The notes under the pieces: generated by a model
What the model was told of the DNA's origin: nothing
The model's database searches: none
What the model saw: the letters and a program-made list of their open reading frames with translations, nothing else
Assembly: GCA_027486675.1 (NCBI GenBank)
Contig: JAIXOQ010000030.1
Location: forward strand, 1-64,000
Origin: Pseudomonadota bacterium
GTDB lineage: Bacteria; Bdellovibrionota; UBA1018; CAIMNF01
Direction: 5' to 3'
Length of the DNA stretch: 64,000 nucleotides
Part shown: positions 1 through 64,000 of the stretch, piece after piece
How positions within the stretch are numbered: position 1 is the first letter of the stretch
Layout: every line of letters starts with the position of its first letter
Translations under genes and position numbers: made by a program

Positions 1-18
1 ATTCCTGCCTCTTTCACT

Positions 19-126
19 CCGCCCTCATGCCCCAATTCTTAAGCCCCGCCCAAGACCACTACCCATCGTTGAGGGGGAGTGGTCTTGGGCAAAAAGGGGC
101 TGCTCACACCCAAGGCATGAGGGCGG
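19..126. repeat. Nested inverted-repeat (cruciform) structure
   Basis: Three nested pairs of complementary arms: an outer 13-bp pair at 19-31 and 114-126, a 6-bp pair at 42-47 and 96-101, and an inner 13-bp pair at 48-60 and 78-90, closing on a loop at 61-77. The two inner pairs abut on the left side but are separated by five A residues on the right. It lies just beyond the 3' end of the minus-strand replication-relaxation gene, so it could act as a terminator. It is longer and more complex than a usual Rho-independent terminator, however, and lacks a clear U-tract. An extragenic repeat or the end of a mobile element fits equally well. Confidence 0.6.
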
Positions 127-153
127 ATAAAAGTTCTGCAATCATTCAAGATT

Positions 154-972
154 TCAGGCAGCGATCGCTTTCGGATTGTTTTGGTTTACTGTGCTCAAGC
201 CCTGAGCACCTGCCTGAGCAGGCACTGTTGTCGCGGTTAAGTTTATAGCCTCTTTCAGGCTACAGATTTGATGGAGTCTATAGACCATTGCATCTAAGTT
301 TTTCGCTTCAAGATCCTGAAGTAAGGTAACGCCGATACAGTCTTCGGATCCATTCCTTCCGTACCGAGCCGCCATGTTGAGAATCTTGTTACGGCAGGAT
401 TCAGTTTTCACGATGTACCAGGTGAAAACCGTAGACACCTCAAACTTCTGAAAGCGTGCCTTATAGCGTTGGTCTGACTTGGCATGGAGTTCCATTTCAA
501 GCGCCACCTTTGCATTTGGCTTTAGGAAATGCCGAAATAGAATCAGTGCATCCGGCACTAGGATCTGTGACCTTTCATTCCACCTATTACGCTTCATGAC
601 TTCAGACCGCAGGGACCTTTCTGTTATCCAAGATTTCACGACGCCTAGCCGTTCCAGGTAATGGCGTAGGTTTCCAATTTCAATTTCATGCTCGATCTGG
701 TGCCTCGGGTAGGTGGTTGTTATGCCCTCCTCACCAATGGCCTTTGTCCCTTCAGACGCAATGACGAAGACACTGGTTCCATCGCTAAGGGTTCCTCTAC
801 GCCGGACATAATGGCCTTCTTCAAGCTTTCGCAAGCGTCTTAAGACGGTGGTTTTCTCCACGTCTTCAAAGAACCACTGGCAGATCTGTCGCCGTGACAT
901 TAATCCGTATTCGAAGAGGGTCCTGAAAAGCTTCAGGTCTCGGACTGTTGGTCTTGCTCCTTTTTCCGTCAT
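154..972 (-). CDS. Replication-relaxation family protein (winged helix)
   Basis: A 272-residue protein resembling the plasmid replication-relaxation family (Replic_Relax). Residues about 8-75 form a winged-helix-like DNA-binding region, with motif LMSRRQICQWFF followed by RRLRKLEEGHYVRR. A basic and acidic alpha/beta region follows, with the VPDALILF and VALEMELH motifs typical of this family's nuclease-like fold. Such proteins occur on plasmids and integrative elements, where they are linked to replication or mobilisation; here the precise role is inferred. The start codon overlaps the stop of the upstream membrane protein gene by 4 bp (ATGA), so the two are translationally coupled. Its presence suggests that the left end of the window derives from an integrated element. 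Confidence 0.6.
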   Translation of the reverse strand: MTEKGARPTVRDLKLFRTLFEYGLMSRRQICQWFFEDVEKTTVLRRLRKLEEGHYVRRRGTLSDGTSVFVIASEGTKAIGEEGITTTYPRHQIEHEIEIGNLRHYLERLGVVKSWITERSLRSEVMKRNRWNERSQILVPDALILFRHFLKPNAKVALEMELHAKSDQRYKARFQKFEVSTVFTWYIVKTESCRNKILNMAARYGRNGSEDCIGVTLLQDLEAKNLDAMVYRLHQICSLKEAINLTATTVPAQAGAQGLSTVNQNNPKAIAA

Positions 973-1523
973 CGTGAGTACCTCCCGAAAGCCGCGTCAG
1001 CGGCCTTAAGAAGTTCCTGCTTTCCCGATTCTTGTTCTTGTAATCGCGCTCTTTCGGCTGCTAGGTCTGGTTGCTTGAGCCGTTCGATCTCATTTTGTAG
1101 GGCCTCTGCTTCGTCCTTCGCTTCCAGTAAGAGGGCCGCATATTCCTCGTTCTGTAGCGTGAGGGTCCGTTTTGCCTCGGTCAGTGTGGCTATGAGTTCC
1201 AGTTTCCGGGTCAGTTCTGCATCTCGGTGTTTTCTTTCAGCCTCGTACCTATCCGTCAGAGAGCGCGTTTCCTCGTACATCCGCGTGATCTGCTTATCGT
1301 GCAGAGCTACGCCGATGCCGATGATGAAGACACCGCAGAAGAGTTCTACGGTGATCCGGCCGTAGAGGCGGAAGTATTCAAGTGAATAGGCGTAGGTCGG
1401 TACAAGTACGTATTGAAAGAAGCCACCTAAGAATCTGTAGGCCAGCCACAGAGTCAAAGCGCTCATCGCAAGAAACAGGAATGTCTCTAGACGTAAGAAA
1501 AAATTCTCCGAATCGTCAGCCAT
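969..1523 (-). CDS. Membrane protein with C-terminal coiled coil
   Basis: A 184-residue protein of unrecognised family. Residues about 12-33 (FLFLAMSALTLWLAYRFLGG) and about 55-73 (ELFCGVFIIGIGVALH) look like two membrane segments. Residues about 78-170 are highly charged and predicted to form a long coiled coil (RSLTDRYEAERKHRDAEL onward). The ATG is preceded by a good AAAGGAG ribosome-binding site, which fixes the start. The gene overlaps the downstream replication-relaxation gene by 4 bp, so the two probably work together, for example as a membrane-anchored partner of a plasmid-type replication or mobilisation protein (inference). A 17-nt homopolymer lies immediately 5' of its ribosome-binding site. 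Confidence 0.6.
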   Translation of the reverse strand: MADDSENFFLRLETFLFLAMSALTLWLAYRFLGGFFQYVLVPTYAYSLEYFRLYGRITVELFCGVFIIGIGVALHDKQITRMYEETRSLTDRYEAERKHRDAELTRKLELIATLTEAKRTLTLQNEEYAALLLEAKDEAEALQNEIERLKQPDLAAERARLQEQESGKQELLKAADAAFGRYSR

Positions 1524-2177
1524 TCGAATTCTCCTTTATTTTTTTTTTTTTTTTTCTTAAAGGGATTCGCAAATGAGAGGCTACATTCTGTCGGTTTAGT
1601 TACACGTCTCCCTTCGGTGAAACCCCGATGAATGCAGTCATGGATTGGTCTGCGCCGTCTTCGCGCTTTAAAAAATCAAAAGTTGGTTCCTAAAAATCCT
1701 CTTTGTTTGAATGTGACGGCGGTATTCGCATAGATATCCAAACTTTTCGTTAGCGAGAAGTGTGCCGGGGAAAACGCGACAGAAACGCCATAAAGCGGCT
1801 CTCAAAGGAGTAAAAAATCATCGGTTAATGTAGGTTTTGGGGGAACTGCATATTTTTTATGCAGGAGGGGGCGTTTCAGTCCCTTGAGTGAGCGACTGGT
1901 TGCGCCCACCTTTCACCGAACTCCAGAGTTACAGCGAGAGGTTTCCATCGTAAAGTTCTAGCGCTGCAAGCTCATGCCAGGCCGGTCATTGGCGGGATGT
2001 TGCTGCTTAATTATGCATAACAATCTGTAATAAAAGAGGTTTTTTGATTCACGTGAAATTGGCAAATAACCGATCCATCAGCCGAAAATCAGAGCCGTCT
2101 TCCACCAAAGAAAAACGATGAGAGATGCGAGGATTAGCGCGCTATTCACTGAAATCATTTCATCGTACGTGTATTTG
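1524..2177. other. Non-coding region with homopolymer and hairpins
   Basis: No credible gene is seen in about 650 bp. The stretch contains a 17-nt T run (1539-1555), a perfect 7-bp hairpin CTGCATA/TATGCAG at 1846-1864, and an imperfect hairpin around 1870-1910. A 29-nt motif at 1912-1940 is repeated at 2918-2946. Short open frames here, including the antisense one near 2078-2344, have no recognisable features. Confidence 0.5.
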
Positions 2178-2192
2178 TTGACTATTTTTATA

Positions 2193-2221
2193 TTGTATTT
2201 TGATGACTGTTCAACTATAGT
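2193..2221 (+). promoter_or_regulatory. Probable sigma-70-type promoter
   Basis: A TTGTAT (-35, 2193-2198) and a TATAGT (-10, 2216-2221) are separated by 17 bp, about 20 bp ahead of the ATG of the exported-protein gene at 2242. The region is AT-rich. The assignment is by consensus match only. Confidence 0.4.
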
Positions 2222-2241
2222 GATCCCACATAGGAGATTCC

Positions 2242-2646
2242 ATGAAAAATTTAGTTGCTGTGTTTGTTCTATCACTCGTTTTCGGCGCTTCGTTTGCTTC
2301 CGCCCAAAATGGGGCAAAAAATCTTTTAACTGAAAACCAGACAATCGTCGACACGTACATGTCTAGACATGGGTATTACATTGATAAGAATGGCTGCCTA
2401 GCAGATCGAACAGATACATGTCTCATTAACTATCCAAAGTTAGTCGTTATTCTCGAGTCCTACGTTAGAACCATGAAAGGTGAGACTGATGGCGAGGGTT
2501 ATAATAACCTTGGCACTCAGATGGGGATTTTTTATGCCCAGATGACTGAGGATAAAACATGGGATTCGGCAAGTAGCTTAGTGATACTCATCGCAACAGA
2601 TCCGAAGTTTGTTTCAAGTTCAGACCTGTATATTTATAAGAACTAA
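2242..2646 (+). CDS. Small exported protein of unknown function
   Basis: A 134-residue protein with a clear Sec signal peptide (MKNLVAVFVLSLVFGASFASA, cleavage after about residue 21) and a mature domain of about 112 residues. The mature part contains two cysteines (NGCLADRTDTC) that could form a disulfide, so a periplasmic or secreted location is likely. I do not recognise the family. AGGAG lies 6 nt before the ATG and supports the start. The gene is more AT-rich than its neighbours and stands alone, with its own promoter-like sequence and terminator and a related 29-nt repeat on each side. This suggests a horizontally acquired single-gene module (inference). Confidence 0.6.
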   Translation: MKNLVAVFVLSLVFGASFASAQNGAKNLLTENQTIVDTYMSRHGYYIDKNGCLADRTDTCLINYPKLVVILESYVRTMKGETDGEGYNNLGTQMGIFYAQMTEDKTWDSASSLVILIATDPKFVSSSDLYIYKN

Positions 2647-2747
2647 ATAGAGCTTGGATTTAGTTGCAGTGGTGAGCGCCTGGACTGCGCTCCTTCAAAC
2701 TGCGACCCTGCTTCGTGTTGATGCGAAGCAAAATAATATTTAAATGG

Positions 2748-2782
2748 AGCGCGATGGAGCAATCCGTTGCGCTTATTTTTTT
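2748..2782 (+). terminator. Rho-independent terminator
   Basis: An 11-bp stem (2748-2758 paired with 2763-2773, including two G-T pairs) closes on a GCAA tetraloop and is followed by TATTTTTTT. It terminates the exported-protein gene ending at 2646. A second, weaker hairpin (GCTTCG/CGAAGC, 2710-2729) lies between. Confidence 0.65.
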
Positions 2783-3018
2783 AGATTTCATAAATGTCAT
2801 TCAGTCGATGAAAATTCTCTATGTCGTCCGGTAACGCCGAGGGTTTATCTAGGTTTCAAAGTTTGTTCGGGATATACCCAGTTCCACGGCAGCGACCTTC
2901 TTCTTCCTGATCCACACTTCACCGAACCCTAGTGTTACGGTGAGCAAGACAAGTTCGATATTAAGAAATCTGTGCCCGGGGCAAAAGTACGACGCGGCTG
3001 GCCGCGTTTCTTTCAGCC
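2783..3018. other. Non-coding stretch with repeated hairpin motif
   Basis: No gene is seen. The motif TTCACCGAACCCTAGTGTTA (from 2918) folds into a small hairpin (TCACCG/CGGTGA). It is a diverged copy of the motif at 1912-1940, matching at about 24 of 29 positions. Confidence 0.4.
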
Positions 3019-3318
3019 TCACGCGGCCATTTTGAATTGAATCTTCGCCCGAACTCCTAAAGCCGAAAGGACTCGGAGCATTAGATCGGTCGAAATTTCC
3101 TTCGTATTGCGGTTCACGAGCGCCGTCACGCGAGTTCGCGATGTATGAGCGAGTTTCGCAACTTGAGCATGAGTGAGTTCTTTATCTTCGATGACCTCAA
3201 TGATCTTGTCATTCAGGTCGGAACGGATCTCAATCTCAAGCCCATCAGCAGGAGAGAGCCCTAAGACTTCAGCTAGTTCTTCCGCTGACTGAGCAATGAT
3301 TCTTTTATTCTTTTTCAT
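3019..3318 (-). CDS. HigA-type antitoxin (XRE helix-turn-helix)
   Basis: A 99-residue DNA-binding antitoxin. A helix-turn-helix of the Cro/C1 type covers residues about 45-85: ELTHAQVAKLAHTSRTRVTA is the HTH, and ISTDLMLRVLSALG follows as in HigA-like proteins. The N-terminal part (residues 1-40) is probably the toxin-neutralising segment. The start overlaps the 3' end of the upstream toxin gene by 14 bp. The toxin-first gene order is typical of higBA-type modules. It is expected to repress its own operon by binding the palindrome at 3642-3667. Confidence 0.75.
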   Translation of the reverse strand: MKKNKRIIAQSAEELAEVLGLSPADGLEIEIRSDLNDKIIEVIEDKELTHAQVAKLAHTSRTRVTALVNRNTKEISTDLMLRVLSALGVRAKIQFKMAA

Positions 3319-3637
3319 CGAGTAGCTCCTTCAATCTTTTCTTTCCTATGTCGATCTCAGGTTTCGGCGTCTTTTCGGTCTTCTTCGTAAACGCGTGAAA
3401 CACCAAAATCTCGTTCGCAAGCCTTGCTAGGTAAAACACACGATAAGCACCAGTTCGATCCTTGATCCGCAACTCTTCGACGCCCTGTGCAACAGACGGC
3501 ATCACCCGCGATAGTGGCATTACGAGCTTCGATCCCTTCTGGAGATCGAAGATGACTTTGCCGATCTCCCGCCTCACTTCCTCCGAAAACTCCTGAATGG
3601 CATCACGGGCCTTAGGGTGGAATCTCGCAGTCTTCAC
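3305..3637 (-). CDS. HigB/Gp49-type toxin (RelE superfamily)
   Basis: A 110-residue protein of the phage-derived Gp49-like/HigB group, which are ribosome-dependent mRNA endonucleases. Supporting motifs are FHPKARDAIQEFSEEVRREI at the N-terminus, GVEELRIKDRTGAYRVFYLA (the core beta strands with conserved Arg) and ILVFHAFTKKTEKTP, where KKT is typical. The start is GTG at 3637. No Shine-Dalgarno separates it from the palindrome 5 bp upstream, so the mRNA may have a very short leader. It forms an operon with the overlapping antitoxin gene downstream. Catalytic activity is inferred from the family. Confidence 0.75.
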   Translation of the reverse strand: MKTARFHPKARDAIQEFSEEVRREIGKVIFDLQKGSKLVMPLSRVMPSVAQGVEELRIKDRTGAYRVFYLARLANEILVFHAFTKKTEKTPKPEIDIGKKRLKELLDEKE

Positions 3638-3641
3638 TTAT

Positions 3642-3667
3642 CTAATGTCCCAGATCCGGGACATTAG
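3642..3667. promoter_or_regulatory. Operator-like palindrome of the toxin-antitoxin operon
   Basis: A perfect 10-bp inverted repeat CTAATGTCCC / GGGACATTAG with a 6-nt spacer, 4 bp upstream of the toxin GTG. Its symmetry and position match the autoregulatory sites bound by HigA-type antitoxins. Confidence 0.6.
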
Positions 3668-3813
3668 GTCAATAGCTAGGATTTGGATGGGGTGGGAAGG
3701 TCGATGGCCACTATTAGGCCTAAGGAATACGGTTCGCCTACTTCGTCGCCTTCGGCACCATTACTTCAGATCCCCATCGCAATACTTCGTCAGACTTCGG
3801 ACTCATCTCACGC

Positions 3814-3833
3814 CGCGTACGTTCACGTACGCG
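3814..3833. repeat. Perfect 8-bp hairpin in leader region
   Basis: CGCGTACG and CGTACGCG flank the tetraloop TTCA. The surrounding 3700-3860 stretch is rich in short TTCG-containing repeats and holds no gene. It lies about 80 bp upstream of the DUF5655-like gene and could structure its leader. Confidence 0.4.
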
Positions 3834-3910
3834 TTATTCGCTTCGCCTCGTCTTCCTTGTCTTGCTCGGGTCTCTTCGTAATGCACACTAGAGCGAAGGG
3901 GGGACTTGAA

Positions 3911-4306
3911 GTGAGAAACATAAAACCAAAAAAGAAAGCATCCACGCCCAAGTCTGATCCTAAAGATTGGCAGACTACGGAAAAAGCACTTTTAGAGAAT
4001 CTGGACGGAGACTTACTTGAGGCATGGAGCAAGATCAAGATCTTTGCCTCCGCTTTAGGTGAACAAAGAGTCTATGCCTCAGGAAAGGCGATCATGTTTT
4101 CTAAGAAGACCTGCTTCTTTTTTGTTCGCCCCAAAAAATCGTATCTTGAAGTGGTTATTTTTTTGCGGGATTCAAAAAAGAGAAAAGGTTTTCATTCCGT
4201 AGTTGCTGTGTCGAAAACAAAATTCGCTCACACCGCCAAAGTGTTTCATGCCGATCAGATTGAAGGTTCACTTACGGAAGCTATTGCGGATTCGTATAGG
4301 GTATAA
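3911..4306 (+). CDS. DUF5655-like protein
   Basis: A 131-residue protein resembling the small DUF5655 domain: DLLEAWSKIKIFASALGEQR, then IMFSKKTCFFFVRPKKSYLE and VVIFLRDSKK, with a C-terminal HTAKVFHADQIEGSLTEAI. These are the alternating helix and beta-strand blocks of that family, which has no established function. I chose the GTG at 3911 because AAGGGGGG precedes it with 7-nt spacing; the open frame upstream (from 3683) is repeat-rich and lacks protein-like sequence. The N-terminus is very lysine-rich. Neighbours are a toxin-antitoxin pair and a broken CoA-transferase, so the gene sits in accessory DNA. Confidence 0.55.
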   Translation: MRNIKPKKKASTPKSDPKDWQTTEKALLENLDGDLLEAWSKIKIFASALGEQRVYASGKAIMFSKKTCFFFVRPKKSYLEVVIFLRDSKKRKGFHSVVAVSKTKFAHTAKVFHADQIEGSLTEAIADSYRV

Positions 4307-4415
4307 TTCAATTACGCGGATGGGGCCCCTGTCTGAGCCACCGGTCGCTGAGCTGAGTTCCGATCTTTTCTGGTTCCTCATGGCTATCTTTCTCCCCATC
4401 GCGTAACCCAGTGTT

Positions 4416-5625
4416 ATGCGCGTCTTTGTGCAAGGTGGAGCGTCCACGCCTTCAGAACTCTTAACTCTGTTTTGGAAAGAAAACCCCGATACCTCGGTTG
4501 AACTGATGCACCTGCATTTGATGGGAGATCCTCTTTCAGGCCTAGGTCGAGCCGGCCCAAGGCGCACTCAGTTCTTTGTTGGCTCAGAACTACGGAAGTC
4601 CACCGACTACGATCACATCGATTACCTGCCCTGCTTTTTATCTGAGATCCCTCGTCTGCTGCGTGATGGACCAAAGAAGCCTGACCTTGCTTTGATTCAA
4701 GTCAGCCCGCTAAATACTGAGGGATTTTGCAGTCTCGGCCCAAACGTCGACATCGCGCGCTGCCATCGACACAGCCCCGCGCATTTGGGCGCAGATCAAT
4801 CCGCAGGTTCCAGAAGTTTTTGGCGATGGGTATATTTCAGCTTCAAGATTCGAGCGAGTCATTCACGTCGATCGGCCACTCACTGAAGCAGAAGCGCATC
4901 AGCCATCGGTGGAAGAGAGAGTGATCGGAAAGCTTGTGGCCTCACTCATCGAGGACGGCTCCACACTGCAAATGGGAATAGGCGCTATTCCGGAAGCCGT
5001 GCTCGGCGCGCTCGGGTCTCATCGTCACCTTGGGGTCCACACTGAGATGTTCACGGACGCTTTGATCCCGCTGATTAAAAGTGGTGCGATCGATAACTCG
5101 AAGAAGATCGTCTTGCCTGGAGTTTCGGTCAGTGAATTTGTGACGGGGACCAGGCGCACATATACGCATTTGCACAAGAACCCTTTGATCTCCCTTTTAG
5201 ACATCGGCTTTGTGAATAATCCGATCACGATCGCGCAAAACCCAAAAGTCATTGCGATCAACTCTGCCGTAGAGATTGATCTGACAGGGCAAGTCTGTGC
5301 AGATTCCGTGGGATTTAAGGTGATTTCGGGTGTGGGCGGCCAGATGGATTTCATGCGTGGGGCTGCTCTATCCAAGGGCGGTAAGCCCATCATCGCGATG
5401 ACTTCTCGGACGAAGTCCGGGCGATCAAAGATAGTCGCGGGTCTTGCCCGAGGAGCTGGGGTAGTCACAACGCGTGCACACGTGCATTACGTGGTTACAG
5501 AATTTGGGATTGCAGATCTCTACGGCAAAACGTTAGGTGAGCGGGCCAAGGCGCTTGCTGGGATTGCGCATCCGGAGGATCGTGAGGATTTATTAAACTG
5601 CCTCAGAACCCTGCGCTTACAGTGA
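4416..5625 (+). pseudogene. Acetyl-CoA hydrolase/4-hydroxybutyrate CoA-transferase, frameshifted
   Basis: Two adjacent frames together encode one CoA-transferase of the acetyl-CoA hydrolase/transferase family. The first (from 4416) starts at MRVFVQGGASTPSELL and reaches LNTEGFCSLGPNVDIAR. The expected continuation, AAIDTAPRIWAQINPQVPEV, is in the next frame. The break coincides with a (GC)3 run at 4755-4760, where loss of one GC unit explains the shift. The second frame carries the VHTEMFTD motif with the family's catalytic glutamate, then GQVCADS and RGAGVVTTRAHVHYVVTEFG. About 20 usual N-terminal residues are absent, with an in-frame TAA just upstream, and the last residues run into the end of the decayed IS. 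The gene is very likely inactive. Confidence 0.7.
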
Positions 5626-6697
5626 AGAGGTCAGCACGACTAAATCTCGGTAACTTTGGCCTAATTCTTGAATATCCATGGGTCATGAAGCCTAAATGCC
5701 CTAATTGTTGCAAAAGCCCCTGTCCTCAAGCCAGATCTGTAGTCCGTAAAGGCTACTACTTCCGATCCTCAGATTCCCGCCACATCAGGCGGTACCGCTG
5801 CTTAGGGTGCGGCCGATTCTTCTCCGCGGCCACAGGCAACCCTTGCTTTGGTCAAAAGAAGCGCCGCAAGAATACGCCTTTGTTTCATCTGCTCACTTCA
5901 GGAGTCTCCATGCGCCGAGCGGCTGCGCTACTTCAGGTTTCTAAGAACACTGTAGCGAGTAAGAAAGTGTTTTTAGCCAAGCGCGCTCGCATCGAACTGG
6001 GAGAGTTCTTGGATAAACACTATTCCTCAGATTCTTTAGCGACCGATGTGCAGTTTGATGACATGGAGACATTTCATCACTCAAAACTTAAGCCGCTCAG
6101 CATCCCGCTCGCGGTAGAAAATAACAGCCGGTTAATTTTAGGCTTTGGGGTGAGCGTGATGCCCGCTAAAGGTGTGCTTGCGGAAAAATCTCGCAAGAAA
6201 TATGGCAAAAGAGCTGATGAACGTGCCGTGGTCTGGCGCAAGGTCTTCAGAGGCCTCCGACCCTACATCGCACAAAATGCTGTGTTTCACTCCGACTGCA
6301 ACCCGCTCTACCCAAGTGCCCTAAGAAAATACTTCCCTCACGTGAAGTACAAACGTTCCTTGTCCCGTCGTGCATGTGTTGTTGGCCAGGGTGAACTTAA
6401 GGCCGGAGGATTTGATCCGCTCTTTAGCCTAAATCACACTGCTGCGATGCTAAGAGCCAACATCAACCGCCTATTCCGCAAGACATGGTGCACGACTAAA
6501 AAAATAACAGCTCTTTATGACCATATCTCGCTCTATGCATTACGGCACAATCGGAATATCCTGGCGGAGCGAGACCGCAGAATACGGATATTGAACCTCG
6601 GCAAAACAAACTCATCACTGACCAGCCAGGGAGTTACTGACGGAGGCAACTCGGAGTACCTGACTACCGCCTAGGTACACTCTGCTGGGTCAGTTTA
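5594..6697 (+). mobile_element. Degenerate IS1/IS1595-like insertion sequence
   Basis: This region surrounds a transposase gene homologous to the one at 45427-46341. Imperfect terminal inverted repeats are visible: TAAACTGCCTCAGAACCCTG at 5594 and, on the opposite strand, TAAACTGACCCAGCAGAGTG ending at 6697, identical at about 13 of 20 positions. The TAAACTGACCC end resembles the CTAACTGACCCC end of the second element. I see no target duplication. The left end falls inside the CoA-transferase C-terminus, and the right end supplies the TAA stop codon of fadD. Boundaries are approximate. Confidence 0.5.
5685..6674 (+). CDS. IS transposase with N-terminal zinc ribbon
   Basis: A 329-residue transposase. 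The N-terminal zinc ribbon carries CPNCCKSPCPQ and CLGCGRFFSAATGNPCFGQK. A helix-turn-helix follows (SGVSMRRAAALLQVSKNTVA), then a DDE-type catalytic region with DVQFDDMETFHH and AVFHSDCNPLYP as the first two acidic positions. The conserved C-terminal block is FDPLFSLNHTAAMLRANINR with RKTWCTTK. The architecture matches IS1/IS1595-like elements. It is clearly related to the protein encoded at 45427-46341 but diverged throughout. The ATG at 5685 was chosen because homology begins there (MKPKCPN). Its imperfect element ends suggest it is no longer mobile, although the frame is intact. Confidence 0.7.
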   Translation: MKPKCPNCCKSPCPQARSVVRKGYYFRSSDSRHIRRYRCLGCGRFFSAATGNPCFGQKKRRKNTPLFHLLTSGVSMRRAAALLQVSKNTVASKKVFLAKRARIELGEFLDKHYSSDSLATDVQFDDMETFHHSKLKPLSIPLAVENNSRLILGFGVSVMPAKGVLAEKSRKKYGKRADERAVVWRKVFRGLRPYIAQNAVFHSDCNPLYPSALRKYFPHVKYKRSLSRRACVVGQGELKAGGFDPLFSLNHTAAMLRANINRLFRKTWCTTKKITALYDHISLYALRHNRNILAERDRRIRILNLGKTNSSLTSQGVTDGGNSEYLTTA

Positions 6698-8404
6698 CAA
6701 GTGTGCTGACTCTTGTCCGCCGACCCTCTTGGTCTTCTTCATCTCCTCGTCCCGAAGATCCTTCCTGAGAATCTTCCCGACGTTAGTCTTTGGAAGCTCA
6801 CTCCTAAACTCTACGTACTTGGGATGTTTGTAGCCGGTAAGATTTTCCTTCATGTGTGTCATGAAATCCTCTTGGGTCAGGCTCGCATCCCGCTTCACAA
6901 CAAAAACCTTCACGGCTTCCCCGCTTTTTTCGTCGGGCACGCCGATGGCCGCTGCTTCCAAGACTTTGGTATTGAGCATGGCCACATCTTCAATTTCATT
7001 CGGATAGACATTAAATCCTGAGACTAAAATCATGTCTTTCTTGCGATCGACGATTTTGAAAAAGCCATCGTCATTCATGTACCCCAAATCGCCAGTCCGA
7101 AAAAAACCATCCTCGGTCATGACTTTTGCGGTTTCATCGGGACGCTCCCAATACCCCTTCATCACTTGCGGACCACGGATGCAGATTTCCCCGACCTGAC
7201 CGATATCCACATCGGCTCCTTCTTCGTCTTTAACGACCACTTCAGTCGAAGGCACCGGTACACCGATAAACCCATTGTATTCCTTCATATGCATAGGATT
7301 GATGCATGCCGCTGGGCTTGTTTCCGTCAAACCGTAGGCCTCAATCAAAGGGGTCTTTGTCAGTTGCTTCCATCGTTCCGCCACCGCTCTTTGGACAGCC
7401 ATGCCGCCGCCAAGGGCTACTTTCAGGTGAGAGAAATCAAGCGAGGTGAAATCTTTGTTCAGCATCAAGGCGTTGAACAAAGTGTTCACACCAGTAATTG
7501 CGGTGAATTTCCATTTTTTTAACTCCTTAATGAATCCTGGAATGTCGCGTGGATTTGTAATCAAGACATTGAGAGCCCCGACCGAGTTAAAGATCAAGCA
7601 GTTCGCGGTGAGTGAGAAAATATGATAGAGCGGCAAGGCGGTAATAATGGTTTCTTTCCCCTCATCAATCAGGAAACGAATCCATGCCCTAGCTTGAAGC
7701 ATATTTGCCACAATGTTTCCATGTGTGAGCATCGCTCCTTTAGACACACCGGTGGTCCCACCGGTATATTGCAAGAAAGCGATGTCTGAATGGGTCAGCA
7801 CTGGCTTACTTAAAGAAGTTCTTGCGCCCATGGCAAGTGCGCGGGCAAAGGGAATTGCTCCTGGAAGATCAAACTCCGGCACCATTTTCTTCACGTATTT
7901 TACAACTGAGTTGACGATGAGACTTTTTGGGAATCCAAGCAGGTCCCCGAGTTCCGTAAGCACGACATGTTTAATCTGCGTCTTATGCAAAACCTTCTGC
8001 AAGGTCTGAGCGAAATTTGCGACGATGACGATTGCTTTTGCCCCTGAGTCATTGAGCTGATGTTCAAGCTCCCGGGCGGTATACAGCGGATTTACGTTGA
8101 CAACAATGAGACCTGCGCGAAGTACCCCAAACATTGCGATCGGGTACTGCAGGAGGTTAGGCATCATGATAGCCACCCGATCCCCACGCTTGAGTTTCAA
8201 GTCGTTCTGTAAAAAGCAAGCAAACTGAGCGGAGGCGGCGTCAATCTGCGAATACGTCAAAGTTTTGCCCATGTTCGCAAAAGAAGGTAGGTCTGCAAAT
8301 TTTTGGAAGCTTGTATCGATGATGTCGACGATAGATGAGTACTCGTTGATGTCGATGACAGCCGGGACCCCAGGTTGATAACTCTTAAGCCAGCGACGTT
8401 CCAT
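6695..8404 (-). CDS. fadD: Long-chain fatty-acid--CoA ligase
   Basis: A 569-residue acyl-CoA synthetase that activates fatty acids with ATP and CoA for beta-oxidation or lipid synthesis. The ANL-superfamily motifs are complete: P-loop YTGGTTGVSKGAML, A5 YGLTETSP, A7 region FFRTGDLGYMNDDGFFKIVD, linker DRKKDMILVSGFNVYPNEIE, and the catalytic lysine in LPKTNVGKILRKDL near the C-terminus. The start at 8404 is chosen for the GAGGAG ribosome-binding site and the typical N-terminus MERRWLKSYQPGVP; the longer frame to 8521 runs into the divergent aconitase gene. The last roughly 14 residues and the TAA stop adjoin the decayed IS end. It diverges from acnA across 66 bp. Confidence 0.9.
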   Translation of the reverse strand: MERRWLKSYQPGVPAVIDINEYSSIVDIIDTSFQKFADLPSFANMGKTLTYSQIDAASAQFACFLQNDLKLKRGDRVAIMMPNLLQYPIAMFGVLRAGLIVVNVNPLYTARELEHQLNDSGAKAIVIVANFAQTLQKVLHKTQIKHVVLTELGDLLGFPKSLIVNSVVKYVKKMVPEFDLPGAIPFARALAMGARTSLSKPVLTHSDIAFLQYTGGTTGVSKGAMLTHGNIVANMLQARAWIRFLIDEGKETIITALPLYHIFSLTANCLIFNSVGALNVLITNPRDIPGFIKELKKWKFTAITGVNTLFNALMLNKDFTSLDFSHLKVALGGGMAVQRAVAERWKQLTKTPLIEAYGLTETSPAACINPMHMKEYNGFIGVPVPSTEVVVKDEEGADVDIGQVGEICIRGPQVMKGYWERPDETAKVMTEDGFFRTGDLGYMNDDGFFKIVDRKKDMILVSGFNVYPNEIEDVAMLNTKVLEAAAIGVPDEKSGEAVKVFVVKRDASLTQEDFMTHMKENLTGYKHPKYVEFRSELPKTNVGKILRKDLRDEEMKKTKRVGGQESAHL

Positions 8405-8470
8405 AAAGCGTGTCTCCTCGTGTGCTCCAAAGAATAGGTGATTCCTTTGAATTTTGCTACACTGGTAGCC

Positions 8471-11179
8471 ATGAAATCTACAGCGCCCGACAGCTTCAAA
8501 AGCAAATCTACACTCACGCAAGATGGCAAAAGCTACGATTACTGGTCTCTACCACAATTTGAAAAAACATCGGGCAAAGACATTAAGCGACTCCCCTATT
8601 CGATGAGGGTATTACTCGAAAATTTATTGCGACACGAAGATGGGCACGCGATCAAAAAAGCCGACATTGAGACCATTGCGAATTGGAATCCAAAAGCGGA
8701 GCCAGACGCCGAAATTCAATTCACCCCTGCGCGGACGGTTTTGCAGGATCTGACCGGTGTCCCTGCAGTATGTGACCTAGCGGCAATGCGAGCCGCAATG
8801 AAGCGTCTGGGAGGCAACCCAGACAAGATCAATCCGCTCACTCCAGCTGACCTCGTCATCGATCACTCTGTGCATGTTGATTTTTTTGGATCGAACGATG
8901 CTTTCACAAAAAACAGAGCCCTCGAATACGAACGCAACGAAGAACGCTACCAGTTCCTGCGTTGGGGTCAAAAAGCATTCCGTAATTTTAGGGTTGTGCC
9001 TCCTGAGACCGGCATCGTCCATCAAGTGAATCTAGAATTCCTAGCGACCGTCGCCATGAACGCTGATTTTCGTGGTGCTCCCGCTATTTATCCTGACTCC
9101 TGTGTTGGTACAGACTCACACACCACTATGATCAATGGGCTCGGAGTCGTCGGATGGGGCGTGGGTGGGATTGAGGCTGAGGCGGCAATGCTCGGTCAGC
9201 CGATTTCTATGCTCTTGCCGCAGGTAGTTGGGGTCAAATTGACCGGCAAACTTCGTGCAGGCACTACCGCTACGGACCTGGTGCTCACCGTCACTCAGAT
9301 TCTAAGAAAAAAAGGAGTTGTCGGAAAATTCGTCGAGTTCTTCGGGCCTGGAATTTCGTCTTTGTCTTTAGCGGATCGCGCAACGATCGCAAACATGGCG
9401 CCAGAATACGGCGCAACCATTGGATTCTTTCCTGTCGACGAAAAGACGATGGATTATCTGAAACTTACTGGCCGCGGCTCAGCAATCCCGCTTGTGAAAG
9501 CGTATTATCAAGCCCAAGGCCTTTGGTACACACCAGATCTGCCGGAACCAGAGTTTAGCGATATTGTCGCCTTAGATATCTCGACCGTTGAACCTTCTCT
9601 TGCGGGACCGTCTCGCCCACAGGACAGGGTCGCACTCACAGCGGTCAAATCAGGTTTTGCAACCGAGCTTCCCAACCTACTTTCACAACTGAAAGATCCG
9701 AACACTAAGGTCGATTCGCAAGTTGAAACCACAATCGGTGGTGTCACCTCAAAAATAGAACACGGATCCGTTGTGATTGCTGCCATTACAAGTTGCACGA
9801 ACACCTCTAACCCTGTGGGTCTTATGACCGCAGGCCTCATCGCGAAGAAGGCTGTAGAGAAAGGCCTGCGCACAAAGCCATGGGTGAAAACATCTCTCGC
9901 TCCTGGATCGAAGGTGGTTACAGACTACCTTCGGGAATCAGGACTTCTGCCGTTCCTAGAAACATTACGATTTAATCTCGTGGGCTATGGCTGCACTACA
10001 TGTATCGGAAATGCAGGTCCTCTGATTCCGGAGGTTTCCCAAGCAGTCAATGAAGGAAAACTCATTGTTTCGAGTGTCCTGTCGGGCAACAGAAACTTTG
10101 AAGGACGCATTAACACACAAGTACGCGCGAATTATCTAGCGTCACCCGCGCTCGTGGTCGCGTACGCGCTTGCGGGAAATATCTCGATTGATATTTCAAA
10201 AGATCCGCTCGGTATCGGAGCCGACGGAAAGCCTGTCTTCCTAAAGGATGTTTGGCCGGCGCCAGAAGAAATCGAAGCATTAGCAAATAAACACGTCACA
10301 AGTCACCAGTTTGAAAACAGCTACAAGGACGTCTTCGCAGGGGATGAACTGTGGCAGAAGCTCAAAGTCCCAACCGGAGATCTGTATACCTTTGATCCAA
10401 ACTCAACCTACATTAAGGAACCTTCCTTCTTGCAAGGTTTGACCTTGGATTTAAAGCCGCTATCCAATATTCAAGGAGCAAGGATTCTGGCTTTGCTGGG
10501 TGACTCGATAACCACTGACCACATCAGTCCGGCTGGGTCTATCTCTTCCAAGTCCCCTACGGCCAAATATCTGATTGAGCGAAAGGTAGATCCAAAAGAC
10601 TTCAATTCATACGGCGCTCGCCGCGGGAATCACGAAGTCATGGTTCGCGGGACATTCGCAAACGTGCGTCTTAAAAATAAGATCATGAATGGTGCTGAAG
10701 GTGGGCTGACCAGACACTTCCCGGATGGCGTCGAGCTTTCGATCTTTGATGCAGCGGAAAAGTACAAACAAGAGGGAGTTCCGCTTGTCGTTATTGCAGG
10801 CAAGGAGTATGGAACCGGATCGTCGCGCGACTGGGCTGCGAAGGGAACGATGATGCTCGGCGTGAAGGCTGTACTCACCGAAAGTTTTGAGCGTATTCAT
10901 CGCTCGAACTTAGTGGGTATGGGTGTCGCTCCTCTTCAATTCTTACCAGGTGAAAATCAATCGACTTGGAATCTAGTTGGAAATGAAGTGATCGACATTG
11001 AAGGCTTAACCCAGCCTGAGCCAGGGCAGAATTTAAATGTAAAAGTTCAATACGCCGACAAGACCACAAAGACCTTCCAAGTTCGCTGTAGGATCGATAC
11101 CCCAAACGAGGTCGAGTACTTTAAGCACGGAGGGATCCTACCCTTCGTTGTGCGTCAGCTCCTCAAAGGGGGCGCATGA
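8471..11179 (+). CDS. acnA: Aconitate hydratase A
   Basis: A 902-residue AcnA/IRP-type aconitase that interconverts citrate and isocitrate in the TCA cycle in the cytoplasm. Cluster ligands are visible in ITSCTNTSNPVGLM and GYGCTTCIGNAGPL (three Cys). Other family blocks are DSCVGTDSHTTMINGLGVVG near the first third, GDSITTDHISPAG opening the swivel domain, YGARRGNHEVMVRGTFANVR, and AGKEYGTGSSRDWAAKG. The start at 8471 (MKSTAPDSF) is preferred over the upstream ATG at 8438, because homology begins after it and it leaves room for divergent promoters. The next small gene overlaps its stop by 4 bp, so a downstream operon is likely. Confidence 0.95.
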   Translation: MKSTAPDSFKSKSTLTQDGKSYDYWSLPQFEKTSGKDIKRLPYSMRVLLENLLRHEDGHAIKKADIETIANWNPKAEPDAEIQFTPARTVLQDLTGVPAVCDLAAMRAAMKRLGGNPDKINPLTPADLVIDHSVHVDFFGSNDAFTKNRALEYERNEERYQFLRWGQKAFRNFRVVPPETGIVHQVNLEFLATVAMNADFRGAPAIYPDSCVGTDSHTTMINGLGVVGWGVGGIEAEAAMLGQPISMLLPQVVGVKLTGKLRAGTTATDLVLTVTQILRKKGVVGKFVEFFGPGISSLSLADRATIANMAPEYGATIGFFPVDEKTMDYLKLTGRGSAIPLVKAYYQAQGLWYTPDLPEPEFSDIVALDISTVEPSLAGPSRPQDRVALTAVKSGFATELPNLLSQLKDPNTKVDSQVETTIGGVTSKIEHGSVVIAAITSCTNTSNPVGLMTAGLIAKKAVEKGLRTKPWVKTSLAPGSKVVTDYLRESGLLPFLETLRFNLVGYGCTTCIGNAGPLIPEVSQAVNEGKLIVSSVLSGNRNFEGRINTQVRANYLASPALVVAYALAGNISIDISKDPLGIGADGKPVFLKDVWPAPEEIEALANKHVTSHQFENSYKDVFAGDELWQKLKVPTGDLYTFDPNSTYIKEPSFLQGLTLDLKPLSNIQGARILALLGDSITTDHISPAGSISSKSPTAKYLIERKVDPKDFNSYGARRGNHEVMVRGTFANVRLKNKIMNGAEGGLTRHFPDGVELSIFDAAEKYKQEGVPLVVIAGKEYGTGSSRDWAAKGTMMLGVKAVLTESFERIHRSNLVGMGVAPLQFLPGENQSTWNLVGNEVIDIEGLTQPEPGQNLNVKVQYADKTTKTFQVRCRIDTPNEVEYFKHGGILPFVVRQLLKGGA

Positions 11180-11454
11180 TGTCGGAAAGGGGAACGAACC
11201 CTCGACTCGCTAAGGGCCTCAAGCTGGATCTCATTGAACGCATGCTTGGGCTTAGACATAAGCTTAAAGTGCACGACAGCATGAAAGTGCCAGATACCCA
11301 CGAAGAGCTTGCCAGCAGTCTCAACGCCCGCTGGGAAATCGAGGACGAGATCCATGCGATTGAAGAGCTCCTTGCTGAAGACCGCGCTGAAATCATCGCC
11401 GAACGCCGGGAACAACTTCTAGGCGGCATCGTAAAAAAGAAAAAAGAATTTTAA
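11176..11454 (+). CDS. Small helical protein of unknown function
   Basis: A 92-residue, highly charged and probably all-helical protein (DLIERMLGLRHKLKVH, then DEIHAIEELLAEDRAEIIAE, ending VKKKKEF). No family is recognised and there are no cysteines or membrane segments. Its ATG overlaps the acnA stop (ATGA), and it is followed after 4 bp by the LOG-family gene, so it is translationally coupled in the acnA operon. The reading frame is credible from this context rather than from homology. Confidence 0.6.
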   Translation: MMSERGTNPRLAKGLKLDLIERMLGLRHKLKVHDSMKVPDTHEELASSLNARWEIEDEIHAIEELLAEDRAEIIAERREQLLGGIVKKKKEF

Positions 11455-11458
11455 CTCC

Positions 11459-12127
11459 GTGAATAACCATGATGTAGCGGCAAGAAGTGGGTTATCCCGC
11501 TTGTGGGGGGATACTCTTTTTTATCTCCGTGTTTCATACAGCTTTTTCTTGGGCTTTTATCTCCTCAGAAGAGCGAAAAATATCGTAACAGTGTTTGGAT
11601 CAGCGCGTATGAAAGAGGACCACCCCCACTACGCTAGTGCTCGCGCTGTGGCAGCCTCTCTTGCTAGGCGCGGGTTCACTATTATGACCGGGGGAGGCCC
11701 TTCAGTGATGGCGGCCGCCAATCGGGGGGCCTTTGAAGCGGGCGGCAATTCAATAGGGCTCAATATTGTTATCCCGCGCGAACAGAGCGCAAATCCGTAC
11801 CTCACGCATAAATTTGAAACGCCTTACTTTTTTACTCGTAAAGTACTACTCACGCGCTATTCCTCCGCCTTCATAGTCTATCCGGGAGGTATCGGGACAT
11901 GGGACGAGCTGTTTGAGATTCTGATTCTGATGGTCACCGGAAAGATGCCCCGTAGGCCTATTATTTTGGTAGAGCGTGCGTATTGGAAGGGGCTCTGGCA
12001 ATGGATAGAAGATGAAGCCGCCCCAAGGGGATTACTGAGCTTGTCTGAGATTTCTTGGGTTAAATCAGTAGACACAGATGCGGAGATCCTTTCCGCGATG
12101 GCTGATCTTCATGTTAGCTTGAAATAA
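11459..12127 (+). CDS. LOG family protein (nucleotide phosphoribohydrolase-like)
   Basis: A 222-residue protein of the LOG/lysine-decarboxylase-like Rossmann family, whose members hydrolyse N6-modified or ordinary nucleoside 5'-monophosphates to base and ribose phosphate. The diagnostic motifs are IVTVFGSARMKEDHPHY, ITMTGGGP-like (residues about 76-83, TIMTGGGPSVMAAANRGAFE), and YPGGIGTWDELFEILILMVT, corresponding to the PGGxGTxxE catalytic motif. The start is GTG at 11459. The N-terminal roughly 40 residues are hydrophobic and aromatic-rich (LFYLRVSYSFFLGFYLL), which is unusual and may anchor the protein at the membrane. It lies downstream of acnA with almost no gap. Confidence 0.8.
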   Translation: MNNHDVAARSGLSRLWGDTLFYLRVSYSFFLGFYLLRRAKNIVTVFGSARMKEDHPHYASARAVAASLARRGFTIMTGGGPSVMAAANRGAFEAGGNSIGLNIVIPREQSANPYLTHKFETPYFFTRKVLLTRYSSAFIVYPGGIGTWDELFEILILMVTGKMPRRPIILVERAYWKGLWQWIEDEAAPRGLLSLSEISWVKSVDTDAEILSAMADLHVSLK

Positions 12128-12142
12128 ATGAGGAGATTAACC

Positions 12143-12643
12143 ATGAAACAGACTTTCGCTTTTACACGTTCTTTCACTTTAGCAGCTTCAACCCTTGCAC
12201 TCGCGTTCGCTTTCACCGCCTGCACCAAAAAGGCTCCAGAAGTAGCGCCGGTACCCGCAGAAGCACCGGCTTCAGCCCCCGCTGAAACGTCAGCACCTGC
12301 GGCTAAAGCAGAAGAGCTAAAGATTGAGGACATCAAGGTTGGAACAGGTGCCGTTGCTGCAGCAGCAGACAGCCCCTCCGTCACAGTTCATTACACAGGA
12401 ACACTGCTGGACGGCACTAAGTTTGACTCTTCCGTCGGTGGGAAACCTTTCACATTTGTCCTAGGCGCTGGCCAAGTGATCCAAGGTTGGGACAAAGGGC
12501 TTGAAGGAATGAAAGTGGGCGGCAAAAGAAAACTCACCATTCCAGCCGCAATGGCCTACGGCGCAAGCGCGGTGGGAACCATTCCAGCGAACTCGACTCT
12601 GCTCTTTGACGTCGAACTTCTAAAAGTCGAAAAGGCAAAATAA
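12143..12643 (+). CDS. FKBP-type peptidyl-prolyl isomerase lipoprotein
   Basis: A 166-residue lipoprotein. The signal peptide ends in a lipobox FTAC-TKK (residues about 25-28), followed by an Ala/Pro/Glu-rich linker (about residues 35-65) and a single FKBP domain. The domain contains VTVHYTGTLLDGTKFDSS, VIQGWDKGLEGMKVGGKRKL and IPAAMAYGA, the core of the active site. It catalyses prolyl isomerisation of extracytoplasmic proteins, most likely anchored in the periplasm. The ATG at 12143 is chosen because AGGAG lies 8 nt before it and it begins the signal peptide directly. It follows the LOG gene by 15 bp. Confidence 0.9.
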   Translation: MKQTFAFTRSFTLAASTLALAFAFTACTKKAPEVAPVPAEAPASAPAETSAPAAKAEELKIEDIKVGTGAVAAAADSPSVTVHYTGTLLDGTKFDSSVGGKPFTFVLGAGQVIQGWDKGLEGMKVGGKRKLTIPAAMAYGASAVGTIPANSTLLFDVELLKVEKAK

Positions 12644-12657
12644 TCAAAAGCCCTAAG

Positions 12658-13038
12658 TTGAATCGTAAGGCCCTCCAAGACCTCGTTCATGAGGTGGGAG
12701 GGCCTTCGTCTATCCGCACGATCAACCGAGTTTTCTATACGCGCATGAATCAGGACGTCATGCTGAGCTTCTTCTTTGATGGTAAAGATCTGTCTCAGAT
12801 CGCGGACCGGCAATCTGCATTTCTGCTCAAAAGTGCGGGATTCCCCGTAGATGTTGATGAGCTGCTTGCGCCTTCTCTAGCTCACAAAAAGCTTGCCCCG
12901 ATTCTCCCCGGTCATTTTAATCGCCGCATGACCCTACTGAAAGAAGTCTTACTTGCTTCAGGTCTTACACCCGCGCAGACCGAAGTCTGGGTCAGTTTTG
13001 AAGAATCATTCCGGGGTCAAGTCGTCAGCCCCCAATGA
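12658..13038 (+). CDS. Truncated haemoglobin (group I-like)
   Basis: A 126-residue globin of the truncated 2/2 type. Helix B/CD region motifs are INRVFYTRMNQDVMLSFFF, and the E region is DRQSAFLLKSAGF. The probable proximal (F8) histidine lies in SLAHKKLAPIL, followed by the typical HFNRRMTLLKEVL. Such proteins bind oxygen or nitric oxide and often serve in detoxification. The start appears to be TTG at 12658, because there is no in-frame ATG at the N-terminus and the family alignment begins here. It lies 14 bp after the FKBP gene. A long inverted repeat lies between it and the convergent topoisomerase gene. Confidence 0.8.
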   Translation: MNRKALQDLVHEVGGPSSIRTINRVFYTRMNQDVMLSFFFDGKDLSQIADRQSAFLLKSAGFPVDVDELLAPSLAHKKLAPILPGHFNRRMTLLKEVLLASGLTPAQTEVWVSFEESFRGQVVSPQ

Positions 13039-13076
13039 GCTGAACCAAAGGATACATTTCGTAGCCTGCTGCTAGG

Positions 13077-13151
13077 GCCAAACAAACAAGTCCCCATTTG
13101 TTCCACCCGTCAGAGTTAAGGGTTACACAAATGGGGACTTGTTTGTTTGGC
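13077..13151. repeat. 25-bp perfect inverted repeat, REP/terminator-like
   Basis: Arms at 13077-13101 and 13127-13151 are perfectly complementary over 25 bp (core CAAACAAGTCCCCATTTGT) around a 25-nt loop. It sits between the convergent globin and topoisomerase VI A genes, a typical place for extragenic palindromes and bidirectional terminators. There is no U-tract. The remaining 13152-13250 bases hold nothing recognisable. Confidence 0.65.
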
Positions 13152-13250
13152 ACTGCCAGGGAGATGAGGACGTAGCCGCTTTACGTTCAGCCATTTGGGT
13201 CCGGCGATCCTTCTGCTAGGTTTTAACCCGCGTCCATGTACGGATGCGTC

Positions 13251-14408
13251 CTACACGTATGAGCCGGACTTAATTTTATCTATGATGATTTTCTCTGGCA
13301 TGGTTGGGTCCTTTGGATCCACCGAAAAGAACGCCTGCTGCTCGCAACGACGTTTGTTCTTCAGCAGCCATTTCAGGATCTCTGCGGAACCTTTGTTCCG
13401 TTTGTCCTGAAAGAACGGGTCGTTCTTGAGAGCGTCATCCGCTTTCTTCAATGCCCGGACTTCTTGTGCGTCATTCTCCTTCACCGGATAATCGAATAAA
13501 TCATACTTCGCGATATCCTGAGGCAACACTCCAAGAAACTTCACTTCTGGGGCTGAGTAATCCTGGTTCCGAATCAATGAGGCCGCAGAACCCGCTTTCA
13601 AAGTCCGATAAATGTTCTGCATCGTATACGCATCGAGGTCTCCAAAGAAATAGAGTGGGACCTTGAGCTGCTCTTGAATGAGTTTGCACCATCCACGCAC
13701 GGAGTTGCTGGGAACCCCTTGGGCACCAACAACGATCGCGTTGTGCCGTTTCGTGAATCCGTTTGCCACCAAGGTGTTAGCGGTACCTTCAGACTCGACG
13801 ATCAGACAAAAGTCGATTTTCTTTGAAACTGACAAACTTAGGTTTTGAGGCCTATTTTTCGGCATAAATGGAGAGGTCCCTAGCTTAGACAGCTCAATGA
13901 CTGCTTGTTCCCCATCTGCCAGAGTCTCGGTGACGATCAGCTGTTGGGAGTAAGTCTGCCCCCCGCGATCGTTGGCATAGCAGTTCAAATCTTCCCTGTA
14001 GCACTCCAAGATTTCACAAACAAAATCGATCGTTTCATCACTCTCATCCTGATCCTGAAAGTCTAAAGGCTTGAGTTTCGACGAACCTTTAATTTCACCT
14101 TTGCCGATGTAATAAAGTTCGCGTTTGGTGTTCACAGCTCCGCTGTCAATGTTTCGAAGGATCACTTCAAGCATGAAGATCGCACGAGACATTTTTTTAA
14201 CCGAGCTGACGTTGAGTTCAGTAGCAACCTTTTTATCACCTGGAGTGAGATACCCCACCTTGTGGTTATAGATCGCGTTATCTAGAGCACACTTCGTGGC
14301 GTAAAGAATAGGACGCTTCGCCTTTTCAAGATCACCGAGTAACTTGGCGCACAACTCCCTGCTAATCGCGGGAATACTGTTCTTGATTGCTGATCTATCT
14401 CTCCTCAC
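13251..14408 (-). CDS. DNA topoisomerase VI subunit A
   Basis: A protein of about 385 residues, the Spo11/Top6A cleaving subunit of type IIB topoisomerase. The active-site tyrosine lies in NTKRELYYIGK within the 5Y-CAP winged-helix domain. The Toprim domain carries LIVESEGTANTLV (glutamate) and YFFGDLDAYTMQNIYR (the DxD metal-binding pair). The frame opens at 14468. GTG at 14408 is preferred because GAGGAGG precedes it by 6 nt and it gives only a 14-bp overlap with the upstream B-subunit gene. A short charged insert (QDQDESDE) follows the catalytic tyrosine. Together with subunit B it would relax supercoils and decatenate DNA by making double-strand breaks. Confidence 0.85.
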   Translation of the reverse strand: MRRDRSAIKNSIPAISRELCAKLLGDLEKAKRPILYATKCALDNAIYNHKVGYLTPGDKKVATELNVSSVKKMSRAIFMLEVILRNIDSGAVNTKRELYYIGKGEIKGSSKLKPLDFQDQDESDETIDFVCEILECYREDLNCYANDRGGQTYSQQLIVTETLADGEQAVIELSKLGTSPFMPKNRPQNLSLSVSKKIDFCLIVESEGTANTLVANGFTKRHNAIVVGAQGVPSNSVRGWCKLIQEQLKVPLYFFGDLDAYTMQNIYRTLKAGSAASLIRNQDYSAPEVKFLGVLPQDIAKYDLFDYPVKENDAQEVRALKKADDALKNDPFFQDKRNKGSAEILKWLLKNKRRCEQQAFFSVDPKDPTMPEKIIIDKIKSGSYV

Positions 14409-16029
14409 CACTGACCTCCTCAAGTCGCTTTGCAGCAACAGCCACTTCATTCTTCGTTTCTGTTGCATCGCGCCCTAAGATCTTCATTAAGCCATCGGTG
14501 GCTCTCTTCTTTTGATCGTCTTTTGCTTTAGTGATGCGCACCAAACCTTCCACCAGAATCGGGCCAAATTGCTCTATATAACGGGTTTTTTCCTCAAGTT
14601 CCGCAGCCTTACTTTCCGCTTTGATGTAGCGCGAAAGCTTTTGTCCGGCCTGCATCAATGCGCGCCGAATTTCTTCCACAAGTTCGTCTGAGGCATCAAT
14701 CGTCTCTTTCGATGCGTTCTTAAACTTGATGAAGGGCGAAACCACAGATACAGCCATGATGTAGGGACCCAGGGGCAAGCTCTCTTTGGGCTGAGCTAAA
14801 CCATAAGAGCGCCAATTGACCGAGGTGATCGCCTGAACAATAGCGCACGCAGACTTGTCGAACTGAAGAGGGACACGATTCGCAAACCGAAGAACCTGGG
14901 CGGGGGCATCCACCTCTGTAACACGCTCTTCCAATCTCGCGATGGCCACTTCAATTTGCACCGGTTTAAAATCACAGATCGTTGGGCTACGGCTTACGAC
15001 AGAGAAAAAATCAACCTTCCCTAAACGTTTGATGCTCTTAGAGAGTGAGTCTTCGCCGATCGAGAGCACTGAAGAGGTCGGAGGTGCTTTCAGAACCATA
15101 TTCTGAAGCGTCGTAAAGAGCGTTAAAAAATCTTTCTCATTCGCCTGGTCAAGCGACTTACTGAGCAACGTCCGATTCACGCCCTGACCACTCTTGATCA
15201 TTTCCTCAAGCACCGAGTCGCCAACCCGTGAGAATGCTTTTTTGAGCCAAGCATCCACCTTAATTTTTCCATAGAGATGGGAGTGAGCCATGAACTCTCC
15301 CAGCTTCATCGTATGTGGATGGGGCTCAATCGCCTCCGGTATCGCTGGAATCACCGAAGACACGCGTTCAATGCTTTGAGGCTCTTGATCGACGAGTTTG
15401 TACTCCATCGAAAGATGAGGGTTCACCAGCGAAGTACCTAGGAGGTAATTGAGAATTCCCGCCTCCCCGTTCACCTGCACCCTACCGTCAAATGTGAATT
15501 CAACAAGTGTTCCGTGCACACGATCCCAATCGATCGTTTCCCGCTGCTTCATGTTTCCGCGATTATTCTTGATGTCGACTTCAATGATCGCCGATACCGC
15601 TTTTCGTTGCGCTTTTGTTTTTGAAATCACTCGAGCGCCCATAGCGCATGTGAGCTGAGCCCACGTCGTAGCCGCAGAGATCCCAATCCCTTGCTGTCCA
15701 CGTGTACATCGGCCGCGCCCGAATTTACTGGAGGCAAGGTACTCACCAAAAACCTTAGGCAAGTCATCGGCTTCAATGCCTGGTCCGTTATCCTCAACAC
15801 GCACTCGAATACGCTCTGAGTTTTTCATGGTACCGGCACCAAGTCGTTCAATAATAATTTTTAAATCGGGCAGAATGCCATGCTCCTCACATGCATCGAG
15901 CGCATTATCCACTGCTTCTTTGAGAGTCGTGAGCACCGCCTTCGTGAGTGAGCTAAATCCCACCTGCTGAAGGTTCTTAGAAAAATACTCTGCGGTGCTC
16001 GATGTAGTGATCTTGTTGTCGCGAGCCAT
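14395..16029 (-). CDS. DNA topoisomerase VI subunit B
   Basis: A protein of about 544 residues with a GHKL ATPase. Motifs are KEAVDNALDACEEHG (Mg-binding Asn), VRVEDNGPGIEADDLPKVFG (G1), and GRCTRGQQGIGISAATTWAQ (G2/lid). A transducer region follows, ending in a helical, lysine-rich C-terminus. ATP-driven dimerisation of this subunit gates the DNA strand cut by subunit A. The start at 16029 (MARDNKITTSSTAEYFSKN) follows family alignment; a TTG at 16065 would extend into the helicase gene. The gene begins 10 bp after the helicase-nuclease stop, so the three genes form one operon. Confidence 0.85.
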   Translation of the reverse strand: MARDNKITTSSTAEYFSKNLQQVGFSSLTKAVLTTLKEAVDNALDACEEHGILPDLKIIIERLGAGTMKNSERIRVRVEDNGPGIEADDLPKVFGEYLASSKFGRGRCTRGQQGIGISAATTWAQLTCAMGARVISKTKAQRKAVSAIIEVDIKNNRGNMKQRETIDWDRVHGTLVEFTFDGRVQVNGEAGILNYLLGTSLVNPHLSMEYKLVDQEPQSIERVSSVIPAIPEAIEPHPHTMKLGEFMAHSHLYGKIKVDAWLKKAFSRVGDSVLEEMIKSGQGVNRTLLSKSLDQANEKDFLTLFTTLQNMVLKAPPTSSVLSIGEDSLSKSIKRLGKVDFFSVVSRSPTICDFKPVQIEVAIARLEERVTEVDAPAQVLRFANRVPLQFDKSACAIVQAITSVNWRSYGLAQPKESLPLGPYIMAVSVVSPFIKFKNASKETIDASDELVEEIRRALMQAGQKLSRYIKAESKAAELEEKTRYIEQFGPILVEGLVRITKAKDDQKKRATDGLMKILGRDATETKNEVAVAAKRLEEVSGEER

Positions 16030-16039
16030 ATTGAGAAGT

Positions 16040-18886
16040 CTAGGAAAAGGGACGGCACTTTTCAAGGAACGGACAGCGGCTGCACTCGAGATCGCGTCTT
16101 TTATTTGCGATCATCACACTATTTCCAAGTTCACTTGCCTTTTTCCACTGTGACTGGACCCAAGAATCTATACCTTGGTCGTATTGAACCGGAATCCACG
16201 TTGCACTCCCACTCGAAAGGTGCAAGAGAGCTAAAGAAATCTGCCAATCCTTTCCACCCAAGAGCTTTAGGGCGGCGAAAGCGTAGACGTGCAGTTGTTT
16301 TTGATACCTTTCGATCAAAATATCTGGAGCGACATTTCGGTCAGTCCACTTGTAGTCGACTATCCTTGCGGTGAGCGTCTCAGGATCCCAATCCAAACGA
16401 TCAATCACCCCAACCAATGCCTCATCCCTGGAGAGCGGGAGTTCGAAGGCGCACTCCGTACGAGTTTTTGGGAAGGAACCAAAAAGCTTATGCTCGGCGT
16501 CAACTTCTTTGATCCTGTCCGCAAGTTTCGAGTCTAAGGCTTCAATCGAGCCCCAGTCCTCAATCTCTAGATATCGGTGCAAAAGCGAGCCTCGTTCACG
16601 GGCGGATGCTGCGTCTGCCGTCTTCATTTGTGGAGATAGATCTAGAACGTCTTGGGCAACAAAAGTATCAAGCTGCTCCTCCTTTAGCCCCAAGAGCCAG
16701 CGGTAGACGTACCGCTGTTCACACAGCGCTAGGTCCTTCCATTCCGAAAAGGAATGGCGCGGACGAAACCATTGGCTGCTCCCTTTCTGAAGTAGACCGT
16801 TTGTGAGTTGCTGGGCGATTTGGGCAACCTGAACCGAGTCACCTCCCTCAGATTGGGGCGACGGTTCTTCTGGAAGTGCAAAAACGGGCAAATCCACTAC
16901 AGCTTGAACCCACCGCCGCCAATTCTCTTCGGTATAGAGCGGCTTTCGTGAACTCTCCTCTTTGTCTTTTCCGGCTGGCCAGTAAAGGTAGAGTTTATTT
17001 TTTGGCCGTGTGATTGCCACATACAGCACCCGCATACTCTCTAAAATTCGCTCTCTTGCTTCGTACTCTTTCCATTTGGCATTCTCTTCAGCTTCTTTTG
17101 ATCCGGATTCTGGGTCCCTATGACTGAGGAAAGCACCGTATGCCCGATGCCAGGTGAGACCCGCCCCACCCGGAGATCTTGGCGTTTTGTCTTCAAAATC
17201 AAGGAGCAACACCCTTTCAAATTCTAAGCCCTTGGAGGCATGAATGGTCATCAGGACCAAGTCACTGGAGGACATTGGAACTGGGATTTCTCTTTCGCGC
17301 ACTCCCTCAGATGTACACCGCTCAAACTCGGCCACCACTTCAGCAAAACTCCTGCCTGCGCTTGAAAGGTTTTCCGCACGATGCCAGAGCTGCAATACGG
17401 ACATCCTCATTTCTTCTAAGAGACCATCCCATCCAAGCAAAACCTCCAGTACTTCACCCGGCCGAACAGCTCCGCGGACAAGACCGCCTTGCACAAAAGC
17501 AAGGGCTAATGGATGAGCGCTCTCCATGAATCCTGAAAATGAAGGGCCGCCTTTTTTAAACCACGCTTCAAGCTGTGAATCGTCAACCGTTATCCATGGG
17601 CTTCGGAGTGCGGAATGCGCTGAGAGCGTGTTCTTGTCGTTTTGCCAAGCTTTCAGAAGTGCAATCAGTTCCTGGACCCGAGGATCACTCCAGAATTTAC
17701 CGCCGCTTTGCACGAGCACAGGTACCCGGTGAAGACGCAACTGCCGGAGAAGTTCCGTTGTTGTCCCTCCAGTGGATCTAGCCAAGATGGTCAATCCTTT
17801 TGTATCTGTTTTTGAGAGAGCTAGGGCCAACTCTTCAATGTTTTGGTAAGGCAGTCTGCTGACTACAGGCTCAGACGCCTCGGGGAAAACTCTTCCTGGA
17901 ACGAGCGCATCGTATTCTTTTGAAACCCCTGTGAAGGCGGGCTCACAAACCTGATTCACGAATTCAAGGATCTCGGGTCGGCTTCGAAAGTTTTGCCTCA
18001 ACTCAAACTTTCGCGCAGTTGCAACGAATGCTTCAAATATTGAGACATCCGCGTCTCGAAAACGATAGATGGACTGCTTAGGATCTCCCACCACACACAA
18101 GTTAGCTCCGCCTGGCCGTGCGATCGCACGTACGATTCGATCCTGAATCGGATTGATGTCTTGAAACTCGTCCACAATCACTAGGTCGTAGGTCCGGTGG
18201 TAGGACTCAGAGACATCAGTGTTTTTTAGGGCTAAATCTGCAAGAATCTCAAGGTCTTGAAAGTCGATCCCTCCCCTTCTCTTCTTCGCTGTTTTGTACC
18301 GAGCAAAGACCGATTGAAAAACAAGAATCAGCGCATCCACTTCGGGACGCTCACCACGTCCCGCCATCTGCTCTAAAGCACCAAAGCCAGAAAGTTCTCT
18401 CAAGCGGGAAAGAAGTCTGGTGAGAACAGAAACGTTTCTATCTTTGAGAAGCAACTCCAGTGCCTTTTCCACCGCTGAAGACTCTTCCCCCCACCAAAGA
18501 CGTTCAATCACCGCATTCCAAAGTGGGTTCGCTTCTTCGGGTGGCAAAATCCGCTCCCCCCCTTCCAAGGAGGCCATACGTGGATACTCCCGAAGGATTG
18601 CCCCACAGAGGCCATGCAGCGTGCCTAAACGATGCTTTCTTCTGTCCCACCAAAGGCCCTGACGCAGAGCGCCTAGCTCAATGCGCTCAGCCAACTCTAA
18701 TGCCGACTTCTCTGTAAAACTCACGGCACAAATGCGAGCTCCTGGTTCACGACGCAAGAGTTCAACACACTTTCCGACCATCGTTGCGGTTTTTCCGCAC
18801 CCCGCACCCGCGACAACGCCTTGGCGCTGGCCGTAATCCTCAATAATTCTCCGCTGGTCATCTGTAAAATCGGGGACGATCGCCAT
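16040..18886 (-). CDS. UvrD/AddA-type helicase fused to Fe-S PD-(D/E)XK nuclease
   Basis: A protein of about 948 residues. The superfamily-1 helicase motifs are present: Walker A VVAGAGCGKTATMVGK near the N-terminus, Walker B LVIVDEFQDINPIQD, motif III VVGDPKQSIYRFRDADV, and motif V LMTIHASKGLEFERVLLLD. The C-terminus is a PD-(D/E)XK nuclease: GSLLHRYLEIED, VGVIDRLD, ARIVDYKWTD and RYQKQLHVYAF. Four cysteines are placed as in AddB/Cas4-type Fe-S nucleases, one in LALCEQRYVYRW and three in ECSRCPFLEKC. It would unwind and resect DNA ends. MAIVPDFTDDQRR (18886) is the likely start; the longer frame to 18940 overlaps the divergent gene. No AddB or RecC partner is adjacent. Confidence 0.85.
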   Translation of the reverse strand: MAIVPDFTDDQRRIIEDYGQRQGVVAGAGCGKTATMVGKCVELLRREPGARICAVSFTEKSALELAERIELGALRQGLWWDRRKHRLGTLHGLCGAILREYPRMASLEGGERILPPEEANPLWNAVIERLWWGEESSAVEKALELLLKDRNVSVLTRLLSRLRELSGFGALEQMAGRGERPEVDALILVFQSVFARYKTAKKRRGGIDFQDLEILADLALKNTDVSESYHRTYDLVIVDEFQDINPIQDRIVRAIARPGGANLCVVGDPKQSIYRFRDADVSIFEAFVATARKFELRQNFRSRPEILEFVNQVCEPAFTGVSKEYDALVPGRVFPEASEPVVSRLPYQNIEELALALSKTDTKGLTILARSTGGTTTELLRQLRLHRVPVLVQSGGKFWSDPRVQELIALLKAWQNDKNTLSAHSALRSPWITVDDSQLEAWFKKGGPSFSGFMESAHPLALAFVQGGLVRGAVRPGEVLEVLLGWDGLLEEMRMSVLQLWHRAENLSSAGRSFAEVVAEFERCTSEGVREREIPVPMSSSDLVLMTIHASKGLEFERVLLLDFEDKTPRSPGGAGLTWHRAYGAFLSHRDPESGSKEAEENAKWKEYEARERILESMRVLYVAITRPKNKLYLYWPAGKDKEESSRKPLYTEENWRRWVQAVVDLPVFALPEEPSPQSEGGDSVQVAQIAQQLTNGLLQKGSSQWFRPRHSFSEWKDLALCEQRYVYRWLLGLKEEQLDTFVAQDVLDLSPQMKTADAASARERGSLLHRYLEIEDWGSIEALDSKLADRIKEVDAEHKLFGSFPKTRTECAFELPLSRDEALVGVIDRLDWDPETLTARIVDYKWTDRNVAPDILIERYQKQLHVYAFAALKLLGGKDWQISLALLHLSSGSATWIPVQYDQGIDSWVQSQWKKASELGNSVMIANKRRDLECSRCPFLEKCRPFS

Positions 18887-18931
18887 GAAACTTAACCCTA
18901 ACGGAAAAAATGCCGATGGGTCGAATAGGAT

Positions 18932-20218
18932 ATGGATCAATCACAACAAAAAACACGGATCGCCTGGCTAATGGATGAGCGGCTCCCCCGTGACAGAAGC
19001 GCCGTCTTAAGCCGAATCCTTGCGTTACTGAAGAGCAAATACAACATTGAATTCTTGCCCGAAAAGATCACCGAGGACGAGTTGCTCGCCCTGATGCAAA
19101 CGGAGACCTACACGGTCATCGTTTTGCCATGGTACCGTTATTTTGCATGGACGCGAGTCGAAGGTGCTTTCGGAACGCTGCGTATGAGCGGATCCACAGT
19201 TGCTGGCTACTTCGCTGACCCTATTCTTCCCTACGAACTCCCTCAGCTGCCGAATTACCACCGAGGCATCGTCTTAGATTGCCTGCGTTTAGATATGCAA
19301 GAAATCAGCTTGATGCTCGGATTACTTGCAGACTCCAGCAAACGAGCAGGAATCATACATCTCTTAGGCAAGGAAACTCCAATCTATCGCGATATCTGGC
19401 ACGGCTTTGATTGCGCAGGTCCTGGTATGCTGGATGCTCTTTTAAATCTTCCTTTCATGCACCGCAACCCTTGGGCTTCAAGGCGCCATAACATTAGAAC
19501 TTGTGCGCAATTGCTCTGGAGTCTCGTTTACGACCTAGGTCCTGGAAAAGGGGACCTCATGAGCACTTATGCCAGCGAACAAGAGCGCGGACGCATCGAA
19601 GTCGGAAGCAATCAGGAAATGCTTGCTCTGCGAATGGTCTACACCGCTCCCGAAAAAACGCCCAAGGATTTTTTAGCGAGCTTTTGGCCGGACATGAATC
19701 GCGGAACCGAGGCTCAACAGATTTTAGGTCGACAATGCGACTTCGTGAAGGTCCATATCTTTCCTGAGACCAACCGAGTCGAGATCGTTTTGCTCTTTCT
19801 AAAAGGTGCCCCTTCAAAAGTGCACCCGACCGAGCTTCGAGGCTTTTGGGTTGAACCCTTAAGCGAAAGGCACACCGAACATGCCGACCCCAAGGATAGC
19901 GTGTTGATTACCATCAACCGAGCGACCAGTAAGAGCCTTGCGCCTTTACTCCCAAACGCAACCTTGGTGTCTATGGATCCATTGATCCTCATGAGCCAGA
20001 TTCGGGATGTGGATCAAGCTGCAAGTGAACACGCTCGAAATCTTGAACATCAAATTGAAGAGCTCTCAAAAAAGCGTCCAGATGCTCCAGAAGTCCTAAT
20101 ATTAAGACACAAACTGATGAGTTTGAAGCAACGCCAATTCACTTGGAAAGCAAAGTTTAGGGAGTTACTCGAGGAGCTTTCAGGAAATCAGGATTCTAGC
20201 TCGAAAAATGTAGCCTAA
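18932..20218 (+). CDS. Conserved-looking cytoplasmic protein, unknown function
   Basis: A 428-residue protein without signal peptide or membrane segments. The N-terminal half resembles a Rossmann-like alpha/beta fold (TRIAWLMDERLPRDRSA, then TYTVIVLPWYRYFAWTRVEG). The C-terminal 70 residues form a predicted coiled coil (HARNLEHQIEELSKKRPDAP onward). I cannot place it in a family. It is divergently oriented from the helicase-nuclease/topoisomerase VI operon, 45 bp away, and sits 21 bp upstream of the PQQ-propeller membrane protein, with which it is probably co-transcribed. A role linked to either neighbour is possible but unproven. Confidence 0.6.
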   Translation: MDQSQQKTRIAWLMDERLPRDRSAVLSRILALLKSKYNIEFLPEKITEDELLALMQTETYTVIVLPWYRYFAWTRVEGAFGTLRMSGSTVAGYFADPILPYELPQLPNYHRGIVLDCLRLDMQEISLMLGLLADSSKRAGIIHLLGKETPIYRDIWHGFDCAGPGMLDALLNLPFMHRNPWASRRHNIRTCAQLLWSLVYDLGPGKGDLMSTYASEQERGRIEVGSNQEMLALRMVYTAPEKTPKDFLASFWPDMNRGTEAQQILGRQCDFVKVHIFPETNRVEIVLLFLKGAPSKVHPTELRGFWVEPLSERHTEHADPKDSVLITINRATSKSLAPLLPNATLVSMDPLILMSQIRDVDQAASEHARNLEHQIEELSKKRPDAPEVLILRHKLMSLKQRQFTWKAKFRELLEELSGNQDSSSKNVA

Positions 20219-20239
20219 GGGCCCTACACTGACATCTAC

Positions 20240-21586
20240 ATGGAATGGCTCAAAGCTTGGGTGACGACGTCGGGTTGGTCTTTTGGAGCAGTCTTCTTCT
20301 TTGCGTTCGGCACTCTGCTGGCGCTATCGATCACATGGCCCATCCTCCCTTGGGTATCAGAGTTTAGAAGCCGCTTGGTGGTGGTAGCTGGGTCGGCATT
20401 TGTTCTTTGCGCTTTCTGCATTTTAGTCCCTTTCTTGATCGGATGGTTATCGCTGACCGAGGTTAGGAAATTTGCATTTGAAGACTTACCGAAAACACAA
20501 TGGCTCCCCGGCGACAGCGAGGATCACATTGAGCCCACGACCGAAGCATTTAAATTTAGTGGTGTCAGCGGCTATAATGTATGGACGCGCATTCCATCGC
20601 TTCAGGCAAGCCGCTGGCTTGGGGTACATGGAAAGCTTCTGCTCGAGTGGGAGGAAGGCGGATCGCTCGTTGGGAGAGACGCATATGGTACGGGATCTCT
20701 CCAGTTCCGGATCCAACTGCCTTCTGAAACACTTCTGCAACATGAACTACGAGGCTCAAGATGGATTGGCCTCATTGGATCAGGACACACTACGTTTCTT
20801 GCGTCCGTTGATCTTTCAAGCCCTGCCTTAGTGTGGATGGTCGAGATGCCTGGCGCTGGATCACCCTCCTTTGCTTGGGACACTCTTTCGCAAAGAGTTA
20901 TCGTTGGACTAGGAGAGCATGGAATCTATGCCTTTCAGGGGCAGACTGGAAAAGAGGTCTGGCGAAAGCCAGATATCACCGCCGATCAAGTCGCGGGCGC
21001 AAATGGGATTGTTCTTTGGGGATCACAATCCACCGGTAGTAACGAAAAGTCTCTCTTCTGGCTGGATCCGATGGATCCCGAAAAAATCAAAAAATCTCCA
21101 ATCTCGCACCGAGGAATCGCCCGAACCATCACCCGCACTGGCGAACCAGGCGCGCTTTTACTTTTTTCTGACACTGGAAGCGAAGAGTTGCTCAGCATTA
21201 GACCCGATCAAGTCCGTGAAGACTGGCGAGTCAAGATGATCGGTGCAGAACCGGTGCATGACTTCGCATGGGTCGAGAAGGCGCTTCTGACTTTAAGTCT
21301 CTCAGGCGAGTGGACGGCAAGATCTCCCCAGAGTGGTGCCATCCTTTGGCAGCGCAGGTTTTCGGGCTATTCCGGGGAATGGACTTCGCTCGCAAAAGGG
21401 ATTTGGGGGGATGTTTTGCTTCTACCTGAAACTGGTGGCTCCATCGCAGCATTTTCCCTCCAAGGTGAATGGCAGGCTTCATTTCGATTTGGCGGTCCCG
21501 TCATTTCCGTCATATCGGTCGGACGTTGGTGGTTCATTTCTACTGAAACCGAAGTTCGTGCGATTCAGTGGAACCTGACAAAGTGA
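20240..21586 (+). CDS. Membrane-anchored PQQ-type beta-propeller protein
   Basis: A 448-residue protein. Two N-terminal membrane segments lie at residues about 12-34 (WSFGAVFFFAFGTLLALSIT) and about 47-70 (VVVAGSAFVLCAFCILVPFL). The rest is an extracytoplasmic domain with repeating Trp-rich beta-blade motifs, for example YAFQGQTGKEVWRKPDI, WTARSPQSGAILWQRRFSG and IAAFSLQGEWQASF, as in PQQ-like (BamB-type) propellers. These scaffold protein-protein interactions or bind quinone cofactors; no catalytic residues can be assigned. The next gene begins inside its 3' end (19-bp overlap), so the two are coupled. Confidence 0.6.
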   Translation: MEWLKAWVTTSGWSFGAVFFFAFGTLLALSITWPILPWVSEFRSRLVVVAGSAFVLCAFCILVPFLIGWLSLTEVRKFAFEDLPKTQWLPGDSEDHIEPTTEAFKFSGVSGYNVWTRIPSLQASRWLGVHGKLLLEWEEGGSLVGRDAYGTGSLQFRIQLPSETLLQHELRGSRWIGLIGSGHTTFLASVDLSSPALVWMVEMPGAGSPSFAWDTLSQRVIVGLGEHGIYAFQGQTGKEVWRKPDITADQVAGANGIVLWGSQSTGSNEKSLFWLDPMDPEKIKKSPISHRGIARTITRTGEPGALLLFSDTGSEELLSIRPDQVREDWRVKMIGAEPVHDFAWVEKALLTLSLSGEWTARSPQSGAILWQRRFSGYSGEWTSLAKGIWGDVLLLPETGGSIAAFSLQGEWQASFRFGGPVISVISVGRWWFISTETEVRAIQWNLTK

Positions 21587-22455
21587 AGTCAAGCTCAGCC
21601 AAACTTTCTGCATTCTTAAGTTTGTTTTGCGCAGGTGCGCTATGGGGATATGCTTTCGTCGCGCAAAAGCAGGCACTCTCTTTTTTTGGTCCTGCCGCAA
21701 TCACTGCGATCCGCTTCGCGATTGCATTCATCTGCTTGATTCCGTTTTGCAAGTTTGAGAAATGGAAGATTGGATTTTTACCCGGGCTCTTTATCTTCCT
21801 CGTTCTCTATTTACAAACTTGGGGACTCGAGACAACAACTGCTGCAAAGAGCGGCTTTATCACTACGTTTTATGTGGTGTTGACGCCGTTTGCGGAAACC
21901 CTCCTTCAGAAAGTAAAACTACGTGTTTTGCTTCTTTTCTGGGCGGCGCTTGCACTGGTAGGGATGGCTCTCATTTCTAACCCCTGGAGTGCAAACGGGG
22001 GAGGATGGGTGGTGGGCGATACCCTGACATTGCTTTGCGCTGTCGCGTCGAGCGCTCACCTGATCGCCACCTCGCAAGCGATGAAGAAACTAGACAACCC
22101 ACTGCAGCTCCATTTTTTGCAGTGCGGATGGGTAACAGTACTGGCAACACTGCTCGTCTGGTTCCGAGAGCCATTGCCCGCAGATGTCGGCGCTGCGGCT
22201 ATGCATGCGCTCGGGCCCTTGGTTTATCTGGGCATTGGACCTACTGCTATAGCTCTTTATTTCTTGGTGCGGGCGCAAAAAATGCTATCGCCGTCTACAG
22301 TAGGACTGCTTGCCTTGATGGAAGCACCCTTTGCGGCACTGTTTTCTGTTGTGATTCTTCATGAAAAAACCACACTGATTCAAGTCATCGGCGCGGTGTT
22401 GGTGTTAGGTGCCGCAGTCGGTGAGACGCTTAGTTCGAGGGTGGGAGCCAACTAA
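21568..22455 (+). CDS. EamA/DMT-family transporter
   Basis: A 295-residue integral membrane protein with about ten hydrophobic segments and the two-fold EamA repeat. Repeat one has SLFCAGALWGYAFVAQKQAL and repeat two DTLTLLCAVASSAHLIATSQ. The signature TPFAETLLQKV and the C-terminal LMEAPFAALFSVVILHEKTT are typical of drug/metabolite exporters. The substrate cannot be predicted. The start is GTG at 21568, overlapping the propeller gene by 19 bp; an internal GTG at 21583 is also possible. The 3' end overlaps the convergent exported-protein gene by 26 bp. Confidence 0.8.
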   Translation: MEPDKVKSSSAKLSAFLSLFCAGALWGYAFVAQKQALSFFGPAAITAIRFAIAFICLIPFCKFEKWKIGFLPGLFIFLVLYLQTWGLETTTAAKSGFITTFYVVLTPFAETLLQKVKLRVLLLFWAALALVGMALISNPWSANGGGWVVGDTLTLLCAVASSAHLIATSQAMKKLDNPLQLHFLQCGWVTVLATLLVWFREPLPADVGAAAMHALGPLVYLGIGPTAIALYFLVRAQKMLSPSTVGLLALMEAPFAALFSVVILHEKTTLIQVIGAVLVLGAAVGETLSSRVGAN

Positions 22456-23521
22456 ATTTTCCCGTTGCGATTTCCTCACACTTAAAATCCTGTCCAAAAT
22501 CCAAAAATTGTTCAACTTTCCGAAATTTTGCGCGCGGTGGGTTGTAGACTCTGCGTCCTTCCCAGTCGATGAGGTTCTCGGTGGCACCATCCCCTTCTGA
22601 GGCACGCCTCAATGCATCCGGATTGTAGACCTGATCATTGGAGACCATGCCCATAGGGTCCACCTCCCGGTTGACTACGGGATCTAAAGACTGATCAACG
22701 ATATAAGAATCGAGTGGATACATGATGTTCAGATCTCTTGAGTCATGAATAAAAAATTCATAGTTTCCCTCATCATTTAAGATCTGGGTCACTAATCCAA
22801 AAACAGCGCCACTCGTCGCAGTTGCATCGCTTATGATTCCGACATGGGCATCTATGACCCCGCCTGCAGGACCGAAATATTCCAGACGCGCCTTGCCTTC
22901 GGCATCCATCGTCAGATGCGCAAGAAATCCTTTCCAAAAACTAATAATGAGCCCATTGCCTAAAGGCGCAGACTGCACCCGTGCGATGTCATTGTCTTCA
23001 CCCACATACAGCACCTTCATCACTCCGGCACCATAGGCTGGGTGCTGAATGAAAAGGGCCACACTGCCCATTTCATCGCGAGTAACGTATGAGATGAAGT
23101 TTGAACTAGGAATCATTTGCTCGAGTCGATAGCGATCCTCGCCTGGCAATTGGACTTTCCACCTTCTGCCTTCAGTCAGCTGATGATCAATAACGGCTTC
23201 AAAAATCGCTTCACTGAGATCGGTATCAACTCGTGTACGAAATGGAATTGGGCTGCGCGTGTAGGATGCGGGTGACTCAGCATTCTTTTCTTGAGTGCCC
23301 TTAAAAAGGAAGGGCTGCGACCCAGGGATTAATACCTCCCCTTCACGCGGGGATTTCGGTACTGGGTAAGGCCCCGAAAGCGTCTGTCCCTCCACTCGAT
23401 AGAACTGACCGTATTTATCGTAGAGATAAATGCCGGCAGAACTGGTCGCGGAATATGCTCCCACAAAAAGCAATAAAAACGCCCTTACGGACGTAGTAAC
23501 CCAATGGCTGATCCCCATCAA
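22430..23521 (-). CDS. Exported protein of unknown function
   Basis: A 363-residue protein with a signal peptide (VRAFLLLFVGAYSATSSAG, cleaved near residue 30). The mature protein opens with GIYLYDKYGQFYRVEGQTL and is otherwise beta-rich, with blocks such as NFISYVTRDEMGSVALFIQ and AVFGLVTQILNDEGNYEFF. I recognise no family. A phosphate- or protein-binding beta fold cannot be excluded. It is transcribed toward the EamA gene, and the next exported-protein gene lies upstream on the same strand, 75 bp away. Both could form a small operon of lineage-specific periplasmic proteins. Confidence 0.55.
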   Translation of the reverse strand: MMGISHWVTTSVRAFLLLFVGAYSATSSAGIYLYDKYGQFYRVEGQTLSGPYPVPKSPREGEVLIPGSQPFLFKGTQEKNAESPASYTRSPIPFRTRVDTDLSEAIFEAVIDHQLTEGRRWKVQLPGEDRYRLEQMIPSSNFISYVTRDEMGSVALFIQHPAYGAGVMKVLYVGEDNDIARVQSAPLGNGLIISFWKGFLAHLTMDAEGKARLEYFGPAGGVIDAHVGIISDATATSGAVFGLVTQILNDEGNYEFFIHDSRDLNIMYPLDSYIVDQSLDPVVNREVDPMGMVSNDQVYNPDALRRASEGDGATENLIDWEGRRVYNPPRAKFRKVEQFLDFGQDFKCEEIATGKFSWLPPSN

Positions 23522-23596
23522 CCCTCCCCCAAGTTGGATAGGTATCCCATGAGTTCGGTTTAAAGTAAATGGAAATTACTTCAGGATACAGAGGTT

Positions 23597-24856
23597 TTAT
23601 GGATTGGTGTTTGGTTTCTGAAAGGCCGCCGACAAAAGCTCTGCGGCTTCAAACAGATCGTGCACGGTCACGTCTTCTCGGATTCCAAGCAGACTTCGGA
23701 TCTCAGGTGTTTCATTGAGGAGGGTCAGCAGTTGCGGAACAGTCAGGTCAAAAGAGGCATTCGTGTCACCCGGGTGCAGATAATTCAAAACTGTGCGTCG
23801 TGACCCGCCATATTTTTCTGGAAGTACTGAAAGCGGCGCATCCGCATGCTGCGTGGCTAAAAAGAAAAGACCTTTTAGAGCTGCGACGACTGGTGCTGCT
23901 GCGCCATCCTCGGCTTGCTGATATGCAGTCAAGTATCCGGAGGCCAAAGCCAAATACCTGTCCTCCATGCCCACCGAAGGACCTAACTCTGGATCTACAA
24001 CAGACACCTGGCGAAAATTGGATGAATACTGGGTCGCTTTTTTCGCGTCATACAGAAAGTTGGAGAAAGAGTCGACATTACTGCCGCTCGTTCTGATTGT
24101 GGAAACGGGTAAACCAGCCAGCAAGTTTAATGCGTGTGCACCGAAACCATCCCCGGGCAAAAAAAGACACTCTTCGGACATATGGAGATCGCTAATCAAA
24201 GAGTTGGTCTTTTTCGTGGAGTTCTTATCTTCTAAAAGAATAGAGTCCACGATCGCTTCTACGCTTCGCGCTTCATCCCGGACGGACTCAGGCTTAAGTT
24301 CAAGCGCATCCTTCATCAGCTGGGTCGTTGCCATCAGGCCCATAGGATCATTCAGAGCAGCAAGAAATAAAGAAAGGTGAAACAGGTCGACGATCGTTAG
24401 ATTGCCTTTTTCAAACATCCGCTGTCCAATCAGTGCGATCTTTTGACTGATTCGCGGCGTGAGTGCTTTCGCAACCTCCACTAACTTCGAAGTGCTATAG
24501 CCGGCATCTAAAAGCGCAATCACCGAATTGGAGGCTAAGTTAATGTGAAAGTCTCTTGCGTCATCTGATTTTCTGGCCTGCTTTATTGCCGCATCCCACC
24601 TTTGACTCTCTAAGTCCGTGAGGGATCGATGCGGAGTACCGGTGGAAGTTCCCTTCTGCGCAGCCCGGAGTGCAGGGAGTTCAAGGACCACAGCTTTTGC
24701 CAGAGGGCTCAGTTTTGTGACATCAAATCCGACGACAAAGGCGCGACAGCTGAGTTCGGTCCAAGAGGTCTTTTCTTGTTTTACGGTGTCTGAAGCCAGC
24801 ACGTGCATAGGCATCACGACAAAAGCTACTATTGCAGTTGTGAGCCCCCACTTCAT
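23597..24856 (-). CDS. Exported helical protein of unknown function
   Basis: A protein of about 419 residues with a signal peptide (WGLTTAIVAFVVMPMHVLAS). The ATG at 24856 is preferred over the GTG at 24895 because the signal peptide then starts at residue 1. The mature chain appears mainly helical (DLFHLSLFLAALNDPMGLMA, FDLTVPQLLTLLNETPEIR), with few cysteines. No known domain is seen. It lies upstream of, and co-directional with, the exported protein at 22430-23521, so a shared envelope function is possible but speculative. Confidence 0.55.
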   Translation of the reverse strand: MKWGLTTAIVAFVVMPMHVLASDTVKQEKTSWTELSCRAFVVGFDVTKLSPLAKAVVLELPALRAAQKGTSTGTPHRSLTDLESQRWDAAIKQARKSDDARDFHINLASNSVIALLDAGYSTSKLVEVAKALTPRISQKIALIGQRMFEKGNLTIVDLFHLSLFLAALNDPMGLMATTQLMKDALELKPESVRDEARSVEAIVDSILLEDKNSTKKTNSLISDLHMSEECLFLPGDGFGAHALNLLAGLPVSTIRTSGSNVDSFSNFLYDAKKATQYSSNFRQVSVVDPELGPSVGMEDRYLALASGYLTAYQQAEDGAAAPVVAALKGLFFLATQHADAPLSVLPEKYGGSRRTVLNYLHPGDTNASFDLTVPQLLTLLNETPEIRSLLGIREDVTVHDLFEAAELLSAAFQKPNTNP

Positions 24857-24895
24857 TGTAGCGTTAGACTCAACTAGTTTGCTCCTGCCCGCCAC

Positions 24896-25210
24896 TAAAA
24901 AGTGGGGGCTGACTTAGATTTGGGGGGGGAGGCTGTGCTCTTTGCCTTCAGGACACGGCCGGTCGTGGTTTTTAGGGGCGCACCTTGTCCTCTTAAATGA
25001 ATAAAATTTTTTGATGTTTTTTCTGATTGACGACTCATTCGAAGAGTCGTTTTTCGAGTTGCTTATGGACAACTGAACTCTGGATCTCGCGCACTCTGTT
25101 GAAGCCTGCGTAACGATCCTGCTGTGACTGTCTTTTAAAATCAAAAATCCGTTTTGACGAAGTCTTATTGGCTGTCAGGGGCCAGAAAAACATGGGGTTA
25201 CGATTCAAAA
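24896..25210. other. Non-coding region with terminator-like hairpin
   Basis: No gene is evident. ACGACTC (25030-25036) and GAGTCGT (25044-25050) form a 7-bp stem followed by TTTT, a plausible Rho-independent terminator on the plus strand. A G-rich run occurs near 24923-24931. A small RNA here cannot be excluded. Confidence 0.4.
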
Positions 25211-25410
25211 ATGAAGAAACAAACTACAGCCAATTCCAGCCACGATTCAAGCACTCTCCCCCTCAATGACCTTGAACTTCTGCACGCAACTTTCGCGTTA
25301 TCCCGCATTGAACAACGTGCAACCGCTACACTGGTAGGTCATCTGGAAGAGGTCGACCGCATAAACTGAAGGCCGCACTGGATTTGGGGTTCGGTGCTCC
25401 TAAGATGTAA
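25211..25410 (+). pseudogene. Remnant of an HNH-endonuclease-type N-terminal domain
   Basis: The frame from 25211 encodes LNDLELLHATFALSRIEQRA and TATLVGHLEEVDR, then stops. Shifting by one base at about 25360 continues with KLKAALDLGFGAPKM to 25410. The combined order resembles the N-terminal helical region found before HNH nucleases in many bacteria (LLxxTxxLVxxERxxTxxVLxHLxEVxRRKLYxxLGF). The frameshift and missing nuclease domain indicate a decayed fragment. A functional 52-residue peptide from the first frame is possible but less likely. Confidence 0.35.
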
Positions 25411-25540
25411 CCATATGTAATTATTTACTATTCCTAGACGGCTGGACTCCCTCAACGCTTCCAGTCTATATTTGAGTATGAAGCTTTAGTATTGGGTGCC
25501 CCCTGTCGATAGGAAGTGTGGGAGACCCCGAAAGGTGCAC

Positions 25541-27505
25541 ATGCTGCTTTTACTTTTTACCTTAATGACGGTGCAGAGCGGCTGGGCTGGGCCAGGTCTA
25601 GGCTCGCCAACTGCACCAACAACACCGCTCGAAACTCCCACTTGCAGCCGCTCGGACGACTTGAGGGGGTTTGGGTTCTCAGATTTGAATGACATGTCGC
25701 CCGGCTTATATGCATGGGTCCACCTTAACGATAAGAAGATTGCACTTTGTTGCGTTAATACAAGATCAGTACGCAGTAGCTATTGCGAGGACTTTATCGC
25801 GGAGAAGACAGGTTCGTATTCCAACACCTCCCGCAAGGGATCCTATCGGCAGACCTCTCTTGAAAAGCGGCTGGCCAGTGACCTAGAAAAAGCCCGCGAT
25901 AAAAATGAAAGAGCCGAAGAGGCAAAACGCGATGCAGCACAGGAAGCACGAAATCGTGGATACGCCGCAGCAGCACGGAAAACAGCGGAGGACAAAGCGA
26001 AGACTGCGAAAGAGAAGTATGAGGACGCAAAAAAGGGCAAAAGAGTTTTCGACCCTGTATACACGGTATCAAAGGGCGAAAATGTGCCGAGTTCTGGGGT
26101 CACTGATCCATTTTCAAGTGGTCCACATTCAAATGGTCAAGAAATAACCCTAACTCCGAGTGGCCTCTCCACAGAACAGTCTTTGCCTACAGATGTAGAA
26201 AATTCTGTGAACTACGCCAACTCGAGAGGAGAAATCGACCGATCCGAATTGAAAGCCGCCAGAACCGCTGCCCGCCAAGCAGCGCGCAACGTAAAAGCCA
26301 TTGACCGCGTCTACGATGAAAGAAAAGAGTGCGGAAACTTCGGCGGAACATCATGCAAAGCGACTGACAACGGCAACGCACTTGCAAACGAAGGCGTTAA
26401 GAATCTGAACACTATTCTACAAATGAACGTAGAAAACAGAAACGCCGAAGCTCAATCTGCCGTCACTCAAAAAGGCTTTCAAGCAACCCAAGAAGACGCA
26501 CTTCGCGCGAATGCCCAAGCTGCTTGGAATTCCGCAAATGCTGCACAAAACTCCGCAATGGTGCAAGGCGGTGTCGCAATCTATAAAGGAGTGCGTACAG
26601 CGCAACACGCCAGGTCGGCGTCAGCACATGGAAGAGTTCAGGAAGAGATTACAGCCAAGAGGGAGAGCTACACGAACTCTCAAACTAATGCAAAGACGCC
26701 GGAAGAAGCAGCCTACTGGGGGCAGAAGCTTTCTGACCTCGAAGATCAAGGATCAGCCGAACTCGCCGCCCAATCCGAAAAAGCAGGCACCCAAGTCGTA
26801 GAAACTGGAAACAGCCTTGCCGGGATGGCGACCAAGATCTTTGAAGCGATCCAAGGGAAAAGAGCTCAAAAGAACTTAAACGACATTGCGGATGGTCTTC
26901 CAAAAAACCAAGGAGGAGGATTCACCTTTTGGAATCCAAACTCCACAGACGCAAACACAAACCAAGACCAAATGCAGGTGACTGAAGTTCCAAACGGTGC
27001 CGTCACTTCTAACATTCCCATCGACGAAAACGTTGTAGCTCCGGAAAATCTCTATGATCCAAACCAGCTCGACCAAGGAGCGGCTGAAGGATCAGCCTCC
27101 CCTTACGCGGCGAGCCCCGGCGCAGCTCCAGCTGGAGCCGGTTTGAGCGGCCTGGCGGGAGGTGGCGGCGGAACATCGGCTGCACAAAGTGAAGACAAAA
27201 ACGAAGCGCCCATCAAAAACGGAAGTGCCGGAAAGTATGCAGCTGGTGAAGGTGGTAGCAAAGCGCGCGGTGGGAGTGGTGCAATCGCAGGCGCAAAAAT
27301 CGGCTTACAGGGAATCGAAAAATCCCTCCAAGACCTGATGAACCAGGCGCTTGCCGACAAAAAAGAAGAGATCAAAAAGGGGGTAGACCCAACCCAGCGC
27401 GTCCCCACAGCCGAAGGTTCCTACGTGCACGGCCGCGACACCGATATCTTTAAGAAAGTCACCGAGTCTTACCAACGTCATGCGCCTGAACTGCCGAGCT
27501 CATAA
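25541..27505 (+). CDS. Large exported Ala/Gly/Gln-rich protein
   Basis: A protein of about 654 residues. ATG 25541 begins a signal peptide (MLLLLFTLMTVQSGWAG); the upstream extension to 25496 is basic and unlikely to be translated. The mature protein has a short Cys-containing N-terminal region (LNDKKIALCCVNTRSVRSSY), then a long charged helix (residues about 110-190, KAKDKAK-like), Asn/Ala-rich helices, and a Gly/Ala-rich segment (GLSGLAGGGGGTSAAQ). The C-terminus ends with DIFKKVTESYQRHAPELPSS, similar to the end of the next protein. No known family is recognised. The next gene starts directly after its stop codon, so the two form an operon. Confidence 0.6.
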   Translation: MLLLLFTLMTVQSGWAGPGLGSPTAPTTPLETPTCSRSDDLRGFGFSDLNDMSPGLYAWVHLNDKKIALCCVNTRSVRSSYCEDFIAEKTGSYSNTSRKGSYRQTSLEKRLASDLEKARDKNERAEEAKRDAAQEARNRGYAAAARKTAEDKAKTAKEKYEDAKKGKRVFDPVYTVSKGENVPSSGVTDPFSSGPHSNGQEITLTPSGLSTEQSLPTDVENSVNYANSRGEIDRSELKAARTAARQAARNVKAIDRVYDERKECGNFGGTSCKATDNGNALANEGVKNLNTILQMNVENRNAEAQSAVTQKGFQATQEDALRANAQAAWNSANAAQNSAMVQGGVAIYKGVRTAQHARSASAHGRVQEEITAKRESYTNSQTNAKTPEEAAYWGQKLSDLEDQGSAELAAQSEKAGTQVVETGNSLAGMATKIFEAIQGKRAQKNLNDIADGLPKNQGGGFTFWNPNSTDANTNQDQMQVTEVPNGAVTSNIPIDENVVAPENLYDPNQLDQGAAEGSASPYAASPGAAPAGAGLSGLAGGGGGTSAAQSEDKNEAPIKNGSAGKYAAGEGGSKARGGSGAIAGAKIGLQGIEKSLQDLMNQALADKKEEIKKGVDPTQRVPTAEGSYVHGRDTDIFKKVTESYQRHAPELPSS

Positions 27506-28780
27506 ATGACGCTGAATACATGGAGACCCAACCACACCGTTGCACTTCTTTTTGGGATCCTGACTTTCGTCCCCTACCCGGCAATTGCAGATAGCTCCGA
27601 TCCTTGCGCGTACGCTACGAGCCAACAAGCACAGTCTCACTGCGCAAGCCGCGACAACGCGAATAACACCGGCACGATCGAAACTGTAAAAGGAGTCATC
27701 AATTTCGCAGGTGCTGCGACTAATCTAGCGTTTTTCACGGCAGGTATGGCTTCTGGCACCGATCTCAGCAAAGTTTGTGACTCTTATACTTTCGGCGTGA
27801 ATGGCGCAAATATTGGCTGGGATGTCACCGCACAAGCCACCATGCAAAACAACATGCAGGCGACTGCAGGATCGATCGGTTCTTTGGCAAGCTTTGGCAA
27901 TCAAATCAAAAATGCGGCAAAAGACGGTCTTCAATTTGGCGGAGAAGGGGCTGCAGTCGCTCCAAAGGAAGGTGCGGAAAAAGCTACAGGTAAACAAGTC
28001 GCAAGCGCGAATTCTGCCTGCTTGATCAATGCAGGAACCTTAGGCGCAACCGGCGCCACCAATACCATCACTGCAAGTGGCGCACGGCAGGGAGCAAACG
28101 CGGAAAATGCTGTGATTGCACCACTCGTTCAAGCGGAACAAGCCGCATATTCATTTCCAACATCCCACGGCACAGGTTCCACTGTCGGCGCTTACACCGA
28201 AGGGGCAGGCAACTCGGCCCAAAGCTGCATGGGCCTCTCCGGCCAAGCTTTTTTAAGCTGCTTAGGCAACTCAGACCCCTCCCTGTCTTCGCTCTTTTCA
28301 GATCCCAAATTAAAAGACCTTAAGGGATACAAAAACCTAGACTCCATCTTAAAAAGCGCTATTCAATCCGGCGACCCGAGCGCCATAAGAAATGCGGCGA
28401 GCGCACTTTCCGGTGCCTCCCCTACTGCTATGGAAAAGCTGATGAAGGCGAGCGAGGAAGCAATCCAGAAGAATGCACTCGCTGGAAAAGGCCCAAAGGG
28501 CGGAGCCGCACTTGCAAAAGCTAAAAATAAAAATCTCCCCGACCCTAAAGACTCAACCTACGACAAGCTCTTGAAAGACATGATGGATAAGCTTGCCGCA
28601 GGGAATAAAGCCGAATCCACAGACACACAAACAGACCTTCAAGATCGGCAGATGGATCTGCTCTCTGCGGAACAAATCGAGGCCCGAAAAGACATCAGTC
28701 TTTTTCATCGCGTCGCGTTCCGATACAAAAGAAAAGCGCTTGATATGGGTCGTATCCCGGCCAAAGATCCTGCACCATAA
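27506..28780 (+). CDS. Exported Ala/Gly-rich protein paired with preceding gene
   Basis: A 424-residue protein with a signal peptide (VALLFGILTFVPYPAIADS). The mature N-terminus contains several cysteines (DPCAYATSQQAQSHCASR, DLSKVCDSYTF) that may form disulfides. The middle is Ala/Gly/Asn-rich and low in complexity. The tail has a charged helix and a C-terminal motif ISLFHRVAFRYKRKALDMGR, matching the end of the upstream protein in spacing (xxIFxxVxxxYxxxA). The start codon follows the previous stop immediately. Function is unknown; an assembled extracellular or periplasmic complex with its partner is an inference. Confidence 0.6.
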   Translation: MTLNTWRPNHTVALLFGILTFVPYPAIADSSDPCAYATSQQAQSHCASRDNANNTGTIETVKGVINFAGAATNLAFFTAGMASGTDLSKVCDSYTFGVNGANIGWDVTAQATMQNNMQATAGSIGSLASFGNQIKNAAKDGLQFGGEGAAVAPKEGAEKATGKQVASANSACLINAGTLGATGATNTITASGARQGANAENAVIAPLVQAEQAAYSFPTSHGTGSTVGAYTEGAGNSAQSCMGLSGQAFLSCLGNSDPSLSSLFSDPKLKDLKGYKNLDSILKSAIQSGDPSAIRNAASALSGASPTAMEKLMKASEEAIQKNALAGKGPKGGAALAKAKNKNLPDPKDSTYDKLLKDMMDKLAAGNKAESTDTQTDLQDRQMDLLSAEQIEARKDISLFHRVAFRYKRKALDMGRIPAKDPAP

Positions 28781-28785
28781 AGCCC

Positions 28786-29460
28786 ATGAATATACGGGTC
28801 TTTAGGACCGTGAACGAACCTTTGCTCTCGCCATTTTCTTTTCGAGACTTGGTGAACATCCGCGAAGAGATTCTTGCCTCCTCAGTCGCCGAACCGACCC
28901 TACTTTTAGCAGAGCTCACCCCGACCGTCGTTTATAGCCGTAAACAAAACCTGCCCTCCTTACCCCCTTCCTTGGCCATCACAATCGCACAAGATACCCG
29001 GGGCGGCTTTGAGACTTACCATGGACCAGGACAGTGGACTGGGTACCTCCTACTCCCTAAAAATTGCATTGCCCCAGGAGGAAAAGAAGCGAGAGCAGTA
29101 TCTAATTTTTTATTGGTCAGCCTCAAGAAGGCTCTGAATCCGTTACTCGCCCACCCCAGGATTGTTTGTCGGGATGGGGCTGAACTTGGACTTTGGTTAG
29201 ACGACAGGAAGTTGGTGTCATGTGCTTTTGAACTTCGTCGGACCGGGACCCTACTTGGATTTGCAGTGAACGTTTACCCGACCCCGGATAGTTTTAACGG
29301 CGTGAAGCCTTGTGGGCTAGATGCACTGCCCGCGTATTTGTTCCCCGAGGCAGACGTCAAAACGGGTTGCTCCCCATCGCAGCAAGAGTCTTTCATGCAA
29401 AAGACGCTTCAAGCCCTTCAGGATATTTTCAATCAAGCAGTCCCAAAGGTTCCGGGCTGA
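28786..29460 (+). CDS. lipB: Octanoyltransferase (lipoate biosynthesis)
   Basis: A 224-residue LipB-like enzyme that transfers octanoate from acyl carrier protein to lipoyl-dependent enzymes such as pyruvate dehydrogenase. Conserved blocks are present though diverged: TRGGFETYHGPGQWTGYLLL (the RGG-TYHGPGQ motif), DGAELGLWLDDRKLVSCAFE with the catalytic lysine, FAVNVYPTPDSFNGVKPCGL with the catalytic cysteine in PCG. The usual His of the T-HGFALN motif is replaced (GTLLGFAVN). Length matches the family. It starts 5 bp after the preceding exported-protein gene, and its 3' end overlaps the convergent kinase gene by 28 bp. No lipA is visible in this window. Confidence 0.8.
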   Translation: MNIRVFRTVNEPLLSPFSFRDLVNIREEILASSVAEPTLLLAELTPTVVYSRKQNLPSLPPSLAITIAQDTRGGFETYHGPGQWTGYLLLPKNCIAPGGKEARAVSNFLLVSLKKALNPLLAHPRIVCRDGAELGLWLDDRKLVSCAFELRRTGTLLGFAVNVYPTPDSFNGVKPCGLDALPAYLFPEADVKTGCSPSQQESFMQKTLQALQDIFNQAVPKVPG

Positions 29461-31904
29461 GCCAGCGACACGCGCGCCTGGCTGTAGTGATCCCGCTCTT
29501 CGGCATATTCGTGAATCTCGCGTCGAACAACGAGCGCTTCATCGCGAAGTTCGTCCCTACGTTCCGTCAATAGCGGAAGCTGCGCTTTCACCAAGTCATC
29601 GACAGCCGCACAGAGTTGAGCAAAGGCTTGCGCACCGACCACACTGGAAGATGCTCGTAACTGATGGCAAAGGAATGCGATCTTCTCATCGCTTTCTCGG
29701 CTTTGTTCTAAGCGAAACGCGGTGAGTAGTTCTTCGAGCGAGCTTGAATAGGCGTTGAGCAGTGCACCCATGGTTCCAACACCGAGTTGCTGATCCAGCG
29801 CCGTGATCACCGCGCGATCCACATGGAGTGTGAACTCGAGATCAGGCGTCCGTCGGTGAAGAACCCATTGCTCTATCGTGTTTAAGAGCGCTTCTCGGTC
29901 GAACGGTTTTGCAATGTAATCGTCCATTCCACACGAAAGACACTTCAAACGATCCTCTTCATGTGCATTTGCAGTGAGAGCAATAATCGGTGTCCGGTTT
30001 AAGTTCTCAAGGCGTTCCTTTAACCTAAGTTGTCTTGCCGTTTCATACCCATCTAACACAGGCATTCTGCAATCGAGCAAGATCGCATCAAAGGAAGACT
30101 TTTCTACCGACTCTAAGCACTCTTGACCATTCGCTGCGATTTCGACGCGGTACCCTTTGGCCTCAAGAATAGCTTGGGCCAAGAGCTGATTGGTGGTGTT
30201 GTCGTCGACCACTAAGATACGGGCTCCGGTGCGTGGCGAGGGAGCGACGCTCGGCTCTGGGGCTAAAACATTCTGCTTTTCTAAGGAGATCCAAGACCTA
30301 AACCGGTCAGGACTAATTACGGATCTTAAATAGCCAGTGCGACCACCGTTGACCGGCAAACCGCCCTTCGCACCACTCAGTAAAGCCTCTCCTTCAATAG
30401 GACCCACCACAGGATCCTCCGCCCGAAGGCGCGATGCGTTGATGTCTGACTCCTCACACCAACGTTCTAATTGATCGGCGACAATCTCAGGAACAGCGTG
30501 AATCGTGACGCGACGAAATGTTTTTTCCGTGCGCGCTTGATCCTCTTCGCGAACTTGTCTTGCAGGAACTCTGAACCAAAAACGCGATCCTTCCCCCGGC
30601 CGCGAAGTGCATCCAATAGACCCGCCCATCTGCTCGACAAGTCTCATGGCGATCGATAGACCTAAGCCAGTGCCCTCACTTTTATGCTGACCGCTCATCT
30701 GCACAAAGGGCTGAAAGATAACGTCCTGAACACCTTCGGGCAAACCGCCACCTGTATCGACAACTTCGAAGTAGAATTCCCGTCTTACTCCGCCCTCTAT
30801 CCTTGCATCGATGCGCACCCAACCCTGATCTGTGAACTTGATCGCGTTCCCAAGAAGATTGTTCATGATCTGGGTCAAGCGTGAACCGTCTGCAAGAAAA
30901 GTGTTTCGACACTCCGTATCGTAGTTTGCAATCAGCCAAAGACGTTTTTGATAGGACTTGCTGCTTAAGAGCTCAACACAAGATTCAATCAGACGAGAGA
31001 ACTGCACTTCATGAAGCTCAAGTTCGGTCTTGCCAGCTTCAATCTTACTAAAATCTAAGAGGTCACTCACAATCTTAAGCAGACTTCTCCCAGCAAGCTG
31101 AATTACACCTGCAAATCGGCGCATTTCAGATACATCACTCATATCCTGAATCAGACCAGACATCCCCAGGATGCCGTTTAAAGGTGTGCGAATTTCGTGG
31201 CTCACCGTTGCAAGGAACTGCGACTTGAGCCTGGATGCCTGGGCTGCAGAAGCTTCTGCGCGGCGAAGCTCTCGTTCTAAGACATTTCTGCCCCTAATTT
31301 CAAGGTAAGCAACCCAAGCAAAAACACAAAAGAGAATCAGAGAAAGACCTATGAACCCGACCGCAAGCCAGATTTTACGTGTGAAGATATGATCTAAATT
31401 CGCAACTTTCGCACTGGTTTCGAAATCTAGGGCATTCAAATAGAAGGACGTAGAATGGTAAAGTTTAAACAATCGGTCTAAGGATTGTGTTCCATTCAGG
31501 GTGAGTGTTTTCTCCCGCATCATTCTGCGCAGATCGATCGCAAAGTTTTCGGTCGCGGAGATAAAGAGACGACTCAGTCGCTCCATTTGCTCAGGGAGGA
31601 GTGACTGATCACGTACTTCCTTTAAAGGCTTTAAAGCAACCAGAGCCTCGTTTAAGAGCGGAAGCGCAGGGGCGAGGGCTTCGACCTTTCCCGCGCGTTT
31701 TGCGTCGAGCACGATTTGCTCTGCGTCGACAATTTTTTCAAAGGACTGCCGTAGCATCCCACGAACCTGGATCTGGTCTAAGACTGCCTGAGTTTGACGA
31801 GAAATATCCCGGTACGCAAAGAGAACCAGGACAAGGGTGACGGCAATGTATGCTGCAGTGAGGCCGAAAAGGAGCTTCAGTTTGACTTTACTCTTTTGCT
31901 GCAT
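29433..31904 (-). CDS. Hybrid sensor histidine kinase with receiver and Hpt domains
   Basis: An 823-residue membrane kinase. The first membrane segment is at residues about 9-30 and the second at about 170-195, enclosing a roughly 140-residue helical periplasmic sensor. The HisKA motif FLATVSHEIRTPLNGILGM carries the phosphorylated His. HATPase motifs are NLLGNAIKFTD, EVVDTGGGLPEG and EGTGLGLSIAM. A receiver domain follows (ILVVDDNTTNQLLAQAILEA, phospho-Asp in DAILLDCRMPVLDG), and the C-terminus is an Hpt domain with LCHQLRASSSVVGAQAFAQL. The chain supports a His-Asp-His relay that can pass phosphate to the OmpR-type regulator encoded 87 bp upstream. GGAGGAGG precedes the ATG. Confidence 0.9.
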   Translation of the reverse strand: MQQKSKVKLKLLFGLTAAYIAVTLVLVLFAYRDISRQTQAVLDQIQVRGMLRQSFEKIVDAEQIVLDAKRAGKVEALAPALPLLNEALVALKPLKEVRDQSLLPEQMERLSRLFISATENFAIDLRRMMREKTLTLNGTQSLDRLFKLYHSTSFYLNALDFETSAKVANLDHIFTRKIWLAVGFIGLSLILFCVFAWVAYLEIRGRNVLERELRRAEASAAQASRLKSQFLATVSHEIRTPLNGILGMSGLIQDMSDVSEMRRFAGVIQLAGRSLLKIVSDLLDFSKIEAGKTELELHEVQFSRLIESCVELLSSKSYQKRLWLIANYDTECRNTFLADGSRLTQIMNNLLGNAIKFTDQGWVRIDARIEGGVRREFYFEVVDTGGGLPEGVQDVIFQPFVQMSGQHKSEGTGLGLSIAMRLVEQMGGSIGCTSRPGEGSRFWFRVPARQVREEDQARTEKTFRRVTIHAVPEIVADQLERWCEESDINASRLRAEDPVVGPIEGEALLSGAKGGLPVNGGRTGYLRSVISPDRFRSWISLEKQNVLAPEPSVAPSPRTGARILVVDDNTTNQLLAQAILEAKGYRVEIAANGQECLESVEKSSFDAILLDCRMPVLDGYETARQLRLKERLENLNRTPIIALTANAHEEDRLKCLSCGMDDYIAKPFDREALLNTIEQWVLHRRTPDLEFTLHVDRAVITALDQQLGVGTMGALLNAYSSSLEELLTAFRLEQSRESDEKIAFLCHQLRASSSVVGAQAFAQLCAAVDDLVKAQLPLLTERRDELRDEALVVRREIHEYAEERDHYSQARVSLAQPGTFGTA

Positions 31905-31991
31905 GCTTTCCTCCTCCCCTTGTTCCTAAGAAAACATCCTATAACGACCCCAGTCTTATCCGGGTGAAAACCCCTGTGAAGTTATTGATAA

Positions 31992-32669
31992 CTACGATTC
32001 TCCAATGACGCTTAAGCGATACCCCGATCCAACCACTGTTTCGATGCGGACCTTGGACCCTTCTAATTTTTTTCTTAAGTGACTGATGTGCGCATCTACA
32101 GTGCGATCGCCCACATGCACAGTCTTCCCCCACGCACTTTCTAAGAGATGATCGCGGGAGAGGACTCTTCCCGGCGCACGTGCCATGGACCAAAGAAGGC
32201 GAAACTCAAGCGACGTACACTGCACGTCATCATCCCCGTTCACTTCGCGTTTAATCACAATGCGTTGGCGGGGCCCATCCAGAACGAGATCCCCAAGTCT
32301 CAAAGACTCAAGACCATTCTTTTCGCGGCTGTGCTTGACGATCTTCGACTCAACGCGGGCCCTGAGTTCCTGCATAGAGAAAGGTTTCGTGACGTAGTCT
32401 TCTGCACCTAACTTAAAAGCCACAACCTTCTGTGCGACATCGAGTCTACCGCTTAAGATGATGACTGGAGCCCCAGCCTCAGGCAAAAGCGTCAGGCCAT
32501 CTCCATCGGGGAGTGTGAGATCTAGAATAACGAGATCGAACTGCGATGTTGCGAGCCGTTCGCGGGCCGCCTGAATGCTGCCGCATTCGCTCACATCGAA
32601 GTCTTTGAGCGCGTCAGAAATGAGCAATCTCATCTCCGTACTATCTTCGACGACTAGAATTGAATGCAT
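31992..32669 (-). CDS. OmpR-family response regulator
   Basis: A 225-residue two-domain regulator. The receiver domain (residues about 1-115) has VVEDSTEMRLL, phospho-acceptor Asp in DLVILDLTLPDGDG, and the conserved lysine in YVTKPFSMQEL. The C-terminal winged helix (about 135-222) contains TSLEFRLLWSMARAPGRVLS and DRTVDAHISHLRKKLE. It probably acts as the terminal acceptor of the hybrid kinase encoded directly downstream on the same strand. Target genes cannot be deduced. Confidence 0.9.
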   Translation of the reverse strand: MHSILVVEDSTEMRLLISDALKDFDVSECGSIQAARERLATSQFDLVILDLTLPDGDGLTLLPEAGAPVIILSGRLDVAQKVVAFKLGAEDYVTKPFSMQELRARVESKIVKHSREKNGLESLRLGDLVLDGPRQRIVIKREVNGDDDVQCTSLEFRLLWSMARAPGRVLSRDHLLESAWGKTVHVGDRTVDAHISHLRKKLEGSKVRIETVVGSGYRLSVIGES

Positions 32670-32754
32670 CTGGCCGGACTATAGCGCAAACTTAACATTC
32701 AGTCGAGCTATTAACTTTTGATATTTACGACACACGAACAGTGGGCACTAACGC

Positions 32755-33714
32755 TCAGTAGAGACGGACCAGATCCCCTTCCTGGAAGTTCCCCCCGGAA
32801 TGAATGGTAGCCATTGCGCTATCCTCACCCACGAAGTCACTCACTTCTAAAGCCCCTTTGAGTAAACCTTCGCTTCTGCCTAAAAATGCTTTGTTCACTG
32901 GATCAAAGATGTCTTCGCCAGGGCTTAAAACCTTTAAAATATCCCCAGCCAAGATCCCAGCCTTACGGCCAGCATTCACATAGACCTTACTCCCTACAAT
33001 CTTTGCGATCCTACCTTGCCAATCGATCTTCTCCATAGCGACCAGGGCTTCAGGCAAGGCCCGCACCACCGCGTCGCGAATTGCAGTTTGTGCAAGTTCA
33101 GCACGTGCTTCCCTCGATGTGATCTGATCGTCTTGAAAGGCAAGCAGTGTTCGCGCGACACTAGTGCCTGTTCGGCTTAGGTGGTGCACCTCTCGACCGC
33201 CGACAGCATCAAAAATCTTCATTTCAACATCCGCGCTCACAAGACTTTCCGCTTCGCGAAATACGCCGACATCTTCTTTCGCATGCCGAAAGGTAATCCG
33301 CCCAATACGACCGATGATCATGATGGAGACGCCCGCCTTACGGCCCTCACGGATCAACTGCGCCACGCGTACTCGGTCCCCTTCAATAAAGTCTTGCGTT
33401 ACGGCAGCGGTCAAAGGCTCTTCAGGAATGACAGCTGCTTTTTGAATCGAAAGCTCCCGCTTGAGTTCGCCTGCTGCAAACTGACCCAGCTTCTGATCCC
33501 CGACAGGGGTGTCATTCCAGAAATTAAGAACGAGGGTCTTTTTGCGCGGTCCAGCAATTTTTTGTAAAGGAATGGGTGGCGAAGATTCAGCTGGCCCTTG
33601 AAAATTCGCAGAATTTTCCGCCGGACCGTTGGCTAAGAATGTGCTGCATCCAAAAGTGGACCCTATGAAAGCGAACGATGCTGTGAGCACCCCACGCACG
33701 AAACTTGATTTCAT
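32755..33714 (-). CDS. Lipoprotein, CsgG/FlgT-like
   Basis: A protein of about 319 residues. The signal peptide ends in the lipobox STFGC-STF near residue 23. The main domain resembles the nucleotide-fold-like domain shared by CsgG and related outer-membrane assembly proteins (KTLVLNFWNDTPVGDQKLGQ, ISIMIIGRIGRITF-like VSIMIIGRIGRITFRHAKED). The C-terminal part resembles the FlgT C-terminal beta domain (RIAKIVGSKVYVNAGRKAGI, then GDILKVLSPGEDIFDPVNKA). It is likely anchored in the outer membrane and involved in assembly or polysaccharide/flagellar envelope structures. It lies upstream of dnaE's stop on the minus strand and downstream of no obvious partner. Confidence 0.6.
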   Translation of the reverse strand: MKSSFVRGVLTASFAFIGSTFGCSTFLANGPAENSANFQGPAESSPPIPLQKIAGPRKKTLVLNFWNDTPVGDQKLGQFAAGELKRELSIQKAAVIPEEPLTAAVTQDFIEGDRVRVAQLIREGRKAGVSIMIIGRIGRITFRHAKEDVGVFREAESLVSADVEMKIFDAVGGREVHHLSRTGTSVARTLLAFQDDQITSREARAELAQTAIRDAVVRALPEALVAMEKIDWQGRIAKIVGSKVYVNAGRKAGILAGDILKVLSPGEDIFDPVNKAFLGRSEGLLKGALEVSDFVGEDSAMATIHSGGNFQEGDLVRLY

Positions 33715-33753
33715 ATCCATATGCACTTTTAGGATACCAGAAAATCAGGCAAA

Positions 33754-36700
33754 TCAATCAGTCGACAAACGAGCGACGGTTTGACCAAATATTCTATTGA
33801 CGGCAGCCGCTGCTTCAGGTGTGCCATCCACACGAAGATTTGTCGGCAAGTCCATTCGAGCCTTAAACTGGGGACTGACAAAAGAAATTTGCACTGGGGA
33901 CCGTCCACGATTCTTCAGCATCCAGGCCTTAAACTGCCGTAACTGCTCCGGCGTTGTACCTAAACTCAGATCAAGCTCAATCCGCAGAACTTTCGATCTT
34001 CCCTGATAGGCGTCCGCTACCTTAGCTACTTTGCCACCCAAAATCTTAGCGTTGCCTTCTTTAATTTCAAGTTCGCCTGACAGTAAAATGGGCTCGGCTG
34101 TTTCCTGAGCACCTCGGAGGAGTTCAAGGTTCTCTGCATAGAAATCAGGAAAAGCGATGACTTCAATTCTTCCTTCCAAATCTTCAAGCTGGAGGAAAGC
34201 CATTTTATGGCCCTTTTTTGTTGTGATCTCACGTGCCTCAGCAATGAGGCCCACGATCTGTACCTCTTTTTTGACGGGCGGCTTTCCTGCGGACCCTTCC
34301 GCAAGATCTAAGAATTTTTGTGTATTCGTACCCAGCCAATCCGCACAAACCGATTGCCACGGATCCATTGGGTGCCCGGACAGAAAGAATCCCATGGCCC
34401 CTTTTTCATTTAAAAGTCGCTTGGCAAGCGGCCATTCGGGCTCCTCACGAATGAGTTGATCCTTAGGAGCAGTGACTTTTACTTCTGTGTCTTTAAAGTC
34501 AGCGAATAGTCCCCCTTGACCGAGTTCTGCTTCTTCCTGATGGGCAGAGCCGAATTCACTGAGACGCTCCAAGGAGGCGAAAACCGAAGAGCGAGAGACC
34601 GTCGCGATCGAATCAAATGCGCCCGATAGAGTGAGACCTTCTAAAACCTTCTTATTGACCTTCTTGGTGGAAACTCGTTCAAAGAAATCCAAGAGATCTT
34701 TAAATCGTTTTTCACCGCGCGCTTCGAGCAGCACGTCCACGGCAGCTCCGCCAACACCCTTGATCGCTTCCAAACCAAATCGAATGGCCCAAACTGCGCG
34801 TCCAGATTCAAGGACCAAAGTCTCTACTGTGAAAGCTCGATGAGACCGATTCACATCGGGAGGTAGAATCGGAATCTCCATCGCACGAGCATCCGCGACG
34901 TACTTTGAAAGTTTCGCGGTGTCCGACATCTCCGTCGTCATGAGGGCGGCCATGAACTGAGCCGGAAAATGAGCCTTTAAATACGCTGTCTGGTAGGTGA
35001 TCAGGCCATAGGCAGCCGAGTGCGACTTATTAAATCCGTACTCAGCAAATTTGGCCATCAAATCAAAAAGAGCATCGGCCTTCGCGGTCGGAACACCTTT
35101 TGCTTCTGCTCCTGCCAAGAAAGTGACCTTCTGTTTGGCCATCTCCTCGGGCTTCTTCTTACCCATGGCCCGTCTCAGCATGTCTGCTTGGCCCAGAGTG
35201 TAGCCCGCGATATCGCGTGCGATCTGCATGACTTGCTCTTGGTAGAGAATGACGCCATAGGTGTCCTTTAGGATCACCTCTAATTCTGGCAATTCGTATT
35301 TGGTGTCTGTCCTACCGTGCTTCCGATCAATGAAGTCGTCCACCATTCCAGAGCCAAGAGGACCAGGACGATACAAAGCGCAGATCGCCGTTAGGTCTTC
35401 CAGGCTGTTTGGAATGATTCTTCGGCACAGGTCTTTCATGCCGTCAGATTCAACCTGAAAGACTCCGTTGGTATTTCCACTAGAAATCAGGTCGTAGGCT
35501 GCAGGATCCGAAAATGAGATTGCCCGTAAGTCGAATCCATCATTCCCTGGCGTCTGATGAATCAGAGCCACAGCCTTGTCGATCACAGTCAGCGTTTTTA
35601 GACCCAAGAAATCGAACTTCACGAGCCCAATTTTCTCAGAGAAGTCCTTGTCAAACTGTGTAACAGGATCGCCTTCCTTCGTCAGGTAGAGCGGGCAGTG
35701 CATGACGATCGGCTGATCCGTGATGATCACTCCAGCAGCGTGCATGCCGGAATTCCTATACAAGCCCTCAAGCTTCAGTGAGATCTCCCACACCGCTTTG
35801 AGCTTTGCATCCTCGTTCATCTTCGCGCGGAGATCCGCGGATTGCTCGTAGGCGTCTGAAAGATTGATCCCTAACTCATCTGGAATCAGTTTGGTGATGA
35901 CATTGGTATCGGCGAAAGAGAGACCAAATACACGGCCCACATCCTTCAGAACGGCTTTTGCCTGCAGTTTTCCAAAAGTGATGATCTGGGAAACTTTTTC
36001 TTTGCCGTACTTCTGAATCACATAATCGATCACCAGTGGACGCCGATCCTGACAGAAGTCGATATCGAAGTCGGGCATGGAGACCCGCTCTGGGTTAATG
36101 AAACGTTCAAAGAGAAGATTAAATTCGATCGGATCGATGTCCGTAATCGTCAAAGCATAAGCCACCAGCGACCCTGCTCCTGAGCCCCGACCCGGACCCA
36201 CTGGAACTTTATTCTCTTTGGCCCACCGGATGAAATCTGCAACCACTAGGAAGTAGCCGGCGAACCCCGTCTTCTCGATCATGGAGAGCTCTTGTTCAAG
36301 ACGCTCTTCGTATGTTGGACGCTTGTCGGCTTTATTCACAAAGCCGGGCTCTAAGAATCGAGCAGCAAGCCCCTTCCTGCTCTCTTGTTTGAAATAAGCG
36401 ATTAGATCAAAAGGAGCATCAGCTGCAATATTGGACGGACGAAAATTTGGGAGGTGGTTGATGGGGCGACCTAATGCATCTTGGAACTTAAACTCGATGT
36501 TGCAGCGATCTGCGATTTCTTGAGTGGCTTCATAGGCTCCAGGAAAAGCCTCGAGCCTGGCCTTCATTACTGACGGGGGCTTTAAATAGAACTCGCGGGG
36601 CACTAGGGACTTCGGGCGATCGACACTCAGTTCGCGGCCATAGGGAATGCACTGAAGTGCCTCATGCGCTTCTGCATCATCGGGTGAAAGATAAAAAACA

Positions 36701-37311
36701 TCTGCGGTCCCAACCACAGGCACATCGAGCTGGCGCGCTAACTCAAACAGACGCAGATTGACTGAATCTTGTTCACTTAAGCCCGAATCGACGAGCTCAA
36801 GATAAAAGTCTTCTTTGAAGCGATTCTTAAATCGGGTAATTGCTGCAATTGCGGCCTCTTCCCGACCTTGCATGAGGGCGACAGGTATTTCCGCGCGGAG
36901 GTTCCCACTTAAAACGATCAGGCCATCGCCATAGCGGTCGAGGAGTGACCAATCCACTACCCCACGCGCGAAATCGTTACTCGTGTGTTTGCTTTCGCCT
37001 CCATTTAAGTAGGCCTCAGTCAGGATGCTTGAAAGATTTTGATAGCCTTTAAAATCCTTACAGAGCAAAAGCAAGGGGGTGAGCATCTTGCCTTTTTCTG
37101 GCGTAAAAAAGATTTCGCAACCCAAGATCGGCTTGATGCCCTTATCTTTTGCGGCCAGGTAAAAATCGATCGCCCCAAAGATATTGTTCGTGTCGGTCAT
37201 GGCGACAGCGCTCATGCCCATTTCTTTGCCCGTGCGAACCAGATCCTTGATCCGGACCATACCTTGAAGAAACGAGTACTGAGTATGAACACGAAGATGG
37301 ACGTAACTCAT
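33754..37311 (-). CDS. dnaE: DNA polymerase III alpha subunit
   Basis: A 1185-residue replicative polymerase (DnaE1 length). The N-terminal PHP domain starts SYVHLRVHTQYSFLQGMVRI. The palm carries the catalytic acidic pair in RVSMPDFDIDFCQDRRPLVI, and RGSGAGSLVAYALTITDIDP precedes it. The fingers include YGVILYQEQVMQIARDIAGY. An OB-fold lies near the C-terminus (VQIVGLIAEAREITTKKGHK). It synthesises the chromosomal DNA strands within the replisome. The ATG overlaps the stop of the carbonic-anhydrase-like gene by 4 bp, placing dnaE third in a miaB-led operon. Confidence 0.97.
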   Translation of the reverse strand: MSYVHLRVHTQYSFLQGMVRIKDLVRTGKEMGMSAVAMTDTNNIFGAIDFYLAAKDKGIKPILGCEIFFTPEKGKMLTPLLLLCKDFKGYQNLSSILTEAYLNGGESKHTSNDFARGVVDWSLLDRYGDGLIVLSGNLRAEIPVALMQGREEAAIAAITRFKNRFKEDFYLELVDSGLSEQDSVNLRLFELARQLDVPVVGTADVFYLSPDDAEAHEALQCIPYGRELSVDRPKSLVPREFYLKPPSVMKARLEAFPGAYEATQEIADRCNIEFKFQDALGRPINHLPNFRPSNIAADAPFDLIAYFKQESRKGLAARFLEPGFVNKADKRPTYEERLEQELSMIEKTGFAGYFLVVADFIRWAKENKVPVGPGRGSGAGSLVAYALTITDIDPIEFNLLFERFINPERVSMPDFDIDFCQDRRPLVIDYVIQKYGKEKVSQIITFGKLQAKAVLKDVGRVFGLSFADTNVITKLIPDELGINLSDAYEQSADLRAKMNEDAKLKAVWEISLKLEGLYRNSGMHAAGVIITDQPIVMHCPLYLTKEGDPVTQFDKDFSEKIGLVKFDFLGLKTLTVIDKAVALIHQTPGNDGFDLRAISFSDPAAYDLISSGNTNGVFQVESDGMKDLCRRIIPNSLEDLTAICALYRPGPLGSGMVDDFIDRKHGRTDTKYELPELEVILKDTYGVILYQEQVMQIARDIAGYTLGQADMLRRAMGKKKPEEMAKQKVTFLAGAEAKGVPTAKADALFDLMAKFAEYGFNKSHSAAYGLITYQTAYLKAHFPAQFMAALMTTEMSDTAKLSKYVADARAMEIPILPPDVNRSHRAFTVETLVLESGRAVWAIRFGLEAIKGVGGAAVDVLLEARGEKRFKDLLDFFERVSTKKVNKKVLEGLTLSGAFDSIATVSRSSVFASLERLSEFGSAHQEEAELGQGGLFADFKDTEVKVTAPKDQLIREEPEWPLAKRLLNEKGAMGFFLSGHPMDPWQSVCADWLGTNTQKFLDLAEGSAGKPPVKKEVQIVGLIAEAREITTKKGHKMAFLQLEDLEGRIEVIAFPDFYAENLELLRGAQETAEPILLSGELEIKEGNAKILGGKVAKVADAYQGRSKVLRIELDLSLGTTPEQLRQFKAWMLKNRGRSPVQISFVSPQFKARMDLPTNLRVDGTPEAAAAVNRIFGQTVARLSTD

Positions 37312-37838
37312 GTGGGCATCGGCCCATTCTTTTCACTGCGATAGATTTGAATGTCGCCTACGTAATTCATCGCGCTTTGTTTTAAGAATGCGAGTTCTTC
37401 CGGAGTGAGCTTCCGCACCACCTTCGCCGGCGAGCCCAAAATCAATGATCCTGGCTCGAATGTTTTCCCTTTGGTGACCAAAGCCCCTGCGCCAATCATG
37501 CAATCGTCAGGGATCACAGCATGATCCAGAATGATGGCCCCCATCCCCACTAAGATACGATTCCCTAAGGTGCAACCATGAAGCGTCACACGATGGCCGA
37601 CAGTGATGTCGTCCCCTAAAATCAGTGGTGCGACTTTCCTGGTGACGTGCAGCATGGAGTGATCCTGAATGTTGGTCCGGTTTCCGATGCGGATGAAGTT
37701 CACGTCCCCACGAATGACGACCTGAAACCACACACTAGAGGATTCCCCAATGTGCACATCGCCCACGATGTCGGCACTGGGCGCCACGAATGCCGACTCT
37801 GAAATTTTTGGCCAGACCCCTTGATGTGGATAGATCAT
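37308..37838 (-). CDS. Gamma-carbonic anhydrase family protein
   Basis: A 176-residue left-handed beta-helix protein of the YrdA/CaiE/PaaY group. Hexapeptide repeats run through most of the chain, and the three zinc-ligand histidines are in HSMLHVTRK, ITVGHRVTLHGC (two of them). The motif LVGMGAIILDHAVI is characteristic. Some members hydrate CO2, others have no proven activity, so substrate assignment is uncertain. It overlaps miaB by 4 bp upstream and dnaE by 4 bp downstream, so all three are translationally coupled. Confidence 0.85.
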   Translation of the reverse strand: MIYPHQGVWPKISESAFVAPSADIVGDVHIGESSSVWFQVVIRGDVNFIRIGNRTNIQDHSMLHVTRKVAPLILGDDITVGHRVTLHGCTLGNRILVGMGAIILDHAVIPDDCMIGAGALVTKGKTFEPGSLILGSPAKVVRKLTPEELAFLKQSAMNYVGDIQIYRSEKNGPMPT

Positions 37839-39295
37839 GCGACAGAGATCCCTTCAGCAAAGCCGGCATCGTGAATGAGATCCCCCTGCAAAGAAAGCCC
37901 ACTGGCGTTGGTGATTTTAATATTCAAAAAACTACCCTCTAGATTTCGTCCGCTTTGGTCTATGAAGTTTACGACCCGATTGCAAGTCGTATGCCCCGTC
38001 CAGACCCTGCCCAACTTTGAATTCGCAAGCATCCCGTCGTTTCGCGCAAGCCCTACGACGAGAACCTCCATCGTCCGGCCAATACGCTCAGCATAGCGAC
38101 CCTCTGCGATATCTAACTGGTGTTTCATCACGCGTGCCAGTCGCTCGCTCTTGACCTTTTTTGAGACATCATCCACTAACTTTTCCGCTCGAGTCCCTGG
38201 GCGCGGCGAATAAGAGAACGCATAGATGTTGTCGTACTCAATTTCAGTTAAGAGTTTCAGGGTTGCTTCAAAGTCCTCTTCAGTTTCACCTGGGAATCCC
38301 ACGATAATGTCTGTGGAAAGTCCGATATCAGGAGATATGGATTTTAGGACCTTCATTTGTTCGACATAGGTTTCCACTTTGTGGTGCCGACCCATTTTCT
38401 GAAGGATTGCGTTCGATCCAGACTGCACAGGCAGATGGAGATGTTTTGCAAGGTTATCCACTCCACCCTCTTTCGGATCAGCGTAAGCCCCGATCAACTG
38501 ATCACTAAAATCAAGAGGATGGGATGAGGTAAACCGGATCCTCTTGAGTTGCTTTAAGCGTGGATCCCTGTTCATTGCATAAAGCAGCTGAACGAAATTC
38601 TCTTCTCCTGGGCGTGGCCCCACTTTTCCAATTGGATTTGAAAGTTCTGCGGGTTCGTAGCCGGCTGTGTTTGGATTTCCTTTTCCAAAAGAGTTCACAT
38701 TCTGACCCAGCAAAGTCACTTCACGCACGCCCTGACTCACCAGCGCCGCAACGTCATCGAGCACTTCTTGTATGGTACGGGACTTTTCCCGACCCCGCGT
38801 GAACGGAACGATGCAGTAGGTGCAGTATTTATCGCAGCCCTTCATGATGTTCACAAAAGCGAGAGCCTTATTTTTCTTCACCTTGGTTTGGGTGGAGTAG
38901 CTGAGCGTCTTATCAAACTCGGCCTGCACAAAATGGCGCTCGCCTCGTTTTGCGCGATCCACAAGCTCTGGGAGTTGATCGATCGCATCAGGACCGAAAA
39001 CAAAATCCACATAGGGAGCGCGCTTAAAGATCTCACCCTGGTCGAGCTGCCCTACACACCCGCCGAGCGCAATCACCGGACCCTCGTACCGCGTCTTTAA
39101 CCCTTTGTGTTCACCTAAGTAAGACACAGCCTTGTGCACGGCTTTTTCGCGCACACTGCAGCCATTGATTACGATGACATCGGCTTCTTCGATTTGCTCG
39201 GTTAGTGCGCCGCCCCGCTCAAGCATGAGGGCCTCCATGCGCTCGGTATCGGCAACATTCATCTGGCAACCAAAGGTTTTTACAAAGAACTTCAC
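37835..39295 (-). CDS. miaB: tRNA-2-methylthio-N6-dimethylallyladenosine synthase
   Basis: A 486-residue radical-SAM methylthiotransferase that modifies A37 of tRNAs reading UNN codons. The N-terminal auxiliary cluster cysteines are in KTFGCQMNVADTERM, VINGCSVREKA and IALGGCVGQL. The radical-SAM CxxxCxxC is in CDKYCTYCIVPFTRGREKSR. VGFPGETEEDFEATLKLL is the SAM-binding region, and the C-terminus is a TRAM domain. Length is slightly over the usual 440-470 residues because of an insert around NPNTAGYEPAELSNPIG. It leads the operon with the gamma-carbonic anhydrase and dnaE. Confidence 0.95.
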   Translation of the reverse strand: MKFFVKTFGCQMNVADTERMEALMLERGGALTEQIEEADVIVINGCSVREKAVHKAVSYLGEHKGLKTRYEGPVIALGGCVGQLDQGEIFKRAPYVDFVFGPDAIDQLPELVDRAKRGERHFVQAEFDKTLSYSTQTKVKKNKALAFVNIMKGCDKYCTYCIVPFTRGREKSRTIQEVLDDVAALVSQGVREVTLLGQNVNSFGKGNPNTAGYEPAELSNPIGKVGPRPGEENFVQLLYAMNRDPRLKQLKRIRFTSSHPLDFSDQLIGAYADPKEGGVDNLAKHLHLPVQSGSNAILQKMGRHHKVETYVEQMKVLKSISPDIGLSTDIIVGFPGETEEDFEATLKLLTEIEYDNIYAFSYSPRPGTRAEKLVDDVSKKVKSERLARVMKHQLDIAEGRYAERIGRTMEVLVVGLARNDGMLANSKLGRVWTGHTTCNRVVNFIDQSGRNLEGSFLNIKITNASGLSLQGDLIHDAGFAEGISVA

Positions 39296-39314
39296 GGCCC
39301 GAATTCTACCACGG

Positions 39315-40463
39315 TCAATCGACCATTTTAAAATCAGTATCCACGATTTGATTGCAAGGATTGTCGATAAACAGGGGTTTAGTCCAGGGCCACAGAAGGC
39401 CTAATGTTGGAGCACCTCGCATTTTCTCGATCTGAACCGCGTCGGAAATCAACCGACCAATACGCTTGTAAAGAAAATCCTCCCGATCGACCCCCTTCTG
39501 AAACTCCCTTATAGGCAAGCGACTCAGCATTCGCTTCATCGACGACCGAGGCACCCAGAAATGATCCTCCAGACCCTCTGCGATGAGATGATCGAGAGCC
39601 ATTTGCATAGTCCGTTCCAGTTTAGCCCCGGAAAGCGGGAGTTTTCGGATCTCTAGCTTAAATATCCTTGCTGCCGCTTTGGGGATAGCCAGCCCGACCG
39701 TTTTACCTTTGTGGTCGAGCACAGCAAACATATGGGGTACCCCTTCAATCACCATGGGGGACTCCTGTACATAAGCCTCGAGCGATAGTGTTTCCTTGAG
39801 GCTTACAGGCTCCTGCTTACTTATCTGCTGGATGAAAAGATCAATTGCCCCGACTGGATTCCCAGAGGCAGCAAAGGTCCTAATGAAATAGTGGGGATTC
39901 CAGGATCCATCCTGAGGATCCACCAGGGGGCCCTCAACCAAGGTCAAGATCTTTGCGTCCCGAGAATGGAGTGTAAGGAATGCATTTGAAATATGAGCAG
40001 GTTTTGCAAAGAGGCGTCGCAATGTCGACCAAAGGCTTCTATTTTTAAAGGCACTGACATCAGGGAGAGCTCTGATTCTTTTTACCTCCCCTGTTTCATC
40101 GATCGCAAACAACACACCGTCAACGACAGCAAAGGTGTAGCGGTCTGTGCCGGCTCCATGATCATTCGGGCGAATAGCTGCAATAAAGGTTTCGCCGCGG
40201 GATGCGTCCGGCACCCAAACCCCGTCTTTGAATGAGGAGTACTGCTCTAGACCTTTGTACTTGGTGTCTGGGCTGACAAAGAATTGAACCCTGCCCTTCA
40301 GCAAGATTTTGGAAGTAGTTCGCGATTCTGCAGCATGAAAAACAACAGACTCGCCAGAGAACTCAAGCGTTGCCCCATTTCCAAAATAGAAACGGACCTC
40401 CCCTGCAAAACAGGTTTGAGCCATCCAGACAAAGCTCAATGAAAAAATTTTACTCCAAGGCAT
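39315..40463 (-). CDS. Exported protein of unknown function
   Basis: A 382-residue protein with a short signal peptide (IFSLSFVWMAQTCFAG). The mature N-terminus is beta-rich (EVRFYFGNGATLEFSGESVV), loosely reminiscent of propeller or FecR-like beta proteins. It continues with DRYTFAVVDGVLFAIDETGE and a helical C-terminal third (KLERTMQMALDHLIAEGLED). Four or fewer cysteines are present. I do not recognise a family. Its stop lies 20 bp from miaB's start on the same strand, so it may be transcribed into the miaB operon. Confidence 0.55.
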   Translation of the reverse strand: MPWSKIFSLSFVWMAQTCFAGEVRFYFGNGATLEFSGESVVFHAAESRTTSKILLKGRVQFFVSPDTKYKGLEQYSSFKDGVWVPDASRGETFIAAIRPNDHGAGTDRYTFAVVDGVLFAIDETGEVKRIRALPDVSAFKNRSLWSTLRRLFAKPAHISNAFLTLHSRDAKILTLVEGPLVDPQDGSWNPHYFIRTFAASGNPVGAIDLFIQQISKQEPVSLKETLSLEAYVQESPMVIEGVPHMFAVLDHKGKTVGLAIPKAAARIFKLEIRKLPLSGAKLERTMQMALDHLIAEGLEDHFWVPRSSMKRMLSRLPIREFQKGVDREDFLYKRIGRLISDAVQIEKMRGAPTLGLLWPWTKPLFIDNPCNQIVDTDFKMVD

Positions 40464-40589
40464 TTTGAGCCCAAATTCTAACTTATTTTGTCAGGAACTA
40501 AAACCCCCTTCCCTCCAAGGCTCCTCGTTTAAAAAAATTTTTATTTAATTGCATTGCCCCAAATCAAAACCTCTGAAACAATAAGATTC

Positions 40590-41144
40590 ATGGATGGACA
40601 TCGTCTTTCTCCGAAACAAGGTTATGGCGGCACCGAAACGAAGGGACGCCGCAAGGCTGGTCGCCCCTTCGTGGGCACCCTCCCCGTTCTTTTTGTTTTC
40701 CGCGCAATCGACGCAAGGAAGGAACGATCGCTCGCCCACCGAAAGAATAAAGCCCGGGTCATGAAGCTCGTTTATGGGCTCGGCGCTCGCTATAAAATCA
40801 AGATCCTAGAATTTTCGAACGTGGGATCGAAGCTCCATGTCCTCTTAAAGGCAGAAGATCGCTACAGCCTGACCTGCTTTCTCAGGGTGATGGCTGGGCG
40901 CATTGCACAAAGCATCACTGGGGCCAAAAAGGGAGTCCGAAGAGGACGCTACTGGGCTTCACTTTGCTGGAGCAGGCTTTTAAAGAAAGGCCCCGAACTT
41001 CAGAAGATCCAGAAGTATTTGCGCCTCTTTCAAATCGATGAGCTCGCGGCATTCTTAGGGCGACATCCGGAAACGTGGAAACGACTGGGGGCAAGCGAAG
41101 TGCTCCTTCGGAGTAAACTCCATCCGGCACGAGCGGGACCTTGA
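40590..41144 (+). CDS. REP-associated Y1-transposase-like protein, degenerate HUH
   Basis: A protein of about 184 residues related to the IS200-like/RAYT single-strand transposase family. The alignment core is RPFVGTLPVLFVFRAIDARK, the HUH region KILEFSNVGSKLHVLLKAED, then LRVMAGRIAQSITGAKKG and RYWASLCWSRLLKKG, and a candidate nucleophile Tyr in IQKYLRLFQ. The first His of the usual HxH is replaced by Lys (KLH), so metal binding is probably impaired. The protein may be domesticated. The ATG at 40590 was chosen; an upstream ATG at 40554 is possible. It is a single copy in this window, near long extragenic palindromes that such proteins can mobilise. Confidence 0.6.
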   Translation: MDGHRLSPKQGYGGTETKGRRKAGRPFVGTLPVLFVFRAIDARKERSLAHRKNKARVMKLVYGLGARYKIKILEFSNVGSKLHVLLKAEDRYSLTCFLRVMAGRIAQSITGAKKGVRRGRYWASLCWSRLLKKGPELQKIQKYLRLFQIDELAAFLGRHPETWKRLGASEVLLRSKLHPARAGP

Positions 41145-41179
41145 GGTCCTACGGCCCTCTAGGCTAACTTCTCTCCCCA

Positions 41180-43633
41180 ATGGTCCAAATAATTCCCACC
41201 GATACGAAAGCTCCCCTGCCTTCTCTTTCATCCGCAAATGAAACACCACTCATGAGACAGTACGGGGCTTTGAAAGCCGAAGCAGGCGATGCGCTCCTTT
41301 TCTTCCGTATGGGGGATTTTTACGAGCTGTTTTCAGAGGATGCGGTTCTCGCTGCCAAAATTTTAAACATCACCCTCACCTCACGAGACAAAAAGGCTGA
41401 AAATCCAATGCCCATGGCGGGCGTACCGTTTCATAGTGCTGAAGGTTATATCGATCGATGCCTCCGGGCGGGCTACCGGGTTGCCATCGCAGAACAGACC
41501 GAGGACCCAAGCCTTGCAAAAGGCCTAGTCGAAAGAAAGATCGTGCGTATATTTACCCCGGCCATCCAATTTGGCAGCGGGGAACGAGAAGCCGCACGCC
41601 TCGCGCTTATCCTCCCAAATGGATCTCACTACGTCTGCGTGCAACTTGCACCCGCCACGGGCGATCTATACGTAGAGCGCGCATTCACTGAGGAAGAACT
41701 CATTTCAGACACAAGTTTTAGCGCTGTGAAACATGCAATCGCATTTTCGCAGGAGTTACCCATCACACTCGCTCATGCCTTAGCTTCAATGGATAATCTT
41801 CTCTTTGAAGAAATCCATTCCGTCTCTTACTCAAAAGACAGAGCTCGAGAATACTTAAGAAAAAACTATCCGCAAATCGTGCTCGATGAGAAAAACCGCA
41901 GCATTGAGTTCGCGCTCTACGTGATCCTTCGTTACACGGCAGATACGCAAAGGGTGGATCGTTTAAGCCACTTAAAGCCCATCCTACCGCTCAGGTCTCA
42001 AAAGGGCATGCGCCTCGATCACAAGGTGGTTGTTCAGCTCGATGGTGAGGAGCTTTTTCAGAACATCAATCAAACGCATACTTCCATGGGCACCCGGGCG
42101 CTCCGGCAGATGTTTTTGACTCCGCATGCCGATGAGGTGGTGATTGCTTCGGTTCAAGAACGCGTGAAGGCTTACACAGGCCCCGCTCTTAAGACGAGCT
42201 TAGCCAAGCTCTTGGGTGAGATTTATGACTTCGATCGCTTACTCGGCCGCATTGCGACACTACTTGCAAGTCCCCGAGACATCCGTGCCTTAGCTGAAAG
42301 CTGCAAAGGTGCCGCACGACTTGCCGAAGTTTTATCGGACCAGAAGTTTTTGCCTGAGCAGCAGGCCTTAAAAAAAGCCATCGAGGCTGTGTCTTTGCTC
42401 AGTGAACGGACCTTGTTACAGCTGAAGACTGAGTTACCTCCCCATACCCGCGATGGCGGGTACTTTAATGTGGGTGCTAGCGCTGAACTAGATCAGCTCA
42501 TTCGCCTGACAGAAAATGCTGAGTCAGCACTCTTTGAACTTGAAGCTAAAGAACGAGAAGCGACAAATATTTCGAATCTGAAAGTGAAATATAACCGCGT
42601 ATTTGGTTATTTCATCGAAGTTTCAACCGCCAACTTAAAGTCAGTGCCCGCGCATTTTATACGAAGACAAACGATGACAGGGGCGGAACGTTTTACGACG
42701 ACTGAGTTAAGCACCCTGGAGGAGCAGATCTTAAACGCCGGTGGAAAACGGAAAGAACTCGAGAAAGAACTTTTTGAATCCCTCCTTAAGGAATGGACAG
42801 TGTTACAGATCCCGCTCCTTGAGATCTCTAAACAGGTGGCCCAGATCGACGCTCTTCAGTCGCTCGCTGCTCTTTCACTTCGGCCTGGTTATTCTTTTCC
42901 AGTCATCAACGCTTCAAACGAGATCTACTTAAAAAACTCCCGCCACCCGGTACTTGAAATCCTTCAAGATTCAGCCTTCATTCCAAATGATGTCAGCATG
43001 GACGGCAAAACAGATCGCGTCTGGATCTTGACCGGCCCCAACATGGGCGGAAAATCGACACTCATGCGACAAGTCGCTCAGATCCTTTGGTTAGGTCAGA
43101 TAGGTGCACCGGTGCCTGCGACTGAAGCACGCTGGGGCGCGATTGATGGACTCTTTACACGCATTGGTGCGCAGGATGCGTTAAGCCAAGGCAGGTCCAC
43201 ATTCATGGTCGAAATGACGGAACTTGCTCAAATTCTGCACCATACGACAAAAAAGTGTTTCATTGTGCTTGATGAGATCGGGCGCGGGACGAGTACGTTT
43301 GACGGGATGAGTGTCGCCTGGGCATCGATTGAACATTTGGCTAAGGACACTTCTGCGCGAGTCATGGTCGCGACCCATTATCAAGAGCTGACGGAACTTT
43401 CTGAGACGATGAAATGCGTAAACAACTACCACCTTGAAGTGATTGAGGAGTCTGGAAAGCTTAAGTTTAGCTTTAAGATTAAAAAAGGCCCGTCAGGGAG
43501 AAGTTTCGGAATTCATGTCGCAGAACTCGCTGGCCTGCCGACCAAGTTGATCGAACGCTCATGGACAGTTCTTGCAAAGCTTGAAGCTAAACATGGACAT
43601 CAGTCCCAGCCTTCGCTTTTTGACCAACTCTAA
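41180..43633 (+). CDS. mutS: DNA mismatch repair protein MutS
   Basis: An 817-residue mismatch sensor. The N-terminal mismatch-binding domain has FFRMGDFYELFSEDA with the Phe-x-Glu wedge. The C-terminal ATPase has Walker A TGPNMGGKSTLMRQVA, signature STFMVEMTE, Walker B IVLDEIGRGTSTFDG and HYQELTEL. The extreme C-terminal residues overlap the convergent mutY gene by 47 bp. Length is slightly short of the E. coli protein (853). It starts 35 bp after the RAYT-like gene. Confidence 0.97.
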   Translation: MVQIIPTDTKAPLPSLSSANETPLMRQYGALKAEAGDALLFFRMGDFYELFSEDAVLAAKILNITLTSRDKKAENPMPMAGVPFHSAEGYIDRCLRAGYRVAIAEQTEDPSLAKGLVERKIVRIFTPAIQFGSGEREAARLALILPNGSHYVCVQLAPATGDLYVERAFTEEELISDTSFSAVKHAIAFSQELPITLAHALASMDNLLFEEIHSVSYSKDRAREYLRKNYPQIVLDEKNRSIEFALYVILRYTADTQRVDRLSHLKPILPLRSQKGMRLDHKVVVQLDGEELFQNINQTHTSMGTRALRQMFLTPHADEVVIASVQERVKAYTGPALKTSLAKLLGEIYDFDRLLGRIATLLASPRDIRALAESCKGAARLAEVLSDQKFLPEQQALKKAIEAVSLLSERTLLQLKTELPPHTRDGGYFNVGASAELDQLIRLTENAESALFELEAKEREATNISNLKVKYNRVFGYFIEVSTANLKSVPAHFIRRQTMTGAERFTTTELSTLEEQILNAGGKRKELEKELFESLLKEWTVLQIPLLEISKQVAQIDALQSLAALSLRPGYSFPVINASNEIYLKNSRHPVLEILQDSAFIPNDVSMDGKTDRVWILTGPNMGGKSTLMRQVAQILWLGQIGAPVPATEARWGAIDGLFTRIGAQDALSQGRSTFMVEMTELAQILHHTTKKCFIVLDEIGRGTSTFDGMSVAWASIEHLAKDTSARVMVATHYQELTELSETMKCVNNYHLEVIEESGKLKFSFKIKKGPSGRSFGIHVAELAGLPTKLIERSWTVLAKLEAKHGHQSQPSLFDQL

Positions 43634-44630
43634 GATCCGTTGTACGGACTGCCTGCAGTGACTTCTTAAGCCCAGTGCCATGAGCCGGCAACAGATTTTC
43701 ATCAAAGAGCTGCAACTCCGGCTCAGAGCCGCGCAATCTCTCCTTCAGATCTGAAGGAGGATTCGATGAATAAATTTTTCGAAGAATTTTGTGTCGCGTC
43801 ACGATGAGCTTCACCTTCGCGATTAATACTCCAGGCTCTTCGACCTGCTCTCGGGTCGGAAGATCCCATAATCCCGCACGCCACTCACCCACCCTTGCCT
43901 GAGTGAGCAGGATCTTTGGACCCACGCGAATCAAGAGTCGATCCTCTTCCACTTCGATCCACCGCTTAGAAACGGGCTTCGGATAGAGGCCAGGAGTTGA
44001 GCTACCCTTGCAACTCTTGCTCACCGGACAGTGTCCGCAATCAGGAGATTTAGGAGTGCATAAGGTTGCCCCGAGCTCCATGACCGATTGATTGTAGATG
44101 CGCGGCGAGATCCCCATTTTTTTTGCTTCTAGTACTTGTTCCCTCGCCCAATTCCAGACTTCTTCACGCGATGAGGAAATTTGAGTTTGCGCCATTTGAC
44201 GCGCAAACACTCGGATGACGTTTCCATCTACAATAGGAGCAGGGATTCCATACACGATCGAGGCGATCGCGCCGGCCGTGTAAGGACCTATGCCTGGAAG
44301 TGCGAGCAGATCCGGAACGGTGGATGGAAAAGTACCACTGGAATGGATGAGTTCTGCTGCTCTCTTAATATTTCTAGCCCTCGAGTAGTACCCCAAGCCC
44401 GCCCATAGCTTCAGCACCTCATCTAAAGAAGCAGATGCAAGGGAGGCAACATCTGGAAACTCCTTCATAAACTGTTCGAAGTAAGGAATCACAGCTGCAA
44501 CTTGCGTCTGTTGGAGCATGATCTCTGAGATCCAAACTCTGTACGGCGTCACTTCGGTCCGCCAGGGCATGACGCGATGATCTTTTTCAAACCACCCTGT
44601 GAGGCGCTTTATGTCCATTTCCTGTAACAT
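43587..44630 (-). CDS. mutY: A/G-specific adenine glycosylase
   Basis: A 347-residue base-excision-repair glycosylase that removes adenine opposite 8-oxoguanine. Motifs are MPWRTEVTPYRVWISEIMLQ with the catalytic Glu, the helix-hairpin-helix LPGIGPYTAGAIASIVYG, and the catalytic Asp in IVDGNVIRVFAR. The [4Fe-4S] loop is C-x6-C-x2-C-x5-C in CTPKSPDCGHCPVSKSC. A C-terminal NUDIX-like domain follows (LLTQARVGEWRAGLWDLPTR). Convergent 47-bp overlap with mutS is notable because both act in mutation avoidance. It diverges from the amidase gene, with 8 bp between the start codons. Confidence 0.95.
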   Translation of the reverse strand: MLQEMDIKRLTGWFEKDHRVMPWRTEVTPYRVWISEIMLQQTQVAAVIPYFEQFMKEFPDVASLASASLDEVLKLWAGLGYYSRARNIKRAAELIHSSGTFPSTVPDLLALPGIGPYTAGAIASIVYGIPAPIVDGNVIRVFARQMAQTQISSSREEVWNWAREQVLEAKKMGISPRIYNQSVMELGATLCTPKSPDCGHCPVSKSCKGSSTPGLYPKPVSKRWIEVEEDRLLIRVGPKILLTQARVGEWRAGLWDLPTREQVEEPGVLIAKVKLIVTRHKILRKIYSSNPPSDLKERLRGSEPELQLFDENLLPAHGTGLKKSLQAVRTTDLRVGQKAKAGTDVHV

Positions 44631-44638
44631 AACTTAAA

Positions 44639-45430
44639 ATGAGGCTCTGCCCCCTCTTATTCTTCATCTGCATCACTGCTGCCTTCAGATCCGAAGCTCG
44701 GGATTTCCTGGTCGTAATTGACCCAGGCCATGGTGGCAACGACCGTGGCGCAAGTCTTCAAGTGGGCAAGGTTTCGGTGAATGAAAAAGAACTCACCTTG
44801 TTGCTCGCAAAAGAGCTAGCACTTGAGTTAGGAAAGCTCAAAATCGGATCGGCCCTGACCCGCGAAGGGGACGAGTTCCTTGCCTTAGAAGACCGAACCG
44901 CGTTTGCAAACCGCAAGCAAGGAAGCGTTTTCATCTCGCTTCATATGAATTCTCTCATGCCCAAGGGCGGCATGCGCGTCCCTGAAGGATTTGAATCCTA
45001 TATTTTAAATACGACCACCGACGAATCATCCAAGCGCCTGGCCGATCTTGAGAATCAGGTTCTTAGGGATAGTAAGGTGACTCGAGCGGCCCAGACCTCA
45101 GACATCGCGCTTATCGTTAAAGACTTCATCTTAGACGCGAATCTGAAGCCTTCCAAGGAGCTGGCGTGCGCAATCCAACTAAAAAGTGCTGAGTCCGGAC
45201 GTAACCGTGGCGTCAGACAGGCACTCTTTTACGTGCTGCTCGGCGCCGATATGCCAAGCGTACTCCTTGAGGCAGGTTTCATCGCCCACCCAAAAGATCG
45301 AGAGCGCATCCTCAATCCCAAACTCAGAGCGAAATTCGCTCGCCAGCTTGCACTTGCCGTGCAGGATTTTAGAATGCGAAAAAAGGATGCATCTATTGGT
45401 GCACGGCTAACTGCATGTAAACCCACCTAA
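44639..45430 (+). CDS. N-acetylmuramoyl-L-alanine amidase
   Basis: A 263-residue exported Amidase_3 family zinc amidase that cleaves stem peptides from peptidoglycan. The signal peptide is MRLCPLLFFICITAAFRSEA. Zinc ligands lie in VVIDPGHGGNDRGA, in NEKELTLLLAKEL and in SLHMNSLMPKGG. The catalytic Glu is in LLEAGFIAHPKDR. There is no AMIN or SPOR domain, so localisation comes from elsewhere. The TAA stop codon lies in the terminal repeat of the insertion sequence that follows immediately. Confidence 0.9.
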   Translation: MRLCPLLFFICITAAFRSEARDFLVVIDPGHGGNDRGASLQVGKVSVNEKELTLLLAKELALELGKLKIGSALTREGDEFLALEDRTAFANRKQGSVFISLHMNSLMPKGGMRVPEGFESYILNTTTDESSKRLADLENQVLRDSKVTRAAQTSDIALIVKDFILDANLKPSKELACAIQLKSAESGRNRGVRQALFYVLLGADMPSVLLEAGFIAHPKDRERILNPKLRAKFARQLALAVQDFRMRKKDASIGARLTACKPT

Positions 45431-46341
45431 CTGACCCCTGAGCCGTCTGAAAAGTTGGTCAGCCTAGTGTTGTGGTAGTGGGTGTAGATGGACAGATGGT
45501 CGATTAATCCAAAGACGTTTTTTGTCGTGCACCAGGTCCTACGGAAGAGCCGATTCATGTTGGCCCGTAACATCGCGCAGGTGTGATTGAGGGCGAATAT
45601 TGGATCAAACCTTAGCTTTTTAAGCTCGCCTTGACCGGTGATAGCACCCCGGCCCCCTTTGACCTGGATGTGAGTAGATTTTGGAAAATGCTTGCGCAGT
45701 ATTCTTGGGTAGTGAGGATTCTCGTCTGAGGTGAACTCGGCATCAGGAGCAACAAAGAGGCTGATGTCTTGAAAGAGTCTCTTTAGCCCATGCATGCGTT
45801 CATCCGGACGGTAGCCATATTTTTCAAGTGCGATCTTAGAAAGTAACCCCTTCGCAGGCATCTTTGAGACCTGAAAACTTAATATTTTGCGGGTTTTTGG
45901 CTCCACAGCAAGCGCCACACTGAGCGGTTTACACTTAGTGTGTTCGCTGGTCTCAAGGTCATCAAACTGGACTTTCGTCAGCTGCTGCTCCATGAATGGT
46001 TCTAGAGTCTTCTGATGTGCTACTCGAGCTTGCTCAGCGAGGAACCGGAAGCAGCGCACAGCGGTCTTTTTGTCGATCCCAAGGATCTTGGCCGCTCGGC
46101 GCTGGGAGACCCCGGAAGCAAACATTTTATAGAGCACGGGGTTGATCCTCCGTTTCTTTTGCCCGTACCTGGGATCAAAGGTCGCTTTTGAAAAATAGCC
46201 ACGACAAAGCCTGCAGAAGTAGCGCTGGATGTAGCGGCTGTCAGAGGATCTAAAGCAGGAGCCGTTTCGGACCACGGTCTTGATTTTCGGACCTAAGGTG
46301 GAGGGCGAGATGCAGCACGGATTCGGGCAGTTGACTTTCAT
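45427..46341 (-). CDS. IS transposase with N-terminal zinc ribbon
   Basis: A 304-residue transposase. The zinc ribbon comprises NCPNPCCISPSTLG and CRLCRGYFSKATFDPRYGQK. The helix-turn-helix is SGVSQRRAAKILGIDKKTAV. The catalytic region has KVQFDDLETSEHTKCKPLSV and DAEFTSDENPHYPRILRK (two acidic positions). The conserved C-terminal block is FDPIFALNHTCAMLRANMNR followed by TWCTTKNVFGLIDHLS. The relevant third acidic residue could be the Glu in GQGELKK. It is intact, and the element's perfect ends suggest recent mobility. Confidence 0.75.
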   Translation of the reverse strand: MKVNCPNPCCISPSTLGPKIKTVVRNGSCFRSSDSRYIQRYFCRLCRGYFSKATFDPRYGQKKRRINPVLYKMFASGVSQRRAAKILGIDKKTAVRCFRFLAEQARVAHQKTLEPFMEQQLTKVQFDDLETSEHTKCKPLSVALAVEPKTRKILSFQVSKMPAKGLLSKIALEKYGYRPDERMHGLKRLFQDISLFVAPDAEFTSDENPHYPRILRKHFPKSTHIQVKGGRGAITGQGELKKLRFDPIFALNHTCAMLRANMNRLFRRTWCTTKNVFGLIDHLSIYTHYHNTRLTNFSDGSGVS

Positions 46342-46440
46342 GCCAAAGGTAATTCAAGGAATGAGCCAGATTGAACGATGATTTGCGTGAGTCGTTATCT
46401 GTGGTCATGCGAAATATCAGACGGCTCAGGGGTCAGTTAG
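45427..46440 (-). mobile_element. IS1/IS1595-like insertion sequence, 1.0 kb
   Basis: A compact element with perfect 24-bp terminal inverted repeats at 45427-45450 and 46417-46440 (outer part CTAACTGACCCCTGAGCC). It encodes one transposase whose stop codon lies inside the left repeat. No target-site duplication is visible beyond the repeats. It inserted between the amidase gene, supplying its TAA stop, and the thioesterase gene. A diverged relative occupies 5594-6697. Confidence 0.75.
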
Positions 46441-46455
46441 TAAGCCGCCATAAGG

Positions 46456-46968
46456 CTAAAGATGATCGTACAAAGAAAGCGCTAAACGCACTTTTTCAGG
46501 AAGCTCAGGCGGATCGATATTCACGTGCACCAACTTCAGCACGGTCTCAGGCTGAACATTCCCTCGAGGACCACGAAACATCGCCTTCACAAGGGCAACC
46601 GCGAGAGTCCGATTCCCCCGCTCAAATCGCTGTTCAATATAGAACCACTTATCATCCCAGCCAATCGCCTGAGTCCGGAGGCGAAAACGCTGAAAAGGCT
46701 TAATGCTGTAGCGATAGCGAATATTCACGCCACCTACAAGCGGTGCCCAGCGATGTTTCAGCGCAACGCTCGATAACCCAGTGCGCAGCATCAGATCCAC
46801 CCGACCAAGGTCCATCAAGCTTAAAAATCTGCCATTGTTGACATGCACATTCAAATCAAGGTCACTCGGAAGGGCACGCAGGTGTAAAACAGATTCCGCC
46901 AGTGGGTGCAGCTTCTTTCGGAAAAAGCTATGAACAATAGTCAGCAAAAGTCTGAAGTAGAGATTCAC
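46456..46968 (-). CDS. THEM6-like hotdog-fold thioesterase
   Basis: A 170-residue protein with the 4HBT-like hotdog motif SDLDLNVHVNNGRFLSLMDL, containing the conserved Asp/Asn pair, then GVNIRYRYSIKPFQRFRL and KAMFRGPRGNVQPETVL. Such proteins hydrolyse acyl-CoA thioesters or act as lipid-associated proteins. The short hydrophobic N-terminus (YFRLLLTIVHSFF) suggests membrane association. Its start overlaps the holA stop by 4 bp, so it is translated from the holA mRNA. The IS ends 15 bp beyond its stop. Confidence 0.75.
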   Translation of the reverse strand: MNLYFRLLLTIVHSFFRKKLHPLAESVLHLRALPSDLDLNVHVNNGRFLSLMDLGRVDLMLRTGLSSVALKHRWAPLVGGVNIRYRYSIKPFQRFRLRTQAIGWDDKWFYIEQRFERGNRTLAVALVKAMFRGPRGNVQPETVLKLVHVNIDPPELPEKVRLALSLYDHL

Positions 46969-47963
46969 CCCTTCTCCTCCGCTTCGATCAACAATGCAAT
47001 TTCATCTAAAGCACCGATGATTAATCTTCTGGAGGACTTAAAGGCTAAGTCAACTCGAAATAAAATAGCCCCTAGAGCATCCAGGTCAGCCACATTCCAA
47101 TGCTTCATCCAACCGGAGAATTTTCGAGCAATGAAAGGTGAACGCTGACTCGAACCGTCTAACAGATACTTTCTAAATTCGCGTTGATTCCAAGCCAGCA
47201 GTCCCAAAAGTGGTAAGAGAAGATCGGGCTCCTCAGCAATTTGCGGACAGAGCTCGCGGAACTTTTTAGCTTGCTTAAGAAAAATGCTTTCAATAAAAGC
47301 ATCCTGAATCTGAAACCGTCCAACACCGGCAATGAGTCCAACTCGCGACTTTGCATCTCCGGACCAATCCTTCAGTTTATCTAACTCTCGGTCCACCACA
47401 TCTAAAGTCCAGGGATCGAGTGCGATCAACATGCCGAGTTCTTCATCTAAAAGTCGAACTCCGCGCTCACGCGCAAGAGTCTCGATTGCTAGCTCACGAT
47501 CTCGCTCAGCAATTTCAGTACACTCAATCACTGCGAGTGATGAAAGAATTTTCTTGGACGTTTTTTTTCTTCCATCAAAGGACTTCGACCAAAAGATGAC
47601 AACCGAGTCCACCTCATCCTTAGGTAACTTCACTGCATTTGGCCAAGGCGTATCCTCAAGAACGCCTTTTAACTGATCCGCACCCGTTACGAGCACAGCC
47701 CGTCTTCCGCCAAACAGCGACATGCCTTGCGCCATTTCTAATGCCTCAATCGCAGTGGATTCCTGGGCTTCCACGCGCTCTAGATTTGGATCTGTCTTAA
47801 AACCCTCTCCTAGATGGGCCCTAAGAATGAGATCAACGCAATCGCGTGCAATTTTACGTTCAGGACCATAGATCCAGTACCCGGAACGCAGGGCGCCTGC
47901 CTTTATTTCTTGAAGAATGAGCTTTGAGTCAATTTTCGGCACGATTTCCTTAAAGTTTCGCAT
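46965..47963 (-). CDS. holA: DNA polymerase III delta subunit
   Basis: A protein of about 332 residues, the clamp-loader delta subunit that opens the beta clamp. The N-terminal ATPase-like fold (YWIYGPERKIARDCVDLIL) lacks a Walker motif, as expected. EALEMAQGMSLFGGRRAVLV contains the Leu/Phe clamp-binding element, and the collar domain includes FQIQDAFIESIFLKQAKKF. The start at 47963 (MRNFKEIV) fits the family; the longer frame would extend across the divergent nrdR start. The two genes are divergent, with only about 25 bp between starts. Confidence 0.85.
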   Translation of the reverse strand: MRNFKEIVPKIDSKLILQEIKAGALRSGYWIYGPERKIARDCVDLILRAHLGEGFKTDPNLERVEAQESTAIEALEMAQGMSLFGGRRAVLVTGADQLKGVLEDTPWPNAVKLPKDEVDSVVIFWSKSFDGRKKTSKKILSSLAVIECTEIAERDRELAIETLARERGVRLLDEELGMLIALDPWTLDVVDRELDKLKDWSGDAKSRVGLIAGVGRFQIQDAFIESIFLKQAKKFRELCPQIAEEPDLLLPLLGLLAWNQREFRKYLLDGSSQRSPFIARKFSGWMKHWNVADLDALGAILFRVDLAFKSSRRLIIGALDEIALLIEAEEKG

Positions 47964-47988
47964 GCCTTCGGCTAACCTGACCACTCCA

Positions 47989-48513
47989 GTGAAGTGCCCA
48001 TTTTGCTCAACACCCGAAACCAAAGTCATCGACTCCCGTCTGAATCAGACCGGGGACTTGACCCGCCGTCGCCGGGAGTGTCTCACCTGCCAGGGACGAT
48101 TCACCACTTACGAGCGGATCGAAGAGATCATGCCGCTTGTGATTAAGAAAGACGGCCGCCGTGAGCCCTTCAACCGGGAAAAAATTCTAGGCGGTGTAGA
48201 GAAGGCGTGCCAAAAGCGCCCCATCACCGTCCAGCAAATCGAAGCATTGGTTCTTGGGATCGAACGCAGCATTCAGGCTTATGCGCTCAAAGAGGTCCCT
48301 TCAAAAAATATTGGCAAGATGATTATGGTTGCCCTCCACAACTTAGACAAAGTCGCATACGTGCGTTTTGCCTCGGTTTATCGGGAGTTCAAAGACGTCG
48401 AAGAATTCGTCGCAGACCTCCAGGATCAAACTCCTGCTCTCTTAGAACTCAGCAATAAAGAAAATCTTACATTTCCATTCGCATCCGAAGACTCAGGAGG
48501 AGGCTCAAAGTGA
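47989..48513 (+). CDS. nrdR: Transcriptional repressor NrdR
   Basis: A 174-residue regulator that represses ribonucleotide reductase genes in response to dATP/ATP. It begins VKCPFCSTPETKVIDSRL, the zinc ribbon with four cysteines (CPFC and CLTC). An ATP-cone domain follows (LVIKKDGRREPFNREKILG and FASVYREFKDVEEF). GTG at 47989 is the start predicted from family alignment; upstream codons overlap the divergent holA. The stop overlaps the nusB GTG by 4 bp. NrdR boxes in this window were not identified. Confidence 0.92.
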   Translation: MKCPFCSTPETKVIDSRLNQTGDLTRRRRECLTCQGRFTTYERIEEIMPLVIKKDGRREPFNREKILGGVEKACQKRPITVQQIEALVLGIERSIQAYALKEVPSKNIGKMIMVALHNLDKVAYVRFASVYREFKDVEEFVADLQDQTPALLELSNKENLTFPFASEDSGGGSK

Positions 48514-48968
48514 CGCCCCGAAGAATCGCCCGCCAGACCGCGTTTCAATTTATTTACCGTTTTGATTCTTGGGATGCCGGCGCCCCCGCCCCCGACGAGC
48601 TGCGGCATGAGTTGATGCTTCATTTTCAGCACTTTAATACCCCCGAAGATGTCCGTGACTTCACATTACGTTTAGTCCAAGGCACGCTGCAAAACTTGCC
48701 TGCTGTTGATGACTTGGCGAAACGTGCGCTTGAGAACTGGCGCCTGGAACGCCTCGGTGCCGTAGAGAAGGCCCTATTGCGTATGGGCATTGCGGAACTG
48801 GTCTATTTTAAGGATGTCCCGTCCAGCGTGACTCTCGATGAGATCATTGAGCTTGCTAAACACTTTGGAACGGAAGATGCCGGCAGTTTTTTGAACGGAG
48901 TTTTAGAACCCGTCAGCAAGTGGCCGGAGACCACCACTGGTAAAGTGGCGTCTGATCCGAAAGAATAG
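48510..48968 (+). CDS. nusB: Transcription antitermination factor NusB
   Basis: A 152-residue all-helical RNA-binding protein that joins NusE/S10 in rRNA antitermination. Motifs are RIARQTAFQFIYRFD at the N-terminus, LERLGAVEKALLRMGIAELV, and PSSVTLDEIIELAKHFGTED with the C-terminal FLNGVLEPVSKW. The start is GTG, overlapping the nrdR stop (GTGA). It is followed within 11 bp by an unrecognised gene and then the prkA cluster, so these genes form a long operon. Confidence 0.93.
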   Translation: MTPRRIARQTAFQFIYRFDSWDAGAPAPDELRHELMLHFQHFNTPEDVRDFTLRLVQGTLQNLPAVDDLAKRALENWRLERLGAVEKALLRMGIAELVYFKDVPSSVTLDEIIELAKHFGTEDAGSFLNGVLEPVSKWPETTTGKVASDPKE

Positions 48969-48978
48969 TGGTTAGGGG

Positions 48979-49419
48979 ATGGGACTTGTTCATTCGAAAC
49001 TAACTCCCGAAACTGCGATTCAAGGTGACGCCTTAGTCGCATTTGCGGTGGCGATGTTTCAAAATGAGCGCCCACTCCAAGGACCCATCGGGGAACTCGA
49101 TTGGTGGTTGTCTCAAACATTCTCCCGCGCAGTTCGCTCAGGCGTCTTGCAGGGAAAGTCTGGTGAGAGAAGTTACGTGCCTGTTCGTCACGGCGACAAG
49201 GCACTCCACTTTCTAGTTCTTGGCCAAGGTTTTCGATCCGAGACAGGACGTCACGTCGAAAACTCGAAGCAGTTTGTTGCGGAAGTTGTGCGATTTAGAA
49301 AACAATTTGGTTTTCAAAAAATCGGACTCTTTCAAGCAGACGGTGTGGAACCAAAAGCGATAGAAACGAGCGTTGATGCCACCATGGAGGGTGAATTCGA
49401 CATATGGTTACTGACTTAA
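48979..49419 (+). CDS. Protein resembling the M17 aminopeptidase N-terminal domain
   Basis: A 146-residue protein. The arrangement QGDALVAFAVAMFQNERPLQ, GPIGELDWWLSQTFSRAV and VLQGKSGERSYVPVRH resembles the macro-like N-terminal domain of leucyl aminopeptidases, here without the metallopeptidase domain. The rest is ALHFLVLGQGFRSETGRHVE and VVRFRKQFGFQKIGLFQADG, an alpha/beta pattern. The similarity is by eye and moderate. It lies between nusB and two orphan genes upstream of prkA, suggesting a common role in that system. Confidence 0.55.
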   Translation: MGLVHSKLTPETAIQGDALVAFAVAMFQNERPLQGPIGELDWWLSQTFSRAVRSGVLQGKSGERSYVPVRHGDKALHFLVLGQGFRSETGRHVENSKQFVAEVVRFRKQFGFQKIGLFQADGVEPKAIETSVDATMEGEFDIWLLT

Positions 49420-49718
49420 AAAAATTGGCCCGAGAACTTTTCACTTGGACGGCCTTAGAACGCAACAGAGTCCCTTTACGTAAGGCTGACCCCTTATCGA
49501 TTGAGATCTTTCAATCGCTTGAGCCTGAGCTGGCGCACGCACTCTCTGCCCCCAAGCTGACTGCCACACATACCCCGGAAGGCAACCTCCGTCACCGCCC
49601 CAAACTGACGCGACGGAGTTATCAAGATGAAGAGCTCGTGAATCGACTGATCTCTATGCGTACCAAACGTCCCTTGTCAGGACGAGTGCTGCGCCCCAAA
49701 GGATCTGCCGACCTATGA
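49404..49718 (+). CDS. Small basic protein, unknown function
   Basis: A 104-residue protein of unrecognised family. The N-terminal half is helical (DLKKLARELFTWTALERNRV), and the C-terminal half is basic and possibly disordered (LTRRSYQDEELVNRLISMRT, ending SGRVLRPKGSADL). The gene overlaps its predecessor by 16 bp and its successor by 4 bp (ATGA), which supports real translation. Its position directly before prkA suggests a partner or substrate of the kinase. Confidence 0.6.
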   Translation: MVTDLKKLARELFTWTALERNRVPLRKADPLSIEIFQSLEPELAHALSAPKLTATHTPEGNLRHRPKLTRRSYQDEELVNRLISMRTKRPLSGRVLRPKGSADL

Positions 49719-50131
49719 TCTGGGGAGAGTTCCTGCTCTCGCTGGATGATCTTCACAAGCGACTCTTCCATAAGTTTCGTGACTTTCCCAAGGATTTACC
49801 TGCCCTTCCTCCTCGAATTTTTAAGTATCCGTCTATCTTGACGACAGAAGAGAGTTACTCATACCAGCCTGACATGTCCGATCCCCAAATTTTTCTCCAT
49901 CCTGTGACTCGATTCTTGCTTGAAGGGCCTATCAGCCCAAATCAAGCCATTCACTCGAACAAACGTTTTTTAGACGACGTCTTTCATCTGGAGCAGGAAG
50001 CTTTGCACCAGATTTGCGCTACAATGAGGATGAGCCCCGATGAAATGGAGATCAGGTCTTCCTGGCTTCAAACCGAGTGGGAAAGACTGATCAAGGAGAC
50101 TGTGCCTCATGAGAGTGGAAGACTGGGTTGA
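49715..50131 (+). CDS. Protein of unknown function in prkA operon
   Basis: A 138-residue protein, mostly helical and rich in aromatic residues (GEFLLSLDDLHKRLFHKFRD, EESYSYQPDMSDPQIFLHPV). No transmembrane segment or cysteine pattern is obvious and no family is recognised. It overlaps the previous gene by 4 bp and prkA by 23 bp. The chain of overlaps indicates fixed stoichiometry with PrkA. Confidence 0.6.
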   Translation: MIWGEFLLSLDDLHKRLFHKFRDFPKDLPALPPRIFKYPSILTTEESYSYQPDMSDPQIFLHPVTRFLLEGPISPNQAIHSNKRFLDDVFHLEQEALHQICATMRMSPDEMEIRSSWLQTEWERLIKETVPHESGRLG

Positions 50132-52289
50132 CCCCTACAAAACGCAATTTCAAAAAGAACACAATGTTTTAAGCCTCGATCAGTTTCTCGAGTTGGTTCA
50201 GAAGAGTCCAAAAGCCCACGCACGAGGATCTGCCCGCTACACGGTCGACATGCTCGATCACTTTGGCAAAGAAGAGGTTCTCCTTCCCGAGGGACCGACC
50301 GTTCGTTACAAAATCTTTTCAGGTCACGTCGTCGGTCACGAAAACATTCAAAATGAGATCTACAGAACTTTGCAGTCCTATGCCCGCATGGGTCAAAATC
50401 ACCGCCTGATTCTACTGCACGGCCCAAATGGATCGGCTAAATCCACACTGACACAAAGCCTCATGCAAGGCCTTGAACGCTACAGCAGGGCGCCCGAAGG
50501 TGCGATCTTCACATTCAGCTGGGTTTTCCCTGCTGAACGCCTCGTGCGCTCAGGCCTAGGAATCGCGGGGAATGATCCGATCAAGGTTAGAAAAACCTCA
50601 AGCTACGCATTCCTCAGTGACGACGAACTCGCCTGTGTGATCCCTTGTGAAACCAGGGACACCCCACTCCTCCTTCTTCCAATCGCACTCCGTGAAAAGG
50701 TTCTAGGAGATGAGTTCCATAACCTCCCCGAACGTTATAAATTGGGCGGCCCTTCACCTAGAGATCAGCGCATCTTTGAAGCGCTTTTACAAAGCGCACA
50801 AGGCGATCTTGGAGAAGTCTTTCGCCACATCCGTGTGGAAAGACTCTATCTTTCTCGAGCGTACCGCGCAGGTTTGGTGTCGATCGAACCGCAGCTTCAT
50901 GTGGACGCAAATTACCAACAGCTCACGATGAATCGCTCCCTGTCCTCGCTTCCCTCCTCTCTGCAAGGTCTGAACCTTTTTTCCTTAAGCGGAGACTTAG
51001 TCGACGGGAATCGTGGGTTGATTGATTATGCTGACCTCTTAAAGCGCCCGCTCGATTCGTTTAAATACCTCCTCACGGTCTGTGAAACCGGGACAGTCAG
51101 CATCGGCAACGCTATTCTTCCTTTAGACTCGGTGCTGATCGGATCCTCTAATGAACTCCAGCTCGATAGTTTTAAAGAGTATCCAGACTTTGGAAGCTTT
51201 AAAGGTAGGCTCGAGCTCATTCGTGTTCCTTACCTCCTACGCGTGGACGAGGAACAATCCATCTACAAACCTCTGCTCGAGCAGATCGCGGGCCCTAAGC
51301 CCGTCACGCCCCACGCTGCCTGGGCCATTGCATTTTGGGCCGTCCTTTCACGTTTAAAGAAACCAAATCGAGAGACTTACCCTACAGAGATTAGATACCT
51401 GATCGACCGCATTAAACCCCTCGACAAACTCCGTATGCACAACACAGGCGACCTTCCAGAACACTGGTCCCCTGAAGAACGACTCCTTTTAAAGCCATAT
51501 TTACGTCAAATCCTGCTGGAGTACCGGAGCGTGCCTTACTATGAGGGTCGAAATGGTGCTTCCGCACGGGAGCTTAAGGGGATATTGATGGATGCCGCGC
51601 AAAGCCGCGATTATCCGACTCTATCGCCGATTTCAATCATTCAAGAGCTGAAGAGGTTCGTCTCTCGAACCTCTGAATATGAGTTTCTCAGGCAAGATCC
51701 GCTCGATGGTTACCATGACCCGGTTGGATTTATTGATCTCCTCACTGAAAGTTACACCGAGGTTCTAGATCATGAAGTGCGTGAAGCGCTTGGCTTGTAC
51801 GATGTGTTGCAGTGGTCAGAATTCATCAAAAAGTACATCCTTCAGGTTTCAAGTTTACTCAAACAAGAAAAGATCAAAAATCCCCACACTGGAAAAATGG
51901 AGGACCCAGACCTCTCTTTGACTAAAGAATTTGAAAGCATCGTTCAAGCCCCAACGGGCGAAGAGGCTCTGCTTGCCTACCGCAGGAATCTCATCTCTCA
52001 AATCGGAGCTTGGGTCTTAGATCATCCAAAGACACCTGTGGATTATTTTAAGATCTTCCCAGAACTGAAACAGCGTTTAGAGAAACACTACTTTGAGAGT
52101 CAGAAGTCGGTCCTCTTACGCATGAGTAACGCACTTCAAACTTATGGTACTGACAGCGAAGAGAAAAATAGCGAAGGCAACCAGCTCGCCGTAAAAACAA
52201 TCAAAAACATGCAAGAGAGTTACGGCTACAGTGAGGCCGGTGCGAAGGAAGTGATCACCTTCTTACTAAGACGCCGTTACGCAAAATGA
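50109..52289 (+). CDS. prkA: PrkA family serine protein kinase/AAA protein
   Basis: A 726-residue protein of the PrkA family. The N-terminal AAA domain carries HVVGHENIQNEIYRTLQSYA, Walker A LLHGPNGSAKSTLTQSLMQG, and later LVDGNRGLIDYADLLKRPLD, a characteristic PrkA block. The C-terminal PrkA domain (from about residue 430) ends GYSEAGAKEVITFLLRRRY. In enterobacteria and Bacillus, PrkA acts in stress and sporulation-linked signalling and usually sits with yeaH (DUF444) and spoVR, which are absent here. The upstream gene overlaps by 23 bp and the pseudouridine synthase follows with a 4-bp overlap. Confidence 0.9.
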   Translation: MRVEDWVDPYKTQFQKEHNVLSLDQFLELVQKSPKAHARGSARYTVDMLDHFGKEEVLLPEGPTVRYKIFSGHVVGHENIQNEIYRTLQSYARMGQNHRLILLHGPNGSAKSTLTQSLMQGLERYSRAPEGAIFTFSWVFPAERLVRSGLGIAGNDPIKVRKTSSYAFLSDDELACVIPCETRDTPLLLLPIALREKVLGDEFHNLPERYKLGGPSPRDQRIFEALLQSAQGDLGEVFRHIRVERLYLSRAYRAGLVSIEPQLHVDANYQQLTMNRSLSSLPSSLQGLNLFSLSGDLVDGNRGLIDYADLLKRPLDSFKYLLTVCETGTVSIGNAILPLDSVLIGSSNELQLDSFKEYPDFGSFKGRLELIRVPYLLRVDEEQSIYKPLLEQIAGPKPVTPHAAWAIAFWAVLSRLKKPNRETYPTEIRYLIDRIKPLDKLRMHNTGDLPEHWSPEERLLLKPYLRQILLEYRSVPYYEGRNGASARELKGILMDAAQSRDYPTLSPISIIQELKRFVSRTSEYEFLRQDPLDGYHDPVGFIDLLTESYTEVLDHEVREALGLYDVLQWSEFIKKYILQVSSLLKQEKIKNPHTGKMEDPDLSLTKEFESIVQAPTGEEALLAYRRNLISQIGAWVLDHPKTPVDYFKIFPELKQRLEKHYFESQKSVLLRMSNALQTYGTDSEEKNSEGNQLAVKTIKNMQESYGYSEAGAKEVITFLLRRRYAK

Positions 52290-53419
52290 ACGACAAGCAA
52301 AGTGCGTTCTATGGGGAAACCTACGTGGTCACACACGTCGTCAAGCACCACCAATCGGGCGTGCGGCTGGATCAGTTTTTAAAAGAACGCTACAACCGAA
52401 GATCGCGTGAGGCTTTAAAGAGAGCCATCGATTCGGGCGCGATTCAAGTCGTGCGTCCGAACGATTCCGCTCATCATCCTCAAGGGAAATCCAAAGCGAG
52501 TCAGAAACTCCTCCACGGCGACCAGGTGCTCGTCACCTCGAGGCGAAAAACTGAACCCGAGGTGAACTTAAACTACAGTATTGTTTTTGAGGACGATTTT
52601 ATGGTGGTGATCAACAAACCACCGAAGCTGCCTGTGCATCCGGCAGGAAGATTTTTTTTTAATACACTCTTAGTCCATTTGCAAACAAACGGATTTGAAT
52701 TGGCGTTCAACTCAGAGCGCACTTTCTATCCCGTGCATCGGCTGGATAAAGAAACCAGCGGGATTATTATCTTTGCGAAAACCAAAGAGGCTGCAACCCT
52801 ACTCACCAATCAATTTAAGTTTAGGACCACAGAGAAACAGTATCTTGCAATCGTTCATGGGGAACCTAAAGATGACCGATTTTCGGTGAGTAAAAGTCTA
52901 GGAAAGAATCCAAGATCTAGGATTGGGCTTAAGATGTACCCGATGCCCACTTCAGAAGGCGGGCAAGAAGCACACACTGACTTTCAGGTTTTAGACCGTA
53001 GAAACGGCTTCGCAAAGCTTGCATGCTTTCCCCGCACCGGGAGACAGCATCAAATACGGGCTCATGCTGATCTTGCAGGATTTCCATTGGTCGGTGATAA
53101 GATTTACGGACTCAGTGATAATGACGTTCTCATTTTGCTCGGGGATGAGCCTGACGAAGAAATAGCGGACTCAGATTCCGATGCCTCCCTTTTTGATGCG
53201 GATGATAATCTGATTGAAGAACCCGGGAAGATTTTAGAACCCACAGCTCAAAAGACGCTGGAAAGCATCGAAGCGAGTTTGCCTTTGCCGCGCCATGCAC
53301 TGCATGCTGCTGGGATCAAGATCGAGCATCCAAAGACGAAAATCCTCATGACGTTTGAAGCGCCGTTGCCGGAAGACTTAAGTGATTTTTATGAAGGGCT
53401 TCTTCGGGCGAGTAAATGA
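52286..53419 (+). CDS. RluA/RluD-family pseudouridine synthase
   Basis: A 377-residue enzyme that isomerises uridine in rRNA or tRNA. The N-terminal S4 RNA-binding domain is GVRLDQFLKERYNRRSREAL. The catalytic motif is YPVHRLDKETSGIIIFAKTK, with the conserved Asp. The block RTGRQHQIRAHADLAGFPLV is also typical. An acidic insertion lies near residues 285-320 (DEPDEEIADSDSDASLFDAD), outside the core fold, which is unusual for the family. The start overlaps prkA's stop by 4 bp; the 3' end overlaps the convergent HAD gene by 31 bp. Confidence 0.9.
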   Translation: MNDKQSAFYGETYVVTHVVKHHQSGVRLDQFLKERYNRRSREALKRAIDSGAIQVVRPNDSAHHPQGKSKASQKLLHGDQVLVTSRRKTEPEVNLNYSIVFEDDFMVVINKPPKLPVHPAGRFFFNTLLVHLQTNGFELAFNSERTFYPVHRLDKETSGIIIFAKTKEAATLLTNQFKFRTTEKQYLAIVHGEPKDDRFSVSKSLGKNPRSRIGLKMYPMPTSEGGQEAHTDFQVLDRRNGFAKLACFPRTGRQHQIRAHADLAGFPLVGDKIYGLSDNDVLILLGDEPDEEIADSDSDASLFDADDNLIEEPGKILEPTAQKTLESIEASLPLPRHALHAAGIKIEHPKTKILMTFEAPLPEDLSDFYEGLLRASK

Positions 53420-54213
53420 GTGACAGCTTCAGAGAATCCTTCACCCGACTCTGCATGAGTGATCGCGCTCGGGAGCTTTTTGAGCCGGTGCAGAGATCGT
53501 TTGAGATTCGCGACACCGATCGACTTCTCGGTTGCAGCAAAAAGCGGCTCATCGTTTGGAGAATCTCCTAAGAATACGATCTCGTTCATTTTCAAATCTA
53601 TGTCGCAATGCACTTTGAGTTCGGCCATGGCACGTTTCATTCCATCACTTTTTGAGTATTGACCAAACCAAGCATTCACGTGAATCGAAGAAACCTTGGC
53701 GACTGCGCCATGCACTTCACAGAGACTGACCAGAGAATCGATCTTTTCTTCACTCCAGGGAGCGACATCTTCTGAGGTATCAATAGCGAGATCATACCAA
53801 CGGAAGTCCTGATCACTCGCTAAGGTTGCTTCCGAGAAAGACTGAAAGACTTTTTGCCTCAGAGTTAAAAGCTTTGCGCGTGCCTCTTCAGAAGCCTGCG
53901 GTTCTAAGGTGTGAATGGTCTTTAACTTCCCATCGACCATCATCATAGTGAAGGCGCCATTTTCCCCGACCACCGCATGCACCGGCCAAAAACGCGCGAT
54001 ATGATCACACCACCCTGCAGGACGACCCGTCACCGGAACTAAAATGAATCCTGCCTCAAAGAGTTTCCAGAGTGAGGCGAAAGCTTCGGATGTGATTTTC
54101 CCGTGGGTCGAAAACGTATCGTCGATATCAAAGAAAATGGCGCGGATAGGTGCCCACCAGGAATCCGGCAACTCTGAAATCAGAGGAAGTTTAGTGGAAA
54201 TAGGTAAACCCAC
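53389..54213 (-). CDS. HAD-superfamily hydrolase (type IIB-like)
   Basis: A protein of about 274 residues (287 if read from 54252). Motif I is RAIFFDIDDTFSTHGKI, motif II VPVTGRPAGWCDHIARFW, and motif IV is IVFLGDSPNDEPLFAATEKS. The cap region resembles sucrose-phosphate or mannosylglycerate phosphatases (HAVVGENGAFTMMMV). It hydrolyses a phosphate monoester of unknown identity. The frame opens at 54252 with TTG inside the preceding gene; GTG at 54213 is used here, though the true start is uncertain. It overlaps the upstream outer-membrane-like gene. Confidence 0.7.
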   Translation of the reverse strand: MGLPISTKLPLISELPDSWWAPIRAIFFDIDDTFSTHGKITSEAFASLWKLFEAGFILVPVTGRPAGWCDHIARFWPVHAVVGENGAFTMMMVDGKLKTIHTLEPQASEEARAKLLTLRQKVFQSFSEATLASDQDFRWYDLAIDTSEDVAPWSEEKIDSLVSLCEVHGAVAKVSSIHVNAWFGQYSKSDGMKRAMAELKVHCDIDLKMNEIVFLGDSPNDEPLFAATEKSIGVANLKRSLHRLKKLPSAITHAESGEGFSEAVTHLLARRSPS

Positions 54214-54781
54214 CTGAGAGTGAGGTTTCTTGACCCCTAAGATTGATCCCAAGCTCTACCGTATAACTCAGATTCGCATTCGCAAGGATATTGGTGCCGA
54301 TGTTCAAAGACGCGATCGTATCGTAGCGACCATCGGAAAAACCGAATCCGAAAGGGACTGCGATAAAAGGATCTACCCTGCCCTGCTGCGCCGATTCAAA
54401 GGACTTATGGATGTAAGGGAATGCTGTGATTTCGGCCCTGCCTGCACCTACGCGGCGGTTGATGTAAGCGGTTTGTCCCGCGATACCGATTCCGGGCTGG
54501 TTCGCTAGATCTGGAACAATGTCAAAAGTCATCGCACCGCTGACCCTAAAAGTCCGCTCGCCGCTGCCAGACCCCACTCCAATCTGAGCGTTCGATAGAG
54601 CATTGATCCCGTACGTGGCTTTTGCCATGCCGCCTAGCCCACTTCCGCCACTCAGCTGCAGTTCTGGCTCAAGCCCCAGGGCCCAGCGCTCTTGCTCCAC
54701 ATATTGGGTCAGATTAAACACTCCCGCTTGCGCGAAATGGCCAGAGAGTAGAAGAACAACAAATAGCAGAGAGAAATACAT
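54191..54781 (-). CDS. Exported outer-membrane-barrel-like protein
   Basis: A protein of about 196 residues. The signal peptide is MYFSLLFVVLLLSGHFAQAG. The mature sequence alternates polar and hydrophobic residues as in beta strands (LGLEPELQLSGGSGLGGMAK, FRVSGAMTFDIVPDLANQ, DTIASLNIGTNILANANLSY) and ends in an aromatic residue pair (FTYFH) typical of an outer-membrane sorting signal. ATG 54781 starts the signal peptide; a longer frame to 54817 is less likely. Function is unknown. Confidence 0.65.
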   Translation of the reverse strand: MYFSLLFVVLLLSGHFAQAGVFNLTQYVEQERWALGLEPELQLSGGSGLGGMAKATYGINALSNAQIGVGSGSGERTFRVSGAMTFDIVPDLANQPGIGIAGQTAYINRRVGAGRAEITAFPYIHKSFESAQQGRVDPFIAVPFGFGFSDGRYDTIASLNIGTNILANANLSYTVELGINLRGQETSLSGGFTYFH

Positions 54782-54831
54782 AGAACCAGGACACCACCGT
54801 GAGGTAACCCGTGTCAAATGGATCGCAGCAA

Positions 54832-54861
54832 TTGACAGGCCGATTAGGCGTTGAATAGAAT
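54832..54861 (+). promoter_or_regulatory. Promoter of tRNA-His
   Basis: TTGACA (54832-54837) and TAGAAT (54856-54861) are separated by 18 bp, about 30 bp before the mature tRNA 5' end. Confidence 0.65.
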
Positions 54862-54891
54862 CTGAGGACTTACGTTTTCACGTGTTTTTGT

Positions 54892-54968
54892 GGTGGCCAT
54901 AGCTCAGTTGGTAGAGCACAGGATTGTGATTCCTGGGGTCGCGGGTTCAAGCCCCGTTGGTCACCCCA
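54892..54968 (+). tRNA. tRNA-His (anticodon GTG)
   Basis: A complete cloverleaf: acceptor with the extra G at -1 paired to C73, D-arm AGCTCAGTTGGTAGAGC, anticodon loop ATTGTGATT, and T-arm GCGGGTTCAAGCCCCGT. The CCA end is encoded (54966-54968). It has its own promoter and terminator. Confidence 0.97.
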
Positions 54969-54977
54969 AATTTTTAA

Positions 54978-55023
54978 AAATACAAAAGGGTTGCTTCATT
55001 CATGAAGTGGCCCTTTTGTATTT
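54978..55023 (+). terminator. Terminator hairpin after tRNA-His
   Basis: A 13-bp perfect stem AAATACAAAAGGG/CCCTTTTGTATTT at 54978-54990 and 55011-55023 encloses a second hairpin (CTTCAT/ATGAAG). The 3' arm ends in T-rich sequence. The region 55024-55168 holds only a GGGTGCA/TGCACCC palindrome (55070-55084) and no recognised gene. Confidence 0.65.
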
Positions 55024-55168
55024 CTGGGATCTGCCGGCTGACCAATGGGGCTTGAAGCGAAAGTCGCGTGGGTGCAGTGCACCCCTTTCGAGCAGGATGC
55101 GAGAAAGAGCGATTTGATGGGAGCCGACGCAGCATTGGAGCTGGAGTCGACAATGCGTAGGCGGCTTC

Positions 55169-55666
55169 TTAGCAACCCCGCTCCGTCACCCCATTTTTTT
55201 CTATTTCAAGTAGCTTCTTTTTCACTTCAACCCCACCCGAATACCCGCCCAGGGATCCGCTAGACGCGATCACGCGATGACAGGGCACGATGATGCAAAT
55301 GGGATTCTTTCCATTTGCGCCACCAACGGCCCGCACTGCTTGGGGGTTCTTAATCCTGGACGCGACTTCTGCATATGAGCGCGTTTTACCGTATGGAATT
55401 TTTAAAAGCTCGCTCCACACACTCTCCTGAAATGGAGTCCCTCGAAAATCAAGAGCGACAGAAAACTCCTGGCGCTCCCCCGCCAAATACTCCGTTAGCT
55501 CACGGACGGCTTTTTTAAGCACCCTTTCCTCAGGCGCGCTCGCGATCAGGTCCTTCAATAGCGGAATCTCCGACTGCCTCTCCCCCAGGTGAACCCCTCG
55601 GATGCCCAGATCAGACGCCACCAGGTAAATAGGTCCCAAAACGGACTGCATCTTAAACTGCTTCAA
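55169..55666 (-). CDS. Methylated-DNA--protein-cysteine methyltransferase
   Basis: A 165-residue O6-alkylguanine-DNA alkyltransferase (Ogt/MGMT). The acceptor cysteine is in ICIIVPCHRVIASSGSLGGY, preceded by the helix-turn-helix recognition block KTRSYAEVASRIKNPQAVRA. It directly repairs O6-methylguanine by irreversible transfer to its own cysteine. An N-terminal ribonuclease-H-like domain is present, but there is no AdaA-type regulatory domain. Length is typical. Confidence 0.92.
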   Translation of the reverse strand: MKQFKMQSVLGPIYLVASDLGIRGVHLGERQSEIPLLKDLIASAPEERVLKKAVRELTEYLAGERQEFSVALDFRGTPFQESVWSELLKIPYGKTRSYAEVASRIKNPQAVRAVGGANGKNPICIIVPCHRVIASSGSLGGYSGGVEVKKKLLEIEKNGVTERGC

Positions 55667-55775
55667 GCGCTGCTCCCTCCTTGAAAAACTAAAAACGTCA
55701 TTGATTTACATCATCGACCCTATTGAGTATATTGCAGGAGTTCAACCAAGACATCAGCTTAGGAGATCTTCCCGT

Positions 55776-56228
55776 ATGAGCTTCCTTATTATTGCTCTCT
55801 TATCCCAAAGAACTTCCGTGTTCGCCCAAGAACGCACCGTTAAGTTCCAATGCGACGTGAATGTAGAAAACATTCAGTCTGTGAAGCTCACTGAAGAAGA
55901 GAACGGTTACGCCATGACCGTGGATTATTCGGATTTTGATACTGAAACGCTCGAAATCAAGGTTCCAGCGACTGAAACTCAGGTCTTGATTCCTACGGCA
56001 AATCCGAATCTCACTCTCGAGCTTCAGTGGACTCCTGCAAACGATTACACTCCACACGGGTGCGATGCTCAGCCTGGGGAGACCGGCTTTGAGGTGACCG
56101 CTGAGATCATCGATGCCACCCTTCCCCCGGTACAACCTGGCCTCTCCGATGAAGATCCATGTAAGACCTGGCGAAATTCGGCGGCCGGTGTTCCACCTCG
56201 GCGACTTCAGCTCAATTGTCGTCGGTAA
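55776..56228 (+). CDS. Exported protein of unknown function
   Basis: A protein of about 150 residues. The ATG at 55776 starts a probable signal peptide (MSFLIIALLSQRTSVFAQ); the longer frame from 55701 adds a charged leader that is unlikely to be translated. The mature domain is acidic and beta-rich (CDVNVENIQSVKLTEEENGY, ATETQVLIPTANPNLTLELQ) with paired cysteines. No family is recognised. The 3' end overlaps the convergent gene at 56212 by 17 bp. Confidence 0.5.
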   Translation: MSFLIIALLSQRTSVFAQERTVKFQCDVNVENIQSVKLTEEENGYAMTVDYSDFDTETLEIKVPATETQVLIPTANPNLTLELQWTPANDYTPHGCDAQPGETGFEVTAEIIDATLPPVQPGLSDEDPCKTWRNSAAGVPPRRLQLNCRR

Positions 56229-57297
56229 TTGACCGCCGCAGTACGACGGGGGCTAACTTCCCATTCATCACAGGAACAACGACCGGTTCCTTTTTTCTTT
56301 TTCTCTTATTCTCACTCTGTCCGTTCTCCTGCTCACCTGCTCGCACAATAACATGGAGTTGGGCTGGATTTTGCATTCCCCCAGAGAAGTCGAGAGCTTC
56401 AAAAACGAAGTCAACCGACACACGCATGAGTGGTTTCTGCGAATAAGAGCCCACACGATTCAAGCCCAGGAAGCGTCGAAAACTAATCCTAGAACCGTAG
56501 GGACGCTCTTCTGTCTCCTGAGTCAGAGTGGCAGTAGAAATCATCCCCCGATCTAGAGCCTCTTGAAAAGTCTGGGGAAGGATCAAGTAGTCATAAGACA
56601 AGAGCTCGAGTGGCACTGAAGGTGGGTTGGACAGGAACGCATCAGAAATCTGCTTTCTAAATTTTAAGAAGGATCTATCGCGATCCATGACGAACGAGAG
56701 AATCGCGCCACCGAACTCAGACGCCCCAAGACCGATGCCGACACCTGCAAGGAGTAACTCTGCGAGATTCAGATGATCTAAAGAACTCGAGGCAAATTCC
56801 TGCCATTCATGAACGGTAGCACCCAAAAAAACGGAAGCCCCAACGGATACTCCGATCACAAGCCCGGCAGTTCTTGCCCGACTATTTGACCGAAGAGGAT
56901 CTGCGGAGTCTTGGATGACGTCCCTGTACAATAGCGGCGCGCGACTTAGCTCTGAAAGGAAGTCTTCAATGCTATCTTGTCCGGTGAAACTATAAGCCAT
57001 GACACGCTCCGCTGGATCAGTCGGACTTAGGAACGCTTTCATACGCTCTCGGAAACGTTTTTGGCTTTTTTGTGAGAGACGAGCCCTCGGTAAGGTCCAG
57101 GTAAGCAAAGCACTGATTTGATGTTTAGTCTCAGCCAGATTTTTCTCTACAAGGTCGCTCGTTTGCATGCGAAGCCTGAGCCCCGACACAATGGCCGCAC
57201 AAACAAAACCTTTCTTCGGGGCTGAGAGTAGACTCGGCTTTTTGGCATGGCCTTCCATAGCTCCTTCGGCTTCAATACAGAATCCCCCGCCTAACAT
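56212..57297 (-). CDS. Protein with two hydrophobic segments, unknown function
   Basis: A 361-residue protein, with an uncertain N-terminal start. Hydrophobic stretches occur at residues about 145-162 (TAGLVIGVSVGASVFLGATV) and about 178-202 (ELLLAGVGIGLGASEFGGAI), so it is probably membrane-associated. The C-terminal part is a beta-rich domain (YGSRISFRRFLGLNRVGSYS, LMRVSVDFVFEALDFSGGMQ) followed by a basic stretch (NKRKRKKEPVVVPV). I recognise no family. Confidence 0.5.
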   Translation of the reverse strand: MLGGGFCIEAEGAMEGHAKKPSLLSAPKKGFVCAAIVSGLRLRMQTSDLVEKNLAETKHQISALLTWTLPRARLSQKSQKRFRERMKAFLSPTDPAERVMAYSFTGQDSIEDFLSELSRAPLLYRDVIQDSADPLRSNSRARTAGLVIGVSVGASVFLGATVHEWQEFASSSLDHLNLAELLLAGVGIGLGASEFGGAILSFVMDRDRSFLKFRKQISDAFLSNPPSVPLELLSYDYLILPQTFQEALDRGMISTATLTQETEERPYGSRISFRRFLGLNRVGSYSQKPLMRVSVDFVFEALDFSGGMQNPAQLHVIVRAGEQENGQSENKRKRKKEPVVVPVMNGKLAPVVLRRSITDDN

Positions 57298-57332
57298 TGC
57301 CCAGAGGGCAATCCCCCAAAGAAAAATAGGTC

Positions 57333-57809
57333 CTATCCCTCAAGCAAGCTGCGAAGCATCCAAGCTGTCTTTTCGTGAAGCTGGAGACGTTGAGTAAGTA
57401 GATCGACTGTTACTTCGTCGTGAGCGGCTTCAGCGATCGGAAAAATGCTGCGAGCTGTGCGCACCACGGACTCTTGGCCAGACACCAGTTTCTTAATCAT
57501 GTCGTGAGCTGCAGGTGTTGTGGGTTCTTCAGTAATCGTTGTCAGCTTTTCAAACTCTGCATAGGACCCAGGCGCACGAACCCCAAGAGCGCGGATCCGC
57601 TCAGCGATCACATCAACAGCAAGCGCGAGTTCCGTGTACTGCGTCTCAAACATCAGATGAAGTGTCTGAAACATTGGGCCAGTCACGTTCCAATGGTAGT
57701 TGTGTGTTTTCAGATAGAGCGTGTAGGTATCAGCCAGAAGGCGTGATAGTCCTGCAGCGACTTCTTCACGGGCTTTTGTTTCAATTCCAAGATCGGGTGT
57801 CATTTTCAT
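57333..57809 (-). CDS. dps: Dps family ferritin-like protein
   Basis: A protein of about 158 residues that forms a dodecameric ferroxidase shell and can bind DNA. The ferroxidase motif is [20 protein letters not shown] with the conserved His residues, followed by [20 protein letters not shown] carrying the Asp and Glu ligands. ATG 57809 follows GGGGAAC and fits the family; the longer frame to 57875 overlaps the divergent transporter. It oxidises and stores iron and protects against peroxide. Confidence 0.92.
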
Positions 57810-57853
57810 AGAACAGTTCCCCTTTGGACGGGATTCTACACTAAAATAGGGAA

Positions 57854-58468
57854 ATGGGCGACTCCTGCTGTGCACCCGAAGCCTCAGATGTTGTTAAGTT
57901 AACACCCACCGACCGCATGGTGCTTGTGGTGGCTTTGGCACTTAACCTAGGTTGCTTTTGCATCGAGTTTGTCGGAGGAATTTTAGTGCATTCCTTGTCC
58001 CTCGGAGCCGATTCGATCGATATGCTCGGGGATGGAATGATCTACGCCCTCACTTTGACTGCTCTTCACAAAGATACGACGGCGGGTAAGACCATACTTC
58101 GACTGAAGACCGCAATCATGGGGGTCTCGGGTCTTGCCTTCCTTACCCAAGGACTCTTTCGTTTCTATTCACATCCACACATTCTTCCCGACAAGGACGC
58201 GATGACTCAGATCGGCCTCATTGCACTAGTCGCAAATTTAATCTGTACGATTCTTTTCCTTCGTTTTCGAAATGCTGACTTAAATCTCAAAAGTGCTTGG
58301 ATCTGCTCTCGAAATGACTCTATTTCGAACTTTGGAATCATTCTCGCAGCCTGGCTCGTCGGGAGAACGGGTTCAGCTTGGCCGGACCTTGTAACCGGAG
58401 TGCTTCTGGCAGGACTCGTTCTTTATTCCTCGTTTTCTTTGTTGAGAGAATCTGAACATCAGCACTGA
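57854..58468 (+). CDS. Cation-diffusion-facilitator-like protein, membrane domain only
   Basis: A 204-residue membrane protein with about five or six hydrophobic segments, resembling the transmembrane domain of CDF (ZitB/CzcD) zinc exporters: [20 protein letters not shown] and [20 protein letters not shown] correspond to the two DxxxD-type metal-binding helices. The cytoplasmic C-terminal dimerisation domain is absent. The N-terminal [10 protein letters not shown] has two adjacent cysteines that could bind metal. It lies 45 bp from dps, divergently, so a role in metal handling is plausible. Confidence 0.7.
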
Positions 58469-58583
58469 TTCTTAGTCTTTTGTCACGCTGCACAAAGGAC
58501 TTTAGCCTTGCGCCGCGTCACGGTTTTAAGATTTTTTCACATCATTCCCCTCAACTCCGATCGCTTTCGCCCGATGAGAGTTT

Positions 58584-58715
58584 ATGAAAATTAAAAAATA
58601 CCTAACCGTACTCCTGTTCGCCCTGACGCTTGCAGCTACTCAGCAAGCGTGTTCGGATGCCGCAACGCCAGCGTCGTCTGATCCAACACTCACTGTTTCA
58701 GGAGCAGCGAGCTAA
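58584..58715 (+). CDS. Small lipoprotein, 43 residues
   Basis: A short frame encoding MKIKKYLTVLLFALTLAATQ then QACSDAATPASSDPTLTVSG and AAS. It has a classic lipoprotein signal peptide, a lipobox (TQQAC) and a 20-residue Ser/Ala/Pro-rich mature peptide. It ends 1 bp before the ATG of the next exported-protein gene, so the two are transcribed together. Its size and the tight spacing support it as a real gene; the function is unknown. Confidence 0.6.
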   Translation: MKIKKYLTVLLFALTLAATQQACSDAATPASSDPTLTVSGAAS

Positions 58716-58716
58716 T

Positions 58717-59352
58717 ATGAAAAAGTCATTGATCACAATGTTCGCTTTGACCGCAATGTCCGCCTTCAATGCAACCGCAGCAACGTCAGGAATCAATCCA
58801 GCATCCCTAAAACTTAAAATATATAAAGTAGCCGTTTCCACAGACCCGCTGTGTACAGGTCTTGTGACGATTTTTTCTAACGATAACCCGACTTACACAG
58901 ACTTCCTCGCTGCACCTACCTTAGGAAGTGGCAGTGTTCCCGCTGGGACTTACAATTGTGTAGCGATTGAATTCGCAAGCATTATCAAACCAACTCCAGC
59001 GGAAACTTCAACTGGAACCGGTTCTTGTATTCAAGGGACTGAGTTTGAACTCAATGTAGCCAACGGCACGAACTATAAACTCATTGACGGCACCACCGGC
59101 ACAGGCGGCGCTACTGAGACGCGTGTCGCAATGTGGCTCAGCACAGCTTCCACAGAAACCACCGGAACAAACGGACATAGCGCGTTCCTACCACCCACGT
59201 CGGTTGGTAGCGCCACTGAGGGGTTCTTACTGTCTTCACCCCTTGTGGTCTCTGGCACATCGTCAGGAACCTTCGTCGTGAACGGGAATGGAAAGATTGA
59301 AGAGAACGGCGCGTCATGCGAGTTTCTACCGCCGCTGTTTTCATTCCGTTAA
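58717..59352 (+). CDS. Exported Thr/Gly-rich protein, unknown function
   Basis: A 211-residue protein with a signal peptide (SLITMFALTAMSAFNATAA) and a beta-rich mature part resembling extracellular or surface proteins (SLKLKIYKVAVSTDPLCTGL, GSGSVPAGTYNCVAIEFAS, GSCIQGTEFELNVANGTNYK). Four cysteines probably form two disulfides. The start at 58717 directly follows the small lipoprotein gene. The frame extending back to 58630 is an artefact. No family is recognised. Confidence 0.55.
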   Translation: MKKSLITMFALTAMSAFNATAATSGINPASLKLKIYKVAVSTDPLCTGLVTIFSNDNPTYTDFLAAPTLGSGSVPAGTYNCVAIEFASIIKPTPAETSTGTGSCIQGTEFELNVANGTNYKLIDGTTGTGGATETRVAMWLSTASTETTGTNGHSAFLPPTSVGSATEGFLLSSPLVVSGTSSGTFVVNGNGKIEENGASCEFLPPLFSFR

Positions 59353-59375
59353 AAACAAGTCTTCAAAAATAAATC

Positions 59376-59412
59376 ATCAGGCGGTCTACAAATTGTGGGC
59401 CGCCTGATTCGT
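59376..59412. terminator. Bidirectional terminator hairpin
   Basis: A 9-bp stem ATCAGGCGG/CCGCCTGAT at 59376-59384 and 59400-59408, followed by TCGTTTT. It lies between two convergent genes. Confidence 0.6.
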
Positions 59413-59413
59413 T

Positions 59414-59863
59414 TTAGGGACCAGGTGCTGGAGGGGGCGGCGGCGCCTTGTAGGAGAAGTTATTTCGCTGCCAGAGAGCGAGCTCATTCTCATGGTGGTA
59501 GATGTCCTCAATGCGCGCCGCGTGTTGATTTGCCTCTACAACGATGGTTCGCTGTGAAATCACCGCAAGAACATTTTCACCACTCTGGATTTGCTTCATA
59601 TATGAAACAACAAGGTCTTGGTTTTTGTTGACCGGGGTCATCTCCCCAAAAATTCGAATAATAAATGCAGGATTGCTTTTTCCCTCCCACCAGCTGTGGA
59701 TGGTCACGTCAAAGCACGAAGAGCCTGAGACATCAAAGACTGCCCGATGAACTTCCTTACTCCTAGACCAGCCATAAATGTCTTCGACCACAAGCGTGAG
59801 CTCACTCGCGCTCACAGTTTGAGTAGCAAAAAAGAAGACCACGAAACTTAGAATGTTCCCCAT
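59414..59863 (-). CDS. Exported protein of unknown function
   Basis: A protein of about 149 residues. The signal peptide begins at residue 1 of the shorter frame (MGNILSFVVFFFATQTVSAS); the ATG at 59863 is preferred over the one at 59890. The mature part is beta-rich (ELTLVVEDIYGWSRSKEVHR, AVISQRTIVVEANQHAARIE) and ends in a proline-rich tail. One cysteine remains in SGSSCFDV. No family is recognised. Confidence 0.5.
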   Translation of the reverse strand: MGNILSFVVFFFATQTVSASELTLVVEDIYGWSRSKEVHRAVFDVSGSSCFDVTIHSWWEGKSNPAFIIRIFGEMTPVNKNQDLVVSYMKQIQSGENVLAVISQRTIVVEANQHAARIEDIYHHENELALWQRNNFSYKAPPPPPAPGP

Positions 59864-59975
59864 CAATCCCACCGGATGAAACTGACTCAATTGGCATTAC
59901 TTTTCCAGTAGTTTCTTAAGGGAAAAGGGATTTGTACCTTAAGCCTGCTCTTCAGGGGTAGCGTGAGCCTCACAC

Positions 59976-60761
59976 ATGCTCGAAAAAATCCTAGTTCAAT
60001 TAGCCATTATAGCATTGATCCAAGTCCCCGCCTCAGTGGGGCAACAGGCCTATGCCTCAGCACCTCCAGTCGCAGACCCTGAACTGGTGCGACTCCAACA
60101 ATACAAGCCCATCTACGCCATTGCAGGGAGGCCAGACACGAAAATCCAACTCAGCTTTAAGGTGCAGATCATGAAAGAACTTGGGCTTTATTTTGGTTAC
60201 ACCCAGCTCATGCTGTGGGACGTCCTGAAACCATCGGCTCCAATCCGAGACATTAACTATAACCCCGATCTTTTTTATAGAATCCTCTTCGAGAAGAACT
60301 CCCCAGAGTGGATAGATATCGGCCTGTTTGAGCACGAATCGAACGGCCGCGATGGCACTGCATCTAGATCCTGGAACCGCGCTTCATTGCGGTACCACTC
60401 GGCTACCCACTTGGATGAAACGACGCAGGTGATTTGGTCCCTAAAAGCTTGGATGCCTTACGGTTACAATGATTCAAACGTGGACATACTTCGCTACCGC
60501 GGGCTTTGGGAATTCACCTGCAGTTTGACCGATTTCTTGGGGCCGTTCTTTGGACCCAATGAACTGTCTCTGCGTTTTTACCCGGGCGGCACTTACTACA
60601 CCAATCCGCTCAAAGGCGGGCAGGAACTGACCTTAAGGGCGAAAACCAACTACCGCTCCCTGGCCCCAAGTGTGGTTTTCCAAGTGTTCCACGGGTATGG
60701 CGAAAACATGCTCGACTACCGCGAGGACCGATTTGGCTTAAGAGCTGGATTTGGATTCTAA
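59976..60761 (+). CDS. pldA: Outer-membrane phospholipase A
   Basis: A 261-residue exported beta-barrel enzyme that hydrolyses outer-leaflet phospholipids. The catalytic motif is IGLFEHESNGRDGTASRSWN, containing the active His and Ser, with Asn in the nearby SWNR. The signal peptide is VQLAIIALIQVPASVGQQAY. The chain ends GLRAGFGF, with the C-terminal aromatic residue expected for Bam sorting. It is somewhat shorter than the E. coli enzyme (289). The barrel is probably dimeric and Ca2+-dependent by analogy. Confidence 0.9.
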   Translation: MLEKILVQLAIIALIQVPASVGQQAYASAPPVADPELVRLQQYKPIYAIAGRPDTKIQLSFKVQIMKELGLYFGYTQLMLWDVLKPSAPIRDINYNPDLFYRILFEKNSPEWIDIGLFEHESNGRDGTASRSWNRASLRYHSATHLDETTQVIWSLKAWMPYGYNDSNVDILRYRGLWEFTCSLTDFLGPFFGPNELSLRFYPGGTYYTNPLKGGQELTLRAKTNYRSLAPSVVFQVFHGYGENMLDYREDRFGLRAGFGF

Positions 60762-60812
60762 AAAAGTCATCTAGGCACAAAAGGCGTGTGAGAGGCAAAC
60801 TACCCCACAGCA

Positions 60813-60995
60813 ATGCAACCTCTGATTGAAATCATAGAATATGGCACTCGTTCCTACTTAGATGCCGTTGCACTCCGAGAGGCCGTCCGCAGTGCCCTTC
60901 TTCTTGGCTTTAGGCGCCAAAGTGATCCAGAAGAATCAAACTGGCGTTGCGGGTACCGTATCCTTCATGGAAAAGATTTTGGAACCTACGCTTAA
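60813..60995 (+). pseudogene. Possible N-terminal remnant of a GNAT acetyltransferase
   Basis: The first 30 residues (MQPLIEIIEYGTRSYLDAVA, LREAVRSALL) resemble the N-terminus of GNAT proteins, which typically read YGTxEYxxxxxLRxxVLRxPLG. The sequence then loses similarity and ends after 60 residues. It overlaps the 5' end of the molybdenum-carrier-like gene. This is a weak assignment. Confidence 0.25.
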
Positions 60996-61458
60996 CATGA
61001 TCTCGGGGGGCCAGTCTGGAGTCGACCGAGCTGCGCTTGATTGCGCACTCATTCTTGGCTTAGATGTTGGCGGCTATTGCCCAAAGGGAAGATGGGCTGA
61101 GGATGGTTCGATAGATGAGAAATATCCGCTGATAGAAACGGCTTCTTCAGATCTGAAGCTTCGAACACGGTTAAATGTGGAGTCCTCAGATGGCACCTTG
61201 ATCCTCATTCCAAGTGGAGTGGTGTCTCTCTGCACGGACTTTACTGTAGACTGCGCTCAAGAACTGAATCGACCTGTACTCCAAGTCGATCCAACCGAGC
61301 CGCAGAGCAAATCGGCAGATTCAATCCTAAAATGGATACGTGCTCATCAAATCCAGATTCTCAACGTCGCTGGGCCCCGAGAAAGCGAATCTCCCGGCAT
61401 TTACGCTGTTACTCTGGCCCTTCTCACCAAAACCTTCCCCCTCCCCCCGAGTCTCTAA
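60967..61458 (+). CDS. Putative molybdenum carrier-like protein
   Basis: A protein of about 163 residues of the molybdenum-carrier/YpsA-like Rossmann family. The nucleotide-binding N-terminus is MISGGQSGVDRAALDCALIL, followed by GGYCPKGRWAEDGSIDEKYP and LRTRLNVESSDGTLILIPSG. The C-terminal VAGPRESESPGIYAVT is also conserved. The ATG at 60967 gives a short leader; ATG 60997 would start directly at the fold. Biochemical activity is not established in this family beyond the carrier name. Confidence 0.75.
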   Translation: MEKILEPTLNMISGGQSGVDRAALDCALILGLDVGGYCPKGRWAEDGSIDEKYPLIETASSDLKLRTRLNVESSDGTLILIPSGVVSLCTDFTVDCAQELNRPVLQVDPTEPQSKSADSILKWIRAHQIQILNVAGPRESESPGIYAVTLALLTKTFPLPPSL

Positions 61459-61461
61459 AAG

Positions 61462-61662
61462 AGCCACGCGGGAACAGACTTCCGCTAATTTCCCGAACCG
61501 CGCCATCCCCAACCATTTTTTCCCCACCCGGATCCTCCGAGTACGTCCTCAATTCTCTACTCATTACAAATGCGACTAAAAGCGCATGCCAGGAAGGCAT
61601 GCGCAATTCTCACGGATGAGTGCTCGGAGCATTTGTAATGAGTAGAGAATTGAGGACGTACT
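61462..61662. repeat. Structured repeat, copy A: conserved flank plus hypervariable perfect stem
   Basis: A 68-nt flank (61462-61529, starting AGCCACGCGGGAACA and containing CCGCGCCATCCCC) is followed by a 34-bp perfect inverted repeat: arms at 61540-61573 and 61629-61662. The tip between the arms contains the hairpin GCGCATGCC/GGCATGCGC (61582-61590, 61596-61604) and a CTCA-CGGA-TGAG hairpin (61609-61620). The flank and tip recur in copy B, but the 31-34-bp arms do not. The remaining 61663-61907 holds no gene. Confidence 0.7.
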
Positions 61663-61907
61663 TAGAAGAAATTAGGATGGGGAAAATGATCGCGCTGATG
61701 GCGCGCTTCCTCTAATTTTGTATCGTGTTGATTCGATTGCTTTTTTTACGCAAGCTCGGCCGAGACTGTAATGTCAGCAAAAACACCCTCCTGAAGACCA
61801 CGAACACCCCATAAATCGATTGAATTCATTAAGAGACAGCTCGGCTCGCCCGGGGCAGCATCTTCTATATTTGACCATTTTAGTACATCTGCTAAGATTC
61901 GCGAGTC

Positions 61908-63044
61908 ATGTTTGCGCAATTGTTTGTCATTCCCCTTTTATTCCTCACGGCGTTTGCGCAAACGCCTTCTTCGACTCTACCGCCAGATGAGAAACCACCC
62001 GAACTCAAGGTCTATATAGAACTTCAGTACCGGAGCCCAGAAGAAGAATTTGTCACGATTACCGCGTCGGCTTACAAGCCCATCGAATGCGACATAAATG
62101 AAAAGAAAATCCCGATCAATGGAACCCTCTCGTTTTGCGGCGACAAGTTGATAGCAAGGGCGTTAGAGGACGGGAATATCCGCTTTGAGGTCAATAGAGC
62201 AAAATTTCCTGAACTGGCGAAAATTGCGCCAATGACCGCGCGAGGCGGTCCAAAAGAATGCACAGTCGATGACTTTAAAAACCTGATCAAAAATTACCAA
62301 GAGTTCAGAGATTGGCTGACGAGCGCAGAACTGAATTATGGTTCGACTCAGCTTGAGAACTCACAACTCAAAGATATCTTTAATAAAGCGCGCAAGAACA
62401 TGATTCGCATACGCCCAGCAACTGCGTGTTACCGAATCAGCGCTCGCATTTTAGGGACTATTAAGGATCTTATCGACGAACCTGATCTTGTGCCTCTCGT
62501 CGAAGGCTCCCGCTTTGCCCTGCGAACCTCCAACGTAAAAATTCGGGAATTTCTTGATAAGTCTGTACTCATCGCAGGGAATGCTTCAGAAAAGGCATTC
62601 GAGTTTGATTATGTGCTGGAAGACTATGAAGGAACGATTGGGGGCCACGCTTTTCTATATGCATATGCCGTCGACGAGTACGGAAACATGTTTCCGTTCG
62701 AAACCGGATTTCCAATCAACACTTCGGACACATATCAGTCTCTGACAAAATTTTATGAGCTCTATTTAGGAGTGATGAAGGACATGCGTTATGGAACAGC
62801 GTCCGTCTACGGAACTGTTGATCTCCAGGGTTCGCAGGTAGACGTCTCTTTTCGCATAAGTCCGATGCCCTCACTTGCTGTCGGATTGAATCCGCAGACT
62901 AAAAGCCAGATTGGACAAGAAAGCAGTGATCCTATTTATGAGGACGCCGCCTATCCACGAGTACGCGTCTTTCAACCCATAATAACTCGTACATTCACAG
63001 TGGAGCGAACGACCTCGCGCGATACCGAAGCAACCGATGAATGA
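61908..63044 (+). CDS. Exported protein of unknown function
   Basis: A 378-residue protein with a signal peptide (MFAQLFVIPLLFLTAFAQTP). The mature part begins with a proline-rich segment and continues as a mixed alpha/beta protein (LKVYIELQYRSPEEEFVTIT, FKNLIKNYQEFRDWLTSAEL, EDYEGTIGGHAFLYAYAVDE). Several cysteines are spread through the N-terminal half. No family is recognised. Because both structured repeats flank it in the same orientation, it may be cargo of a mobile or duplicated unit (inference). Confidence 0.55.
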   Translation: MFAQLFVIPLLFLTAFAQTPSSTLPPDEKPPELKVYIELQYRSPEEEFVTITASAYKPIECDINEKKIPINGTLSFCGDKLIARALEDGNIRFEVNRAKFPELAKIAPMTARGGPKECTVDDFKNLIKNYQEFRDWLTSAELNYGSTQLENSQLKDIFNKARKNMIRIRPATACYRISARILGTIKDLIDEPDLVPLVEGSRFALRTSNVKIREFLDKSVLIAGNASEKAFEFDYVLEDYEGTIGGHAFLYAYAVDEYGNMFPFETGFPINTSDTYQSLTKFYELYLGVMKDMRYGTASVYGTVDLQGSQVDVSFRISPMPSLAVGLNPQTKSQIGQESSDPIYEDAAYPRVRVFQPIITRTFTVERTTSRDTEATDE

Positions 63045-63145
63045 GCGGGGACCGAAGGCTTCTTCGCATTGATGCCACTACAGGCTGACTACACCCGTAT
63101 TCATAAGAGCCAACCCAAGACACCCACTCGTCGATTCCTTGGATA

Positions 63146-63368
63146 AGCCACTCGGGAACATATTTCAGTTACTGTCCCGCACCGCGCCAGCCCCGACCTT
63201 TGTTTCCGTCCCCCAACCCGCAATTTCAGGAGACACACTAAGTTCATACTTCTGATCAGATGCGACTTAAAGCGCATGCCACTTCGAGGGCAGGAGCACG
63301 AGAAGGCATGCGCAATTCTCACGGATGAGTGCCCGGAGCATCTGATCAGAAGTATGAACTTAGTGTGT
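63146..63368. repeat. Structured repeat, copy B: conserved flank plus hypervariable perfect stem
   Basis: Same orientation and design as copy A. The flank (63146-63214, starting AGCCACTCGGGAACA with CCGCGCCAGCCCC) is about 80 % identical to A. The 31-bp perfect arms at 63233-63263 and 63338-63368 are unrelated to those of A. The tip hairpin GCGCATGCC/GGCATGCGC (63272-63280, 63305-63313) has a 24-nt loop instead of 5, and the CTCA-CGGA-TGAG hairpin is retained. Confidence 0.7.
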
Positions 63369-63487
63369 ATTTATAAAAATTAAGGACGGGAGAAAGGAAC
63401 CCCTAAAAAGATTGCGGGTGAACAAACTTATACTGAAAACTCTCAACAGGCTGACTCATAAAAAAGATTTCGGTGGGTACCTCGCTA

Positions 63488-63525
63488 TTTTTGTCATCGT
63501 GACAAAAATGCCCCCGCAGGGGGCA
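63488..63525 (-). terminator. Terminator of tRNA-Val
   Basis: On the minus strand, TGCCCCC/GGGGGCA (63509-63525) with a 3-nt loop is followed by TTTTTGTC, which itself starts a second palindrome TTTTTGTCA/TGACAAAAA (63488-63508). The pair forms a strong Rho-independent terminator downstream of the tRNA gene. The 63369-63487 stretch holds nothing recognisable. Confidence 0.7.
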
Positions 63526-63564
63526 CGCTTCGGTAAGAATTTTTTCGCTTCACGCTCAAAAATC

Positions 63565-63639
63565 TGGTTGGCTCGACTGGTTTCGAACCAGCGACCCCTA
63601 CCATGTCAAGGTAGTGCTCTACCACTGAGCTACGAGCCA
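63565..63639 (-). tRNA. tRNA-Val (anticodon GAC)
   Basis: A cloverleaf on the minus strand: acceptor TGGCTCG/CGAGCCA, D-arm TAGCTCAGTGGTAGAGC, anticodon stem CTACC/GGTAG with loop TTGACAT, and T-arm CTGGTTCGAAACCAG. CCA is encoded (63565-63567). Confidence 0.95.
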
Positions 63640-63699
63640 TCAACCAAAAGAAAAAACGTGGAAAGAACCTAAGAAATTACGGGACTGTTCTAATCTACG

Positions 63700-64000
63700 T
63701 CAAGGAACAACAGCTTTAAGACCGCTGAGCCAAAGAACAATCCAAAGAACATTGGCTATCAACAAGTGAAGCAGTTGCAAAGAAGTGGGCGCTAGAAGCA
63801 AAAGATTCCCGACCCCTAAGAGAAGCTGGACCAAAAGGAGGCCAATCAAGAGCCGTCCCAAGGAGGAACCCTTGCGTCTGAGCCCGTCAGCCCATTGAAA
63901 AGCGACTACGACAAACACGATAGCGAGCATGGGATGAATCACGCGCAAAGAAACAAGAAAGTGCTTCTTTGCGTCTTGGTGCTGCGCAAGCCCCTCTGCC
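63700..64000 (-). CDS. Heme A synthase (COX15/CtaA), C-terminal part
   Basis: The gene runs off the right edge of the window. Reading on the minus strand from the edge gives EGLAQHQDAKKHFLVSLRVI, then HPMLAIVFVVVAFQWADGLR, LIGLLLVQLLLGVGNLLLLA and LLHLLIANVLWIVLWLSGL. The two conserved His positions (IHP and LLHLLIAN) and hydrophobic helices match the C-terminal half of the integral-membrane enzyme that converts heme O to heme A for cytochrome oxidase. The N-terminal half is outside the window. Confidence 0.8.
   Translation of the reverse strand, partial: AEGLAQHQDAKKHFLVSLRVIHPMLAIVFVVVAFQWADGLRRKGSSLGRLLIGLLLVQLLLGVGNLLLLAPTSLQLLHLLIANVLWIVLWLSGLKAVVP

Follow-up and report, generated by a model that had tools for sequence, protein, structure and literature searches.

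The window, by which we mean the whole 64-kb stretch of DNA analysed, comes from a relative of predatory bacteria and contains three perfect inverted repeats in total with arms of at least 16 bp and a spacer of at most 200 nt. Two of these form the elements called copy 1 and copy 2 below. The features discussed are as follows, with core scores referring to a broad covariance model of the core (R2).

61462..61529, + strand: left flank of copy 1, 78% identity with the flank of copy 2
61540..61573, + strand: left arm of copy 1, 34 bp, perfect
61568..61634, + strand: conserved core of copy 1, R2 match of 84.8 bits
61629..61662, + strand: right arm of copy 1, 34 bp, perfect
61663..61709, + strand: outer right part of copy 1, pairing imperfectly with the left flank
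63146..63213, + strand: left flank of copy 2, aligned with the flank of copy 1
63233..63263, + strand: left arm of copy 2, 31 bp, perfect
63258..63343, + strand: conserved core of copy 2, R2 match of 62.6 bits
63338..63368, + strand: right arm of copy 2, 31 bp, perfect
63568..63639, − strand: tRNA-Val, 3′ end toward copy 2, about 225 nt off
40554-41144, + strand: Y1_Tnp-like (Y1/HUH-type) protein

The paired elements with perfect arms described in a first-pass annotation of this DNA were confirmed, with arms of 34 bp in copy 1 and 31 bp in copy 2, separated by 55 and 74 nt respectively. Its estimate of about 80% identity between the 68-nt left flanks corresponds to 53 of 68 positions, and the near-identical tip that it reported was found, save that the tip hairpin 1 loop of copy 2 carries 19 inserted nt. 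The core of copy 1 contains, in order, CTAAAAG, tip hairpin 1 (61582-61604, loop AGGAA) and tip hairpin 2 (61609-61620), with CANGGATG at 61611-61618 within the latter; tip hairpin 2 of copy 2 is at 63318-63329. An inverted-repeat pair and the predicted fold extend the copy 1 palindrome imperfectly outward to about 61495/61709, the distal part of the left flank (61495-61507) pairing imperfectly with 61697-61709. tRNA 3′ ends such as the one facing copy 2 are repeated neighbours across the hairpin family.

The third perfect inverted repeat, at 13077-13151, has 25-bp arms and a 25-nt loop (CCAAACAAACAAGTCCCCATTTGT...). Its loop differs, it has no match to the core model, and it is possibly another hairpin repeat or a terminator. 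The window encodes no reverse transcriptase, as the first-pass annotation had stated, and RVT_1 is absent from the whole genome too; an HUH-type protein, which it had proposed to seek elsewhere, is present inside the window itself, at 40554-41144. A paralogue of this protein, 78% identical, is encoded elsewhere in the genome (G000:C33:46720-47322). In both, the first HUH histidine is apparently replaced (KLH or QLH), perhaps reflecting domestication, and two more distant Y1_Tnp paralogues are found on G000:C28.

Distribution and conserved core of the hairpin family

Further copies were sought with covariance models of the core. A core-only model (R1), built from ten copies of this genome (G000), recovered 11 copies in G000 as well as copies in three more genomes of the order. 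The broader model R2 identified 63 copies in five of the 55 genomes of the order, 17 in this genome and 46 in the four others (29 in G048, 11 in G020, 4 in G017 and 2 in G015). What had been taken for an isolated pair is in fact 2 of the 17 copies of this genome, and the family search supports the earlier idea of a hairpin-generating element as far as a dispersed repeat of hairpin type is concerned. Except for a few innermost pairs the arms lie outside the models, and their presence in 59 of the 62 loci extracted, at lengths of 19-87 bp, is therefore independent confirmation. One copy assigned to G049 matches G048:C64 in contig coordinates and in arms, and the two MAGs may have this contig in common.

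No convincing copies were found elsewhere in the phylum, and model matches outside the order, which were weak and armless, were discarded. The model searches showed no second genome of the genus to which the window's genome belongs. Weak core-model matches with no long arms were seen in another genus of the phylum (G228, G240 and G241; L093, L094 and L096); L093 and L094, which are almost the same in sequence, might represent a small structured RNA of their own. Pattern scans yielded one true genome match, to a Bacteriovoracaceae MAG which is G048 (contig JAHFAB010000003.1), and no viral match. As a member of the Bacteriovoracaceae, G048 puts the order within the Bdellovibrionota. The nine other matches from these scans were chance-like, folding without matching arms, and were rejected. 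Searching Rfam to an E value of 10 returned only tRNAs and sub-threshold hairpin-type matches, and so none to a known annotated repeat family; finding such a match is what the first-pass annotation had named as speaking against its reading. A literature search found no description of the hairpin family. The dispersed hairpins form a genuine family, of which the libraries searched give no description. All carriers are draft genomes, some of them MAGs, and long palindromes are hard to assemble.

The conserved core, of about 60 nt, is situated at the tip of a long stem. Read from the tip outward, CTAAAAG or something close to it comes first, then hairpin 1, whose stem covaries and whose loop is mostly of the AGGA type, and then hairpin 2; the arms follow. 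Whichever measure was used, at most 2 of 500 shuffles and none of the slid controls reached the covariation of the core, for a structure drawn from the same sequences. The arms have a median length of 39 bp (59 elements), and in several copies they are followed by a short unmatched stretch and then an outer repeat. Relative to mechanically called open reading frames the elements are mostly intergenic, with convergent neighbours in 15 cases and divergent neighbours in 8.

The core strand is the C-rich strand in 41 of 61 loci from G000, G048, G020 and G017, and in 14 of 17 in this genome; these counts, uncorrected for gene orientation, hint at a replication-strand bias. At G048:C350:6796-7026 (L023) two elements point in opposite directions with about 100 nt between them; their arms, of 39 and 51 bp, are unrelated, and a short left flank is common to both. 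A flip of the core was at first suspected in the C23 pair, but the left and right flanks there are too alike to tell.

Hairpin 2 displays the CsrA/Rsm site CANGGANG in 58 of the 62 copies, compared with 0.84 expected from shuffles, and the site is carried on 21 flanking stem combinations. The loop equals the Rsm/CsrA motif CANGGANG described previously (PMC6849547). Many copies have a second GGA loop, in hairpin 1, and csrA is present in 53 of the 55 genomes of the order, this one included. The site in the core together with the presence of csrA makes it plausible that the core is a CsrA-binding RNA, as predicted here from sequence; the core hairpin might conceivably be recognised as single-stranded DNA. 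CsrB/Rsm-type RNAs and the TwoAYGGAY motif (RF01731) are similar in having two hairpins with GGA loops, but the core of the hairpin family sits on a dispersed repeat with long variable arms. The covariance models for TwoAYGGAY, CsrB and other Rfam families gave no such match at E values up to 10.

Arm evolution and host-gene fragments

Arm sequence, length and outer extent vary freely, while pairing between the two arms of an element is close to perfect. Among 2,496 arm pairs in 59 elements, 97.8% are Watson-Crick, and 34 of the 59 elements are without a substitution mismatch. G-U pairs account for 17 of the 54 exceptions (31%). RNA-level compensatory evolution passes through and tolerates G-U pairs. 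Judging from the types of mutation, unselected single-base changes would produce roughly a third G-U; the observed proportion therefore fits unselected mutation and not RNA-level compensation.

The relationships between arms were clearest in a 14-member subfamily in G048. In a tree of these arms every left arm groups as sister with the right arm of the same element (14/14). Identity is 98.3% between the two arms of an element, as against 81% when the same arm is taken from different elements. The two arms at a locus are thus closer to each other than to paralogous arms, the relationship expected of a template-switched quasi-palindrome. By these sequence comparisons the two arms of a locus are shown to be homogenised with each other as DNA. 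In same-genome pairs with core identity of at least 95% (n=17), the arms are at random level in 35%. The earlier description of the arms as completely unrelated between copies does not hold for the family, in which copy 1 arms can be aligned with those of C12 and C33, and copy 2 arms with those of C11 and C19. Sharing of arms with other copies, which the first-pass annotation thought would argue against its interpretation, was seen in part, as subfamilies have arms in common.

Twelve elements lie at most 130 nt from a tRNA gene, and in nine of these 7-34 nt of the tRNA gene, from the 3′ end, are inside the palindrome (tRNAs Arg, Gln, Lys, Ser, Met, Val, Pro, Tyr and Val). The longest such stretch is seen in G020:C41, where a continuous 87-bp palindrome reaches 34 nt into tRNA-Val. 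Protein-coding sequence is also found: the outer 30-bp repeat of G020:C26 encodes VTLHYLFEGD, a stretch close to the C-terminus of an AI-2E transporter. Outer repeats scoring at least 14 are present in 7 of 59 elements, compared with 0.09% of mismatched-pair controls. Only one side carries an intact tRNA or gene, which makes the opposite side the copy; the tRNA and coding pieces inside palindromes therefore indicate that host DNA has been copied in inverted orientation. Insertion with a preferred strand is suggested by the orientation of the core, antisense to the adjacent tRNA in 11 of 12 cases. An unmatched stretch of 10-25 nt separates the inner and outer matching parts in G020:C26, C10 and C4 and in G000:C19 and C15.

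In G020:C2 and G000:C1 (L136 and L005) about 35 and 22 inserted nt, respectively, break up the tRNA-derived repeat on the copy side, and the insertion in G000:C1 is itself a small hairpin (CTCTCGTTTCACGAGAG).

The proposal in the first-pass annotation that one arm is copied from the other is borne out by the greater identity within than between elements, by the pairing of all 14 left arms with their own right arms in the tree, and by the tRNA and coding ends recovered in the opposite arm. Taken as a whole, the earlier interpretation is partly supported.

Origin of the palindromes and alternative explanations

We consider it moderately probable that the family is a mobile or formerly mobile hairpin repeat in which polymerase template switching has rewritten the stem repeatedly and has sometimes lengthened it into the genes alongside. 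A hairpin or cruciform would extrude during replication, and the nascent strand would either fold back at the tip or cross the base of the hairpin, using one arm as the template for the other (quasi-palindrome template switching). Such copying would erase mismatches, so that both arms change together. Where copying overran the arm, part of a tRNA gene (7-34 nt) or of a coding sequence (about 30 bp) would be carried to the opposite side, which would explain continuous palindromes such as G020:C41. Copies with an unmatched stretch between inner and outer repeats need a jump across the hairpin base and back, because simple run-through would homogenise this stretch too. The family would have spread by transposition, often beside tRNA 3′ ends, and, more tentatively, its core may be conserved through CsrA binding of its RNA.

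The mechanism that perfects the arms is most likely a known one operating on an unusual scale. Template switching has been reported to homogenise inverted-repeat arms and to invert spacers (PMC8604942, PMC7202029), and has been proposed for the long mitochondrial palindromes of Nematomorpha (PMC6649704). In quasi-palindrome correction (PMC7202029, PMC8604942) the arms are likewise made identical by copying one another; the known cases are short local hot spots, whereas the hairpin family is dispersed and has a fixed core, arms of 19-87 bp and inverted gene copies. The Nematomorpha palindromes (PMC6649704) are also inverted repeats that are long and perfect, with arms that average 43 bp and evolve together, but they are located in mitochondrial coding genes and have no common core, whereas the hairpin family is intergenic and bacterial, with a conserved tip. 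What is new is the combination of this mechanism with a fixed core that bears a CsrA site and with nearby genes copied in inverted orientation.

The tRNA and coding ends inside the palindromes could also have been acquired at insertion, if a dedicated mobile element generated an inverted target duplication each time by folding back and self-priming from its core. Most arms would then be host DNA at birth, and later drift would render them imperfect. Unrelated arms on near-identical cores, the preference for tRNA 3′ ends and the antisense core in 11 of 12 cases are compatible with such an element, but the G048 subfamily has inherited arms that are homologous, stop at a shared GGTTACA and have no host copy, and no element-linked enzyme was found; we regard this explanation as unlikely, though still the strongest competitor of template switching. 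Equally doubtful, though possible, is a fold-back DNA intermediate, in which insertion by a gene or tRNA end would be completed by self-primed copying, giving an inverted and not a direct host duplication, with the core doubling as a CsrA-binding RNA. MITEs with long terminal inverted repeats are similarly short, non-coding, multi-copy elements with inverted ends. In contrast to MITEs, the arms of the hairpin family are more alike within than between elements, and a non-systematic look found no transposase with matching ends. No consistent target duplication was apparent on inspection of the G048 subfamily by eye, which gave one clear 4-nt candidate for a direct target-site duplication (GATT, C259); most copies had none.

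The strong core covariation with conserved GGA loops, the CsrA motif and the presence of csrA would fit a structured non-coding RNA in which selection for RNA pairing maintains the long stem, that is, classical covariation. The arms speak against it: they reach 87 bp with almost no G-U, the 31% G-U share of exceptions is about that expected with no selection, pieces of neighbouring genes occur in them, and their sequence, length and outer extent are free to vary. Selection on RNA pairing may act on the core, not on the arms, and as an account of the whole element we find it quite improbable. Mobilisation as a REP/REPIN-type repeat by a RAYT (Y1 HUH) transposase, for example the protein at 40554-41144, has slightly less to recommend it and is very improbable. 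REPs and REPINs (PMC3733652, PMC3116915) are also dispersed intergenic palindromes of bacterial chromosomes, and Y1_Tnp proteins are encoded in this genome, G048 and G015. However, such proteins occur in 70 of 97 relatives, mostly element-free, and thus do not track the element, and no core lies beside the Y1 genes examined. REPs have a stem of 5-13 bp, a GTAG or CGTC tag at one hairpin end and frequent G-T pairs (PMC3733652), whereas the hairpin family has stems of 19-87 bp and very few G-T pairs, with neither tag among the conserved columns of the core alignments.

A retron msr-msd, as suggested in the first-pass annotation, or another reverse-transcribed or guide-like RNA, shares with the family a superficial layout, a conserved region beside a complementary variable stem. 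The many dispersed copies and the neighbouring host genes inside arms argue against it, and we judge it extremely improbable. No RVT_1 protein was found in G000, G017, G015 or G048 (the richest carrier, only 76% complete), and two were found in G020; a retron served by a genomic RVT_1 reverse transcriptase is refuted by its absence from four of the five carriers. Arms acting as guides or spacers, another earlier suggestion, fared no better. Phage searches with the window arms gave no meaningful match (best E values 0.4 and 0.8, both partial), the copy 1 arm had no plasmid match, and 10 elements have the host's own neighbouring gene in the palindrome.

Copying between the arms of DNA palindromes has been described chiefly at short mutational hot spots. 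The hairpin family offers about 60 separately rewritten stems on a fixed core, some with host-gene fragments, a natural series of copying events in which the birth, correction and extension of palindromes in wild bacteria would become testable by comparing sister strains. If the core does bind CsrA, the family would in addition represent a sponge-like regulatory RNA spread by a repeat element.
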